Below, piece after piece: positions 1-54,628 of a DNA stretch of 54,628 bases. The notes under the pieces were generated by a model. That model saw only the letters and a list, made by a program, of their open reading frames with translations. It made no database searches and was not told the DNA's origin. The stretch lies in contig JAGXTF010000045.1 of the NCBI GenBank assembly GCA_018333525.1, positions 1-54,628 of the forward strand, in the 5' to 3' direction. The translations under genes and the position numbers were made by a program. Numbering within the stretch: the stretch's first letter is position 1; every line of letters begins with the position of its first letter. Origin of the DNA: Bacteroidota bacterium. Its GTDB lineage: Bacteria > Bacteroidota > Bacteroidia > NS11-12g > UBA955.

Positions 1-57
1 GTATTTTGTAAAATACGTGGAATCAGCGAAGAAAGTCTGGCAAGAAAAACCAAATAG
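1..57 (+). CDS. Possible 3' end of a truncated upstream gene
   Basis: Frame 1 is open from the left edge and ends in TAG at 55-57, giving 18 residues that finish LARKTK. The stop lies 3 bases before the stop of the convergent cupredoxin gene, the spacing seen at the other convergent junctions here. That spacing is the main reason to think it is a real gene end. The fragment is too short to name a family, and frame 2 is also open across the edge, so this is a weak call. Confidence 0.3.
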   Translation, partial: VFCKIRGISEESLARKTK

Positions 58-60
58 ATT

Positions 61-651
61 TTATTCTACCAGCAGAATTTCCTTGCTAATTATTCCTTCT
101 TTATTTCTGATGATTGCTATAAAGGTACCACCATTTTCAATTGCAAATGTGGAGTTGCCGGTATTGGCAGTATAGGTGCTTACAAGTCTTCCCTGCAGGT
201 CAAACATATGAATATCCAGTGCCTGAGAGTTGGAATTATGAATTTGGAGTAACCCGTTTTTAACAGGATTTTCAATTTGAACTACAGAAGTTATTTTAAT
301 TTCAGAAGTTTTGTTTACCTGGTCAAATACTATCATTCCTTTCATACCTGCGGATGCGTGATTCTGACACACAAAAAAGATAGAATCGGTATTTGAAATA
401 GTAATTTGGTGGTTTGCGGTCTTGGTTCCCCAACCTCCGGCCAGTTCTGTAGTAAGACTTGCATCCCAGGTAGCTTTGCTAACCTGTACCAGCGGATGGG
501 TAGAGGATGCTTCAATGGTAACTACATCGTTCAATTGAACAAGCAGTAAATTCGGTGAATAGTTGGTTCCACTTATAGAAATTACGTGGTTGGTAGCGAA
601 AAGTGCAGTAGCACTCAAAAATGGTAATATGAGTAATTTTTTTAGCTTCAT
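61..651 (-). CDS. Secreted cupredoxin-like protein with T9SS sorting domain
   Basis: A 196-residue protein with an N-terminal signal peptide (about 1-19). Residues 20-112 look like a type 1 copper domain: His52 in a THPLVQV context, then a plastocyanin-style C-x2-H-x4-M ligand set at Cys95, His98 and Met103. Residues about 125-196 form a type A T9SS C-terminal sorting domain (a MFDLQGRLV strand, then GTFIAIIRN and KEILLVE). It is therefore probably exported by Sec and T9SS and placed on or outside the cell surface, where it could bind copper and carry electrons. The ligands and tail are seen; the redox role is inferred. It is transcribed divergently from the mevalonate operon. The ATG start is clear because no later start would keep the signal peptide. 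Confidence 0.8.
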   Translation of the reverse strand: MKLKKLLILPFLSATALFATNHVISISGTNYSPNLLLVQLNDVVTIEASSTHPLVQVSKATWDASLTTELAGGWGTKTANHQITISNTDSIFFVCQNHASAGMKGMIVFDQVNKTSEIKITSVVQIENPVKNGLLQIHNSNSQALDIHMFDLQGRLVSTYTANTGNSTFAIENGGTFIAIIRNKEGIISKEILLVE

Positions 652-656
652 AAATC

Positions 657-685
657 CAAAAGTAATGAAATATTCTCTTCTTCAA
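657..685 (-). promoter_or_regulatory. Bacteroidota promoter for the cupredoxin gene
   Basis: On the minus strand a TTG (685-683) is followed after 18 bases by TACTTTTG (664-657), matching the Bacteroidota -33/-7 consensus TTTG and TAnnTTTG. The -7 box ends only 5 bases before the ATG at 651, so the transcript would have almost no leader. Confidence 0.6.
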
Positions 686-695
686 AATTCAGTAA

Positions 696-703
696 TAGAT
701 TTG
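696..703 (+). promoter_or_regulatory. Putative -7 box for the mevalonate operon
   Basis: TAGATTTG matches TAnnTTTG and lies 7 bases before the TTG start at 711. No good -33 element is visible. It shares the 59-base divergent region with the cupredoxin promoter. Confidence 0.4.
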
Positions 704-710
704 AACCCTG

Positions 711-1640
711 TTGAAAACATATTTTGCCCCGGGTAAAGTGATGCTGTGCGGTGAATATACCGTTACTATAGGGATGGAATGCTTTGCTTTACCGGTTAGA
801 GCGGGGCAATGGCTTAAAGTTTGGGAAAGTCCATCCCCTTCCAATGCCAAAATTATTTGGGAAAGCAGGGATGAAGAGGGAAAAGTTTGGTTCTCAGCCA
901 GAATTGATTCTGATATTTTCCATGTTCAGGAAACTACCGATGAAAACCTTGCCAAAACCATCGTTTCCATACTCAGGGAAATTGAAAATCTCAAACCAGG
1001 TTTTTTTCACCACCGTTTGTTGCGAATGGAATTGGACCGCAGCTTTAGTCAAAATGATGGACTTGGAAGTAGCAGCACACTTATTTCATTGTTGTCGCAA
1101 TGGTCACAAACAGATCCATTCCGTTTGCAATTTCAGGTTTTTAGCGGGAGCGGATATGATATTGCCGTTGCCGGATTGCGCAAACCACTGATTTATTGGC
1201 TGGAGGAGCAAAAACCAAACTGGTCTGAATGGAAGCTGAATCCCGATCTTACACAGAATTGGTGGTTGTTATTTCCGGGTAAAAAAATGAATAGCAGAGA
1301 ATCCCTGGCATCTGTTGGCGAAACACTGCAACAGATTTCTTCAGATCCTTTGTTAAATGCACAACTGCAAACCATTCTTCAGAGTTTTCACAATCCTGCG
1401 AATACCGCAATGCTGGAAGCGGGATTGGAAATGTGGCAGGCGATATTATCCAATATTCTTCAACTGCCAAGAGCATATGATGATTTGGAAATTCAACCTG
1501 TAAAAGGAGGACTTTGCAAATGGCTCGGTGCCTGGGGTGGAGACGTCATTTTGGTGAATGAAACCATATTGGATGCATATCCGAATATTGCCGGAAGCAT
1601 GAATAAAAAGAAGTGGAACGAATTTGTAATTGCCGATTAA
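711..1640 (+). CDS. GYDIA-type GHMP kinase (mevalonate pathway)
   Basis: A 309-residue GHMP-superfamily small-molecule kinase. The N-terminal motif APGKVMLCGEY (6-16), the ATP-binding loop GLGSSST (117-123), the GSGYDIA signature (146-152) and a C-terminal glycine motif GAWGGD (about 267-272) are visible. The GYDIA motif is diagnostic of a Bacteroidota branch of GHMP kinases encoded beside mevalonate genes. Because mevalonate kinase and diphosphomevalonate decarboxylase follow directly, the missing step would be phosphomevalonate kinase. That assignment is inference from context. The start is TTG; its reading frame begins with the expected TYFAPGKV strand, and no ATG fits. It overlaps the next gene by 11 bases, implying translational coupling. 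Confidence 0.82.
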   Translation: MKTYFAPGKVMLCGEYTVTIGMECFALPVRAGQWLKVWESPSPSNAKIIWESRDEEGKVWFSARIDSDIFHVQETTDENLAKTIVSILREIENLKPGFFHHRLLRMELDRSFSQNDGLGSSSTLISLLSQWSQTDPFRLQFQVFSGSGYDIAVAGLRKPLIYWLEEQKPNWSEWKLNPDLTQNWWLLFPGKKMNSRESLASVGETLQQISSDPLLNAQLQTILQSFHNPANTAMLEAGLEMWQAILSNILQLPRAYDDLEIQPVKGGLCKWLGAWGGDVILVNETILDAYPNIAGSMNKKKWNEFVIAD

Positions 1641-2691
1641 TTTGGAAAACCAGAATTTAAGTTCCTATTACAGATGCCCCTCTAATATTGCATTGGTCAA
1701 ATATTGGGGTAAGAAAAACGGAGCGGCGCAAATACCTGCAAACCCCAGTATCAGTATTAATCTATCGGATTTGTACGCTGAAACTAAAGTGACCATACAA
1801 CATGGGAATGTTAGCGGCTTACCGGCGTTTTCATTTTTACTGGATGGCCAATCCAAAAATTCATTTCATTCCAAAATTGAGACATTTTTTAAGCGTATCT
1901 GGCAAGAATTTGAAGTAGTTCGAAATTTTCATCTGCATATTGAATCCCGCAATAATTTTCCGCATGGAACAGGAATAGCCAGCAGTGCTGCAGGTTTTGG
2001 CGCGCTGGCTTTATGTATATGTGATCTGGAGCAGCAAGTAACCGGAAAGGTATTTCCAAATTTTGAACAAGAGGCGAGTAAAATTGCGCGATTGGGATCC
2101 GGTTCTGCATGCAGGAGCATTCTACCCAATTTGGTGGAATGGGGTGAGCATAGCGAAGTGTCAAATAGCAGTAATCTGCATGCCATTGAAATACTCAAAC
2201 CGGAAAAAGGCAATGGTTTTCCTTTAATGGATATCGTGTTGATTGTGGATGCCGGAGAAAAAAAGGTGAGCAGTTCCGAGGGGCATTCCCTTTTGGATGC
2301 AAATCCTTATTCCGAAGTTCGATATGAAGTTGCTGTAAAGAATATTACCAACCTGATTCATGCCATTCGCAGGGATAACATGCGCAGTATCATTTCCATT
2401 GTGGAGAGCGAAGCCTTGCAACTCCACGCTATGATGATGGTATCCAGTCCATATTATATGCTTTTCAGACCAAATACAGTTGCAATTATCGAAAAGGTCT
2501 GGGAGTTCCGCGAAAAAAGTTCCCTTCCGGTTATGTTTACTTTAGATGCCGGGGCAAATGTGCACCTGCTGTTCCCTGAATTGTACAGAACACAGATTGT
2601 GAACTTTATAGAAACTGAGTTGTTACCTTTTTGCCAAAACGGATTGTACTTTTGCAGTGCAACCGGCGCGGCGCCGGTAAAACTGAATTGA
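1630..2691 (+). CDS. mvaD: Diphosphomevalonate decarboxylase
   Basis: A 353-residue GHMP-family enzyme that converts mevalonate diphosphate to isopentenyl diphosphate with ATP hydrolysis and loss of CO2. Recognition is strong: the family signature ALVKYWGKKN (21-30), the ATP loop around SSAAGFGAL (118-126), GSGSACRS (156-163), which contacts substrate, and the catalytic aspartate in TLDAGAN (Asp306). Length is normal for the family. The start is TTG at 1630, inside the end of the upstream kinase gene; no in-frame ATG lies before the conserved NIALVKYWG. The TGA stop shares one base with the ATG of the following mevalonate kinase (TGATG), so the three kinases look translationally coupled. Confidence 0.93.
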   Translation: MPINLENQNLSSYYRCPSNIALVKYWGKKNGAAQIPANPSISINLSDLYAETKVTIQHGNVSGLPAFSFLLDGQSKNSFHSKIETFFKRIWQEFEVVRNFHLHIESRNNFPHGTGIASSAAGFGALALCICDLEQQVTGKVFPNFEQEASKIARLGSGSACRSILPNLVEWGEHSEVSNSSNLHAIEILKPEKGNGFPLMDIVLIVDAGEKKVSSSEGHSLLDANPYSEVRYEVAVKNITNLIHAIRRDNMRSIISIVESEALQLHAMMMVSSPYYMLFRPNTVAIIEKVWEFREKSSLPVMFTLDAGANVHLLFPELYRTQIVNFIETELLPFCQNGLYFCSATGAAPVKLN

Positions 2692-3635
2692 TGATTAAAG
2701 ATCCGCTCTATTACGCAAAGATTCTTCTGTTTGGAGAATATGGAATTATTGAAGATTCCATGGGTCTGAGTATTCCATATCATTTTTATAAAGGCAAACT
2801 ATTGAAATCGGAGGACAACAAGGATGGAGCACATCGGGAATCCAATCAAAGTTTACAGGAATATTTTCAATTTTTGAAACATTCCTATGAGAGCGGCAAC
2901 TTGCCTTGTGAATTGGATTTAGTGTCTTTGGAAAATGACCTGAAAAACGGACTTTATTTCGATAGCAGCATTCCACAAGGTTTTGGAGTTGGTAGCAGTG
3001 GCGCTTTGGTTGCAGCTATTTACGATCAATATTGTAAGAATAAAATTGAGGAAAAAGATATTCAACATGGTGAAAATCTTTTGAAATTGAAAGGAATCCT
3101 CGCTTTTCTGGAAGGGTTTTTCCATGGAAAAAGTTCCGGTTTAGACCCCTTGATTTGTTATTTGAATTTACCCGTTCTGATTAAATCAAAAAGTGATGTT
3201 GGAACCGTAGTGATGCCCGGCAGTAAAGAGGATGCGCAAGGTGCGATATTCCTTTTAAACAGCGGAGCACCTGGCAAAACACAGGGCATGGTTTCCCTGT
3301 TTTTACAAAAACTGAAAGAAGATGGGTTTAGAAATTTGGTGAGAACCCAATTAAAAAAATACAATGATGAATGTATCAAAGCATTTTTAAAGGGAGACAC
3401 CAAACCATTGTTTGAAAATCTGAAAGAATTGAGTAAGTTATTTCTTGAAAATTTCAGACCCATGATTCCCGATAAATTTGAAGCACTTTGGAGAAAGGGG
3501 ATTGAAACAAATGCATATTACCTGAAACTGTGCGGCAGCGGTGGTGGTGGATTTGTGCTGGGTTTTACCCAGGATATAGAAAAAGCAAGACACCTTTTAA
3601 AAGGTGAAAAAATACAGGTAATACACCAATTGTAA
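2691..3635 (+). CDS. mvk: Mevalonate kinase-like GHMP kinase
   Basis: A 314-residue GHMP kinase, most likely phosphorylating mevalonate at the 5-hydroxyl. Visible motifs are AKILLFGEYGI (9-19), the ATP loop PQGFGVGSSGALVAA (95-109), HGKSSGLDPL (145-154) carrying the probable catalytic aspartate, and the C-terminal CGSGGGGF (about 281-288). A longer reading frame opens at 2631, but the ATG at 2691 is preferred: it overlaps the previous stop by one base and begins just before the conserved YYAKILLFGEY strand. It is the only gene of the four-gene set with an ATG start. Assignment between mevalonate and phosphomevalonate kinase rests on similarity and on the GYDIA kinase being present. Confidence 0.88.
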   Translation: MIKDPLYYAKILLFGEYGIIEDSMGLSIPYHFYKGKLLKSEDNKDGAHRESNQSLQEYFQFLKHSYESGNLPCELDLVSLENDLKNGLYFDSSIPQGFGVGSSGALVAAIYDQYCKNKIEEKDIQHGENLLKLKGILAFLEGFFHGKSSGLDPLICYLNLPVLIKSKSDVGTVVMPGSKEDAQGAIFLLNSGAPGKTQGMVSLFLQKLKEDGFRNLVRTQLKKYNDECIKAFLKGDTKPLFENLKELSKLFLENFRPMIPDKFEALWRKGIETNAYYLKLCGSGGGGFVLGFTQDIEKARHLLKGEKIQVIHQL

Positions 3636-3658
3636 TTGCTCCGTTTTTACGGAATATT

Positions 3659-4534
3659 TTGATAAATTTTCTTTTACTGTTAAAGGCTGTTAGATGGTAT
3701 AATGTTGCGCTTACACTGGTAAGTCAATATCTGATTGCAGTTTTTATTTTTGAAACACCCGGAAGCAGGATAGAGTTTATTTATGATACCAAACTGCATC
3801 TGATTATTTTAAGTTCCTGCTTGTCCTTGGCAGGTGCTTTTCTCATAAACGGCTTTTATGATTTGGACAAGGACTTGATTAACCAGCCGCAGCGGGTTGT
3901 TGTATATAAAAAACTAGGACAGGGATTTTTGCTGAATATTTATGCCGCGACTTGTGTATTTGCAATTTTACTGGGTTTGATAGCAAGCTTCAGTATTTTT
4001 ATTTTTGTAGGAGGATTAATTTTTACATTTTGGTTTTACAGCCATAAGTTGCAAAAATTACCGCTGATTCGTGAAGTAACAGCAACATTATTGGCAATTG
4101 CACCACTAATTGCAATATGGCTGCATTATGGAGCGACCTTTCATGCAGGATTTGTTTTGTACATGGGAAGTTTGGCCATTGTTGGTTTTACCAGAGAAGT
4201 AGTGAAAGATCTGGAAGGGAATAAAGGCAATATTATTTTTGGTTATCATACTGTTGTTGTTGCTGCAGGTAAGGAATTGGCAAAGCAATGGTTGGTTTTT
4301 GTAAATTTAATTCTCGCCATTATTTTTCTGATTGGCTTTGCATTATTTGTAAAAAACTGGGATTATTTTTCACTTATCAGTGGATTTAGCATAACCGCAT
4401 CCTTTCTTATCTCAGGAGCTTGTTTGGTGGCGAAATCCGACAATTTGTATCAGGTTGCCGATACGCTTTTAAAAGTTGTAATAGTGGTACATCTGGTTAG
4501 CCTGGCAATTGCGGGCTATATTTCATTCGGATAG
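3659..4534 (+). CDS. UbiA-family prenyltransferase, DGGGP synthase-like
   Basis: A 291-residue polytopic membrane protein of the UbiA superfamily, which transfers a polyprenyl chain to an acceptor. The first magnesium-diphosphate motif NxxxDxxxD is present as N64, D68 and D72 in NGFYDLDKD. The second acidic motif is REVVKDLEGNKG (about 178-190). This sequence type in Bacteroidota is usually annotated as geranylgeranylglycerol-phosphate geranylgeranyltransferase; the real acceptor is not known from the sequence. Its position 23 bases after mevalonate kinase suggests it uses isoprenoids made by this operon. The start is TTG at 3659. The last 12 bases overlap the convergent acetyltransferase gene. 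Confidence 0.8.
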   Translation: MINFLLLLKAVRWYNVALTLVSQYLIAVFIFETPGSRIEFIYDTKLHLIILSSCLSLAGAFLINGFYDLDKDLINQPQRVVVYKKLGQGFLLNIYAATCVFAILLGLIASFSIFIFVGGLIFTFWFYSHKLQKLPLIREVTATLLAIAPLIAIWLHYGATFHAGFVLYMGSLAIVGFTREVVKDLEGNKGNIIFGYHTVVVAAGKELAKQWLVFVNLILAIIFLIGFALFVKNWDYFSLISGFSITASFLISGACLVAKSDNLYQVADTLLKVVIVVHLVSLAIAGYISFG

Positions 4535-4957
4535 GTTTTTAACAAAGTGAAAACCTTTGCGCACATAACCATGGCGCTCATAAAACCTGTGTCCGCCTTC
4601 ATTATCCAGATAAGCATCCAGCATCATTACTTCACAGGCGTTTTCTCTCGCAATTTGCTCTAGTTTTTTCTGTAAAATTTCACCAATTCCCATGGATCTG
4701 AACTCCCGGTCCACCACCACATTATCAGGTTCTATATATTTTCCGCAGTATAATTTATGCCCAATCCAATAACCTGAAATTGCCACACATCGCTCACCTG
4801 AAAATATACCGAGCAGGTGGTAATTTTTATATTGCATCATAGTAGTCATCCGCCTTTCAAATTCTTCCTGGCTAAGCCTTGGATTCAACTGGTGGTAAAC
4901 AGGAAATACTGCAAGTCGCTCCTGTAATGAAATTATTTCTTTCGTGAAATGTTCCAT
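4523..4957 (-). CDS. GNAT-family N-acetyltransferase
   Basis: A 144-residue single-domain acetyltransferase of the GNAT fold. The acetyl-CoA binding region VVVDREFRSMGIGEILQKKL (about 81-100) has the R-x-x-G-I-G pattern. The following strand EVMMLDAYLDNEGGHRFYERHGY has the usual FYERHGY ending. The substrate cannot be told from sequence. I chose ATG at 4957 rather than a TTG at 4963, because that TTG lies inside a good -7 promoter box (TAGTTTTG). The gene ends inside the 3' end of the UbiA gene. Confidence 0.85.
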   Translation of the reverse strand: MEHFTKEIISLQERLAVFPVYHQLNPRLSQEEFERRMTTMMQYKNYHLLGIFSGERCVAISGYWIGHKLYCGKYIEPDNVVVDREFRSMGIGEILQKKLEQIARENACEVMMLDAYLDNEGGHRFYERHGYVRKGFHFVKNLSE

Positions 4958-4960
4958 ACA

Positions 4961-4989
4961 CAAAACTATATCCGAAATTTAGAGTTCAA
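4961..4989 (-). promoter_or_regulatory. Bacteroidota promoter for the GNAT gene
   Basis: The minus strand carries TTG (4989-4987), an 18-base spacer and TAGTTTTG (4968-4961), the same architecture and spacing as the cupredoxin promoter. The -7 box ends 3 bases before the ATG at 4957, so the mRNA is expected to be leaderless or close to it. Confidence 0.6.
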
Positions 4990-5009
4990 AATAATTATCA
5001 CAGAATATT

Positions 5010-5017
5010 TATCTTTG
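5010..5017 (+). promoter_or_regulatory. Putative -7 box for priA
   Basis: TATCTTTG matches TAnnTTTG and ends 5 bases before the GTG start at 5023. No clear TTG is found 17-23 bases upstream. It lies close to the divergent GNAT promoter. Confidence 0.45.
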
Positions 5018-5022
5018 ACAAG

Positions 5023-7479
5023 GTGTCGGAACGGATTACTCTATTTGCCCATGTGTTGCTTCCGCTACCGGTTCCAAAAGCGTATACATACCGTGTACCT
5101 GTGGAATGGAATGATAATCTGGAGATTGGGCAAAGGGTAGTGGTGCAATTTGGCCCCAGAAAAATATATGCTGGAATTGTTTTGGATTTTACAGATCAGC
5201 CACCTGAGAAATACCAGGCTTCCTATATTTTAGAAATACTGGATGAAAATCCGTTGGTGACACCGGTTCAATTGAAATTCTGGGAATGGATGGCACGCTA
5301 TTATATGTGCTATCAGGGAGAAGTTATGGCGGCTGCTTTGCCGGCCGGATACAGGCTTCAAAGTGAAAGTGTGGTTGTGTTGAATCCGGATTTTCAGGAA
5401 GAGGATGCTGAGGAAATGGATGAAAAAGAATGGCAAATCATTTATGCATTGCAACAGAAAAAACAATTAAAAATTGAAGAAGCTGCAACAGTAATTGGTT
5501 TAAAAACTGCGATGAAATATATCAAGTCATTGTATTTGCGCGGTATCATTTATATGCAGGAAGAAATCAGGGAGAATTTTCGTCCTAAAACGGAGACCTA
5601 TCTGCGCATGAATGAAGTTTGGAATGATGAGGAATTTGCTAAAAAAACGCTGGATACATTAGAGAAAAAAGCACCCAAACAGGCTTCGGTTATTCTGGCT
5701 TTACTGGGTATGGGCAAAGGGGAATTCTCGAAAAAAATATTAACCAATAATTATGGCATTGAGAGCAGCCATATAAAAACTTTAGAAAAAAAAGGGCTTT
5801 TGGATGTGTTTGAAAAACGCACAGAAAGGTATTTGCAACATCAGACAACTATTGCAGAATTTGAATTGACTGAAGTTCAAAGGGAAGCAGTATCATTGAT
5901 AAATCAGTCATTTCAGGAAAATAAACCGGCAGTATTATTCGGCATTACAGGTAGTGGAAAAACCTATGTATATATCCATTTTATACGCGAACAGTTAAAG
6001 CAGGGAAAACAAATATTATATCTGTTGCCCGAAGTGGCTTTAACGGAGCATTTGGTTAGCAGATTGTCTGAATTCTTCGGAGAAAAAATGGCGGTTTGGC
6101 ACAATTATTTTTCTGGAAGTGAGAGAACTGAAATTTATGAATCCATAAAAAACGGAAGTATTCAAATACTGGTGGGCGCGCGTTCCGCTTTATTTGCTCC
6201 GTTTAAAAATCTGGGATTGATTGTAATTGACGAAGAGCATGAAACTTCATTCAAACAATTTGAAAAAAGACCTCATTATCATGGAAGAGATTCTGCATTG
6301 TATTTGGCTGGTATTTGGAAATGCAATGTTTTAATGGGTTCTGCAACCCCTTCATACGAAGTGATGCATGCTTGTGAAGCCGGTAAAATGACTTTGGTTC
6401 CTTTAAAAAAGAGATATTCGGAAACACAGGAACCTGAAATTGAAATTTTGCATTTGGGTGAAGCAAAAAGGCAGAATAAAATGAAAGACATTTTCAGTTT
6501 GCCCATGTTGGAAGAGATTCAAAGACAACTGGATTCAAAAGGTCAGGTAATATTATTTCAAAACCGAAAAGGTTATGTTCCCTATATCAGCTGTGATTTT
6601 TGCGGATTTACCTCTCACTGCATCAATTGTGATATTGCACTTACTTATTATAAAAGTCTTAAAACACAGAAGTGCAATTACTGCGGTTACACCCAGGATC
6701 CACCAGCGCAATGCCCTGCCTGTGGAAGCAATTCTCTGAGCATGCGGGGATTTGGTACCGAGAGAATTGCCGAGGAATTATCTCTGTTATTTCCGGATGC
6801 CAGAATTTCGAGATTTGACCAGGAGAGTATTCGAAAGCGCAGTGATTTTCAAAAAATATTGAATGGATTTGAAAACGGTAGTATTGATATTTTGGTTGGC
6901 ACCCAATTGTTGAGCAAAGGACTGGATTTTAAAAATGTGGGATTGGTGGCAGTTCCAGATGCGGATATGCTCATTAACATTCCGGATTTCAGAAGCCATG
7001 AAAGGGCATTTCAGCAGTTGCATCAGGTTGCGGGAAGATCCGGCCGGGGAACAAAGCGGGGTAAAGTAATGGTGCAAACCTATCAGGCAGCACACCCTGT
7101 GATTCAGGCTTTGGTGGAAAATGATTACAACGGTTTAGCAAAACAGGAACTTGAAATGCGCAAAATGTTGTTATACCCACCATTTTCCAGATTAATTAAA
7201 ATCATTTTCAGGCATAAAGAAAACCAATTGGTACATGAAGCTGCACACGCCTTTGGAAACACGATAAAAAAAGTAATGGCGGATCGCGTGGTTGGTCCGC
7301 AACCACCGGTAGTGAGTAAAGTGCGCAATTATTATATTCAGCAGATGTTGGTGAAAATGGATCCAACCAAAGACAATATCGGCAGTATAAAAAAATACCT
7401 TACTGACGTGGAACAGGTCTTGCGCAAAACTCCCGAATTCCGAAGTGTGCGTCTGGATTTTGACGTGGATCCGCAATAA
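5023..7479 (+). CDS. priA: Primosomal protein N' (replication restart helicase PriA)
   Basis: An 818-residue superfamily 2 helicase that reloads the replisome at stalled forks. The N-terminal 3'-DNA-binding domain is at about 1-105. The Walker A motif is GITGSGKT (307-314) and the DEEH box lies near residue 403. A zinc-binding insertion at about 523-570 has eight cysteines in four CxxC-type pairs, as expected for PriA. Helicase motifs V and VI follow (GTQLLSKGLDF; QVAGRSGRG). Length is slightly above the E. coli protein and normal for Bacteroidota. The start is GTG, with LFAHVLLPLPVPKAYTY directly after it, matching the conserved N-terminus. Confidence 0.96.
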   Translation: MSERITLFAHVLLPLPVPKAYTYRVPVEWNDNLEIGQRVVVQFGPRKIYAGIVLDFTDQPPEKYQASYILEILDENPLVTPVQLKFWEWMARYYMCYQGEVMAAALPAGYRLQSESVVVLNPDFQEEDAEEMDEKEWQIIYALQQKKQLKIEEAATVIGLKTAMKYIKSLYLRGIIYMQEEIRENFRPKTETYLRMNEVWNDEEFAKKTLDTLEKKAPKQASVILALLGMGKGEFSKKILTNNYGIESSHIKTLEKKGLLDVFEKRTERYLQHQTTIAEFELTEVQREAVSLINQSFQENKPAVLFGITGSGKTYVYIHFIREQLKQGKQILYLLPEVALTEHLVSRLSEFFGEKMAVWHNYFSGSERTEIYESIKNGSIQILVGARSALFAPFKNLGLIVIDEEHETSFKQFEKRPHYHGRDSALYLAGIWKCNVLMGSATPSYEVMHACEAGKMTLVPLKKRYSETQEPEIEILHLGEAKRQNKMKDIFSLPMLEEIQRQLDSKGQVILFQNRKGYVPYISCDFCGFTSHCINCDIALTYYKSLKTQKCNYCGYTQDPPAQCPACGSNSLSMRGFGTERIAEELSLLFPDARISRFDQESIRKRSDFQKILNGFENGSIDILVGTQLLSKGLDFKNVGLVAVPDADMLINIPDFRSHERAFQQLHQVAGRSGRGTKRGKVMVQTYQAAHPVIQALVENDYNGLAKQELEMRKMLLYPPFSRLIKIIFRHKENQLVHEAAHAFGNTIKKVMADRVVGPQPPVVSKVRNYYIQQMLVKMDPTKDNIGSIKKYLTDVEQVLRKTPEFRSVRLDFDVDPQ

Positions 7480-7522
7480 AAATCCAAATGAAAAAGTACA
7501 TTTAGAGTCGTGACTTTAGTCC

Positions 7523-7553
7523 TTGTGAAATTTGATTCACTTTCGTTATTTTG
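7523..7553 (+). promoter_or_regulatory. Putative hppD promoter with inverted repeat
   Basis: A TTG at 7523 and an imperfect -7 box TATTTTG at 7547-7553 are separated by 21 bases. The spacer contains an inverted repeat, GTGAA (7525-7529) and TTCAC (7536-7540), separated by six bases. A repressor site overlapping the promoter would fit, but this is only a motif observation. Confidence 0.3.
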
Positions 7554-7568
7554 TGGACTTAGAATAAA

Positions 7569-8693
7569 ATGGAAACCTTAGAATATACAGCAACAGAGAC
7601 CGAAGTGGATTTTCTGCCACTAAATGGCACAGACCACATCGAGTTTTATGTAGGCAATGCAAAACAAAGCGCATATTACTATCAAAAAGCCTGGGGATAT
7701 AAACTGGTGGCTTATGCGGGACCGGAAACCGGTGTTCGCGATCGCGCGAGTTATGTGTTACAGCAGGGAAAAGTGAGACTGGTGCTCACTGCAAGCATGC
7801 ACCCTGATACCGATATCAGCTCCCACAACAACAAACATGGCGACGGTGTAAAGTTCCTGAGCATTTGGGTAGATGATGCAACCAAGAGTTTTAATGAAAC
7901 CGTAAAAAGAGGTGCAAAACCCTATATGGAACCTACCAGAATGGAGGATGAATTCGGATGGGTGGTAATCAGTGCCATTCATACTTATGGTGACACTATT
8001 CATCGTTTTGTAGAGCGTCATGCCTACAATGGACCATTTTTACCGGGTTATAAAGCGCCATTGAATGCGCTTGAAGTAGAACCTGTTGGTATTAAACATG
8101 TAGATCATTGCGTTGGAAATGTGGACTTAGGGGAAATGAATACCTGGGTGAAATTTTATGAAGAAGTAATGGGTTTTAAACTCCTGCTTACTTTTGATGA
8201 TAAAGACATCAGCACAGAATACTCCGCTTTAATGAGTAAAGTGGTAAGCAACGGAAATGGCTATGTGAAATTCCCAATCAATGAACCTGCAAATGGCAGA
8301 AAAAAATCACAGATTGAAGAATATATTGAATTTTATCATGGCCCCGGATGTCAGCATGTGGCATTGGAAGTTCATGATATTGTGGCTACCGTTTCTGAAC
8401 TGAGAAACAGGGGTGTGGAGTTTTTGTATGTTCCGGAAAATTATTACGTAGAAGCTGCAGCACGTATCGGATACATAGATGAAAAAATGGACGACCTGAA
8501 ACGTTTGAATATATTGGTGGACAGGGATGAAGAAGGCTATTTACTTCAGATTTTCACCAAACCGGTGGAAGACAGACCTACGTTATTCTATGAAATTATT
8601 CAACGCAAAGGTGCAAAGAGTTTTGGCAAAGGCAATTTCAAAGCGCTATTTGAAAGCATTGAAAGAGAGCAGGAATTGAGAGGAAATCTCTAA
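7569..8693 (+). CDS. hppD: 4-hydroxyphenylpyruvate dioxygenase
   Basis: A 374-residue Fe(II) dioxygenase that converts 4-hydroxyphenylpyruvate to homogentisate in tyrosine breakdown, in the cytoplasm. Two vicinal-oxygen-chelate domains are seen (about 20-155 and 175-340). The iron ligands are His180 (VDHCVGNV), His263 (GCQHVAL) and Glu342 (LFYEIIQR). The hallmark C-terminal segment GKGNFKALFESIEREQ is intact. No homogentisate dioxygenase or fumarylacetoacetase gene is within the window, so the rest of the pathway lies elsewhere or homogentisate is used otherwise. The gene stands alone, with its own promoter region and a strong terminator. Confidence 0.96.
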   Translation: METLEYTATETEVDFLPLNGTDHIEFYVGNAKQSAYYYQKAWGYKLVAYAGPETGVRDRASYVLQQGKVRLVLTASMHPDTDISSHNNKHGDGVKFLSIWVDDATKSFNETVKRGAKPYMEPTRMEDEFGWVVISAIHTYGDTIHRFVERHAYNGPFLPGYKAPLNALEVEPVGIKHVDHCVGNVDLGEMNTWVKFYEEVMGFKLLLTFDDKDISTEYSALMSKVVSNGNGYVKFPINEPANGRKKSQIEEYIEFYHGPGCQHVALEVHDIVATVSELRNRGVEFLYVPENYYVEAAARIGYIDEKMDDLKRLNILVDRDEEGYLLQIFTKPVEDRPTLFYEIIQRKGAKSFGKGNFKALFESIEREQELRGNL

Positions 8694-8706
8694 AATGAAA
8701 TTTAGG

Positions 8707-8729
8707 AAGGGGTGTTTCACCCCTTTTTT
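8707..8729 (+). terminator. Rho-independent terminator after hppD
   Basis: A perfect 8-bp stem AAGGGGTG / CACCCCTT (8707-8714 and 8718-8725) with a TTT loop is followed by a T-run. It begins 13 bases after the hppD stop. Confidence 0.9.
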
Positions 8730-8785
8730 ATTTCGCAAATTTGTTATTGGAATTATTTTACTTTTAGCGAATATTGTACAGAACC

Positions 8786-9871
8786 ATGATGCTTAAATAT
8801 GCCACGAATAAAATACTGCTAATTATAATTGTGTTATTTACAGGGGTTTCCTGTAATTCAAAAAAGCAGGAAATTCAGGCGGAGAAAAAGGACATTGTAG
8901 AATCGGTTTATGCCAGTGCAACCATAAAGGCAGCACAGCAATACAATGCTATCGCACCAGTCTCCGGGTTGTTGTTGGAAAATTTTGTTAAGGAAGGGGA
9001 TTCGGTTGTAGCGGGACAAATTATTGCACGAATAGAAAATGCAAACCCGGGATTAAATGCCGAAAACGCAAGACTTGCACTGGAGCTTGCAACGAGAAAT
9101 ATGGCAGGTTTGAAAGAGCTGGAAGCACAAATGTCTTCCGCGAAAAGCCAGCTCATCCTGGATTCTATCAATTATTTCAGACAGATTGCATTATGGAAAA
9201 AAAATATTGGAACCAGGTCGCAGCTGGAATTAAGAGAGCAGGCCTGGCACGTTTCTCAAAATAATTATTCTGCATTAAAAACGCGATACAGGCAATCTAA
9301 AATTCAATTGGAAACAGCAGCAGAACAAGCGAGAAATAATTATTCCATTACTTCAAAAACCAACAGTGACTTTTCAATTACGAGCAAAATAAGTGGGATG
9401 GTTTATTCGCTGAATTATGAACCCGGAGAATTGGTTTCTCCGCAGTTGCCAATAGCCATAGTAGGACAGTCAGGTAACTTCCTGATGGAAATGGCGGTTG
9501 ATGAAGCAGATATTTCCAGAATTAAAATCGGACAGAAAGTGGTTGTTTCCATGGACGCCTACCGCGGCGAAGTATTTGATGGAATTGTAACTAAAATATA
9601 TCCAAATCTGGATATGAAAACACAATCGTTTTTAGTGGAATCCAATTTTGTAAAATCTCCTAAAACCTTGTATCCTGGTATGTCAGCTGAAACAAGTATT
9701 GTGATTCGTGAGAAGAAAAATACATTGGTAATTCCAATTGCATACTTAAAAGAAAATAACAAAGTAGTTACCGAAGATGGAGAATTAACGGTAAAAACAG
9801 GATTGAAAAATCTGGAATATGTGGAGATACTTTCCGGTATTGATTCAGGCACCAAGTTAATCAGACCCTGA
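8786..9871 (+). CDS. Efflux periplasmic adaptor (MacA/HlyD family)
   Basis: A 361-residue membrane-fusion protein. The N-terminus has a hydrophobic signal ending in GVSC, a plausible though not perfect lipobox (Cys after about 22 residues). After it come a biotinyl-lipoyl half (about 45-75, APVSGLLLENFVKEGDSV), a helical hairpin rich in Ala, Leu and Gln (80-170), the second lipoyl half, and a beta-barrel (GQKVVVSMDAYRGEVFDGIV). It should bridge an inner membrane ABC permease to an outer membrane channel. I preferred ATG at 8786 over a TTG at 8774 because it gives a compact signal sequence. Its stop overlaps the permease ATG by one base, and the three genes to 11805 form one operon. The exported substrate is unknown. 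Confidence 0.85.
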   Translation: MMLKYATNKILLIIIVLFTGVSCNSKKQEIQAEKKDIVESVYASATIKAAQQYNAIAPVSGLLLENFVKEGDSVVAGQIIARIENANPGLNAENARLALELATRNMAGLKELEAQMSSAKSQLILDSINYFRQIALWKKNIGTRSQLELREQAWHVSQNNYSALKTRYRQSKIQLETAAEQARNNYSITSKTNSDFSITSKISGMVYSLNYEPGELVSPQLPIAIVGQSGNFLMEMAVDEADISRIKIGQKVVVSMDAYRGEVFDGIVTKIYPNLDMKTQSFLVESNFVKSPKTLYPGMSAETSIVIREKKNTLVIPIAYLKENNKVVTEDGELTVKTGLKNLEYVEILSGIDSGTKLIRP

Positions 9872-11130
9872 TGCCACCGGGAGTTTTGTTGAAGATAGCG
9901 AGAACCCATTTACTGGCGCGCAAAAGGCAAACTGCAATTGCATCTTTGGGGGTGACTTTTGGTATTGGCACATTCGTGATTTTGGTGAGCTTTATGACAG
10001 GGTTGAATGGACTGTTGGATGGTTTGATTTTAAACCGAACGCCTCACATTCGAATTTACAATGAAATAAAACCGTCGGAAACACAACCCATACAAAATTC
10101 AGAAAAGTATAAGAATTCCCTGCACGTCATACATAGCATAAAGCCAAAGCAAAGTAAGATCAGCATATACAATAACCAACCACTTATTGCGGCTTTAAAG
10201 AAAGATCCAAGAGTAAAAGGTATTACTCCTGTGGTTGGAGCCCGGGTGTTTTATGTTTCAGGTGCCATACAATTAAACGGGAATTTGTTTGGCGTAGATG
10301 TACAGGAACAAACCCGGTTATTCAATTTTGGAGATTATATCACCAAAGGGAAATCCGAGAATCTGGCAAATAATGAAAACGGTATTATTATAGGTGCAGG
10401 TGTTGCCAAAAAACTATCTCTGAATTTAAACGATTATGTGCAGGTTATTTCAACCACAGGACAAAAAATGCGGCTTAAAATTGTGGCTTTTTTTCAAAGT
10501 GGACTTGCAGATATCGACAATATGCAGAGTTATGTAAATATCAAGACCAGCCAGAGAATACAGGGTATGCCAAGGGATTTTATCACCGATATTCACGTAA
10601 AACTTTGGGATATCAATCATGCTGTGGGAATGGCCGCAGAAATTCGAAATAAATTTCAATTAAATGCAGTAGACATTATTGCTGCAAACGCGCAATTTGA
10701 AACAGGTACCAAAATCAGAAATATGATAACTTATGCAGTCTCCATCACATTGTTGATTGTGGCGGGTTTTGGTATCTATAATATTTTGAATATGCTCATT
10801 TTTCAAAAAATGAATGATATCGCCATTTTAAAGGCCACGGGTTTTTCTGGTAAAGATGTGCGCAGAATATTTTTATACCAGGCAATGATGATTGGCATTA
10901 TTGGAGGAATTATAGGTTTGATAATTGGATATACCGGCTCTGTGGCAATTAGCAAATCGCCATTTGAAACAGAAGCGCTACCGACCATTCATTATTTTCC
11001 GGTAAATTTTGATCCGAAATTTTATGTTATAGGAACTGTTTTTGCAATGCTCACCACTTTTTTTGCAGGGCTGATGCCGGCGCGGAAAGCGAGCAAAGTA
11101 GATCCGGTTGAAATTTTAAGAGGGCAATAA
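9871..11130 (+). CDS. ABC transporter permease, MacB/LolCE (FtsX) type
   Basis: A 419-residue permease with the MacB_PCD plus FtsX layout. One transmembrane helix lies near the N-terminus (about 20-45), followed by a large periplasmic domain (about 50-280). Three C-terminal helices follow (about 287-308, 335-358, 382-403), and the protein ends in ARKASKVDPVEILRG, a typical family signature. It likely forms a homodimer powered by the ATPase encoded next. It overlaps the adaptor stop by one base. The combination with an adaptor points to MacAB-like export rather than to lipoprotein release alone. No matching outer membrane protein gene is adjacent, so a shared TolC-type channel is likely. Confidence 0.9.
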   Translation: MPPGVLLKIARTHLLARKRQTAIASLGVTFGIGTFVILVSFMTGLNGLLDGLILNRTPHIRIYNEIKPSETQPIQNSEKYKNSLHVIHSIKPKQSKISIYNNQPLIAALKKDPRVKGITPVVGARVFYVSGAIQLNGNLFGVDVQEQTRLFNFGDYITKGKSENLANNENGIIIGAGVAKKLSLNLNDYVQVISTTGQKMRLKIVAFFQSGLADIDNMQSYVNIKTSQRIQGMPRDFITDIHVKLWDINHAVGMAAEIRNKFQLNAVDIIAANAQFETGTKIRNMITYAVSITLLIVAGFGIYNILNMLIFQKMNDIAILKATGFSGKDVRRIFLYQAMMIGIIGGIIGLIIGYTGSVAISKSPFETEALPTIHYFPVNFDPKFYVIGTVFAMLTTFFAGLMPARKASKVDPVEILRGQ

Positions 11131-11805
11131 ATGGATATCGTTTTAAGTGCAAAAGACATCAACAAACATTTTTTTGATCCCATAGACAATCATGTTTTAA
11201 AAGATGTGTCTTTGCAAATAAACAGAGGTGAATTTGTTTCTATCATGGGGAAATCCGGTTGTGGCAAAAGTACCCTGCTGTACATTCTGAGTACCATGGA
11301 TACCAATTATGAAGGAAATGTAGAATTGCACCATCAAAACCTGCGTGGTTTGAAAAACACTGAATTGGCTGCAATCCGAAACAAGCGTATTGGGTTTGTA
11401 TTTCAATTTCATTATTTATTACCTGAATTTTCAGTATTGGACAATGTGATGTTGCCCGCGCTGCGTTTGGGAGAAAAAGATAAAGATGAAATTGAGCATG
11501 ATGCCATGGAAAAATTAAAAATGTTGGATATTTCTGAAACTGCAAAGAAACTAGCGACCAGAATTTCAGGTGGTCAGAAACAACGTGTAGCCATTGCCAG
11601 GTCGCTGATTAATGATCCGGATATTATCATGGGAGATGAGCCAACCGGTAATCTGGACAGCAAAAACAGCGATGTGGTTTTTGATATTTTCAGAAATATT
11701 TCTTCGGGTAAAAAACAATCCATTCTGGTTGTAACCCATGATTTGGATTTTGCAAAAAGAACCGACCGCATTATTGAAATGGCAGACGGCAGAATAATCC
11801 ACTGA
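11131..11805 (+). CDS. ABC transporter ATPase (LolD/MacB type)
   Basis: A 224-residue ATP-binding subunit. It has Walker A GKSGCGKST (40-48), a Q-loop in FVFQFHYLLPEFSVLDNV, the signature ISGGQKQR (about 144-151), and Walker B with catalytic Glu in IIMGDEPTGNLDS (about 164-176). The switch histidine is in VVTHD. The FQFHYLLPEFSVLDNVMLP segment is characteristic of the LolD/MacB subfamily. It starts immediately after the permease stop with no spacer and ends 2 bases from the convergent OsmC gene. Confidence 0.94.
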   Translation: MDIVLSAKDINKHFFDPIDNHVLKDVSLQINRGEFVSIMGKSGCGKSTLLYILSTMDTNYEGNVELHHQNLRGLKNTELAAIRNKRIGFVFQFHYLLPEFSVLDNVMLPALRLGEKDKDEIEHDAMEKLKMLDISETAKKLATRISGGQKQRVAIARSLINDPDIIMGDEPTGNLDSKNSDVVFDIFRNISSGKKQSILVVTHDLDFAKRTDRIIEMADGRIIH

Positions 11806-11807
11806 AT

Positions 11808-12221
11808 TTATTCTTCAAATTCTACATGCACATCCTGATTTATATCGGGATGTAAACTACGCGCTACAGGACAAGTTTTAATTATTCGCAATACCCCTTC
11901 ACGTGCATGCATATCATCTATTTCCCTTAGTTTTAGTTTCATATTTACTTCAATCCGCACAATTCTCCGGGGATCGTTAGCCATATGTTTGATTGTAGTT
12001 GCCGACGCACCGTCTAAATGGTATCCATGATTCTGGCAATAAATTCCCATTGTGGTGATAATGCAAACCGTGAGACTGAGTGCACAAAGATCTGTAGGAG
12101 AGAATGCTTCGCCTCTGCCCTGATTGTCGGTAGGGGCATCTGTATGTATGATGGTGCCGCTCTGGATATGTGTATTCTGGGTTCTGAGCTCGCCGAGATA
12201 TTTGGTTTCAAATCCTGCCAT
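11808..12221 (-). CDS. OsmC-family peroxidase/hydroperoxide-resistance protein
   Basis: A 137-residue OsmC/Ohr-fold protein. The two redox cysteines of the family are visible in SLTVCIITTMG and in KTCPVARSLHP; these reduce organic hydroperoxides with thiol turnover. It belongs to the OsmC branch rather than classic Ohr by its short N-terminus and the NHGYHLDG segment. I chose ATG at 12221; a TTG at 12230 lies in the -7 box TAACTTTG. The convergent neighbour, the ABC ATPase, ends 2 bases away. Confidence 0.88.
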   Translation of the reverse strand: MAGFETKYLGELRTQNTHIQSGTIIHTDAPTDNQGRGEAFSPTDLCALSLTVCIITTMGIYCQNHGYHLDGASATTIKHMANDPRRIVRIEVNMKLKLREIDDMHAREGVLRIIKTCPVARSLHPDINQDVHVEFEE

Positions 12222-12227
12222 AGGATT

Positions 12228-12235
12228 CAAAGTTA
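12228..12235 (-). promoter_or_regulatory. Putative -7 box for osmC-like gene
   Basis: TAACTTTG on the minus strand matches TAnnTTTG and ends 6 bases before the ATG at 12221. No TTG occurs 17-23 bases upstream. Confidence 0.4.
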
Positions 12236-12244
12236 GGATTAAAA

Positions 12245-13105
12245 TCAGAAGAACATATCGGTTCTTTTATATCTATCAGCGGGTGGTGTGGAATTAAATT
12301 TATATCGTAAGGAAACAGAATAGTTTTGAAATCTTGCCCAATTAGACGGTGTCAGTATATCCTGATTCATACATCCAATTGTTGGTTTATAGAAAGCTTC
12401 AATATTTAAGTCACAACTTAGATTTAACTTTATTCCAATTGGCGACGAAGCCGAGTAAAACGTTCCAGCCGCAGACCCAAGGATTTTGGAGCCAATAAAA
12501 GGCTCTCCTCCAAGGTTTTTTGCATATGCTCCATAACCCATGAAAACTTCACCCCCCAGTGTGAATCCAATAAAATTTGCAATTGATTTTGTGTGTATTG
12601 ATGTTTTTAAAAAACAACCAAACGATCGCAAATTCATTCCATAAACAGAGAATGTATCACCTTGTAAATTATTCATCTGATTCTCTTTATAAATATAGGT
12701 TGTAAAAGTTTGATCATTTAAAGTTGTCACGCCAAGTCCAACTCCCCATTCCCAATGTTGCGCTAATTTTGTATTTGAAAGCTTATATCTCCATTCCAGG
12801 CTTGGAAAAAAAGACACCATGTATATGTCTTTATATGAAATGAAATCTTTATTTGTGTGAAATTTTATGGATTGAATGTCAGTTCCTTTCACCAAAGTTT
12901 CCCAATACCGATGATTTAAATATCCATAATAAGAAGAAGTGCCCAATGAAACATTAAATGAAAAACTAAATAAATGTCCTTTTTTCGATTTTATTGAATC
13001 CTGACCGATTAACTGCCCATTTACTTCTGAAAATAAAAGAAAATTCAGTAAAAAGATGCAAGCCAGTATGGGATTTTGAACAAAAATGAATGTTTTACGG
13101 TGCAT
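12245..13105 (-). CDS. Predicted outer membrane beta-barrel protein, unknown function
   Basis: A 286-residue protein with a hydrophobic signal peptide (about 1-31, cleavage likely after NGQ). The mature part is rich in aromatic and Gly residues arranged as short alternating strands, such as WEWGVGLGVTTL, FIGFTLGGEVFMGYGAY and YSVSLRYKF, typical of small outer membrane barrels. No family is recognised with confidence. It lies upstream of osmC on the same strand with 23 bases between them. The protein does not end in the usual barrel Phe-strand but in a polar tail (PPADRYKRTDMFF). Confidence 0.6.
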   Translation of the reverse strand: MHRKTFIFVQNPILACIFLLNFLLFSEVNGQLIGQDSIKSKKGHLFSFSFNVSLGTSSYYGYLNHRYWETLVKGTDIQSIKFHTNKDFISYKDIYMVSFFPSLEWRYKLSNTKLAQHWEWGVGLGVTTLNDQTFTTYIYKENQMNNLQGDTFSVYGMNLRSFGCFLKTSIHTKSIANFIGFTLGGEVFMGYGAYAKNLGGEPFIGSKILGSAAGTFYSASSPIGIKLNLSCDLNIEAFYKPTIGCMNQDILTPSNWARFQNYSVSLRYKFNSTPPADRYKRTDMFF

Positions 13106-13153
13106 GGATTCAGGGAATAACTAAAAAGCTGCAATAATATTGCTGAAATATCG

Positions 13154-14653
<1,500 letters not shown>

Positions 14654-14714
14654 GCCAATTTTGCCTTAACATCAATTTAAACTAAATTTATTAAGTTGCA
14701 ATTTGTTGATGGGT

Positions 14715-14722
14715 TACATTTG
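14715..14722 (+). promoter_or_regulatory. Putative -7 box for the EEP-ppk1 operon
   Basis: TACATTTG matches TAnnTTTG, with a TTG at 14696-14698 (16-base spacer). It is 19 bases before the ATG at 14742, which supports that start over upstream in-frame codons. Confidence 0.4.
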
Positions 14723-14741
14723 CCCGAATATCTTGCACTAT

Positions 14742-15803
14742 ATGAAGCGCTGCGCCATACCGGTTCTGGTATTTTTGCTATTTTATTCTGGCAGCACAAA
14801 CGGCAATGGTAAACGCCATCTGAATATAAGTAACCAAATGGTTACGGGATTTTGGAATTTGGAAAATTTCATGGATACCATTGACGACCCTGGGTTGGAT
14901 AGTGAATTTACTCCAGGTGGATTTCGCAAATGGAATACCGAAAAATTTACACAAAAGGTGCGGCATTTGCAACAGGTAATTTCTGCTATGCATCCCGATA
15001 TCATGGGATTTGCTGAAGTTGAGCATAAGAATTTAATTGCGCTTTTGCTACAGGCGGAAGGATTGAAAATGACGTCATTTGGGATTGTTCATTTTGAATC
15101 TCCGGATGAAAGGGGAATAGACGTAGCGCTTATTTACAACAAGGAGAAATTAAAGGAACTTTATTCGGAAAAAATAAATGTACGTGTATCAGACAGCGAT
15201 GCAACAAGGAATATTTTATATGTAAAACTGGCAATAATTAACCATCCTGATACCCTGCATGTTTTTGTCAACCACTGGCCATCCAGAAGGGGCGGACAGG
15301 AGAGGAGTGCCCAAAAACGGATGAAAGCAGCGAATACTTTAATGGGTTTTGTGAGAAAAAATAAATTGTTCGGAAAGAAAACCATATTCCTCGGTGATTT
15401 TAATGATGACCCTGCGGATTTAAGCATCAGTAAAGGTCTTAAAGTGATACCCCAGACAAAAAATACAAAAGCAATTCTAACAGATTCCGTTTATATTTCT
15501 CTTAACCAATTCCATTCAGATACCATTGGTACATTGAGTTTTGGCGGTAAATGGAATATGTTTGACCAGATCATCATTAATATGGAAAGCCTTTATCCTC
15601 CGGGGCATACGCCCGGTATGTATGCGAAACCGGGAGGAGAGTTTATTTATAAAAATAACAGTTTTAAAATATTTGGACCTGAGTGGATGTGTGATACAAA
15701 TCCTAAATATAAAGGCCAACCTTTGCGAACATTTGCGGGGAAAAAATGGTTAAATGGATACAGCGACCATTTTCCGGTAATGGCCACATTTCAATATGAA
15801 TAA
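14742..15803 (+). CDS. Secreted endonuclease/exonuclease/phosphatase family protein
   Basis: A 353-residue protein with an N-terminal signal sequence (about 1-20). The EEP fold motifs are in order: WNLENF, the metal-binding glutamate in GFAEVEH, the catalytic histidine in VNHWPSR, GDFNDDP, and the terminal YSDHFPV. Such proteins cleave phosphodiesters or phosphoesters; the substrate is unknown. Export implies action on extracellular DNA or phospho-compounds. It overlaps ppk1 by 8 bases, so a link to phosphate scavenging is a reasonable inference. The start at MKRCAIPVLVF was chosen because it gives a proper signal peptide downstream of a -7 box. Confidence 0.82.
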   Translation: MKRCAIPVLVFLLFYSGSTNGNGKRHLNISNQMVTGFWNLENFMDTIDDPGLDSEFTPGGFRKWNTEKFTQKVRHLQQVISAMHPDIMGFAEVEHKNLIALLLQAEGLKMTSFGIVHFESPDERGIDVALIYNKEKLKELYSEKINVRVSDSDATRNILYVKLAIINHPDTLHVFVNHWPSRRGGQERSAQKRMKAANTLMGFVRKNKLFGKKTIFLGDFNDDPADLSISKGLKVIPQTKNTKAILTDSVYISLNQFHSDTIGTLSFGGKWNMFDQIIINMESLYPPGHTPGMYAKPGGEFIYKNNSFKIFGPEWMCDTNPKYKGQPLRTFAGKKWLNGYSDHFPVMATFQYE

Positions 15804-17901
15804 AAAAAGCGCAGGCAAAGGGAAAAAGTCTACTGAGAAAGCACCCAGGTTAAAGCTCATCAACCGGGAGCTGAGCTGGCTTTCCTTTAATGAACGCGTT
15901 TTGCAGGAAGCTTCGGATTTGAATGTTCCGCTATTAGAAAGAATTAAATTTCTGGGGATTTTTTCCAACAATCTGGATGAGTTTTTCCGGGTGCGAGTGG
16001 CTGGTGTAAGGCGTATTGTAAATACCAAGCAAATCAGCAATACTGCCCGAAAACAGGCCAAAAAAACATTGGAGGCCATTATTGCTAAAGTAATACAACA
16101 ACAGAAAAAATTCGACAAGATTTACACGCAGCAAATTCTACCCCAATTGCGTGAAAATGGCATTCAGATTGTAGACGAAAAATCGCTTACCGAGGCCGAA
16201 TTGAAATCGGTTCGTCAGCATTTTACGCATGTGGTTTCCCAAAAATTATTTCCAATAATCCTAGACGAATCCAGAGGATTTCCGGTGTTAAATGACGGGG
16301 ATATCTATTTGGCTATAAAGCTATATAACAGGCAAAGTGCGGAAGTGAAATATGCAATTGTGGGTATTCCGGCAAAGGCACTTGGACGATTTTATATTTT
16401 ACCGGGTAAATCTGAAACCAGTAAAATAATTTTATTGGATGACATTTTAAGATGCTCGCTGGATGTGCTTTTCAAAAGTCTGGACTTTGATGAGTTTACG
16501 GCACATACCATTAAAATTACCAGGGATGCAGAATTGGACCTGGATTCAGAATTGGCCACCCCATTGCGTGAGAAGCTGGAGAAAAGTTTAAAACAACGAA
16601 AAACGGGTGCACCAACGCGTTTCTTGTATGATGCCAATATGCCTGAAGACCTGTTGCAATTTTTCACCAGAAAATTATTCCTGGATAAAGACAATTTGAT
16701 AGCAGGGGGCAAATACCACAACTTCCGTGATTTTATTAAATTTCCGCATGTTGGTAGCAGGGAATTGCGATATGCACCTTTTACACCTGCAAGACTTCGC
16801 GATTTGGATCAGGCCAAATCGCTTTTGAATGAAATAGAAAAAAGAGATATACTGCTCAGTTATCCTTATCAGACATTTGATTATATCATTCGTTTGCTTC
16901 GCGAAGCAGCCATAGATCCTACCGTTTATTCCATCCACATCAGTTTGTATCGAATTGCTGAAAACTCCAGCGTAGTTGAAGCATTAATCAATGCTGCGCA
17001 AAATGGGAAACAGGTAGTTGTGCTCATGGAATTGCGCGCCAGATTTATGGAAGAACACAATATTTGGTGGTACAATAAATTAAAAGAAGAGGGAATAAAA
17101 GTTATCGAAGGAATTCCCAATCGAAAAGTGCATTCTAAATTAATTGTAATCTCACGTCGCAAAAATTTTAAAACTACCTATTGTACCCATATTGGTACCG
17201 GCAATTTTAACGAGGAAACGGCCCGCATATATTGCGATTTCAGCTTGCTAACCTCAAGAAAAAAGATTAGTCAGGAATGCTTAAAAGTATTCGATATGAT
17301 CATGAATTTTGAACCGGAAAAGTTTGAATTTAATACGCTTTGGGTGAGTCCGGTGAATACGAGAAGCAATTTTGAAGAATTGGTACACCGTGAAATGGTA
17401 AATGTAAAACGCGGATTGCCAGCAAGAATGATAATTAAACTAAACAGTCTGGTAGATGACAGGAGTTGTGTATTGTTATACATCGCAGCCCGCGCCGGTG
17501 TGAAAGTGGATTTAATTGTTCGCGGAATTTGTTGTCTTCCATTGACCGGTGAGCCCAATATTCGCGCCATCAGTATAGTAGACCGATATCTGGAACATTC
17601 ACGTATTTATTATTTTGAAAATGGCGGAAAACCGGAAGTTTATATTGGAAGTGCTGATTTGATGCAAAGGAATATTGAATACAGGGTAGAGGTTACAACA
17701 CCAATACTGGATAAGGAGCATCGTGAATTGCTTACACGTTTCCTGGAAGTTCAACTAAACGACAATGTTAAGGCGCGTGTTTTGGACGGTGAAATGCAAA
17801 ATAAAATGGTAAAATTGCCCGCAAACGCAAAATTATTGCGCAGCCAGGAAGAGTTTCAACATCTGTTTCGCAGATTGGCCGATACGCCAAATATCCAATA
17901 A
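15796..17901 (+). CDS. ppk1: Polyphosphate kinase 1
   Basis: A 701-residue enzyme that builds inorganic polyphosphate from ATP, usually at the membrane. The N-terminal domain begins with NRELSWLSFNERVLQEA. The phospholipase D-like catalytic pair gives His446 (KVHSKLIVI), the autophosphorylated residue, and His601 (LEHSRIYYF). THIGTGNFNEETA (His465) is the conserved PPK1 signature between them. Length fits the family. The ATG at 15796 overlaps the preceding gene by 8 bases, indicating coupling. The stop is 2 bases from the convergent pyrG stop. No exopolyphosphatase gene is nearby. Confidence 0.96.
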   Translation: MNKKSAGKGKKSTEKAPRLKLINRELSWLSFNERVLQEASDLNVPLLERIKFLGIFSNNLDEFFRVRVAGVRRIVNTKQISNTARKQAKKTLEAIIAKVIQQQKKFDKIYTQQILPQLRENGIQIVDEKSLTEAELKSVRQHFTHVVSQKLFPIILDESRGFPVLNDGDIYLAIKLYNRQSAEVKYAIVGIPAKALGRFYILPGKSETSKIILLDDILRCSLDVLFKSLDFDEFTAHTIKITRDAELDLDSELATPLREKLEKSLKQRKTGAPTRFLYDANMPEDLLQFFTRKLFLDKDNLIAGGKYHNFRDFIKFPHVGSRELRYAPFTPARLRDLDQAKSLLNEIEKRDILLSYPYQTFDYIIRLLREAAIDPTVYSIHISLYRIAENSSVVEALINAAQNGKQVVVLMELRARFMEEHNIWWYNKLKEEGIKVIEGIPNRKVHSKLIVISRRKNFKTTYCTHIGTGNFNEETARIYCDFSLLTSRKKISQECLKVFDMIMNFEPEKFEFNTLWVSPVNTRSNFEELVHREMVNVKRGLPARMIIKLNSLVDDRSCVLLYIAARAGVKVDLIVRGICCLPLTGEPNIRAISIVDRYLEHSRIYYFENGGKPEVYIGSADLMQRNIEYRVEVTTPILDKEHRELLTRFLEVQLNDNVKARVLDGEMQNKMVKLPANAKLLRSQEEFQHLFRRLADTPNIQ

Positions 17902-17903
17902 TT

Positions 17904-19598
<1,695 letters not shown>

Positions 19599-19648
19599 TC
19601 AACATGCTGAAATAAAAGTAATTAGACAGGAGTTTTCGTTAGATTCTT

Positions 19649-20167
19649 TTAACTTTTTGCATTTTGATATGCATCTGCAATTTGATTCATTTGTTTGAAA
19701 TGATGGTTCGCATGCCATACCAAAAATTGCATCCATTGCGCTTTGGAAAGTGTACCCAATCTGGGATGATCGAAGCCTCCGGCTATATGGTTTAATTCAT
19801 TTTCTTCGGCAAATTTCCGAAGCTTCATCCGGGTTTTTATAAAAGTATCCAATGCTTCTTCCGTATTGCGGAATTTGCCGCTTGGCTCTGCTGCCTGCGG
19901 CGCTACCCATCCCTGCCCGTTATAAGCCAGCATTTCATTGATCTTGTTTGTGGAAGATCTGACATGATCTTCTGTTTCCGGTCCGCCATCCCTCAAGATT
20001 GCGAGCATACTCGATTTATCGGAAATATTGAGATGTTCCATTACCTCCAGTATATTCCATTTTTCCGGTGCCTGTTTGTAAACAGATGCTTGTGAACTTA
20101 GATTTTGTAGAAATTCGGAAATCCGAAATTGGATATCGTCTAAATCATGAAGTAGTGCTTCATTCAT
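19649..20167 (-). CDS. DinB-family protein
   Basis: A 172-residue four-helix DinB/YfiT-like protein. The three metal-binding histidines of the fold appear as His45 (VMEHLN) and the pair His152 and His156 (LVWHANHHFKQ). Members are divalent-metal hydrolases or thiol transferases; the substrate here is unknown. WNILEVMEHLN and the C-terminal helix are the strongest matches. It lies downstream of the terminator of the prolyl isomerase gene, so it probably has its own promoter. Confidence 0.85.
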   Translation of the reverse strand: MNEALLHDLDDIQFRISEFLQNLSSQASVYKQAPEKWNILEVMEHLNISDKSSMLAILRDGGPETEDHVRSSTNKINEMLAYNGQGWVAPQAAEPSGKFRNTEEALDTFIKTRMKLRKFAEENELNHIAGGFDHPRLGTLSKAQWMQFLVWHANHHFKQMNQIADAYQNAKS

Positions 20168-20192
20168 AAAAAAATGGATTCAAAGGTGAAAA

Positions 20193-20218
20193 AAAAAGCA
20201 TCCATTTGGATGCTTTTT
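20193..20218 (-). terminator. Rho-independent terminator after the prolyl isomerase gene
   Basis: An 11-bp stem with AAAAAGCATCC (20193-20203) and GGATGCTTTTT (20208-20218) and a 4-base loop is flanked by A and T tracts on both sides. It lies 6 bases after the minus-strand stop at 20224 and has the form of a strong terminator, possibly working in both directions. Confidence 0.88.
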
Positions 20219-20223
20219 AAAAT

Positions 20224-21753
20224 TTATTTTACGCTCATCAACTCGGTTTCGAATATGAGTGTGGCATCTCCGGGTATGGCTCCGCCTGCGCCTGAGGGTC
20301 CATAGCCCAGTTGTGATGGAATAATTAAAAGGTATTGTGCACCTGTTTTCATCAGGGCAATTCCCTCATCCCAGCCAGGTATTACATTTCCCTGTCCGAG
20401 TACAAATTCGATGGGCTGACCGCGGTCGTAACTATTATCGAAAACGGTTCCGTCTGCCAGCATTCCCTTGTAATGAACTGCAACTTTTTTACCACTTACT
20501 GCTGCATCACCGGTACCTTCTTTTTTCACGACATACCACAACCCGCTTGGAGTGGATTTGGCTTCAGGGTATCTCTTTAATACTTCCTCAGCATTTTGGG
20601 CAAAATCCAAATTGGCATCTGCTGCTTTGGCACTTACCAGTTCTGTTTCAAATACCAAAGTTGAATTTGGTGGAATTACACCACCTGCGCCATTTGCACC
20701 GTATCCAAGTTTGGATGGAATAATTAAAATGTATTTAGCCCCTTCGCGCATCAACATAATGCCTTCATCCCAACCTTTGATTACTTGTCCTACGCCAATT
20801 TTAAAGGCAATCGGCTCATTTCTGCTGTAACTGTTATCAAACTCAGTACCGTTTGCCAACATACCCTTGTAGTGTACAGAAACGCTCATGCCTTTTTCCA
20901 CTTTTGCTCCGGTGCCTTCCTGGGTTACCACATACCACAATCCGGATGCAGTTTTTTTAGCACCGGGGTAGCGCTTTAATACAGCAGCATCTTCGGTGGC
21001 AAAATCGCCGCCCTGAGACATGCTTTTTTGGTAATCCTTAAAAGAATTGCTATCTGCTACAAATTTGTACGCAGCATCTCCTTTTCTAATAATTCTAACA
21101 GATTTTATTTGGGTATTGGTGCGAACTTTATTGACTACATCAATACCTGAAACCACTTTGCCAAAAACGGTATGTCTGTTGTCCAGCCATGGAGTTGCAA
21201 CATGGGTGATGAAAAACTGGCTGCCGTTGGTGTTTGGTCCGCTGTTGGCCATACTCAGAATACCGGCACCATCGTGTTTTAACGATGTGTTGAATTCATC
21301 CTGAAAACTATATCCGGGTCCACCGGCTCCGGTACCTTGTGGATCCCCGCCCTGGATCATGAAATCCTGACCATCGCCATTGGCTTTGCTGATTACGCGG
21401 TGAAATTTAAGACCGTCGTAAAAAGGAACTCCAAAAGCTTTGGCTTCGTTTGGCAAGGTGCCTTCGGCCAGCCCAACAAAGTTGCAAACCGTTAATGGTG
21501 TTTTGTCAAAATGCAGTTTACAAACAATGATACCGCTGTCGGTATTGAATTCAGCATACATGCCGTCATCGTATTTCTGATAGTTTTCTTCCACTTTATA
21601 TTTGGTTATATAGGTTGTTTTTCCTTTGGATTCCTTGGCCACAATAGACTGGCTGCATGCCAGATTGTTCTTGGTGATTTTTGATGGCAGCTGGGCGTAA
21701 GTTGTTGCAATACTGCCAAAAAGAGCAGCACATGCAAGGATAATTTTATTCAT
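20224..21753 (-). CDS. Secreted three-domain prolyl isomerase (cyclophilin plus two FKBP)
   Basis: A 509-residue protein with a signal peptide (1-20). Residues about 68-224 are a cyclophilin domain: FHRV (118-121) holds the catalytic Arg, with [12 protein letters not shown] (131-142) and SQFFIT (178-183). Residues about 255-375 and 385-509 are two FKBP domains, each with [16 protein letters not shown] and FETEL landmarks. The two FKBP units, including the leading KRYP...GLWYVV linker, are near copies, so they arose by internal duplication. It likely catalyses proline isomerisation of exported proteins in the periplasm. The gene overlaps the MmcQ gene by 8 bases and is followed by a strong terminator. 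Confidence 0.93.
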
Positions 21754-22096
21754 GTAGGATTCGTTCTTTCAATTTCTTTGGCAACTTCCGTACCACTTCG
21801 TTATAGCTATGGTCTATCCAGTCCAAAATATCTTTTTCGTGGACGCCATCGAAATAAACGGTATTCCATTGCGTTTTGTTCATGTGATAGCCTGGTTGCA
21901 CCTGTTCAAATCTCTCCCTGAGTTCCATGGCATATTCAGGGTCGCATTTGAGGTTGATGCTGGAAAAGTCTTCGATATTACCCAAACAGAACATCTTGCC
22001 GCAAACCTTCCACACAATTACGTCCGGTCCGAAAGGGAAATCTTCCACCACTTCAGGTTTCCCCAAACAATAATTGCGGATAAGGTCAAATTGCAT
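21746..22096 (-). CDS. MmcQ/YjbR-family protein
   Basis: A 116-residue protein of the MmcQ/YjbR family (double-wing fold). Matching features are the start [21 protein letters not shown], the [11 protein letters not shown] strand, INLKCDP, the [12 protein letters not shown] core and [17 protein letters not shown] at the end. Family members are small cytoplasmic proteins sometimes called DNA-binding; the exact function is not settled. It is coupled to the prolyl isomerase downstream by an 8-base overlap and has a -7 box TAGTTTTG 19 bases upstream. Confidence 0.9.
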
Positions 22097-22115
22097 GTGG
22101 GTAAAATCGAAAGGG

Positions 22116-22123
22116 CAAAACTA
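22116..22123 (-). promoter_or_regulatory. Putative -7 box for the MmcQ/isomerase operon
   Basis: TAGTTTTG on the minus strand, 19 bases before the ATG at 22096. It faces away from the plus-strand box at 22135, with 11 bases between the two. Confidence 0.45.
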
Positions 22124-22134
22124 ATACGCGGCAT

Positions 22135-22142
22135 TAATTTTG
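22135..22142 (+). promoter_or_regulatory. Putative -7 box for the repeat-protein gene
   Basis: TAATTTTG matches TAnnTTTG and ends 11 bases before the ATG at 22154. The two divergent -7 boxes here are so close that the polymerases must compete for this site. Confidence 0.45.
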
Positions 22143-22153
22143 AAAAGTTTTTT

Positions 22154-23284
22154 ATGATGAGAATAGCAATTCTGGGCTTCCTGATATTCGTTTCGTTGCA
22201 ATTACAAGCGCAGGAAAATGGTAAGAGCAAACTGCCTAATGTGAGACATACAGCACTGGAATTCACCATGGATGGAATTGCCCTGTATAAGGGAAAACCA
22301 TTTACAGGCAGTTCGGTACTTCTGTGGGAAAACAACAAGGTGAATGAACAGTTCCATTGGGTAGAGGGTATTAAGGAAGGGCTGTACAGGGAATATACCA
22401 AAGATGGCACTCTGGTGACGGTTTTGAACTATTCAAATGGAACAAAGCACGGGCCATATGAATATTATTATGCAAATGGGCCGAAACAATCCGAAGGAAC
22501 ATTTGTGAACGGGGAACTGGACGGTCTGGTAACAGGATATTATGCAACCGGAATTAAAAAATACGCGGTAAATTACAGCAATGGTATACGCAATGGCGCA
22601 TCTTTAACATGGTTTAAAAATGGAGCTCCGGAGCAGGTGGCATTTTATGTAAATAACATTCCACAAGGGGAAGTTTTGGAATATTACCCCGATTCTTTGT
22701 TGTATTCCATCAGCGATTTTCAAATGGGAATTCGAAATGGAAGGCATTATCAATTTCACAGAAGAAGTGGTTGCCCTGCCATGGAAAGTTATTATAAAAA
22801 GGGCAAGCCGGATAGTGTGAAGCGCATTTGGAATGAACTGAATTGTTTACTGATTCAGGAGGAACATTATTTGCTTGGCAATAAACATGGTGTTTTTATT
22901 AAATACGATGCGAACGGAGATACACTTTCGGTAGAGAATTTTAAAAACAATATTTTGGATGGGGAATTCATGCAATGGGATTCACGAAAAGTGGCGCAGC
23001 CTGTACGATCTCGCAAAACCGGTCTGGATGTAAATTTATACACTATAGAACGCGGTGTGGATGTAATCGGTCAATTTAGCGAAGGGAAAAAAGATGGTTT
23101 CTGGCGTTATGGTATGTTTACCAATTACCAGCACAGAGAAGGCAATTATGCAGACGATGTGATGGTTGGGGAATGGCATTTTTTTGATTTAAATGGTAAA
23201 TTGCTGATGAAACAATGGTATGACGAAAGTGGAAATATTACAAAAGAAAAGAAATATAAAAGGCCCAGGAAAAACAATAAATAA
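22154..23284 (+). CDS. Secreted MORN/YwqK-type repeat protein
   Basis: A 376-residue protein with a signal peptide (about 1-20, ending LQAQ). It contains many copies of a 22-24-residue beta-hairpin repeat of the MORN/YwqK type, with recognisable units such as KHGPYEYYYANG, LDGLVTGYYATG and RNGASLTWFKNG, and later KDGFWRYGMF and MVGEWHFFDLNG. YwqK-type proteins are annotated as antitoxin-like because of Bacillus YwqK, but export and the lack of a toxin gene make that role unlikely here. A longer reading frame opens at 21809, but it runs antisense through the MmcQ gene; ATG at 22154 gives the signal peptide. It ends 3 bases before the uridine kinase start. Confidence 0.85.
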   Translation: MMRIAILGFLIFVSLQLQAQENGKSKLPNVRHTALEFTMDGIALYKGKPFTGSSVLLWENNKVNEQFHWVEGIKEGLYREYTKDGTLVTVLNYSNGTKHGPYEYYYANGPKQSEGTFVNGELDGLVTGYYATGIKKYAVNYSNGIRNGASLTWFKNGAPEQVAFYVNNIPQGEVLEYYPDSLLYSISDFQMGIRNGRHYQFHRRSGCPAMESYYKKGKPDSVKRIWNELNCLLIQEEHYLLGNKHGVFIKYDANGDTLSVENFKNNILDGEFMQWDSRKVAQPVRSRKTGLDVNLYTIERGVDVIGQFSEGKKDGFWRYGMFTNYQHREGNYADDVMVGEWHFFDLNGKLLMKQWYDESGNITKEKKYKRPRKNNK

Positions 23285-23287
23285 GGC

Positions 23288-23923
23288 TTGACAAAACCAC
23301 TGTTAATAGGTATTTCAGGAATAAGCGGATCGGGTAAATCTTATTACCTCGATCAAATTAAAAATCATTTTAAAACTATGGTTACTGCTATAAGTTTTGA
23401 TGATTATTACAGGCCCATTTCAGAACAAAAACCAGATGAAAACGGTATGCTGAACTTCGACCTGCCGGATTCTGTAGATCATGAAAAACTGCTGTTGGAT
23501 TTGCATCAGCTCATTTCCGGACATCCGGTTGTGATTCAAAAATACCGGTTTGAGAACTTTGAAGCGCCGCAGGAAACTGAAATTTTAGCTCCGGCTCAAA
23601 TTGTGGTAGTAGAGGGCTTGTTTACGTTTGAAATTGAAGCTTGTAATTCATTGTTAAATCACAGAGTTTTTGTAGAATCAGACGCAGAGATAGCACTGGA
23701 ACGCAGGTTGAGGAGAGATACGCAGGAACGCGGAATACCGGCAGATCGCAGTATTTATCAATGGAAATACCATGTGACTTCAGCCTGGGAAAAATACATA
23801 CTTCCGCATCGCGATACCTGTGATTTAATTTTGGAGAATTCAACAGAAGGCACCGGAAATAGCATATTACTATTTGAAAAAATAGATTCCTGGTTGGATA
23901 GTTTCCTGAAAAATCAACTTTAA
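23288..23923 (+). CDS. udk: Uridine kinase-like P-loop kinase
   Basis: A 211-residue P-loop NTPase of the uridine kinase/phosphoribulokinase fold. The Walker A motif is GISGISGSGKS (8-18). The nucleoside-binding segment is ISFDDYYRP, and the arginine-rich lid is ERRLRRDTQERG. It would phosphorylate uridine or cytidine in pyrimidine salvage, though the specificity could differ. The start is TTG at 23288, right after the preceding stop; the first residues KPLLIGISGISGSG fit, and no ATG precedes the P-loop. It ends 1 base before the convergent Fe-S protein gene. Confidence 0.85.
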   Translation: MTKPLLIGISGISGSGKSYYLDQIKNHFKTMVTAISFDDYYRPISEQKPDENGMLNFDLPDSVDHEKLLLDLHQLISGHPVVIQKYRFENFEAPQETEILAPAQIVVVEGLFTFEIEACNSLLNHRVFVESDAEIALERRLRRDTQERGIPADRSIYQWKYHVTSAWEKYILPHRDTCDLILENSTEGTGNSILLFEKIDSWLDSFLKNQL

Positions 23924-23924
23924 T

Positions 23925-24155
23925 TTATTTTGACTTTTCAATACTCAATGCCCCGGAAGGACATTGGCTTACCTGTTGTATTATTTCTTCTGTATTGGCC
24001 GACATTGGCGTAATCCAGGGTCTTTGCAAGGGATGGAATACAGCGGGTAATTCTTTCCAGCAACGCGTGCTGTGGATACATAACCAGGGCTTCCATACAA
24101 TGGTGATATCGCCGTTGGAGTAACGCATTTCGCGGTTTGGCCTTTCTTCCTGCAT
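23925..24155 (-). CDS. Mono-cluster Fe-S binding protein (YjdI/Fer4_19 type)
   Basis: A 76-residue protein matching the divergent 4Fe-4S mono-cluster domain of E. coli YjdI. Cluster-type residues are Cys26 and Cys32 in LCIHSTRC, then Cys65 in QCPSGAL, with RPWITP between them. Only three cysteines are present, as is usual for this family, so the fourth ligand is uncertain. ATG at 24155 is chosen over a TTG at 24182, which lies in a -7 box. In other bacteria this domain is often paired with a CDGSH or acetyltransferase domain; none is adjacent. Confidence 0.85.
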   Translation of the reverse strand: MQEERPNREMRYSNGDITIVWKPWLCIHSTRCWKELPAVFHPLQRPWITPMSANTEEIIQQVSQCPSGALSIEKSK

Positions 24156-24179
24156 TCGAATGGTTAAAATTAAGGAATT

Positions 24180-24187
24180 CAAAAATA
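24180..24187 (-). promoter_or_regulatory. Putative -7 box for the Fe-S protein gene
   Basis: TATTTTTG on the minus strand, 24 bases before the ATG at 24155. Confidence 0.4.
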
Positions 24188-24307
24188 AGTGTAAACAATT
24201 AGAATTAACACCTTAAGATTTCTGTCCGTTTTCTTTTCCTTTCCCAATTCTATTCTTTTTTTCAATATCCATTTTAAATTCTGGTAGAACTGCTCTCTGG
24301 AAATGCA

Positions 24308-24315
24308 TAATTTTG
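24308..24315 (+). promoter_or_regulatory. Putative -7 box for the ChaN-like gene
   Basis: TAATTTTG matches TAnnTTTG and ends only 3 bases before the ATG at 24319. A TTG at 24313, which would add two residues, falls within this box. No good -33 element is seen. Confidence 0.35.
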
Positions 24316-24318
24316 GGC

Positions 24319-25188
24319 ATGCAAAAAAACATAAAGTGGCTGGCATTATGGATTTTGATTTCAGCTTTTGGAATGAAAGGAGATAAGCCTGCTTACACCA
24401 TTTTTAATGGAAAAGGGAAAAGGGTGGAATATCAAAAAATGCTGGATGCGGCGTTGAAAGCAGACGTGGTACTATTTGGGGAATTGCACAACAATCCGAT
24501 TTGCCACTGGCTGGAGCTGGAACTCACCAAGGATATTTATAAGACGAAATTAAATGACCTGGTATTGGGCGCAGAAATGTTTGAATCCGATAACCAAAAA
24601 GCATTGGATTCCTTTCTTGAAGGCCATTATGATGCCAAACAACTGAAACAGGCTGCGCGCCTATGGCCCAATTACAATACGGATTATGAACCATTGGTAG
24701 CTTTTGCTAAAGAAAAGAAATTGAATTTTGTCGCATCCAATATTCCAAGACGTTATGCGAGACTGGTCAATAGCCGTGGATTTGAAGGATTAGACACCCT
24801 CAGTTACCGCGAAAAACTGTGGATTGCACCATTGCCAATTATGTATGACAGCTCACTTCCCGGATATGCGGAAATTCTAAAAGCAATGGGAGGCAGTGGG
24901 CATGGAAGTAAGAATATTGCAAAGGCACAGGCAAGTAAAGATGCAACTATGGCATATTTTATTGTGAAAAATCTGGCAGAAGGGAAGGCATTTATTCATT
25001 ACAACGGAACCTACCACAGCAACAATTACGAAGGAATAGTCTGGTATCTAAAAAAATACAAACCGGGAATTAAGATTGTGACAATTGCATCCGCAGAACA
25101 AGGGGACATCCGGGTTATTGACAACGATAATAAAGGACTGGCCGACTTTACGATAATTGTAACAGAAAGCATGACAAAAACGTATTGA
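24319..25188 (+). CDS. ChaN-like heme/iron-uptake associated protein
   Basis: A 289-residue secreted protein of the ChaN family (Haem_bd_uptake fold). It has a signal sequence (about 1-20) without a clear lipobox. The core motifs are VVLFGELHNNPICHWLELEL, LVLGAEMFESDNQ, NFVASNIPRRYARLV and FIHYNGTYHSNNYEGIVWYL. ChaN proteins bind heme, and one structural class includes proteins with gate-like metal sites (Glu/His in GELHNN, His in YHSNN). The biological substrate is not proven. It precedes a TonB-dependent receptor on the same strand by 77 bases, consistent with nutrient uptake. Confidence 0.82.
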   Translation: MQKNIKWLALWILISAFGMKGDKPAYTIFNGKGKRVEYQKMLDAALKADVVLFGELHNNPICHWLELELTKDIYKTKLNDLVLGAEMFESDNQKALDSFLEGHYDAKQLKQAARLWPNYNTDYEPLVAFAKEKKLNFVASNIPRRYARLVNSRGFEGLDTLSYREKLWIAPLPIMYDSSLPGYAEILKAMGGSGHGSKNIAKAQASKDATMAYFIVKNLAEGKAFIHYNGTYHSNNYEGIVWYLKKYKPGIKIVTIASAEQGDIRVIDNDNKGLADFTIIVTESMTKTY

Positions 25189-25265
25189 AAGTGATTTGTC
25201 ATTTTTAATCGAAATTTCTTCTCATTCAGAATATTATGTTACCCCTAAGAGTTAATTGCACATTT

Positions 25266-27626
25266 ATGTATTTACGAAATTGTATTTTTTTCTTTGCAAC
25301 TTTCTTTGGTTCATTAAATGCCCAAAATCTTTATCAGGTTTATGGAAATGTTTCAGATTCACTTTCCGGAGAAAAAATAGTTTCCTGTATCGTTCTTGAA
25401 AATGGGAAACCACTTGCCGGCACAGCATCTTCAGGTAATTACAATGTACAGTTACCCGCTGGAAAACATATATTGGAATTCAGCACGGTTGGGTATATCA
25501 AAAAACAAATTGAAGTGGATTTACAAGCAGATTATGCACTGCATGTAGAATTGATTTTTGCCAAAACCCTTGGGGAAGCGGTAATTACAGCAGAAAAAGC
25601 GGAAAATATTGCAGAAACCAGTCGCATTGGAAATATTTCTATTCCTGCACAGGCAATTAAAAAAATTCCAACCATGTTCGGCGAAAGCGATGTATTGAAA
25701 GTATTGCAATTGCTGCCCGGAGTAAAACCCGGAATGGAAGGTACCAGTGGTTTGTATGTGCGCGGCGGAAGCCCGGATCAGAATTTGATTTTACTGGATG
25801 GCACGCCACTCTACAATGTTTCACATTTATATGGATTTTTCTCTGTATTCAATACCGATGCCCTGAATCATGTGGAACTTACAAAGGGTGGGTTTCCTGC
25901 CAGATATGGCGGCAGATTGTCATCGGTATTGGATCTTACCCTTAAAGACGGCAATATGCGCAAATGGCGCGGTTCCGCAAACCTGGGTTTGATTAGTTCC
26001 AGTGGCACGGTAGAAGGACCAATTTGGAAAGATAAAATTTCTGTAATTGTTTCAGCGCGCAGAACCTATCTGGATGCTTTGTATCAACCGCTGTTGCGCA
26101 CCGCTTCCTATAATTCGTATGCCAAACAGGGATATTATTTTTATGATTTAAACGGAAAAATCAATATTCGTCCCACTTCCAAAGATCAGATTTTGTTGAG
26201 TTGGTACAGTGGGGATGACAAATTTTACAACAACGTAAAGCCCAATGAGTTTTTATACGATGGCAAAATTTATAAAAACGAAGCCAAAGATGAACTGGGC
26301 TGGGGAAACCGCCTGGCAGCAGCCAGATGGAACCATCGCATATCGCCGAAGATGACTTCCTCGCTCATTGCAAATTTTACCCGTTACCAATATCGCGTTT
26401 ACCAAATGAGTAACCAAAGTGAAAGCAATGATACCGGAGTGATAACCAATAGTTTTGGAAGAGATTTTCGCAGTCTGGTAAAAGATTACGGATTGAAATA
26501 CGACATCGATTACAATCCCAATAATAAAAATGCGATGAAATTTGGGGCGAACATTATTTACCATCAGTTTTCACCGGGTGCAACAGTTTATAAATTGCAG
26601 GATGATGCCGCCGCTACCAAATTCGACAGCACATTGGGAAGCAGTACAGTAAGGGCAATTGAAAATTATGTATATGCAGAAAACGATATGATTTTAACTC
26701 CGAAATGGAAGGTAAATTATGGTTTGCATTACAGCCAGTTTCACCTGAAGGATAAAATGTACCACAGCCTGCAGCCAAGAATCTCTGCCAGATATTTATT
26801 GCCCAGAGATTATGCAATAAAATTCTCATTTGTGCGCATGCAGCAATACATTCATTTGCTTACCAACAGCACCATTGGCCTTCCAACGGATTTGTGGGTG
26901 CCCAGTGTGAAGGAATTAAAGCCGGAGCACAGCTACCAGTATAATTTGGGAATTGCGAAGACCCTGATGAAAAAATACCTGTTTACCGTTGAAGGATATT
27001 ACAAAACCATGGTTGGTGTTTTGGATTATAAAAACGGCGCAAATTTTTATAGCAGTTACGAAGATTGGTTTAAAAAAGTGGAGTCTGGTAAAGGAAGAAG
27101 TTTTGGACTGGAAGTTTTTTTACAAAGGAAAATTGGAAAATTAAACGGATGGATCAGCTATACTTTGAGCAAAACAGACCGAATATTTCCAACTATAAAT
27201 TTTGGAGAGAGGTTCCCGTATAAATACGATAGCAGGCATAATGGAAGCATTGTAATGATTTATGATGTGGACAAGAAACATACTTTAGGGCTTACATGGG
27301 TGTATTCTACAGGAAATGCATTTACACTGGCAAATACACAAACTGTGGGTGTAAATCCACAAGGACAGTTGGTACAGGTAACAACCTTTGACAAGCGCAA
27401 TCAATTTCGCGGTGCAGATTACCACAGGCTGGATTTGATGTATACCTTTCATTATCCCAAAAAATGGGGAGAGGTTATGGTGAACGCCGGATTATATAAT
27501 ACTTACAGCAGGGTTAATCCGTTTTATTATACCATTGATTTTGATTCCAATCAAAAGAAACAGATATACAGAGTGGGCTTGTTTCCTGTGCTGCCATTTC
27601 TCACTTTCAATTTCACATTTAAATGA
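25266..27626 (+). CDS. TonB-dependent outer membrane receptor
   Basis: A 786-residue receptor. The signal peptide (about 1-21) is followed by a carboxypeptidase-like regulatory domain (about 22-105), whose GKPLAGTASSGNYNVQLPAGKHILEF strands are typical. The plug follows, with LLPGVKPGMEGTSGLYVRGGSPDQNLILLDG and GGFPARYGGRLSSVLDL. A C-terminal barrel rich in aromatic strands ends in FLTFNFTFK, with terminal Phe-x-Phe. It should import a large substrate using the proton motive force. ATG at 25266 is preferred over the codon at 25236 because it gives the compact signal peptide. It overlaps the first DUF4249 gene by 4 bases, so ligand binding and uptake by all three proteins is plausible. Confidence 0.92.
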   Translation: MYLRNCIFFFATFFGSLNAQNLYQVYGNVSDSLSGEKIVSCIVLENGKPLAGTASSGNYNVQLPAGKHILEFSTVGYIKKQIEVDLQADYALHVELIFAKTLGEAVITAEKAENIAETSRIGNISIPAQAIKKIPTMFGESDVLKVLQLLPGVKPGMEGTSGLYVRGGSPDQNLILLDGTPLYNVSHLYGFFSVFNTDALNHVELTKGGFPARYGGRLSSVLDLTLKDGNMRKWRGSANLGLISSSGTVEGPIWKDKISVIVSARRTYLDALYQPLLRTASYNSYAKQGYYFYDLNGKINIRPTSKDQILLSWYSGDDKFYNNVKPNEFLYDGKIYKNEAKDELGWGNRLAAARWNHRISPKMTSSLIANFTRYQYRVYQMSNQSESNDTGVITNSFGRDFRSLVKDYGLKYDIDYNPNNKNAMKFGANIIYHQFSPGATVYKLQDDAAATKFDSTLGSSTVRAIENYVYAENDMILTPKWKVNYGLHYSQFHLKDKMYHSLQPRISARYLLPRDYAIKFSFVRMQQYIHLLTNSTIGLPTDLWVPSVKELKPEHSYQYNLGIAKTLMKKYLFTVEGYYKTMVGVLDYKNGANFYSSYEDWFKKVESGKGRSFGLEVFLQRKIGKLNGWISYTLSKTDRIFPTINFGERFPYKYDSRHNGSIVMIYDVDKKHTLGLTWVYSTGNAFTLANTQTVGVNPQGQLVQVTTFDKRNQFRGADYHRLDLMYTFHYPKKWGEVMVNAGLYNTYSRVNPFYYTIDFDSNQKKQIYRVGLFPVLPFLTFNFTFK

Positions 27627-28582
27627 GAATTATGGTATATTTAGCAGTGATTATTTCATTTGGTTCTTCCTGCCAAAAAGCGGAGAAAATTGAAAAAATA
27701 CCTGTTGAAAGTAAATTGTGTGTTTTGGGTATGCAGGAAACTGGAAAGAATTTTGAATTTATGATATTCAGAACTTTGTCCGTTTTAGACAATGCAGATG
27801 TTAGTAAACAGCGCACGGATGCTACGGTTTACCTTTACCATAATGGGTTTTGTGTGGATACCATAAAATACAATGCACTACAACAAAAATATATTTCAAA
27901 AGTATCCTCTGTTGCAGGAGAAATATATTCCATAAAGGTAAGTTGCAAAGGATTTCAGGATGTTTATGCAGAAACGGTAATGGTAAATCCTGTAACAGTT
28001 TCAGGTGCAGTTACCTATTCAAATCGCATATATGGAAAGGATGGAGTATATGATTATACGTTTTTAAATAATTGCAGAATTTCTACCGATATCAATCCCG
28101 GAAATCATTCCAATGGTATGGTTATTTCCATTTTAGAGCAATGGAATACGAATCCAAATTCTTTTACCTGGTTTAATAAATGGACCACCACATCAAAGGA
28201 AATTTCTCCATTAAATACCACTGAATATAACAGATTTCAACCTGATATTACTACAAACAGCACTGTGAATCGAAATAATCCGAATACATTTATATGTTTG
28301 AATCAGGAATCTAAAATTTTAAAAATAGAATTTATACCAAAAGACCAAAAGGTAAAATTCGCTTTTACTACCTATAACAGAAGTGATTCTATGTCTAAAT
28401 TTGTTTTAAATATTAGAAACATGGAAAAAAATGCTTTCGAGTATACCAATGCCATGGCTTTATATGTTGCATCAGAAGACAATGTATTTCAGGATCCGGT
28501 TCAGTTATATTCAAATATTAAAAATGGGGAAGGTGTTTTCGGTTCTTACACCAATGATACATTATTTTTAAAAGTAAAATGA
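27623..28582 (+). CDS. DUF4249-family lipoprotein, copy 1
   Basis: A 319-residue predicted lipoprotein (signal to Cys17 in FGSSC). The N-terminal beta-sandwich has the DUF4249 landmarks: LSVLDNADVSKQRTDATVYLY, then the GEIYSIKVSCKGF strand, which resembles the SusD-partner surface domains. The C-terminal half contains a strand-rich region ending FGSYTNDTLFLKV. DUF4249 proteins are a Bacteroidota family of unknown function, almost always next to a TonB-dependent receptor. The ATG overlaps the receptor stop by 4 bases. The next gene is a diverged paralogue. Confidence 0.82.
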   Translation: MRIMVYLAVIISFGSSCQKAEKIEKIPVESKLCVLGMQETGKNFEFMIFRTLSVLDNADVSKQRTDATVYLYHNGFCVDTIKYNALQQKYISKVSSVAGEIYSIKVSCKGFQDVYAETVMVNPVTVSGAVTYSNRIYGKDGVYDYTFLNNCRISTDINPGNHSNGMVISILEQWNTNPNSFTWFNKWTTTSKEISPLNTTEYNRFQPDITTNSTVNRNNPNTFICLNQESKILKIEFIPKDQKVKFAFTTYNRSDSMSKFVLNIRNMEKNAFEYTNAMALYVASEDNVFQDPVQLYSNIKNGEGVFGSYTNDTLFLKVK

Positions 28583-29520
28583 AAAGATATTTATCCATTA
28601 TATCGCTTGTATTCCTGTTGTTTTCATGCAGAAAAGTTGAAAAAATAGAGAATATCGGAAACATACAACCCAGGCTCTGCCTCAATTGTGTGCTGATGAA
28701 AGGTTCTGTGCCTCAAATCTATCTCAATAAAAGTTTGTCTGCACTGGATAATGCACCTATGAAATCCGTTCCCAATGCCTTAGTGCTTATTTACAAAAAC
28801 GGTTTGTTGCTGGATACTGCAAAATATATTTCGTCAAGCACTTGTTATGGCAGCAGTAAATTTATACCTGAAACCGGGGTTGCATATACGATTAAAGCAT
28901 CGGCAAAAGGTTATGATCCGGTCGAAGCCAATGCCTATCTGCCAAATGATGTTGTCACTTCAGGAGTGTCTATTGAAATCAAACAAAAAGAATTGGACAG
29001 CAGTAATTTTGGCGCGGGTTGGAAATATTACGGACGATTTAAATCGGGCACCATTAAATGCAGTTTTATGGATGAATCTGGGGTGAAAAACCGGTATATG
29101 ATTACCATTGATGAAGGTTGGAAAAACAGCCATAGCAATGACTATTATTTCAACAGCTGGGTTTGTGATAATGAAGGGGTGGAGACCATTGACAATTTCG
29201 ATTATTCTTATGGTACCGGGGGTAAATCCTATTTTTTAAATGATGATTTATATGATGGAAAGAAAATTGATTTGGAATTTAATACCGAATCAGAGTACAA
29301 CACATTTATGAGTCCCGGAGACACACTGGAGTATTATTCCATTCGCATTTATTCATTTACCGAAGATTTTTCGAAACATGTTTATACTGTAAAAATAAAC
29401 GATCAAAATCAGAACAATCCTTTTTCGGAACCCGTACAAATATTTAGTAATGTGAAAGGCGGATATGGTGCATTTGGCGGGCAAAGTATCAGAGAAATGC
29501 TCGTTGCATTTCCGAAATAA
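28579..29520 (+). CDS. DUF4249-family lipoprotein, copy 2
   Basis: A 313-residue predicted lipoprotein (signal to Cys17 in LLFSC, followed by RKVEKIENIG). It shares the plan of the preceding protein: CRKVEKIE at the mature N-terminus versus CQKAEKIE; LSALDNAPMKSVPNALVLIY versus LSVLDNADVSKQRTDATVYLY; a GVAYTIKASAKGYD strand; and the closing FSEPVQIFSNVKGGYGAFGG versus FQDPVQLYSNIKNGEGVFGS. The sequences have diverged well in between, so this is an old duplication. It overlaps copy 1 by 4 bases and ends 6 bases before a convergent gene. Confidence 0.82.
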   Translation: MKRYLSIISLVFLLFSCRKVEKIENIGNIQPRLCLNCVLMKGSVPQIYLNKSLSALDNAPMKSVPNALVLIYKNGLLLDTAKYISSSTCYGSSKFIPETGVAYTIKASAKGYDPVEANAYLPNDVVTSGVSIEIKQKELDSSNFGAGWKYYGRFKSGTIKCSFMDESGVKNRYMITIDEGWKNSHSNDYYFNSWVCDNEGVETIDNFDYSYGTGGKSYFLNDDLYDGKKIDLEFNTESEYNTFMSPGDTLEYYSIRIYSFTEDFSKHVYTVKINDQNQNNPFSEPVQIFSNVKGGYGAFGGQSIREMLVAFPK

Positions 29521-29526
29521 TTTACT

Positions 29527-30030
29527 TTAAAAATATACAATTTCAGAACTCTTAAGTTCTGTATTGAAAATTGCATAAGATGGTGCCCCAAAAACACCGG
29601 CAATTTCTCCAGGGTTCATCAGCAGACAATTTCCAAATTTTTGTTTGTCTGCCTTGTGGTTATGTCCGTAAAAAACACAATCATACCAGCCTGTTTTGGC
29701 CAGACTTTTTGCATAAAACGGATAATGGGTAACCCCAATGCGAATTCCATCAATAGATAAGAGGTTTTCTGTATCCCCAATATACTCACCATAAAGATGA
29801 AAATTGGCAAATCCATTCGTAACTTTTTGAATGTGAAACCGGTCACCATCATTATTGCCAAAAACTGCATGAACAGTAAAACCGCTCTCGGCTAATTGTT
29901 TGGCTGCAAAAGGGGCACAAAAATCACCGCAAAAAATCACTTCGGAGACACCATGCGACTTCATCTTGTCTATTGCTGTAGCGAGGTTTGCTAAATTATC
30001 GTGTATATCGCTGAGTACGCCAAATACCAT
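29527..30030 (-). CDS. YfcE/MJ0936-type metallophosphoesterase
   Basis: A 167-residue calcineurin-like phosphoesterase of the small YfcE/MJ0936 group. Metal-binding motifs are LSDIHDN (7-13), CGDFC (34-38), FGNNDGD (58-64), the His in THYPF, and GHNHKAD. Such enzymes hydrolyse phosphodiesters or phosphomonoesters using two divalent metals; the substrate is unknown. The unusual residue is Cys within GDFC. The gene is divergent from the ferredoxin gene, with 64 bases between the starts. Confidence 0.9.
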   Translation of the reverse strand: MVFGVLSDIHDNLANLATAIDKMKSHGVSEVIFCGDFCAPFAAKQLAESGFTVHAVFGNNDGDRFHIQKVTNGFANFHLYGEYIGDTENLLSIDGIRIGVTHYPFYAKSLAKTGWYDCVFYGHNHKADKQKFGNCLLMNPGEIAGVFGAPSYAIFNTELKSSEIVYF

Positions 30031-30069
30031 TTGGTAAAAGTTTTAAGGGTCGAAAATAAGGATTCATTG

Positions 30070-30077
30070 TAATTTTG
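30070..30077 (+). promoter_or_regulatory. Putative -7 box for the ferredoxin gene
   Basis: TAATTTTG matches TAnnTTTG, 17 bases before the ATG at 30095. The -33 region is weak. Confidence 0.4.
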
Positions 30078-30094
30078 CAGTGTATTTTATTGAA

Positions 30095-30442
30095 ATGGCA
30101 ATTATTATCACAGAGGAATGTATCAATTGCGGAGCCTGCGAGCCTGAATGTCCGAATAACGCTATTTACGAAGCCGGCGTAAACTGGACTATTGCAGATG
30201 GTACTGAAGTAACGGGTATGTACCGAATGGCTGATGGTAGGGAAGTAGATGTAAACGATAAATTTGGGCCTATTAGCGAGGAGGTATATTTTATTGTTCC
30301 GGATAAATGCACGGAATGTACAGGCTTCCATGAGGAACCCCAATGCGCCGCAGTTTGCCCTGTGGATTGCTGTGTTCCGGATCCGGACCATGTGGAATCC
30401 AAAGAAGTTTTGCTGGATCGAAAAGAACGACTTCATGTATAA
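30095..30442 (+). CDS. 2[4Fe-4S] ferredoxin, Alvin-type with spacer insertion
   Basis: A 115-residue ferredoxin. Cluster I cysteines are 9, 12, 15 and 19 in [12 protein letters not shown]. Cluster II cysteines are 72, 75, 84 and 88 in [17 protein letters not shown]; the wide CxxC-x8-C spacing is typical of the Alvin type, whose clusters have low potentials. About 50 residues lie between the two cluster motifs, containing a hydrophilic insert ([17 protein letters not shown]) longer than usual. It is a cytoplasmic electron carrier; the partner enzyme is not identified. ATG at 30095 gives the classical [13 protein letters not shown] start; upstream codons are not needed. Confidence 0.9.
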
Positions 30443-30518
30443 TACGGTTAAATTGCAAATAAAACCCGAACAAATGCCCTAACTTAAGTATTGACTTAGC
30501 AGCTAAAATCACCCACCC

Positions 30519-31262
30519 ATGTCCATTCGCAAAATTTGTCTACAAACCTGGGCTCCCCTTAGGCGAGAACCAGCTTCAAAATCTGAAATGATAAGCAGCC
30601 TTCTCTTTGGAGAAACGGTAACCGTGAAAAACAAACATGAAGATTGGCTGGAAATTGTATGTGATTTTGATTCCTATCCGGGATGGATTCCGGAAAATTA
30701 CCTGGAAGATATGTCTTCCGAATATTCAAACTGGAAACATGTTTTGCGCTCACAGAGTGCAGTTTTAATGCATGACAGCCATCGTATACATTTGACGGCT
30801 GGCAGCAATATTCCCGACAGCGATATTGTAAAAATTCGCGAAGAATCATGGAGATTGACTATAAGGGATCCGGAATTATATCTGGAATTGTGGCAACATG
30901 CCTCGGGATTTATGCATGTGCCTTATTTGTGGGGAGGCAGAAGCGATTGTGGAATGGATTGCAGCGGATTGGTGCAGGTAGGTTTTAAAATGATGGGAAA
31001 ACGAATGCCAAGAGATTCCAGTAAACAGGCTGAATTGGGTGTGACTGTACCCTTTGGTGAGCATTTGCCCAACGATTTGGCATTTTTTCACAATAAAACC
31101 GGTGAAATTACCCATGTGGGAATTGTAGCGAGACATGGCTTCATACATGCAAGCGGCAGGGTACGGATAGATGATCTGACAGCGCGAGGTATCATTTGTC
31201 GCGATAATGGAACTCTAACCCACCATCTGGCTGTAATTAAAAGAATTATGCCGCAGGTATAA
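30519..31262 (+). CDS. NlpC/P60 peptidase with SH3 domain
   Basis: A 247-residue peptidase. An SH3b-like domain (about 10-70) has the RREPASKSEMISSLLFGE start and a GWIPENYLED strand. The catalytic NlpC/P60 domain carries Cys148 in MDCSGLVQ and His199 in THVGIV; YLWGGRSDCGMD precedes the Cys. The layout matches YkfC, the gamma-D-glutamyl-diamino acid endopeptidase that recycles murein peptides. No signal peptide is visible, supporting a cytoplasmic role in recycling. It is followed 22 bases later by the HerA-like ATPase gene. Confidence 0.9.
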   Translation: MSIRKICLQTWAPLRREPASKSEMISSLLFGETVTVKNKHEDWLEIVCDFDSYPGWIPENYLEDMSSEYSNWKHVLRSQSAVLMHDSHRIHLTAGSNIPDSDIVKIREESWRLTIRDPELYLELWQHASGFMHVPYLWGGRSDCGMDCSGLVQVGFKMMGKRMPRDSSKQAELGVTVPFGEHLPNDLAFFHNKTGEITHVGIVARHGFIHASGRVRIDDLTARGIICRDNGTLTHHLAVIKRIMPQV

Positions 31263-31284
31263 ATTCGCAAATAAGCATAAGACA

Positions 31285-32826
31285 ATGGCAGATAAAACAG
31301 GTTTTATACAAACCATTCAAAACGGATATACATTTAAGGGCGATTCTATTACCATCGGAATGCCCGTTTGGAACGAAGAAGTAATTCAGGAATCGCCTGT
31401 AAGGGTTCCTCTAAGTACTTTTAACAGGCATGGATTAATTGCCGGTGCAACCGGAACCGGTAAAACCAAAACATTACAGGGTCTGGCTGAACAATTGAGC
31501 AAAAAAGGGGTAAGTGTACTTCTTATGGATATCAAAGGCGATCTGAGTGGCATTGCTGTGCCCGGAGAAAGCAATCCGAAAATAGAAGACAGGCACAAAT
31601 TGCTGGGCTTGAAATGGGAGCCCATAGAAAACAATGCTGAATTTCTGAGTATCAGCGATGAACCGGGAACAAGAATGCGGGCTACAGTGAGTGAATTTGG
31701 CCCGGTATTACTCAGTAGAATACTGGAATTAAATGATGTGCAGAGCGGTACCATTTCCCTGTTATTCAAATACAGTGACGATAACAAATTGCCGCTGCTG
31801 GATATTACTGATTTGCGCAAAACCCTTCAATACATGAGCCAGGAGGGAAAGGATGAAATTGAAAAAAACTACGGACTGGTAAGCACCACGAGTGTTGGTG
31901 CAATTCTTCGGAATATTATCCGAATTGAGGAACAGGGGGCGTCTAAATTTTTTGGAGAACCCAGTTTTGATATAGATGATTTGATACGATTGGATAACCA
32001 GGGAAGAGGCATGGTGAATGTAGTGCGTCTTTCCGATGTGCAGGGAAAGCCACAATTGTTCAGCACTTTTATGTTATGTCTGCTTGCTGAGATTTATGCC
32101 ACCATGCCGGAACGTGGCGATATGGATGCACCGGAACTGGTAATATTCATGGATGAGGCGCATTTGATATTTAAAGATGCAACCAAAGAATTGTTAAACC
32201 AGATTGAAACCATGGTGAAACTGATACGAAGTAAAGGGGTTGGTTTATTTTTTATTACCCAAAATCCATCGGATATTCCCGATGAAGTTTTGGGTCAATT
32301 GGGTTTTAAGCTGCAACATGCCCTGCGTGCGTTTACGGCAAAGGACCGAAAGGACATTGAAAAGGCTGCCGAAAATTATCCGATCAGCGAATATTATGAT
32401 ACCGAAAATCTGATAACACAGTTAGGAATCGGAGAGGCTCTGGTAACGGTTTTGAATGAAAAAGGGGTGCCAACACCGCTCGTTCATACCATGTTGTGTG
32501 CACCGGGGAGCAGAATGGATGTTTTAACTGCTGATGAATTAGAAAAAACCATTCGAAAATCTACTATTGCTCAGAAATACGAAAACGAACTGGATCGCGA
32601 ATCTGCGAGTGAAATTCTGGCTAAAAAAATAGAAGAACTACACCAAAGTCAACAGGAAACGGAAGATGAAAATCCAAAACCAGGTGGCAGGGAGGAGAAA
32701 TCATTTGTAGAAAAAGCTATTAGCAGTTCCGTTGGAAGAACTGTGGTGCGGGAGCTTACACGTGGCTTGTTAGGAGTTTTGGGATTGAATAGTACCAGAA
32801 AAAGAAGAAAAAATAGTCTATTTTAA
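31285..32826 (+). CDS. HerA-like/DUF853 ATPase
   Basis: A 513-residue P-loop ATPase of the HerA/DUF853 (YjgR-like) family. Walker A is GATGTGKT (54-61), VLLMDIKGDLSG follows, and Walker B LVIFMDEAHLIF is at about 284-295. FFITQNPSDIPD and the arginine-finger region LRAFTAKDRK are also characteristic. The C-terminus is basic and ends in RKRRKNSLF. HerA proteins are hexameric DNA translocases; DUF853 members have no established role. No nuclease NurA homologue is nearby. It ends 3 bases before the next gene, an uncharacterised protein, suggesting a shared transcript. Confidence 0.9.
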   Translation: MADKTGFIQTIQNGYTFKGDSITIGMPVWNEEVIQESPVRVPLSTFNRHGLIAGATGTGKTKTLQGLAEQLSKKGVSVLLMDIKGDLSGIAVPGESNPKIEDRHKLLGLKWEPIENNAEFLSISDEPGTRMRATVSEFGPVLLSRILELNDVQSGTISLLFKYSDDNKLPLLDITDLRKTLQYMSQEGKDEIEKNYGLVSTTSVGAILRNIIRIEEQGASKFFGEPSFDIDDLIRLDNQGRGMVNVVRLSDVQGKPQLFSTFMLCLLAEIYATMPERGDMDAPELVIFMDEAHLIFKDATKELLNQIETMVKLIRSKGVGLFFITQNPSDIPDEVLGQLGFKLQHALRAFTAKDRKDIEKAAENYPISEYYDTENLITQLGIGEALVTVLNEKGVPTPLVHTMLCAPGSRMDVLTADELEKTIRKSTIAQKYENELDRESASEILAKKIEELHQSQQETEDENPKPGGREEKSFVEKAISSSVGRTVVRELTRGLLGVLGLNSTRKRRKNSLF

Positions 32827-32829
32827 AAT

Positions 32830-33285
32830 ATGAAATTACAAGAGTATTTAAATGAAATAAAAAAAGAATTCCATTTGCGTCATGGTTTCGAATTTGGTTT
32901 TACAGAAGGCCAGAGCGAGGCGCATTTTGATCTCACCACACAAGCAGCCATGCAATATCTGCAGGGATTGCTTATGAGTGGAAAAATGAATGAAATGCAG
33001 CAGATGATTTCTTCGAATCCGGAAGCATTAAAAGACAGTACTTTTTATTCAGATCTGATTCAAAAATGTACGGAGAGCTATTACGCTTTGGATTGGGATT
33101 ATGAAAAGAAAAAGACTTTGGCCGAAACTGCATTGGGTTTTGCCATTGCCGGTTTGAAACAGCGGTTTGATGAAGGCGGTTATACTGCAGATTCAGCTGG
33201 GGTAATGAAATTTATTGGGCTGGACAGCGGACTAATGGGAATGATGGGAAAAGTAGGCGGATTTTTTAATAAGTTTCGTAAATAA
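32830..33285 (+). CDS. Uncharacterised 151-aa protein coupled to HerA-like gene
   Basis: A 151-residue protein that I cannot assign to a family. It has no signal peptide or clear transmembrane helix, and is largely helical (YLQGLLMSGKMNEMQQMI). A Gly/Met/Phe-rich tail, GLMGMMGKVGGFFNKF, resembles the C-terminal hydrophobic ends of DUF937-like proteins, without convincing similarity elsewhere. It begins 3 bases after the HerA-like ATPase stop on the same strand and is likely co-transcribed. It ends 1 base before the convergent efflux operon. A working idea is that it is an adaptor of the ATPase, but nothing in the sequence proves it. Confidence 0.75.
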   Translation: MKLQEYLNEIKKEFHLRHGFEFGFTEGQSEAHFDLTTQAAMQYLQGLLMSGKMNEMQQMISSNPEALKDSTFYSDLIQKCTESYYALDWDYEKKKTLAETALGFAIAGLKQRFDEGGYTADSAGVMKFIGLDSGLMGMMGKVGGFFNKFRK

Positions 33286-33286
33286 C

Positions 33287-34591
33287 TTATAACAAAGTCC
33301 CGTTCAATTTTTTTAACTGACTTTCTGCAATTTTCTGATCATAGGAGGCATCCGCAAATCGAAGCTGAGCCTGTAAATAACCATTTTGCGCATCTTTTAA
33401 TTCCAGGGAAGTACTTTTACCGAGCTTGAATCTTTCTAAAATAATTTGCATATATTCCTTTGCGATATTTACACTTTCTTCTTCCAGTTTTAGTTGTGCA
33501 TAACTGAGTGTCAACGCCTGGTATGCCTGGTTAAAGGCTTCCTGAACACGCTTCTTCTCCGAGTATATTCCGATTTCATAATAATGGCTGTTGATTTTTG
33601 CAACCTGAATGTTGCTTTTAATCACCGAACCATTAAATAAATTCCAGCTCAAAGTGAGGCCATAGGTATATCCAAGACTTTGATTTAACAGCGCAAAGCC
33701 TGCTTCGCTGTTAGTTCTGTTCCAATTGTAATTGGCAACCAGATTTAATTTTGGATAGCTCAGAGAAATCGCTTCCTTAATTTGATAATTGTTTTGTATC
33801 CACTTTGATTCCGCAATTTTTACCGCGCTGTTATCATTCAATAATTTACTCTCATAAAACGCCCTGTCCTGAATTGTTCCGGCAGGAGATGTATCCACTA
33901 TAAAATCATAAGTTTGGGTTCCACCCAATTGCCTGTTTAATTCTGATTTTAAATTTTGTATCGCAAAATTTTGTTGCAATTCCGCGGCTAATTGTTCGTT
34001 TAATTCCAATTTTGCCTGTAATATATCGGCCTTTGAACCAGAACCTATTTCCAACCTGGTTTCCGCTATGGAAAGGCGTTCCCGGTAAATGGCAAGTGTA
34101 TTTTCAATTGCAGTTTTCTTTTGGGTTAAACGAGATAAATTGTAAAAATTGGTGATAATATCCATCACAGAATTTTCCATTTGTTGTTTCACCTGCAATT
34201 CACCCTGCGTGGAAATTTCAATTAATTTTTTGTAGGTGGTAAACATTTTCATACCATCGAATATGGTCCAGTTCAATGCGAGACCGGCATTGAGATTTCC
34301 GCTACCAACGCCATTCTTGTTTACTTCCAGTCCGGTGGAAAATACCTGGTTAATATTGTTGGATGATTTATTTGCACCAGCATTGAGGAAAACAGAAGGC
34401 AACATTCCTGCATTTCCCTTTGTTGCCTGTTCTTTTAAAATAGCGCTCCAGTCTTTTATTAATTTTATTTCATAGTTATTCTCCAAGGCTACCTGTATGG
34501 TTTCTCTAAGTCCAAGTGCATTTTGTGCGCGCAGTGAAGTGTTTGGCTGAAAACATAAAAATCCGGTGATGAGAAACAATTGAATTTTCAT
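33287..34591 (-). CDS. TolC-like outer membrane efflux channel
   Basis: A 434-residue protein with a signal peptide (about 1-23, RAQ cleavage). It has two OEP repeats of TolC type: long helices with heptad-like Ala/Leu/Gln patterns and short strands, e.g. LNAGLALNWTIFDGMKMFTTYKK and YGLTLSWNLFNGSVIKSNIQVAK. These form the trimeric channel across the outer membrane. It is the third gene of the RND operon (adaptor, pump, channel), overlapping the pump gene by 4 bases. Its stop is 1 base from the convergent 151-aa protein stop. Confidence 0.92.
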   Translation of the reverse strand: MKIQLFLITGFLCFQPNTSLRAQNALGLRETIQVALENNYEIKLIKDWSAILKEQATKGNAGMLPSVFLNAGANKSSNNINQVFSTGLEVNKNGVGSGNLNAGLALNWTIFDGMKMFTTYKKLIEISTQGELQVKQQMENSVMDIITNFYNLSRLTQKKTAIENTLAIYRERLSIAETRLEIGSGSKADILQAKLELNEQLAAELQQNFAIQNLKSELNRQLGGTQTYDFIVDTSPAGTIQDRAFYESKLLNDNSAVKIAESKWIQNNYQIKEAISLSYPKLNLVANYNWNRTNSEAGFALLNQSLGYTYGLTLSWNLFNGSVIKSNIQVAKINSHYYEIGIYSEKKRVQEAFNQAYQALTLSYAQLKLEEESVNIAKEYMQIILERFKLGKSTSLELKDAQNGYLQAQLRFADASYDQKIAESQLKKLNGTLL

Positions 34592-37500
34592 AGGGCTTTT
34601 TTGTTGCGTGATAAAATGGAATAAATCGTAGGAATCACATATAAAGTTAATATTAGCGCAAATAAAAGGCCTCCAATAATCACAATTCCCATGCTCATTC
34701 TGCTTTTAGAACCTGCTCCCAAAGCGAGTGCAATTGGCAAAGCACCCAGAGCCGTTGCAATTGTGGTCATTAATATTGGTCGCAATCTTTGTGCGGCTGC
34801 CTGCCGTATTGCTTGTTGTTTTTGCATGCCTTTTTCCTGTAACTGATTGGCAAACTCAACAATTAAAATACCATTTTTTGTAACCAAACCAATGAGCATA
34901 ATCATTCCAATCTGGCTGAAAATGTTAAGTGTCTGATTAAAATACCAAAGGGATATCAAAGCACCGGACATTGCCAAAGGCACAGTGAGCATGATTATAA
35001 ACGGATCAATAAAACTTTCAAATTGTGCACTCAACACCAAATAAACCAGAACCAGAGCAAATACAAATGCAAATAAAATATTGGAAGAACTCTCTTCAAA
35101 ATCGCGCGATGCTCCTGTTAATTGTGTGCTGAAAGATTCATCCAGATGTTTTTTTGCGATAAGCTGCATTGCTGTAATACCTTGTCCAATGGTTTTACCT
35201 GGCGCAAGACCTGCACTGATCGTCGCAGAGGTATATCGGTTATAATGGTATAATTGCGGCGGACTGCTGAGTTCTGTCAACTTAATCAAATTGTCTAACT
35301 GCACCAGTTTCCCATCTCGGGAGCGAACATAAATAGATGAAAGATCTGCGGGTTGCATTCTTTTTACACGCTCCATTTGCCCCATTACCTGATATTGTTT
35401 TCCATTCATGGTAAAATAGGAAAATCTTTGTCCGCTATAAGCCAGTTGAAGGGTTTGGGCAATATCAATTACCGATACTCCTACATTATTGGCTTTTTCC
35501 CGGTCTATTTCCACATCCAGTTCCGGTTTATTAAATTTCAAATCAATATCTACTCCCTGTAGGGTAGGATCATTTTTTGCATCATCCAGAATTAAAGGTA
35601 TTACCGATTTTAATTTTTCAAAATTGGGTGCCTGAATTACAAATTGAACCGGCAACGCACCTCTGTTTCCCCCGGCAGATATTGTTTGTTCCTGCAATAC
35701 GAAAATGCGCGCCTCCGGGAAGTCTTCCGCTTTTTTCATGATATATCCTGCAATTTGTTGCTGGCTCCTTTTTCTTTTATCGGGATCAACCAAAACCACC
35801 CTTCCGAAACCTGTATTCACAGCTCCGGAACCCACAAAACCGGGAGCCGTAACAGCAAGCATAATCTTTTTTTCAGGTATGGAATCATCTACAAATTTTG
35901 AAAAATGTCCCATGAAATCATCCATGTATTCAAAAGAAGTCCCTTCCGGTGCAGTGGCTGAAATCCGGAACCAGCTTCTATCATCCAGTGGTGCAAGTTC
36001 GGATGGGATACTTTTTCCGACTACAAAAATTAATCCAACAGAAATAAAAATAATACCGATACTCCACCATTTGAATTTCATAAAACCATTCAGGGATGCG
36101 GAATACGAATCTACCAATGCTGTAAAAAATGGTTCTGTTTTTTCATAAAAACGGCTCTTTTTATGATTTTTTCTCACCATTCTGGCATTTAACATTGGAG
36201 TTAAACTCAAGGATACAAATGCACTGATTAATACAGCTCCGGCAAGCACCACGCCAAATTCCCGAAATAAGCGTCCCACAAAGCCCTGCAAAAACATAAT
36301 GGGTAAAAACACAATTGCAAGTGTTAAGGAAGTAGAAATTACCGCAAAAAATATTTCTTTAGAACCTTTGTGTGCAGCTTCAATCGGATCCATTCCCTCT
36401 TCCACTTTCTTATAAATATTTTCCGTTACCACAATACCGTCATCTACTACCAAACCGGTTGCCAGAACTATGGCCAGTAGTGTGAGTATATTGATGGAGT
36501 AATCCATCAGATACATGATAAAAAATGCACCGATTAATGAAACAGGAATATCAATTAAAGGCCGGAAAGCAATAAGCCAATCCCTGAAAAACAGAAAAAT
36601 TATGAGGATTACAAGTATGATAGCTATTAATAAAGTTTCCTCAACTTCCGCAACGGATTTGGTTACAAAACGTGTTTTATCCAGCGCAATATTCACTTCA
36701 TAATCCGAGGGTAAATCCTTTTTTAACTGCCCCAGTCTTTTATAAAATTCATCTGCAATGTCGATATAATTTGCTCCGGGTTGTGGAACAATACCGAGTC
36801 CGATCATGTCCAAACCATTATCTTTTAGCGCGGTTTCTTCATTTTCAGGTCCTAATTCAGCTCTACCCACATCACTGAGTTTTACGGGTGTTCCTTTTCC
36901 ATTTTCCTGTACAATTAAATTGTTAAATGCACTTTCGTCCGTAAGTCTTCCAATAGTTTTTACCGTCAATTCTGTTGCATTTCCGGCAATTTTCCCTGCA
37001 GGTAGTTCAATGTTTTCCCGGTCCAGAGCATTTTTAACATCCAATGGAACCATTTGGTGTGCGGCGAGTTTGGCCGGATCCAGCCATATGCGCATGGCAT
37101 ATTTCTTTTGACCCCAGATCTGAATGGTGCTTACTCCGTTGATGGTTTGCAATCGCTCAGCAATTACGTTTTCCGCATAATCGCTTACCTCCATTATTCC
37201 CCTTTTATTGCTTTTTAAAGTCATCGCAATGATGGCATCGGAGTTGGCATCGGACTTTGTCACTACCGGAAGAGCATCAATGTCTTTTGGCAATAAACGC
37301 ACTGCCTGACTCACTTTATCCCGGACATCATTTGCAGCCGCTTCCAAATCTTCATCCAGATTAAATTCTACTGTGATATTGCTATTTCCGAGATTGCTGG
37401 AAGATGAAATGGTTCTTACCCCTGCAATTCCGTTAATAGCTTTTTCCAATGGTTCGGTAATCTGGCTCTCAATCACCTCTGCATTTGCGCCACTGTAAGT

Positions 37501-37647
37501 GGTGCGCACGGTAATAATGGGTGGATCTATATTGGGAAATTCCCTGACACCTAAATATTCAAATCCGATAACACCAAAAAGTATGATGATAACCGACATC
37601 ACAATTGCCAATACCGGTCGGTTAATACTCAATGAAGATAAATTCAT
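34588..37647 (-). CDS. RND-family multidrug efflux pump
   Basis: A 1019-residue inner membrane pump of the AcrB/HAE-1 type. The first helix is at about 10-30. Porter and docking loops follow in two halves. The proton-relay aspartates are Asp402 and Asp403 in ATGLVVDDGIVV (transmembrane helix 4). The second half ends in VIIGGLLFALILTLYVIPTIY. The repeated TM pattern and total length match the family. Its substrate is not predictable. The gene follows the adaptor with a 1-base gap and overlaps the channel gene by 4 bases, so the three proteins assemble from one transcript. Confidence 0.95.
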   Translation of the reverse strand: MNLSSLSINRPVLAIVMSVIIILFGVIGFEYLGVREFPNIDPPIITVRTTYSGANAEVIESQITEPLEKAINGIAGVRTISSSSNLGNSNITVEFNLDEDLEAAANDVRDKVSQAVRLLPKDIDALPVVTKSDANSDAIIAMTLKSNKRGIMEVSDYAENVIAERLQTINGVSTIQIWGQKKYAMRIWLDPAKLAAHQMVPLDVKNALDRENIELPAGKIAGNATELTVKTIGRLTDESAFNNLIVQENGKGTPVKLSDVGRAELGPENEETALKDNGLDMIGLGIVPQPGANYIDIADEFYKRLGQLKKDLPSDYEVNIALDKTRFVTKSVAEVEETLLIAIILVILIIFLFFRDWLIAFRPLIDIPVSLIGAFFIMYLMDYSINILTLLAIVLATGLVVDDGIVVTENIYKKVEEGMDPIEAAHKGSKEIFFAVISTSLTLAIVFLPIMFLQGFVGRLFREFGVVLAGAVLISAFVSLSLTPMLNARMVRKNHKKSRFYEKTEPFFTALVDSYSASLNGFMKFKWWSIGIIFISVGLIFVVGKSIPSELAPLDDRSWFRISATAPEGTSFEYMDDFMGHFSKFVDDSIPEKKIMLAVTAPGFVGSGAVNTGFGRVVLVDPDKRKRSQQQIAGYIMKKAEDFPEARIFVLQEQTISAGGNRGALPVQFVIQAPNFEKLKSVIPLILDDAKNDPTLQGVDIDLKFNKPELDVEIDREKANNVGVSVIDIAQTLQLAYSGQRFSYFTMNGKQYQVMGQMERVKRMQPADLSSIYVRSRDGKLVQLDNLIKLTELSSPPQLYHYNRYTSATISAGLAPGKTIGQGITAMQLIAKKHLDESFSTQLTGASRDFEESSSNILFAFVFALVLVYLVLSAQFESFIDPFIIMLTVPLAMSGALISLWYFNQTLNIFSQIGMIMLIGLVTKNGILIVEFANQLQEKGMQKQQAIRQAAAQRLRPILMTTIATALGALPIALALGAGSKSRMSMGIVIIGGLLFALILTLYVIPTIYSILSRNKKAL

Positions 37648-37648
37648 T

Positions 37649-38704
37649 TCAATTGGATCTTACAGGCACAACAGCAGAACCGGGTTTGAGCAACAATACG
37701 CCTCCGGTTACTATGGAATCCCCAACATTTAAGCCGGATGATATTTCAATTTTATCTGCGGCTCGAATACCTGTGGTTACAACAACTGGTTCCGCCTTTC
37801 CCTGTACAATCCGAAATACTTTTTGACCACGGATATCGGATACCAGAGATTCCGTTGGAACCAATAACGCAGTGGCGTTAGAACCCAGACTGAGTTTGAC
37901 TTTTGCAAATACCCCTGGTGCCAGCGTTTCGCCCGGATTAGCACAAAGTGCCCTAACCCGGATACTTCTGGTTAATTCATCCAGATTCGGATCAATGGCA
38001 TAAACCCTCCCCTGAAACTCACCCTGAAATCCATCTACAGTGAAGCTGATATTATCCCCCTTCTTTAATAATTTCAAATATTTTTCAGGCACGGAAAAAT
38101 CAAGTTTCAATGGATTTTTTTGCACCAAAGTTGAAATAGTGGTAGCCGTGTTCACCATGCCACCTTCACTTATTTCCCTTAAACCCATGGTGCCGGAAAA
38201 AGGTGCTCTGATTTCTGTTTCATGTATTTGCGCGGTGAGCGCTTCCCCATCCGCCTGTAAATTATGCAGTTCATTCAAAGTCTGATCGTACTCTTCTTGT
38301 CCAATGGCCTGAATATCTAAAAGTTTTTTTAACCGTTTTTCTTTTTCCACTGCCAGGTTGGTTAATGCAATATTTTTCTTTTGCTGGGCTCGCAATTCTT
38401 CATCGTTGAGCTTAACCAGCAACTGGTTTTTTTCCACCTTTTGTCCTTCCACAAAATAAATTCCGGTTATCCTTCCTGCCTGTTCGGCCTGTATGGATAC
38501 ATATTCATTGCCTTTTAGTGTTCCGGACAGAAAGATGTTATTATCCAAAGCGGATTGTTGTACCACATATATTCCGACTTTAACCGGACCTTTTTTCAGG
38601 TTCTTATCCGGACCGGTAACTTTCGGACTTAAAAAGAGAAATTTAATTGCAAATAGGGTTGCAAATAACAAAAGCAGGACGAGTAGAAGTCTGTATTTTT
38701 TCAA
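37649..38704 (-). CDS. RND efflux periplasmic adaptor
   Basis: A 351-residue membrane-fusion protein, first gene of the RND operon. The N-terminal hydrophobic segment (about 5-24) is a signal anchor; no lipobox Cys is seen. Visible domains are the lipoyl halves (GRITGIYFVEGQKVEKNQLLVKL; GTMGLREISEGGMVNT), a helical hairpin between them (about 105-160), and a beta-barrel and membrane-proximal part (DISFTVDGFQGEFQGRVYAID). The start is TTG at 38704, because an in-frame TAG lies just upstream. A -7 box TATTTTTG lies 25 bases before it. Confidence 0.9.
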   Translation of the reverse strand: MKKYRLLLVLLLLFATLFAIKFLFLSPKVTGPDKNLKKGPVKVGIYVVQQSALDNNIFLSGTLKGNEYVSIQAEQAGRITGIYFVEGQKVEKNQLLVKLNDEELRAQQKKNIALTNLAVEKEKRLKKLLDIQAIGQEEYDQTLNELHNLQADGEALTAQIHETEIRAPFSGTMGLREISEGGMVNTATTISTLVQKNPLKLDFSVPEKYLKLLKKGDNISFTVDGFQGEFQGRVYAIDPNLDELTRSIRVRALCANPGETLAPGVFAKVKLSLGSNATALLVPTESLVSDIRGQKVFRIVQGKAEPVVVTTGIRAADKIEISSGLNVGDSIVTGGVLLLKPGSAVVPVRSN

Positions 38705-38729
38705 TGGATTCTATTACAATTAACAGGTA

Positions 38730-38737
38730 CAAAAATA
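38730..38737 (-). promoter_or_regulatory. Putative -7 box for the RND operon
   Basis: TATTTTTG on the minus strand, 25 bases upstream of the TTG start at 38704. The 221 bases between this operon and the next gene also hold a shorter TAGTTTG on the plus strand near 38800; nothing else is obvious there. Confidence 0.4.
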
Positions 38738-38925
38738 TTCATATGGTCTGTGTTTGGGTATAAATTGGAATAGGGTTTTAACATTTTCTCTTAAAAATAG
38801 TTTGTGACAACAAATGAAAAGGTACTTTGATTTGCCAACAAACTGTACTGCAAACCATACATGCGCATAACAAATTTCCTTTAATTACGCCATATTGGGA
38901 ACTTTGCAGCTTCGTGGTAAAGTTT

Positions 38926-41412
38926 TTGCGTAATCCTATTCATCTGGGTGATTTAAACCTGCATATTGGCCACCGGCAATGGTTCCGGTATTTAGTTGTG
39001 CTGCTTTGTCTGTTCACCGTCATTTCCAATTCCGGTGCGCAAACCTATGTTTCTCCCAAAAAAGCCAATTCCGGAATTACGGTTGCCGTTGAAATTACAG
39101 ACAACAAGGATCTGGAATTTATTAAAAATAATTTAAAGCGTTTCTATGGTGTTCAGCGGGTGCGCGTAAATGGTTCCGTTAATGTGGAACAGGCTGCATC
39201 TGTGCTTGAATTGTTAGAAGACTTGCAAGACGTTCAATTGATAAAATATTCAGGAGAACTGACTGAGGATGCACTTTTAAAATTGGAATGGGTGAACAAT
39301 ATCACCTTGTTTTTGAAGAATGGAAAAGAAGATCAGGTGTTGTTGAATGATAATTTGGGGAAATTAAACGGCCTGACTTTGGTATTTGAAGTGGTACCTG
39401 AAGATTATTTTTTTATAGACAATCTAAAGAAGATAAAATCTCTGATTTTTATTGCGCCATTCGTTTCCAAAGAGGCAGCAATTGCTGTGGGAAAAGCATC
39501 TTCCATTGCGGGTTTGAAACAATTTGGCATTAGCATTGACAGGTTGACTGAGTTGCCTAAATCCATTACTTCGATGTCCGGATTGCAATCACTAATTGTG
39601 ATTGACAACTTAAGTTGGATGACAGAAAAGTATTACGAGAATTTGCCCGTAAGTAACAAACGCATAGAATACGCAGTTAACGGGAAAAGCAAATCACTCC
39701 AATTTTCTTATTTCGCATTAGAGACAGAATTACAACCCTGGGACAACCGGCATTTGGCAGATGTTTTTCCGGGAATGCGTTATGCACCTCGAGTTTACAA
39801 CAATGGAGACAGCAGTGCTATCAGCAGTTTTACGGATTTTATTCCCTTGAGAAAAGCATTGCCATCCAAATTGAAAAATGGTTGGTATGATACCTATATC
39901 ATGCCGGAATTTAAAGATGGAGTTTTTCAATTTGAAGTAAATTCGGAACAAAATTCGGTGTTGTATTTGGGCAATGATGCAGCACTTCTGGTTCCGAAAT
40001 TGTGCATGAAAGATATTAACGATTCCATTTTTCATGGAAATTACCAGTTGAAATGCAGCTGGGCAAACAGGGAAGGAGAGTACTTTATTCGCGGATTGCC
40101 TTTAAATTTTGATAGTTCCTTTAAACATTATACGCTGGCACCACAGGGCGTTCTGGAAATAACCGCAACGGATGGAAGGTCCACGCTGGATATCCGAAAC
40201 GGATATTTTCTAAAATTCTCCATGATGCAAAAATCAGATACCACCAGTAGATTTTACGCATGGAATTCACGCAATTCCAAATGGGAGAATTTTTTTGATT
40301 ATGATTATCGTTTTGATGATGCAAATTTGGCGGTAGTAGATTTTTATAATTTTTATGCAGGTAAAAAGAACGGAAAGGAAATGTATGGGGTTGACAGAAG
40401 TAGTATTTCAGATCGTTTTGAAAACTACGGTTATTTTTATTTGCTGGAACCGGATATGCAAAAAGTGGCGTTGGAAAATTATGGCGGTTATTGGGTTGCG
40501 CCCTTTTTGGACCGCGCCCCTGCTGCGAATGCTCTGACTTTAAAACGCGGTAAAAATTTAATTGGATTAAAAAAGGAATATGTAGACAGGCAAAAAGAGG
40601 AGGGAATTGTAAAGTTTCAGATTTATGATAAATCATTGGGTTTATTTCCGGAATTAAAGGCTTTTGAGAATTATATTTTTGAAGTGGAAACACCCATGTT
40701 ACCGCGCGACTTCAGTGCAGCATTCATTAGGGGAATGGTGTACAGCGATTTCAGAATTGTGCAGGTGGGACCTCAGTTTTATTTGGATTTACGCACCGAT
40801 GAGGGAATTTGGAGACTCACTTTATTTCCGGCTTCCATCAAATATAAAAACCAACCTGCAAAAGCAAAATCGGCACAAAATGATTTTTTGAAAAGGTATC
40901 AGAAATACAAAACCATTCGGTTACAGAAAGAAAATGCATTTATAAATTACATGAATCAATTTCATACCAGTCATGTAAGTCAAACCAAAACAAAATTATT
41001 TTTTACTAACAATTCTAAAACCGAAGAACATGCGGAATTCCGCATCAGGAGTATGGGTGCCTTCACCTGGGCTGCCCCGGTATTGGCGGATGACAGCTTC
41101 GATATCATCTTAAAATTTACGGACAACGGAGGAATACCTCTCGACGTTAAACGTGTTTATATTGCACATGCTGCACCATATCGATACCAGAGTTTTGGGG
41201 CTGCAGAAAATTTTACATGTAAAATAAATCCTCCGGGTTTGATTTATATTGCCTGTGTGGATCACAAAGACAGGGTTTTTTATATTACTGCTGCCGAATT
41301 TCGTCAAAAACAAATCAGGAACAATTCTTTTGTGTATTTGCCGGTTACAGAGATGCCCAAAGGCATTAAGAACATAAAGGAATTAGAGAAAATTCTCGGT
41401 ATTTCTAAATAA
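38926..41412 (+). CDS. Large secreted protein of unknown function
   Basis: About 828 residues if translation starts at the TTG at 38926. The frame is open from 38827, so up to 33 further residues are possible. A hydrophobic stretch (WFRYLVVLLCLFTVISNSGAQ) acts as signal peptide. Residues about 35-230 contain repeating leucine/isoleucine motifs spaced like a divergent leucine-rich repeat (VEQAASVLELLEDLQDVQL, LPKSITSMSGLQSLIVID). The rest is strand-rich, with many aromatic residues and no family I recognise. There is no T9SS tail and no lipobox, so its final location is unclear. It is the only gene on its strand between the RND operon and the symporter. Confidence 0.7.
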   Translation: MRNPIHLGDLNLHIGHRQWFRYLVVLLCLFTVISNSGAQTYVSPKKANSGITVAVEITDNKDLEFIKNNLKRFYGVQRVRVNGSVNVEQAASVLELLEDLQDVQLIKYSGELTEDALLKLEWVNNITLFLKNGKEDQVLLNDNLGKLNGLTLVFEVVPEDYFFIDNLKKIKSLIFIAPFVSKEAAIAVGKASSIAGLKQFGISIDRLTELPKSITSMSGLQSLIVIDNLSWMTEKYYENLPVSNKRIEYAVNGKSKSLQFSYFALETELQPWDNRHLADVFPGMRYAPRVYNNGDSSAISSFTDFIPLRKALPSKLKNGWYDTYIMPEFKDGVFQFEVNSEQNSVLYLGNDAALLVPKLCMKDINDSIFHGNYQLKCSWANREGEYFIRGLPLNFDSSFKHYTLAPQGVLEITATDGRSTLDIRNGYFLKFSMMQKSDTTSRFYAWNSRNSKWENFFDYDYRFDDANLAVVDFYNFYAGKKNGKEMYGVDRSSISDRFENYGYFYLLEPDMQKVALENYGGYWVAPFLDRAPAANALTLKRGKNLIGLKKEYVDRQKEEGIVKFQIYDKSLGLFPELKAFENYIFEVETPMLPRDFSAAFIRGMVYSDFRIVQVGPQFYLDLRTDEGIWRLTLFPASIKYKNQPAKAKSAQNDFLKRYQKYKTIRLQKENAFINYMNQFHTSHVSQTKTKLFFTNNSKTEEHAEFRIRSMGAFTWAAPVLADDSFDIILKFTDNGGIPLDVKRVYIAHAAPYRYQSFGAAENFTCKINPPGLIYIACVDHKDRVFYITAAEFRQKQIRNNSFVYLPVTEMPKGIKNIKELEKILGISK

Positions 41413-41483
41413 TTAAAACAGCTTTCACAAATCGTGGATAATGCTGTTTGCGGGGATTAAAGAAATGAGACTAATTTGCGTGA

Positions 41484-42968
41484 ATGGAGCCGTGGATGAT
41501 TGTTCTTGCCTTTGTGTTGTATTTCTTAATGTTGCTTGGAGTTGGCTGGCTGACTGGTAGAAATGCAACCAAAGATTCATATTTTTTAGGTAACCGGCAA
41601 TCCATTTGGTGGCTGGTAGCATTCGGCATGCTTAGTGATTCCATGAGCGGGGTCTCCTTTATCAGTGTTCCGGGAGATGTATACAATTCCAATTTCTTTT
41701 ACATGCAAACGGTGATGGGGTATGTACTCGGGTATGTGGTAATCGCATTTGTATTACTTCCTCTTTATTACAAATTGCAGCTCACCAGTATTTACAGTTA
41801 TCTCGGACAACGTTTCGAAAAAGACCACCAGAGAACCGGAGCTGCTTATTTTGTTCTAAGCCGGTTGGTTGGTTCTGCTGCGAGACTTTGTCTTACTGCA
41901 GTAATTCTACAGAAATATTTATTCGATGCAATGGGTTTTCCATTTTGGGCAAGTGTGGCAATCATCATTATTCTAATTCTTACTTATACGATCAAAGGTG
42001 GAATTCGCACCCTTGTTTTTACAGATGCGATACAATCCGCTTTTTTGGTTGGAGGACTTGTACTTTGTGTTTGGGCATTATTGAAAGGATTACCAGGTAA
42101 AGATATTTTTCAATGGGTACAAACATCCGGACACAGCAACTGGTTCAATTGGGATTTTGGGAGTAAAACTTATTTTTGGAAACACTTTTTGGGCGGTGCA
42201 TTTATATGTATAACCATGACAGGAATGGACCAGAATATGATGCAAAAAAATTTGAGTTGCAGAAGTCTGAAGGATGCACAAAAGAATATTCTCAGTTATG
42301 GTTCGGTGGTATTTATTGTAAATATGATTTTTTTATCTTTGGGTGCCCTGATGTTGCAGTACCTGTTTCAACATCATATTCCAATGCCCCTGAAACCGGA
42401 TGGAACTGCAGATACGGATGCCATTTTCCCATTGCTGGTATTGGGGAAACACTTAGGGCTAGCCGCCGCAGTCGCATTTATTTTGGGACTTGCCGCCGCA
42501 ACTTTCAGCAGTGCGGACAGTGTTTTAACCACTCTTACTACTTCCACATATATAGATTTTTTACATTTGGATAACAGCAGCAAATTCAATGAAAAACAAA
42601 AAAAGAACATTCGCAATTTCTTACATATTGGTTTTGCATTTTTATTGCTTGGTTTAATTCTGTTTATACGCGCATTGAATAATGACAGTCTGATAACTAC
42701 AGTATTAATGGTAGCAGGGTTTACATACGGACCTTTACTCGGTTTATTTGCTTTTGGTATTCTCACCAAAATGAAACCCGGTGGAACAGGAGCCATCGTG
42801 GTATGTCTTGTTGCACCGTTTTATACTTTCCTTATCAGTAAAATTCCTCCCTCCGCAATAGGTGGGTACAAGTTTGGATTTGAGCTATTGCTAATCAATG
42901 GCATGCTCACTTTTATCGGATTAACTTTGGTAAGCATTTTGGGTTCCCGAAAAAAAGCCGTTAATTGA
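41484..42968 (+). CDS. Sodium:solute symporter family protein
   Basis: A 494-residue membrane protein with about 13 predicted helices, of the SSS (SLC5) family. Visible landmarks are WLTGRNATKDSYFLGNRQ at the N-terminus, SVPGDVYNSNFFYMQTVMGY, IKGGIRTLVFTDAIQSAFLVGG (the sodium-site region of helix 5), and GLAAATFSSADSVLTTLTTS (sodium-site Ser in helix 8). The substrate could be a sugar, amino acid, vitamin or nucleoside. A nearby -7-like box TAATTTG lies 5 bases before the ATG. A 43-base gap with a small hairpin precedes the DUF2339 gene. Confidence 0.92.
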   Translation: MEPWMIVLAFVLYFLMLLGVGWLTGRNATKDSYFLGNRQSIWWLVAFGMLSDSMSGVSFISVPGDVYNSNFFYMQTVMGYVLGYVVIAFVLLPLYYKLQLTSIYSYLGQRFEKDHQRTGAAYFVLSRLVGSAARLCLTAVILQKYLFDAMGFPFWASVAIIIILILTYTIKGGIRTLVFTDAIQSAFLVGGLVLCVWALLKGLPGKDIFQWVQTSGHSNWFNWDFGSKTYFWKHFLGGAFICITMTGMDQNMMQKNLSCRSLKDAQKNILSYGSVVFIVNMIFLSLGALMLQYLFQHHIPMPLKPDGTADTDAIFPLLVLGKHLGLAAAVAFILGLAAATFSSADSVLTTLTTSTYIDFLHLDNSSKFNEKQKKNIRNFLHIGFAFLLLGLILFIRALNNDSLITTVLMVAGFTYGPLLGLFAFGILTKMKPGGTGAIVVCLVAPFYTFLISKIPPSAIGGYKFGFELLLINGMLTFIGLTLVSILGSRKKAVN

Positions 42969-42982
42969 ATTTTATTATATCA

Positions 42983-42998
42983 GTTAAGGCAACTTAAC
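42983..42998 (+). other. Short hairpin in the DUF2339 leader
   Basis: GTTAAG (42983-42988) and CTTAAC (42993-42998) are perfectly complementary, with a GCAA tetraloop between them (a stable GNRA-type loop). It has no T-run, so it is not an obvious terminator; it lies 13 bases before the ATG of the next gene. Confidence 0.35.
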
Positions 42999-43011
42999 GC
43001 TTATATATTTT

Positions 43012-45204
43012 ATGCAAAATTGGAATGAACTTTTAAATCGGCTGGAAGAAATCTCTAAAAAATACCAGGATGCGAATTTGGAAATCAGCAAACTGAGGTA
43101 TGAGATTTTGATGCAAATGGAAAAGGAGTCTGCCAAAGATGAAGTGCATGAAGAAGAAGTGATTTCTAACCCTAAAACTGAGGATTTACCGCCTTTTCAA
43201 CCGGTAAATCCCGCTCCTGAAAAGCTCAAAGTAAAACAGAGCAATGAAAGTTTTGAGAGATTTATTGGGGAGAATATTGCAAGCAAACTCGGAATTGTAG
43301 TATTAATTATTGGGGTGGCTTTTGGTGTAAAATATGCCATTGACCATCAGTGGATTGGCGCAGGGTTGCGTATATTTCTCGGGTATTTACTGGGCTTCGG
43401 GCTCTATTTTGTTTCCAGATACTTAAAAGAAAAATACAGTTCATTTGCATCCGTTTTATCCGGTGGATCCATTGTGATTAATTACCTTATCACCTTTGGA
43501 GCATTTAACAATTTTCATCTTTTCCCGCAGTGGCTTTCTTTTTTAATTATGGTGCTGTTTACTGCATTATGTGTGTATGAAGCTATCCGATATGACAAAA
43601 TACTCATTGCACATCTTGGGCTTATTGGGGCATACTGTATTCCATTTTTGCTTACAACCGGAGATGAAAATATTCGCGCTTTGCTCACTTATTTTGCATT
43701 GATTAATGCCGGTATATTATGTATTTCTTATTTTAAAAACTGGCTTTCCCTGCATTGGGTTTCCCTTATTGTTACATGGTCTGTTACCGGTATTTGGTAT
43801 GCCTTTGAGGCTGACAGCCTGCAGGATGACCGGTTGGCAATTTTGTTTTCATTTGTATTTTATTTGTTGTTTTATGCATCCTATATTCTGTATCAAATCA
43901 GATACCGGATTAAAGTGAGTTTATCCCATATTTTACTTGTATTAATAAACTCTTTTACGGCATATTTAATTGGATATGTTGCACTACTTGGATTTCAGCC
44001 GGAGCATAACTATTCGGGTATGTTTACAATTACACATGCCTTGATTCATCTGGTTTTTGCCTCCCTGATTTATTATAAGAACCGGGAGGATAGAACTTTA
44101 TTAATGATGCTCTTTGTGTTATTTGTGGCGAGTATCATTATTGCGGTTCCTGTGCAGTTGAATGGAAATTGGGTTACACTTTTATGGCTGGCAGAGGCAA
44201 TTGCTTTGTTTTATGCAGCATTCCGAACCAATTATAGATTTCTGTTTCAGGTATCGGTTATGCTTTTTGGGTTTGCCGCACTGAGCCATATCCTGGATTT
44301 ACGGAGTGAATTTGACAAAAGCAGTTTTGAAGCGCATACATTGATCTGGAATATTTCAACGCTTACCACATTCATTTATTTTATTGCATCCTTGTTGCCT
44401 GCATTTTGGGTTGCGAGGCAACATTCGGAAAACAAATATGTGCAATTTCTGTCCGGGGCCATTGTGTTAGGTGGTGTTTTCATTTTATTTCTGGGATCCG
44501 ATCAGCAGTTAGCCATTTACCTTTCTCACGGAGAAGCCTATCATTTACCAAATTGGCTGCGTTACTGGCAATGGATATATGGAGGTTTTTATATTGGTGT
44601 TTTCTCGGCAATTTCGATGCATCCTAAATGGAAAAAATTTGCCGGGAGTTTTGCAATAGTTATTGGGACATTTATGGTATTTGCCCTGACAACTGAAGTT
44701 GCAAAAATATTTGCCATGGAAGATTCCCCACATTATCATTTTCAGGAATGGCATTATTATGTATTTGAAGGTATGCTGTTGGCATTGGCTTTCCTGGGCA
44801 CTACCATTGTTAAAAAAAGACTTCCGGTTGCGGCATGGAAGTATACAGAAATATTTTTGATGCTTTTGGTATTTTGGATGGGTAGTATAGAATGGATGCA
44901 TCGCGCAAAACATGCAGGAATACATAATGAATTTCGTTTTGGATTGAGCATGCTTTGGGGCATACTGGCCATGGCTTTTGTGTTGATAGGGATATTCAAA
45001 GGGAAAGCACATTTTCGGATTTTTGCCTTGGGATTATTTGGAATTGTATTCCTTAAATTATTTATGTATGACAGCCGGGAAATGGAAACGCTTCCCAAAA
45101 CCATACTCTACATTTCTCTTGGCTTGCTTTTATTGGTAGTTTCGTTCCTGTACAATCGCTTTAAAAGTCTTTGGATATCAGAAGATAAAGAAAATTCAGA
45201 ATAG
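43012..45204 (+). CDS. DUF2339 multi-spanning membrane protein
   Basis: A 730-residue protein. The N-terminal 30-80 residues form a coiled coil and a charged linker; the remainder is some 20 or more membrane helices. The family signature GENIASKLGIVVLIIGVAFGVKYAID (about 84-109) is clear. DUF2339 proteins are widespread; their function is not established. The gene shares its strand with the SSS symporter before it and with the NqrB-like gene after it (37-base gap). Confidence 0.88.
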   Translation: MQNWNELLNRLEEISKKYQDANLEISKLRYEILMQMEKESAKDEVHEEEVISNPKTEDLPPFQPVNPAPEKLKVKQSNESFERFIGENIASKLGIVVLIIGVAFGVKYAIDHQWIGAGLRIFLGYLLGFGLYFVSRYLKEKYSSFASVLSGGSIVINYLITFGAFNNFHLFPQWLSFLIMVLFTALCVYEAIRYDKILIAHLGLIGAYCIPFLLTTGDENIRALLTYFALINAGILCISYFKNWLSLHWVSLIVTWSVTGIWYAFEADSLQDDRLAILFSFVFYLLFYASYILYQIRYRIKVSLSHILLVLINSFTAYLIGYVALLGFQPEHNYSGMFTITHALIHLVFASLIYYKNREDRTLLMMLFVLFVASIIIAVPVQLNGNWVTLLWLAEAIALFYAAFRTNYRFLFQVSVMLFGFAALSHILDLRSEFDKSSFEAHTLIWNISTLTTFIYFIASLLPAFWVARQHSENKYVQFLSGAIVLGGVFILFLGSDQQLAIYLSHGEAYHLPNWLRYWQWIYGGFYIGVFSAISMHPKWKKFAGSFAIVIGTFMVFALTTEVAKIFAMEDSPHYHFQEWHYYVFEGMLLALAFLGTTIVKKRLPVAAWKYTEIFLMLLVFWMGSIEWMHRAKHAGIHNEFRFGLSMLWGILAMAFVLIGIFKGKAHFRIFALGLFGIVFLKLFMYDSREMETLPKTILYISLGLLLLVVSFLYNRFKSLWISEDKENSE

Positions 45205-45241
45205 GCATTTACCTTTTCATTTCCTCTGGTATGAAGTACCA

Positions 45242-46075
45242 ATGCAGGAAATTACTTTGCCTCAAACCGATGCCAGGTGGTACCAGATCGGTTTTCAATC
45301 GGCCTTCTTATTGTTTGGTACTTTGGTTCTCGGCTGGCAACAGGAATGGTGGAGATTGGTATTAATTATTGCAACATGCCTGTCTGTTCAGGTTTTTTTT
45401 ATTTGGAGAGGATTGCAGAATCTGCAGAGTTTTCGAAGCGCATTGATTACAGCATTGGGTCTTTGTCTATTACTCAGAACATCGGAGTGGTGGGTGTTGG
45501 TATTGGCTGGAGCCGTGGCTATTTCCTCCAAATTCTTTATTAAAATAAATGGAAAACATATTTTCAATCCTGCCAATATTGGAATAGTTGCGGCTATTTT
45601 TTTTACGGGTAAAGCCTGGATTTCACCGGGCCAATGGGGTAGCGACACCTTGTATCCAATTTCTATATTAATTGCAGGATTTATTGTATGCTATAAAGTA
45701 AAGCGCGCACAAACCGGATTTATTTTTCTGGGAATATTGTTTGCTTTAGAATTTGCAAAGCGCTATTTATTTCTGGGATGGCCAATGGATTTGGTATTGC
45801 ACAGGTTTAGTTCCGGATCGCTGTTGGTTTATGCCTTATTTATGATAACCGACCCAATGACTACGCCCAATCACAAACTGGCGCGAATGGTCTGGGCTAC
45901 GATTTTGGCATTGCTCACCTTTATCTTATCTGCGCGATACCAGATTTATGAAGCACCTGTATGGGCTTTGTTTTTATTGAGTCCGTTTACACCTCTTTTC
46001 GACAAATTATTTCAGGCTAACAAGTTTGAATGGAAACAAAACACAAAAGTTAAATTATATGAAACACAAAAGTAA
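45242..46075 (+). CDS. Orphan NqrB/RnfD-family membrane protein
   Basis: A 277-residue membrane protein with about nine helices, related to NqrB/RnfD, the quinone- and flavin-binding subunits of sodium-pumping complexes. Landmarks are SKFFIKINGKHIFNPANIGI (96-115) and SGSLLVYALFMITDPMTTP (191-209), matching the TDP motif of the family. The flavinylation motif SGAT of true NqrB/RnfD is not seen, so covalent FMN attachment is unlikely. No Nqr or Rnf partner genes are nearby. It overlaps the DUF2330 gene by 17 bases, which points to joint function of the two. Confidence 0.85.
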   Translation: MQEITLPQTDARWYQIGFQSAFLLFGTLVLGWQQEWWRLVLIIATCLSVQVFFIWRGLQNLQSFRSALITALGLCLLLRTSEWWVLVLAGAVAISSKFFIKINGKHIFNPANIGIVAAIFFTGKAWISPGQWGSDTLYPISILIAGFIVCYKVKRAQTGFIFLGILFALEFAKRYLFLGWPMDLVLHRFSSGSLLVYALFMITDPMTTPNHKLARMVWATILALLTFILSARYQIYEAPVWALFLLSPFTPLFDKLFQANKFEWKQNTKVKLYETQK

Positions 46076-47531
46076 ATTCTTATTGTTCGCAATCTTTACG
46101 CTGCTGTACGGCAGCGCATCTGCATTTTGCGGATTTTATGTTGCACAGGCAGGTGCATCGGTCTTTAATAACAAAAGTGAAGTAATTATTGTGCGCGATG
46201 GAACCAAACAAACCATTACGATGCTCAATGATTTCAAAGGAGATCTCAAAAAATTTGCCATGGTAATTCCCGTTCCTGTGGTATTAAAACGCAACGATAT
46301 CCGCGTAATGGAACAATCTTTATTTGGCACTTTCGACAATTATTCCGCACCCAGAATGGTGGAATATTTTGATCAAAATCCCTGTCAAAAATGGGACTAC
46401 GAAAGTGATATGTATGAGAATCTCAAGGCCAGCAGCAGATCATCCATGGAAGACAAAGCCAGTAGCGTATACAAAAGGGAGAAAGTAACTATAGAAGCAC
46501 AATATACTGTGGAAGAATATGAAATTGTAATATTGTCTGCAACCGAAAGTGGTGGGCTGGAAGAGTGGTTGAAATCGAATGGTTACGCAATTCCGGAGAA
46601 TGCAAATGAAGTGTTGCAACCTTATATCAAAGACAAAATGAAATTCTTTGCCGTTAAAATAAATTTAGAAAAGGCCAGGCAAATGAACAGGCAGTATTTG
46701 CGACCTATTCAAATTACATTTAATACTCCCAAATTTATGTTACCTATTCGTTTGGGAATGGCAAACAGCAATGGGGAACAAGATTTGATCATTTACTGTT
46801 TTACCAAAACAGGAAGGGTAGAAGCTGCCAATTACCGCACCATAGAAATACCGTCTGCTAAAAAAATTCCAACTTTTGTACAGCAGAATTTTGTACAATT
46901 TTATAAAGATGTATTTGACAAAAATTATGAAAAGGAAGGAAAAAATGCTGTGTTTGTGGAATACGCATGGAATGTTTCTCCGAATTGGGGAGTTAAATGC
47001 GATCCCTGCACAGGTAATCCGCCTATAGTTCAGGATTTGATAAATGCAGGTGTTGGATGGATTGATGCCCAGCAATCCTATACCGGAAATGTTTTTTTTA
47101 CCAGATTGCATGTGCGTTACAGCCGCGAAAAATTCCCTGAAGATTTAACGTTTATAGAAACTCCCAACAACGCGACATATCAGGTGCGGCAAATTATTAC
47201 ACATCCTGCAACCGGAGATTTTCAATGTAAAGAGGGAATTACATATTTGCAGGATTTGCGCACTCGCAGAAGGCTGGAACTGCAGGAAATGCAGGCGATG
47301 GCAGGTTGGGATTCCGATGAATACCCTTTTTATGTGGAACTGGGAGATGGCACCAAAGTTCCGGTTGAAAAGGAAGATGGTCAAAACAGAAATTCATTTC
47401 CTGTCTGGTTCCATGGCAATGGTGCACCACCGAGCTGGCTATTGCCGGTATTCCTGTTGATCGCTGCATCAACGATATATCTCATTAGAAAATGGAAATG
47501 GCGCAATCCGATTTCCACAGAATTGCGGTAA
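46059..47531 (+). CDS. DUF2330-family membrane-anchored protein
   Basis: A 490-residue protein with signal peptide (about 1-23), followed by the CGFYVAQAGASVFNNKSEVIIVRD start typical of DUF2330. A large extracytoplasmic domain follows. The C-terminal hydrophobic helix (WLLPVFLLIAASTIYLI, about 462-478) and a positively charged end give a membrane anchor with the domain outside. Cysteine pairs are present in CDPC and in the first Cys of the mature protein. DUF2330 is of unknown function. ATG at 46059 starts the signal peptide; upstream codons lie within the NqrB-like gene. Two hairpins follow the stop. Confidence 0.85.
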   Translation: MKHKSKFLLFAIFTLLYGSASAFCGFYVAQAGASVFNNKSEVIIVRDGTKQTITMLNDFKGDLKKFAMVIPVPVVLKRNDIRVMEQSLFGTFDNYSAPRMVEYFDQNPCQKWDYESDMYENLKASSRSSMEDKASSVYKREKVTIEAQYTVEEYEIVILSATESGGLEEWLKSNGYAIPENANEVLQPYIKDKMKFFAVKINLEKARQMNRQYLRPIQITFNTPKFMLPIRLGMANSNGEQDLIIYCFTKTGRVEAANYRTIEIPSAKKIPTFVQQNFVQFYKDVFDKNYEKEGKNAVFVEYAWNVSPNWGVKCDPCTGNPPIVQDLINAGVGWIDAQQSYTGNVFFTRLHVRYSREKFPEDLTFIETPNNATYQVRQIITHPATGDFQCKEGITYLQDLRTRRRLELQEMQAMAGWDSDEYPFYVELGDGTKVPVEKEDGQNRNSFPVWFHGNGAPPSWLLPVFLLIAASTIYLIRKWKWRNPISTELR

Positions 47532-47571
47532 ATTAAAAGGTTTGATTTCGCTCAAACCGGGTTTTTAGGTT

Positions 47572-47597
47572 AAAGCACTTCTAAGGAAGTGCTTTTT
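47572..47597 (+). terminator. Rho-independent terminator after DUF2330
   Basis: Stem AAAGCACTTC / GAAGTGCTTT (47572-47581 and 47586-47595), a 4-base loop and a T-run. A second hairpin, GGTTTGA / TCAAACC (47539-47545 and 47552-47558), lies between this terminator and the stop. Confidence 0.9.
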
Positions 47598-47683
47598 TTA
47601 TGCGTATAATCGATTTAATGGTGCTTTTAATCATTGCATGATGTCTATTGATGAATATCGTTACTTTTCTGAAATTACAGCTC

Positions 47684-47691
47684 TACATTTG
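47684..47691 (+). promoter_or_regulatory. Putative -7 box for the L,D-transpeptidase gene
   Basis: TACATTTG matches TAnnTTTG and ends 7 bases before the ATG at 47699, supporting that start over the upstream codon at 47648. Confidence 0.45.
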
Positions 47692-47698
47692 TAATTGT

Positions 47699-49573
47699 AT
47701 GTGGAAATGGCTCTGTATGGTTGCTTTGGGAATGGTTGGACTTTATTCATGCCGTTCCAGGGATAAAGTGATTTTGGTAAAAACAACCCTGCAAAACCAT
47801 ACCCAAATTTCAAAGTTACATGGTCATACTTTAAAACATTTGGGGCAATTAAGCGATTCCGGGACACTTTACGGGCATTATCTCAATTTTGCCGACACAT
47901 TGCTTGTTCTCTTTCAAAACGAGGACAATATGGAGCTTTGGTTTAATAAATTGCTTTCGGATAATAACGCACTATTCAAACAAACTCTGGGTATTTTGGA
48001 ACAGGCAGAAAACCATGGCCTGGAAAACGAGTTTTATCATGTTGGCTTTTTAAATTCCGCATTACAAAGCATTCAAAAGAACAGATGGGATAGCATAGTT
48101 CCGTATGACAGTCTTTCTATGCTCATGGTTTTATCTGCAGATGCAGTGATGGGATTTTACAGCAATATGCAGAGTGGCAGAATTGACCCTTCCTACACCG
48201 GCAGTTTAGACGTGCTACCCAGACGCCGGCATGGATTGTTACTCCCATTGATTTTGGAGGATTCCACTTTCCCTGCATTAAAATATTGCATCCCAAAATT
48301 TATGGAATATCGTTTTTTACAAAAGGAATATATGCGTGTAAAAAATAGCCGGAACCCGAGGGATGGAAAAGCCCTTTATCTGGGAAGAATGTTGAGGCCG
48401 GGAGACAGTCTGGCATTTCTTTCAAGACGTTTGGCCGAAAGGCTTAAACTTTTTGGCTACTATTCTGTGGAAGATAGCAATATCCATAAAATAAAAAATT
48501 ACAATTGGGAATTAATGCACGCTGTGGAGCTGTTACAAGCGGCAAATGGATTGGAAGTAAGCGGTAATGTAGATTATAAAACCAGGTTGTTATTGCAAAC
48601 GACAAAAGACGAAATGTTGATTTCTCTTCGTGCCAATTTGGAGCGCTGGCGCTGGTTGGGTGTGATAAATGAGCATTCCTATGTATGGGCGAATATTGGT
48701 GAAAATAAAGTTTACGCATTTAAAAACGATAGTTTAAAAGTAGAGATGAAAATTTGTTCCGGCAAAAGCAGAGATACGGCATATTATAATAAATTGGAAC
48801 GCGCGAAAAAAGATCAGAAATTAACTGCACCTGATAATCTGGAAACCCCACTGATGAAGGCCGAAATGACGCATATGGTTGTAAATCCTTCCTGGTTTGT
48901 TCCCAAAAATATTATGATAAAGGAGTTGCTTCCCCAGTTAAAAACAGACAGGAGTATATTAACGGAAAAAAATTATATTCTCCGCAATTATAAAGGAGAA
49001 GAAATTGATCCCAACAGCATCGACTGGTCACAGGTTACGGAAAAAAACTGGAAATACGGAATGGAGCAGCTTCCCGGAGAAGAAAATGCGCTGGGTAAAA
49101 TCGTCATTCATTTTCCAAATAAATACAGCATTTTTATGCATGACACACCTTCGAAATTTGCATTTGAATATAAAGACCGGCACGTAAGTCATGGTTGTAT
49201 GAGAATGGAAGAACCTCTGAAAATGGCCGAATTTTTATCTTCTTTCAACAAAAAAAACAACATAGACGAAATTTATATTGCTGCCGGAATGGAACCCGTT
49301 TTGGATGAGAAAAAAATAAAAAAATACCAGGAGGATATGAAAGATTCAGTCAGGGCTGCAAAGCTAAAACCCAAGCCTAACCGATATTTCAAGAATGATA
49401 AATCCATTCCCGTTTACCTGGTGTATTTTACCTGTTCTGTAAATTCTGCAGGGAAAATTAATTATTTTTTCGACAGTTATAACCGAGATAAAAAGATGCT
49501 TTCGGAAATGAAAAGGCCTTCAAAAAAAGTCAGAAAAACCAAGGTAAATTCCCAACAGGTATTTAGTCCATGA
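47699..49573 (+). CDS. L,D-transpeptidase, YcbB-type
   Basis: A 624-residue lipoprotein-like enzyme (signal to Cys in GLYSC). The N-terminal scaffold (about 40-260) is followed by a peptidoglycan-binding-like helix set (LLQAANGLEVSGNVDYKTRLLL), then a YkuD domain. The catalytic motif HVSHGCMRMEEP places Cys500 and His498, with the preceding FMHDTPSKFAFEYKDR typical of the YcbB subgroup. It makes 3-3 cross-links or attaches proteins in the peptidoglycan. A basic C-terminal tail (about 580-624, PSKKVRKTKVN) follows. The last 11 bases overlap the convergent T9SS gene. Confidence 0.88.
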   Translation: MWKWLCMVALGMVGLYSCRSRDKVILVKTTLQNHTQISKLHGHTLKHLGQLSDSGTLYGHYLNFADTLLVLFQNEDNMELWFNKLLSDNNALFKQTLGILEQAENHGLENEFYHVGFLNSALQSIQKNRWDSIVPYDSLSMLMVLSADAVMGFYSNMQSGRIDPSYTGSLDVLPRRRHGLLLPLILEDSTFPALKYCIPKFMEYRFLQKEYMRVKNSRNPRDGKALYLGRMLRPGDSLAFLSRRLAERLKLFGYYSVEDSNIHKIKNYNWELMHAVELLQAANGLEVSGNVDYKTRLLLQTTKDEMLISLRANLERWRWLGVINEHSYVWANIGENKVYAFKNDSLKVEMKICSGKSRDTAYYNKLERAKKDQKLTAPDNLETPLMKAEMTHMVVNPSWFVPKNIMIKELLPQLKTDRSILTEKNYILRNYKGEEIDPNSIDWSQVTEKNWKYGMEQLPGEENALGKIVIHFPNKYSIFMHDTPSKFAFEYKDRHVSHGCMRMEEPLKMAEFLSSFNKKNNIDEIYIAAGMEPVLDEKKIKKYQEDMKDSVRAAKLKPKPNRYFKNDKSIPVYLVYFTCSVNSAGKINYFFDSYNRDKKMLSEMKRPSKKVRKTKVNSQQVFSP

Positions 49574-52500
49574 TATGCATAGTGCTCCTAACAGCTATGC
49601 TTCCATTTTCTACCTGTACCATATAAATTCCATTGGCCAAATGAATTGCATTTACAGAAATAATATCATTGGTTGAGGTGGTTTCAAAAACCAAGGCACC
49701 GCTTCCGTTAAATATTTTAATGTGCTTTTCTCCTTTTATGCCAGTTGCATCCATCGTAAATGCACCGGAATTTGGATTGGGATAAATCGCTATTTTTTTA
49801 ACAGTGGAATTGTTTATTCCGGAGCGGTTCATTACCACCTGTTTGGTTACACAGCAACTGCACTGAGTAGTTGATACCTCCGCACACATGGTAACATTGT
49901 AGGTGCCATCAGATTGGAAATTGTATTGTCCCCATTTGCCGCTAACCGGACCTGAATTGTGAAAATTCCAGGTGTAATTTATACCAGTTTGGGGCGCGGT
50001 ATCCCCGGTGGATGCATTTTTAGGGGTGCATTTCACACCGTAAAAACCATAAGCATAATCGGGAATACTTACAAAATCACAGGTATGTGGTTGTTCATTT
50101 ATGGCTATGGATTTGGTTGCGCAGGTTCTGCAGGCGCTATCGACCATGGCACATAGTTGAACATTATAATTGGTACTGGAATATGGACTGTAGGTATGTC
50201 CGGGATCGGACAAGGTGGAATTGCTGGTATCTCCAAAGTCCCATTGAAAAGAAATGTTTCCACTTGCCCAGGTGCTGTTATTGGTAAATACAACCTGTGT
50301 TCCTGAACATACAGGGGCATTGTGCTGGAATGCCACAACAGGTTGCACTTTTACAGTCAAAGTTTTTGTAAGAGAATCTTTACAACCATTGTCTAAGGAT
50401 ATACGCAGTTTTACGTTTTTAGGGCCTAACGTAGACCAATTATGCGTTGGGTTCTGTGCAGTGGAGGTAGTGCCATCGCCAAAATTCCAATAATAAGTTG
50501 GATTGGTGCCGGATATTGGAGCAGTTTTGTTAGTAAAGATTGTGGCATCTTTTGAGCAGAGTTCCGTGTTGTCAAATGCCACTATTGGTGCACTTTTTAA
50601 TGTTACCGTTTTTGTAATGGAATCGCGGCATCCAAAATCAGAAACTGTTACCAATTTTACAGTCTGGTTTCCATTGGTACTAAAGGTGTATTTTGGATGG
50701 GTGGTGCTGATGATTACACCCGGTTCCATATGCCAGTAACTCGCAAAAATACCACTCGCAATTGTAGTGCCGTTAGTAAAAGAAACAGGAGTATTGCTGC
50801 ATTGGTTTGCACCAAAGGAATAGCCTGCTTTTGGTTTTGGAAATTCAAACGCTTTTAATGAAGTAGAGTCTGTACATCCATTATTGGTCACATACAATTT
50901 CACGGTATATTGTCCAGGGCTGGGATAATCATGGGTTGGATCTTTAGCGGCAGAAGTTGTTCCATCTCCAAATTTCCATAACCACGAAGAGGTTCCGGGT
51001 GTACTATTATTGGTGAACGATACCAGTTCGCCTTCGCATGCATTTACTCGGGTAAAAGCAGCCGTAGGCTTCGCTTTAACAGTAATGGTGGAACTGTCGT
51101 AGGTTTCGTAACCGAGTGGTATCGTATAAGCTGTTAATTTAACTTTATATGTTCCGGGCGTAGAGTAAATAAACCAGGGATCAATTGCATTGCTGGTATC
51201 CGCAATATTTCCGGTTCCAAAATTCCAATGAAAATGCATACCTCCTTTTTTAATATAACTCAGGTTTTTAAAAATGGCAGTATCAGAACCGCATATTAAT
51301 GTTGGGCCCTGAAAGTCAGCCTGTACAATTGGATTCATATACAGATTGAGGCACCAGGATGTGTCGCATCCATTGGTTAAATCTGTAAATTTGATACAAA
51401 CTGAAATAAAACTGTCCTCGAAGATGGTGTTGTTATTAATAAAAGTTACTTCTCCATTATTGGGACCCGAAGGAATTGTAAGAGACAATCCACTTGTAAA
51501 TACGGTTCCACGGGCAGTTTGTGCATAAACGGATGCAGTCCATTTGGTTCCATAATCTGAATTGGAATAAGCACGTGGTGCACCAAAATCATATATCCAG
51601 GGCTGACCCAAAAATACGATGTCGTATGGCGAGCCACCATAGTAAATGTTTTTGGTTGGTTTAGATGAAGCCTGTATTTTGGATCCACCTGGTGCCGGAT
51701 TAACGGTAGTGATGAAAATAAAACTGTCGTTGGATGCATCATCATCGGCTGCATCAATATAAATGGCAATTCTGTTTTTGCCCCATTTGCTCAATTGTAA
51801 TCGCTGAAAAAATGTGATTTTTAATGAATCATTTGCCAGAATTTTAGTGGTTACTTTTTGAGTAACTACATTTCCTCCATTTACGGAATAACTCACTTTA
51901 AAATTATAGGCAGTATCTTTAAATAGATTTTTAACAGTAATGTCTATCGGATTGGTATAAGTTCCGGAACATACTGAACTGGCAATGGTAAATCCGGTTT
52001 TAACAGCTTTCAGATCTGAAGTTTGCTCATATACTCCGCGGTCCGATTGAGGTAAATTTCTTGTTACTCCGGAAAGGTCGTTTGGATTATTTGCATCCGT
52101 TACAACATCATTTTGAGTTTGCCATTTTAGACTGTGAAAATCATTGTTTGAAATATCCGCAAATTTAGGATCGAGCACGTTTTCTGTTGGACCTGAAATG
52201 CCAAATGATTTCCAATCGCTGAATGAAAAACCGGTGTTGGATTGCATGTACCATAATTCCTGTCCGTTGTTATAACCGTAATACGTATTGCTGTTCCAGT
52301 TATTAATATATGCTGTATCATTTATATCCATGGCAGCAAAAGTTGCAGAAATGGATTCTATGATGTAAAAAATATTTCCTGTATGAACCACATCTGTATG
52401 AAAATATGGAGATATAATTTCCGCATTATTGTCATACCATTTTCCGCTGGGAGCTTTACTGCCATCGCTATGTACCGTATTTTGAATAATATTGCATTTA

Positions 52501-54035
52501 TAATTTCCTGACTGATTGGAATTTGCATAAATTCCAACAAATCCATCATGCCCAATATTTTTATATATCAGATTATTGCTAATTTGTATGTCTTCAAATT
52601 CCTGAGTAGCAATTGCAAACAAATAGCCTCCGTTATTGCCTGTTATGGTATTTCCGGAAATTGTATTGCCATGAATTTTAAATTCACCTTCATTCGGAAA
52701 AATGATAAATGCAGCCATATAAAACGAATTATTACTTACCGAATTTAAATTAAATTCAACAGTGCCATAATTCGGAGCCCATAGGCTATCTCCAAAAACA
52801 AAATAATTTTCTTCTGCGGCCAGATAACTGTTGATGAGCTTGTTCCCGTTAAAACTCAGGTCTGTGGATGCACGTAAATCCCATAGTGCAAGGGTGGTAA
52901 CATTGGCATAGGATTGAACATTATCGGCAGAATTTCTGAGAATTTTTATTCTTGAATTATCTCGTAAAAAACCCATCCAAACATTGTTGTAAACCGCAAG
53001 ATTCTTTACCGAATTGCTATCCAGGGTAAAAGGGTAGGAGCTGCTACCGCTATTTTTGGTTCCGTAAATTACCGTTAATTCTTTTACTCCATTGGATGCA
53101 GTGCAACCGGAATATGGCAAATCATGAATATAATTACCTTTAAATAAAGTACTTCTTCCGGTGCTATATGTATAAGTAGAAACCATTCCAAACAATTGTG
53201 AATTGCAGTTATTGCTGCTGCTGTTTGTTCTGGAAATATTATTGTTTACAAACTGGTTTCCATTGGAATTACTGTTAAAAATAGCGATATAATAAAAATT
53301 CTGAATGCTGTTATTATTAAAACTATTGTTATAAGCAGTAGTGGAAAATCCGGATGAAGCACCGATATAGGTGATACCCATCGCCGGACCGGGGTTTGAA
53401 CTATTGGTAGTGCGGCAAATGTTATTGGTAATACTATTTCCGGTACCGGTTAGTGTTCCTGTTGCTGTAAAAAAATTAGAAGCAATCGGGGCAAATGCTA
53501 TATAAGCACTACCATTGGTACTGCCGCTGGTGAAGCCTGAAAATTCGAGAATACAATTGTCAATGGAATTGTTATCGGAATTGTTATAAAACCGCACACA
53601 ACTGGCCGCTGATGCATTGGTTCCTTTATTTCTGATGGTGAGATCCTGAATATAAAAATAATCGCCACCCTGAAATGAAATGGCTTCACCGCCATTGCCA
53701 TATTCCAGGTACTTGGTGTTACCTTTTATAGTGATCGTTTTTGTTGCACTCATTCCTGCAATGGAAGGAAATTTCACCATACTGTCTTCAGTAAGATTGC
53801 TTTTTACATCAACAATAACGGATGCGCTTATTCCTGCGGTTATAGCCGGTCCACCGTCAGTTCTGCTCAATCCCTGTAACGAACGCCAGAAACTGTACCA
53901 GTTTTTGAAATTGGTGCTGCTTGCTGCAACGGAAGCATCAATGCTAACATTGCCCGACATTTGTGCGCGTGCAGGAAGGATAAAAGTGAGGAATAAAAAG
54001 GCGAAACAGGTGGCGTAGTGCAGATTTTTTTTCAT
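49563..54035 (-). CDS. Giant T9SS-exported beta-helix/PKD protein
   Basis: A 1490-residue secreted protein. The signal peptide (about 1-24) is followed by a right-handed parallel beta-helix region (about 90-660) full of Asn-rich turns (SNNSFYMAAFI, GNTISGNTITGNNGG). A CARDB-like domain follows (about 690-800), then five clear PKD domains with a sixth, cysteine-rich, degenerate one (about 900-1400; landmarks WHFNFG/WKFGDGTT/WNFGDGTT/WDFGDTS). It ends in a T9SS sorting domain (IAIYPNPNSGAF, HLANGIYMVQVENG). It is likely an adhesin or polysaccharide-active surface protein; no catalytic residues are evident. Its stop overlaps the L,D-transpeptidase stop by 11 bases. Confidence 0.9.
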   Translation of the reverse strand: MKKNLHYATCFAFLFLTFILPARAQMSGNVSIDASVAASSTNFKNWYSFWRSLQGLSRTDGGPAITAGISASVIVDVKSNLTEDSMVKFPSIAGMSATKTITIKGNTKYLEYGNGGEAISFQGGDYFYIQDLTIRNKGTNASAASCVRFYNNSDNNSIDNCILEFSGFTSGSTNGSAYIAFAPIASNFFTATGTLTGTGNSITNNICRTTNSSNPGPAMGITYIGASSGFSTTAYNNSFNNNSIQNFYYIAIFNSNSNGNQFVNNNISRTNSSSNNCNSQLFGMVSTYTYSTGRSTLFKGNYIHDLPYSGCTASNGVKELTVIYGTKNSGSSSYPFTLDSNSVKNLAVYNNVWMGFLRDNSRIKILRNSADNVQSYANVTTLALWDLRASTDLSFNGNKLINSYLAAEENYFVFGDSLWAPNYGTVEFNLNSVSNNSFYMAAFIIFPNEGEFKIHGNTISGNTITGNNGGYLFAIATQEFEDIQISNNLIYKNIGHDGFVGIYANSNQSGNYKCNIIQNTVHSDGSKAPSGKWYDNNAEIISPYFHTDVVHTGNIFYIIESISATFAAMDINDTAYINNWNSNTYYGYNNGQELWYMQSNTGFSFSDWKSFGISGPTENVLDPKFADISNNDFHSLKWQTQNDVVTDANNPNDLSGVTRNLPQSDRGVYEQTSDLKAVKTGFTIASSVCSGTYTNPIDITVKNLFKDTAYNFKVSYSVNGGNVVTQKVTTKILANDSLKITFFQRLQLSKWGKNRIAIYIDAADDDASNDSFIFITTVNPAPGGSKIQASSKPTKNIYYGGSPYDIVFLGQPWIYDFGAPRAYSNSDYGTKWTASVYAQTARGTVFTSGLSLTIPSGPNNGEVTFINNNTIFEDSFISVCIKFTDLTNGCDTSWCLNLYMNPIVQADFQGPTLICGSDTAIFKNLSYIKKGGMHFHWNFGTGNIADTSNAIDPWFIYSTPGTYKVKLTAYTIPLGYETYDSSTITVKAKPTAAFTRVNACEGELVSFTNNSTPGTSSWLWKFGDGTTSAAKDPTHDYPSPGQYTVKLYVTNNGCTDSTSLKAFEFPKPKAGYSFGANQCSNTPVSFTNGTTIASGIFASYWHMEPGVIISTTHPKYTFSTNGNQTVKLVTVSDFGCRDSITKTVTLKSAPIVAFDNTELCSKDATIFTNKTAPISGTNPTYYWNFGDGTTSTAQNPTHNWSTLGPKNVKLRISLDNGCKDSLTKTLTVKVQPVVAFQHNAPVCSGTQVVFTNNSTWASGNISFQWDFGDTSNSTLSDPGHTYSPYSSTNYNVQLCAMVDSACRTCATKSIAINEQPHTCDFVSIPDYAYGFYGVKCTPKNASTGDTAPQTGINYTWNFHNSGPVSGKWGQYNFQSDGTYNVTMCAEVSTTQCSCCVTKQVVMNRSGINNSTVKKIAIYPNPNSGAFTMDATGIKGEKHIKIFNGSGALVFETTSTNDIISVNAIHLANGIYMVQVENGSIAVRSTMHIMD

Positions 54036-54142
54036 AATTCTAATTTACTGGTAAGTGCCGATAATCGACGGAAAGCAAGTTAGAACTTTAAAAAGAGATA
54101 GGAAATAGTTTGGATTGTTTGTGCAGAATTTAGAGGGTGGAA

Positions 54143-54161
54143 TGACAATTAATTGACAATT
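54143..54161. repeat. Short direct repeat upstream of the T9SS gene
   Basis: TGACAATT occurs twice (54143-54150 and 54154-54161), one helical turn apart, in the 141-base space upstream of the T9SS gene. No promoter box with full match is seen next to it. It could be an operator, but a chance repeat in AT-rich DNA is equally possible. Confidence 0.25.
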
Positions 54162-54176
54162 CCAAAGAGGCCATTT

Positions 54177-54628
54177 TTAGAGATATCCCAGGGTCTTGAG
54201 CATGCTTTTATAACTTTGTTCCTTGCTGAAAAGGCGAAAGAAATAATCGTTGTTTTCATCCCTGTCGATAATAACGTGTTTGGGGCTGGGTGTCAGGCAG
54301 TGTTGAATTCCTCCGTATCCGCCAATGCTTTCCTGGTATGCGCCTGTATGAAAAAATCCGATATATAAGGGATCCGCGGCATCGAATTTAGGAAGGTAAA
54401 TCGCATTAACATGTTGTTCGGAATTGTAATAATCATCGCTGTCGCAGGTAATTCCACCTAATAAGACCCTTTCGTATTCTTCATCCCAACGGTTTACCGG
54501 CAACATGATGAATTTCTTGTTGATGGCCCAGGCATCCGGAAGTGTGGTCATGAAACTGCTGTCGATCATATTCCATTTTTCCCTGTCATTTTGCGGTTTT
54601 TGGTCCATTACGCTAAATACAGCTCCAC
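54177..54628 (-). CDS. speA: Arginine decarboxylase, C-terminal part (cut by window edge)
   Basis: The reading frame stays open to the right edge, past the in-frame ATG at 54608, so the 5' part lies outside. The visible 150 codons are the C-terminal barrel of a fold type III PLP decarboxylase (Arg/Orn/DAP family). The catalytic CDSDD motif is in GGITCDSDDYYN and the GAYQES segment is the substrate/PLP contact. GGYGGIQHCL and PKHVIIDRD are typical of the Bacteroidota biosynthetic SpeA-like arginine decarboxylase. The enzyme makes agmatine for polyamine synthesis; related decarboxylases cannot be fully excluded. Confidence 0.82.
   Translation of the reverse strand, partial: GAVFSVMDQKPQNDREKWNMIDSSFMTTLPDAWAINKKFIMLPVNRWDEEYERVLLGGITCDSDDYYNSEQHVNAIYLPKFDAADPLYIGFFHTGAYQESIGGYGGIQHCLTPSPKHVIIDRDENNDYFFRLFSKEQSYKSMLKTLGYL

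Follow-up and report, generated by a model that had tools for sequence, protein, structure and literature searches.

In the 54,628-nucleotide stretch of Bacteroidota DNA analysed here (the window), eight TAnnTTTG boxes lie directly ahead of start codons. Judged from sequence, we put the probability at about 0.87 that these boxes are the -7 elements of sigma-ABfr-type promoters yielding leaderless or near-leaderless mRNAs, an arrangement that would hold for about half of the strict-box promoters of this genome. Bacteroidota housekeeping promoters have TAnnTTTG as their -7 element (PMC6847099). Start mapping by RNA-seq in F. psychrophilum located the -7 box at -12 to -5 (PMC9723704), and in probable promoters of F. 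johnsoniae 4 or 5 bases separate the box from the transcription start (PMC6847099). Given this published distance, a gap of 4 bases (the gap being the number of bases between the last G of the box and the start codon) would make the A of the ATG the first transcribed base.

In the mechanism we propose, RNA polymerase would start 4–5 bases past the final G of the box. At gaps of 3–6 the mRNA would then have its 5' end on the start codon or no more than two bases away from it; at gaps of 7–11 it would have a leader of about 3–7 bases. A leader of 0–7 bases has no room for a Shine-Dalgarno site; the ribosome would start on the 5'-terminal ATG (sometimes GTG or TTG) without Shine-Dalgarno contact. 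The route is extrapolated from other bacteria, for which it has been suggested that the 5' start codon is recognised directly, with the participation of IF2 and the initiator tRNA (reviewed in PMC10783764). Shine-Dalgarno-like 5-mers were found at -20 to -4 in 21 of 623 genes, as compared to 12 of 623 at -60 to -44, as expected for a genome that does without such sites. The actual 5' ends we infer from the published box-to-start distance.

Boxes and start codons in the window

The boxes had been predicted from the letters of the window, and all eight were recovered exactly, at the predicted gaps from usable starts, when the sequence was re-read (Table 1). All start codons used in this analysis are computational. 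The starts at 651, 4957, 12221 and 24319 were picked independently by an automatic caller blind to the box, which took other starts for the remaining four genes (711, 5023, 22154, 47699). Orthologues begin at the same codon as the genes at 711 and 5023, backing both the TTG and the GTG start, while the starts at 22154 and 47699 are based on signal-peptide-like N-termini as judged by eye. For the 22154 gene a leader of about 7 bases is expected; single boxes such as this one could be chance occurrences.

Table 1. Predicted promoter elements in the window
Feature	Position	Strand	Spacing	Gene and remarks
-7 box TACTTTTG	657..664	-	gap 5 to ATG at 651	gene 61-651, signal-peptide-like N-terminus
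-7 box TAGATTTG	696..703	+	gap 7 to TTG at 711	GHMP-kinase-like gene 711-1640; TTG/GTG start conserved in relatives
-7 box TAGTTTTG	4961..4968	-	gap 3 to ATG at 4957	GNAT acetyltransferase
-7 box TATCTTTG	5010..5017	+	gap 5 to GTG at 5023	priA
-7 box TAACTTTG	12228..12235	-	gap 6 to ATG at 12221	OsmC family
-7 box TAATTTTG	22135..22142	+	gap 11 to ATG at 22154	MORN-repeat protein; weakest case
-7 box TAATTTTG	24308..24315	+	gap 3 to ATG at 24319	ChaN/Tiki-like haem-binding protein
-7 box TACATTTG	47684..47691	+	gap 7 to ATG at 47699	L,D-transpeptidase, lipoprotein-like N-terminus; alternative ATG at 47651
TTG, possible -33 element (weak)	683..685	-	18 bases upstream of 651 box	
TTG, possible -33 element (weak)	4987..4989	-	18 bases upstream of 4957 box	

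The 59-bp intergenic space 652..710 holds two divergent, overlapping promoters, each abutting its own start codon, and leaves no room for leaders between the divergent genes; the 65-bp space 4958-5022 has the same layout. Both spaces consist entirely of back-to-back promoter pairs, with boxes 31 and 41 bp apart, respectively, and the upstream region of each promoter overlaps that of its partner. The boxes of the genes at 711 and 4957 have G as the first n, departing from the strict TAHH form. Both TTG triplets that the original prediction had placed 18 bases from the 651 and 4957 boxes are present. Across the genome, TTG at this spacing accompanies 4 of 34 short-gap promoters (12%) and 2% of coding boxes, the numbers being small; the -33 element is also hard to see in the published data on F. 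johnsoniae (PMC6847099).

Over the window as a whole, TAnnTTTG is not enriched (70 occurrences versus 73.7 expected from shuffles), which means that it is the position ahead of starts that matters. The chance of finding the box at such a short distance had been estimated at well under 1% per start, and the computed value of 0.58%, corresponding to about 0.26 boxes expected among 45 starts, bears this out. The Poisson probability of at least eight boxes at gaps of 3–11 among the 45 window starts is 4e-10, a figure that ignores the reader's choice of starts; since the starts had been picked by the reader, the real test is genome-wide.

Enrichment across the genome

The sample comprised 893 kb (24%) of the 3.71-Mb draft genome (118 contigs), in which 643 genes were called by a dicodon gene caller blind to the box; it replaced a codon-only caller that trimmed N-termini. 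A gene was classed as leading if over 50 bases separated it from the gene upstream (n=393), and as operon-internal if this distance was 20 bases or less (n=189). The box occurred at gaps of 3–11 in 44 of the 393 leading genes, i.e. in about 11% (strict box, this sample), as compared to a mean of 3.2 (sd 1.7, maximum 8) in 200 dinucleotide shuffles. Among leading genes the gap histogram peaks at gap 4 (17 genes), followed by gap 5 (7) and gap 6 (6). Plotted in this way against shuffled upstream regions, as the original prediction had proposed, box-to-start distances in 24% of the genome show a sharp enrichment at gaps 3–7. A box generated merely by AT-rich upstream composition would be consistent with its being common, and not enriched overall, in the window, but the observed counts were far above those obtained with the dinucleotide shuffles, with eight permuted control patterns and with reversed-pattern controls. 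Chance is excluded as a genome-wide explanation by these controls, and we assign it a negligible probability.

The gap peak at 4 coincides with the published distance from box to transcription start. The TTTG motif might alternatively be a translational signal, either Kozak-like or an S1-type ribosome site, rather than part of a promoter; in favour of such a signal, Bacteroidota are described as lacking Shine-Dalgarno sites and using upstream sequence context (PMC6847099). Operon-internal genes would need a translational signal as well, yet only 1 of 189 carries the motif at gaps of 3–11, and the six bases, again followed by C, also stand at longer distances; moreover, the peak lies at the distance that separates promoter and start in related bacteria. 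A translational signal thus appears highly improbable, and the sigma-ABfr -7 element (TAnnTTTG / TAHHTTTG), enriched ahead of leading and not of internal genes, is the preferred reading.

If the true starts lay downstream, the mRNAs would have ordinary leaders and the short gaps would reflect mis-annotation. This is what the caller would imply when homology is ignored, since it then favours 741 over 711 and 5101 over 5023. However, orthologues of priA, the GHMP kinase, OsmC and ChaN align from their first residues, several of the proteins have signal peptides beginning at the Met in question (by eye), and random errors would not produce a sharp peak at gap 4. Close upstream in-frame stops, furthermore, fix many first ATGs, and the effect persists for first ATGs no more than 60 bases from an in-frame stop, with 24 genes at short gaps versus 40 at gaps of 12–47; in G008, a genome of the same family as the window's, the corresponding numbers are 11 and 7. 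Mis-annotation is therefore very unlikely, and we retain starts next to the boxes.

Promoters with leaders (box at 12–47) equal the short ones in number, 45 versus 44 leading genes. A C directly follows TTTG in 47% of short-gap and 54% of long-gap boxes, versus 13% of boxes in coding sequence. The only one-mismatch variant with measurable background that is clearly enriched at gaps 3–7 is TAnnTTCG (9 versus 1.0), which appears to serve as a variant box. The shared following C and the tolerance of TTCG alone make short- and long-gap boxes look like one promoter class. TAnnTTCG (L062–L064, G000), about ninefold enriched at these gaps, is also present ahead of priA in related genera. Counted over all of genome G000, there are 3752 copies of the box TANNTTTG and 4995 of its mirror image; this deficit may reflect avoidance of stray promoters.

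The original prediction had read the boxes as signs of leaderless or near-leaderless mRNAs, and the enrichment, the gap-4 peak, and the recurrence in orthologues and spread over families described below lend support to this at the sequence level: many messages in this genome and its relatives would be expected to have their 5' end at the first codon or right beside it. As to the further claim that leaderless initiation is a normal mode, it would be co-dominant, applying to about half of the box-bearing promoters (44 of 89), and not universal. About three quarters of the leading genes have no strict box within 3–47 bases, which makes the genome-wide leaderless share uncertain.

Orthologues and other Bacteroidota

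Orthologues of four of the genes (priA, GHMP kinase, OsmC, ChaN) in other genera again have the box at gaps of 4–8. priA has a GTG start in the window's genome and in six family members; five of these six have a TAnnTTYG or TAnnTTGC box ending 4–7 bases ahead of the GTG. In two priA orthologues (L065, L066), TAACTTGC stands four bases ahead of the GTG; it resembles the TAnnTTGY motif (SM5), which the F. psychrophilum study assigns to a probable alternative sigma factor (PMC9723704). The GHMP kinase, which retains its rare TTG/GTG start across orthologues, has the box at gap 4 in L115, L117 and L111 and at gap 8 in L105 and L108. In near relatives (L093, L094, L100, L101, L103) the GHMP kinase gene directly follows the stop of the upstream gene; in the window its neighbour is divergent and the gene has a promoter of its own, and the comparison of sequences suggests that this promoter was gained after a rearrangement. 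The ChaN box is located at gap 4 in L133, L148 and L146 and at gap 5 in L131, and a gap of 4 is also seen for the OsmC orthologue of L277. Several further orthologues have no box close to the start, so that the arrangement is recurrent and not universal.

For calibration, we determined the share of short gaps (3–11) among leading genes with a box within 3–47 bases. In the window's genome this share is 44 of 89, in G008 9 of 16, and in the nearest named relatives 7 of 9; the records of the latter are uncultured MAGs labelled Flavobacteriales bacterium, Sphingobacteriia bacterium and Bacteroidetes bacterium. Across 74 other named Bacteroidota loci, mostly Flavobacteriaceae, it amounts to 19 of 128 (15%; 19 short versus 109 long), a set made up of the neighbourhoods of one gene and including orthologous repeats; the difference from the window's genome is significant (Fisher p = 5e-8). 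The genomes G191 (3 of 31; 3 versus 28) and G275 (1 of 34; 1 versus 33) have lower shares still. Published experimental figures are 13% with leaders of up to 10 nt in F. johnsoniae (PMC6847099), 5.5% leaderless in F. psychrophilum (PMC9723704) and 3.7% leaderless in Bacteroides thetaiotaomicron (PMC7366714), and the 15% of the named loci is close to this range of 3.7–13%. Gaps in the named Flavobacterium loci and in G191 are bimodal, being either 4 (one at 3) or at least 12, with none at 5–11, as if very short leaders were disfavoured there. The window's genome fills this trough: its lineage also uses gaps of 5–11, i.e. predicted short leaders, in contrast to the sampled Flavobacterium loci.

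For 296 genomes, sites matching the pattern at gap 4 or at gap 18 were counted and compared to the respective reversed pattern; follow-up counts covered 37 relatives (both gaps) and 32 genomes behind named loci (gap 4 alone). Families were tabulated for a non-random subset consisting of all 72 other genomes of the same class, all those of f26, f38, f34, f49 and f40, and hand-picked genomes of f25, f19, f18 and f36. As the fixed patterns take ATG starts and one gap each, they rank lineages and give no fractions. Gap-5 pattern counts in the window's own genome gave no signal, background being dominant, and gap 4 versus gap 18 with reversed controls was used. In the window's family, gap 4 yielded 1755 sites versus 578 reversed controls and gap 18 yielded 1095 versus 622, gap 4 being favoured over gap 18 in 19 of 23 genomes. 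Within the tabulated subset, the gap-4 excess is also dominant in f11, f26, f9, f38 and f8, and weak or absent in f25, f18, f13 and f19 (f25 and f19 were assessed as low by pattern counts alone). In the 2.1-Mb genome G010, 129 gap-4 sites compare with 9 controls (excess 120), and 12 gap-18 sites with 7 (excess 5). The survey shows that leaderless use, as predicted from these patterns, is lineage-dependent, being dominant in the window's family and several others and rare in others. It is somewhat probable that leaderless mRNA is a main mode of gene expression in several Bacteroidota families including the window's, with near-complete collapse of the 5' leader in extreme cases such as G010, and that the low figures from model species reflect the families studied.

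Relation to known promoters and implications

The predicted promoters share the -7 element with the Bacteroidota sigma-ABfr promoter (TTTG at -33, TAnnTTTG at -7; published start 4–5 bases past the box) and have no clear -33 element. They differ from the usual sigma-ABfr promoter, which lies 12–40 bases ahead of the start, in that about half are at 3–11 and in that TTCG is tolerated. Leaderless transcripts from the same promoter type are known from F. johnsoniae, F. psychrophilum and B. thetaiotaomicron, where they are a minority; among recognised promoters they would be roughly four to thirteen times commoner here, the 5' ends in this genome being predicted. TA-led leaderless genes of Actinobacteria and Deinococcus-Thermus likewise have a promoter box about 12 bases ahead of the start in a large share of genes, but box and sigma factor differ from those of the window (PMC3160421). 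The same survey reported a Pribnow-like signal in 1 of 37 Bacteroidetes/Chlorobi genomes (PMC3160421); having sought a signal of that kind, it would miss TAnnTTTG. Leaderless use in Bacteroidetes was suggested earlier from nucleotide bias (PMC5397173). A literature search found neither a transcription start map from the window's lineage nor a report that leaderless transcripts are so frequent in this and a number of further Bacteroidota families. The promoter and leaderless mRNA as such are known; what is new is how prominent leaderless mRNA would be in these lineages.

The question of how Bacteroidota ribosomes locate starts in the absence of Shine-Dalgarno sites is still open; its rarity in Flavobacterium and Bacteroides has led to leaderless mRNA being discounted as an answer. 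Should families differ in this respect, conclusions from these two genera would not extend to the phylum. In that case, gene finders blind to the -7 box may misplace starts in such genomes, and the phylum would offer a graded natural series for the shift from leadered to leaderless mRNAs.
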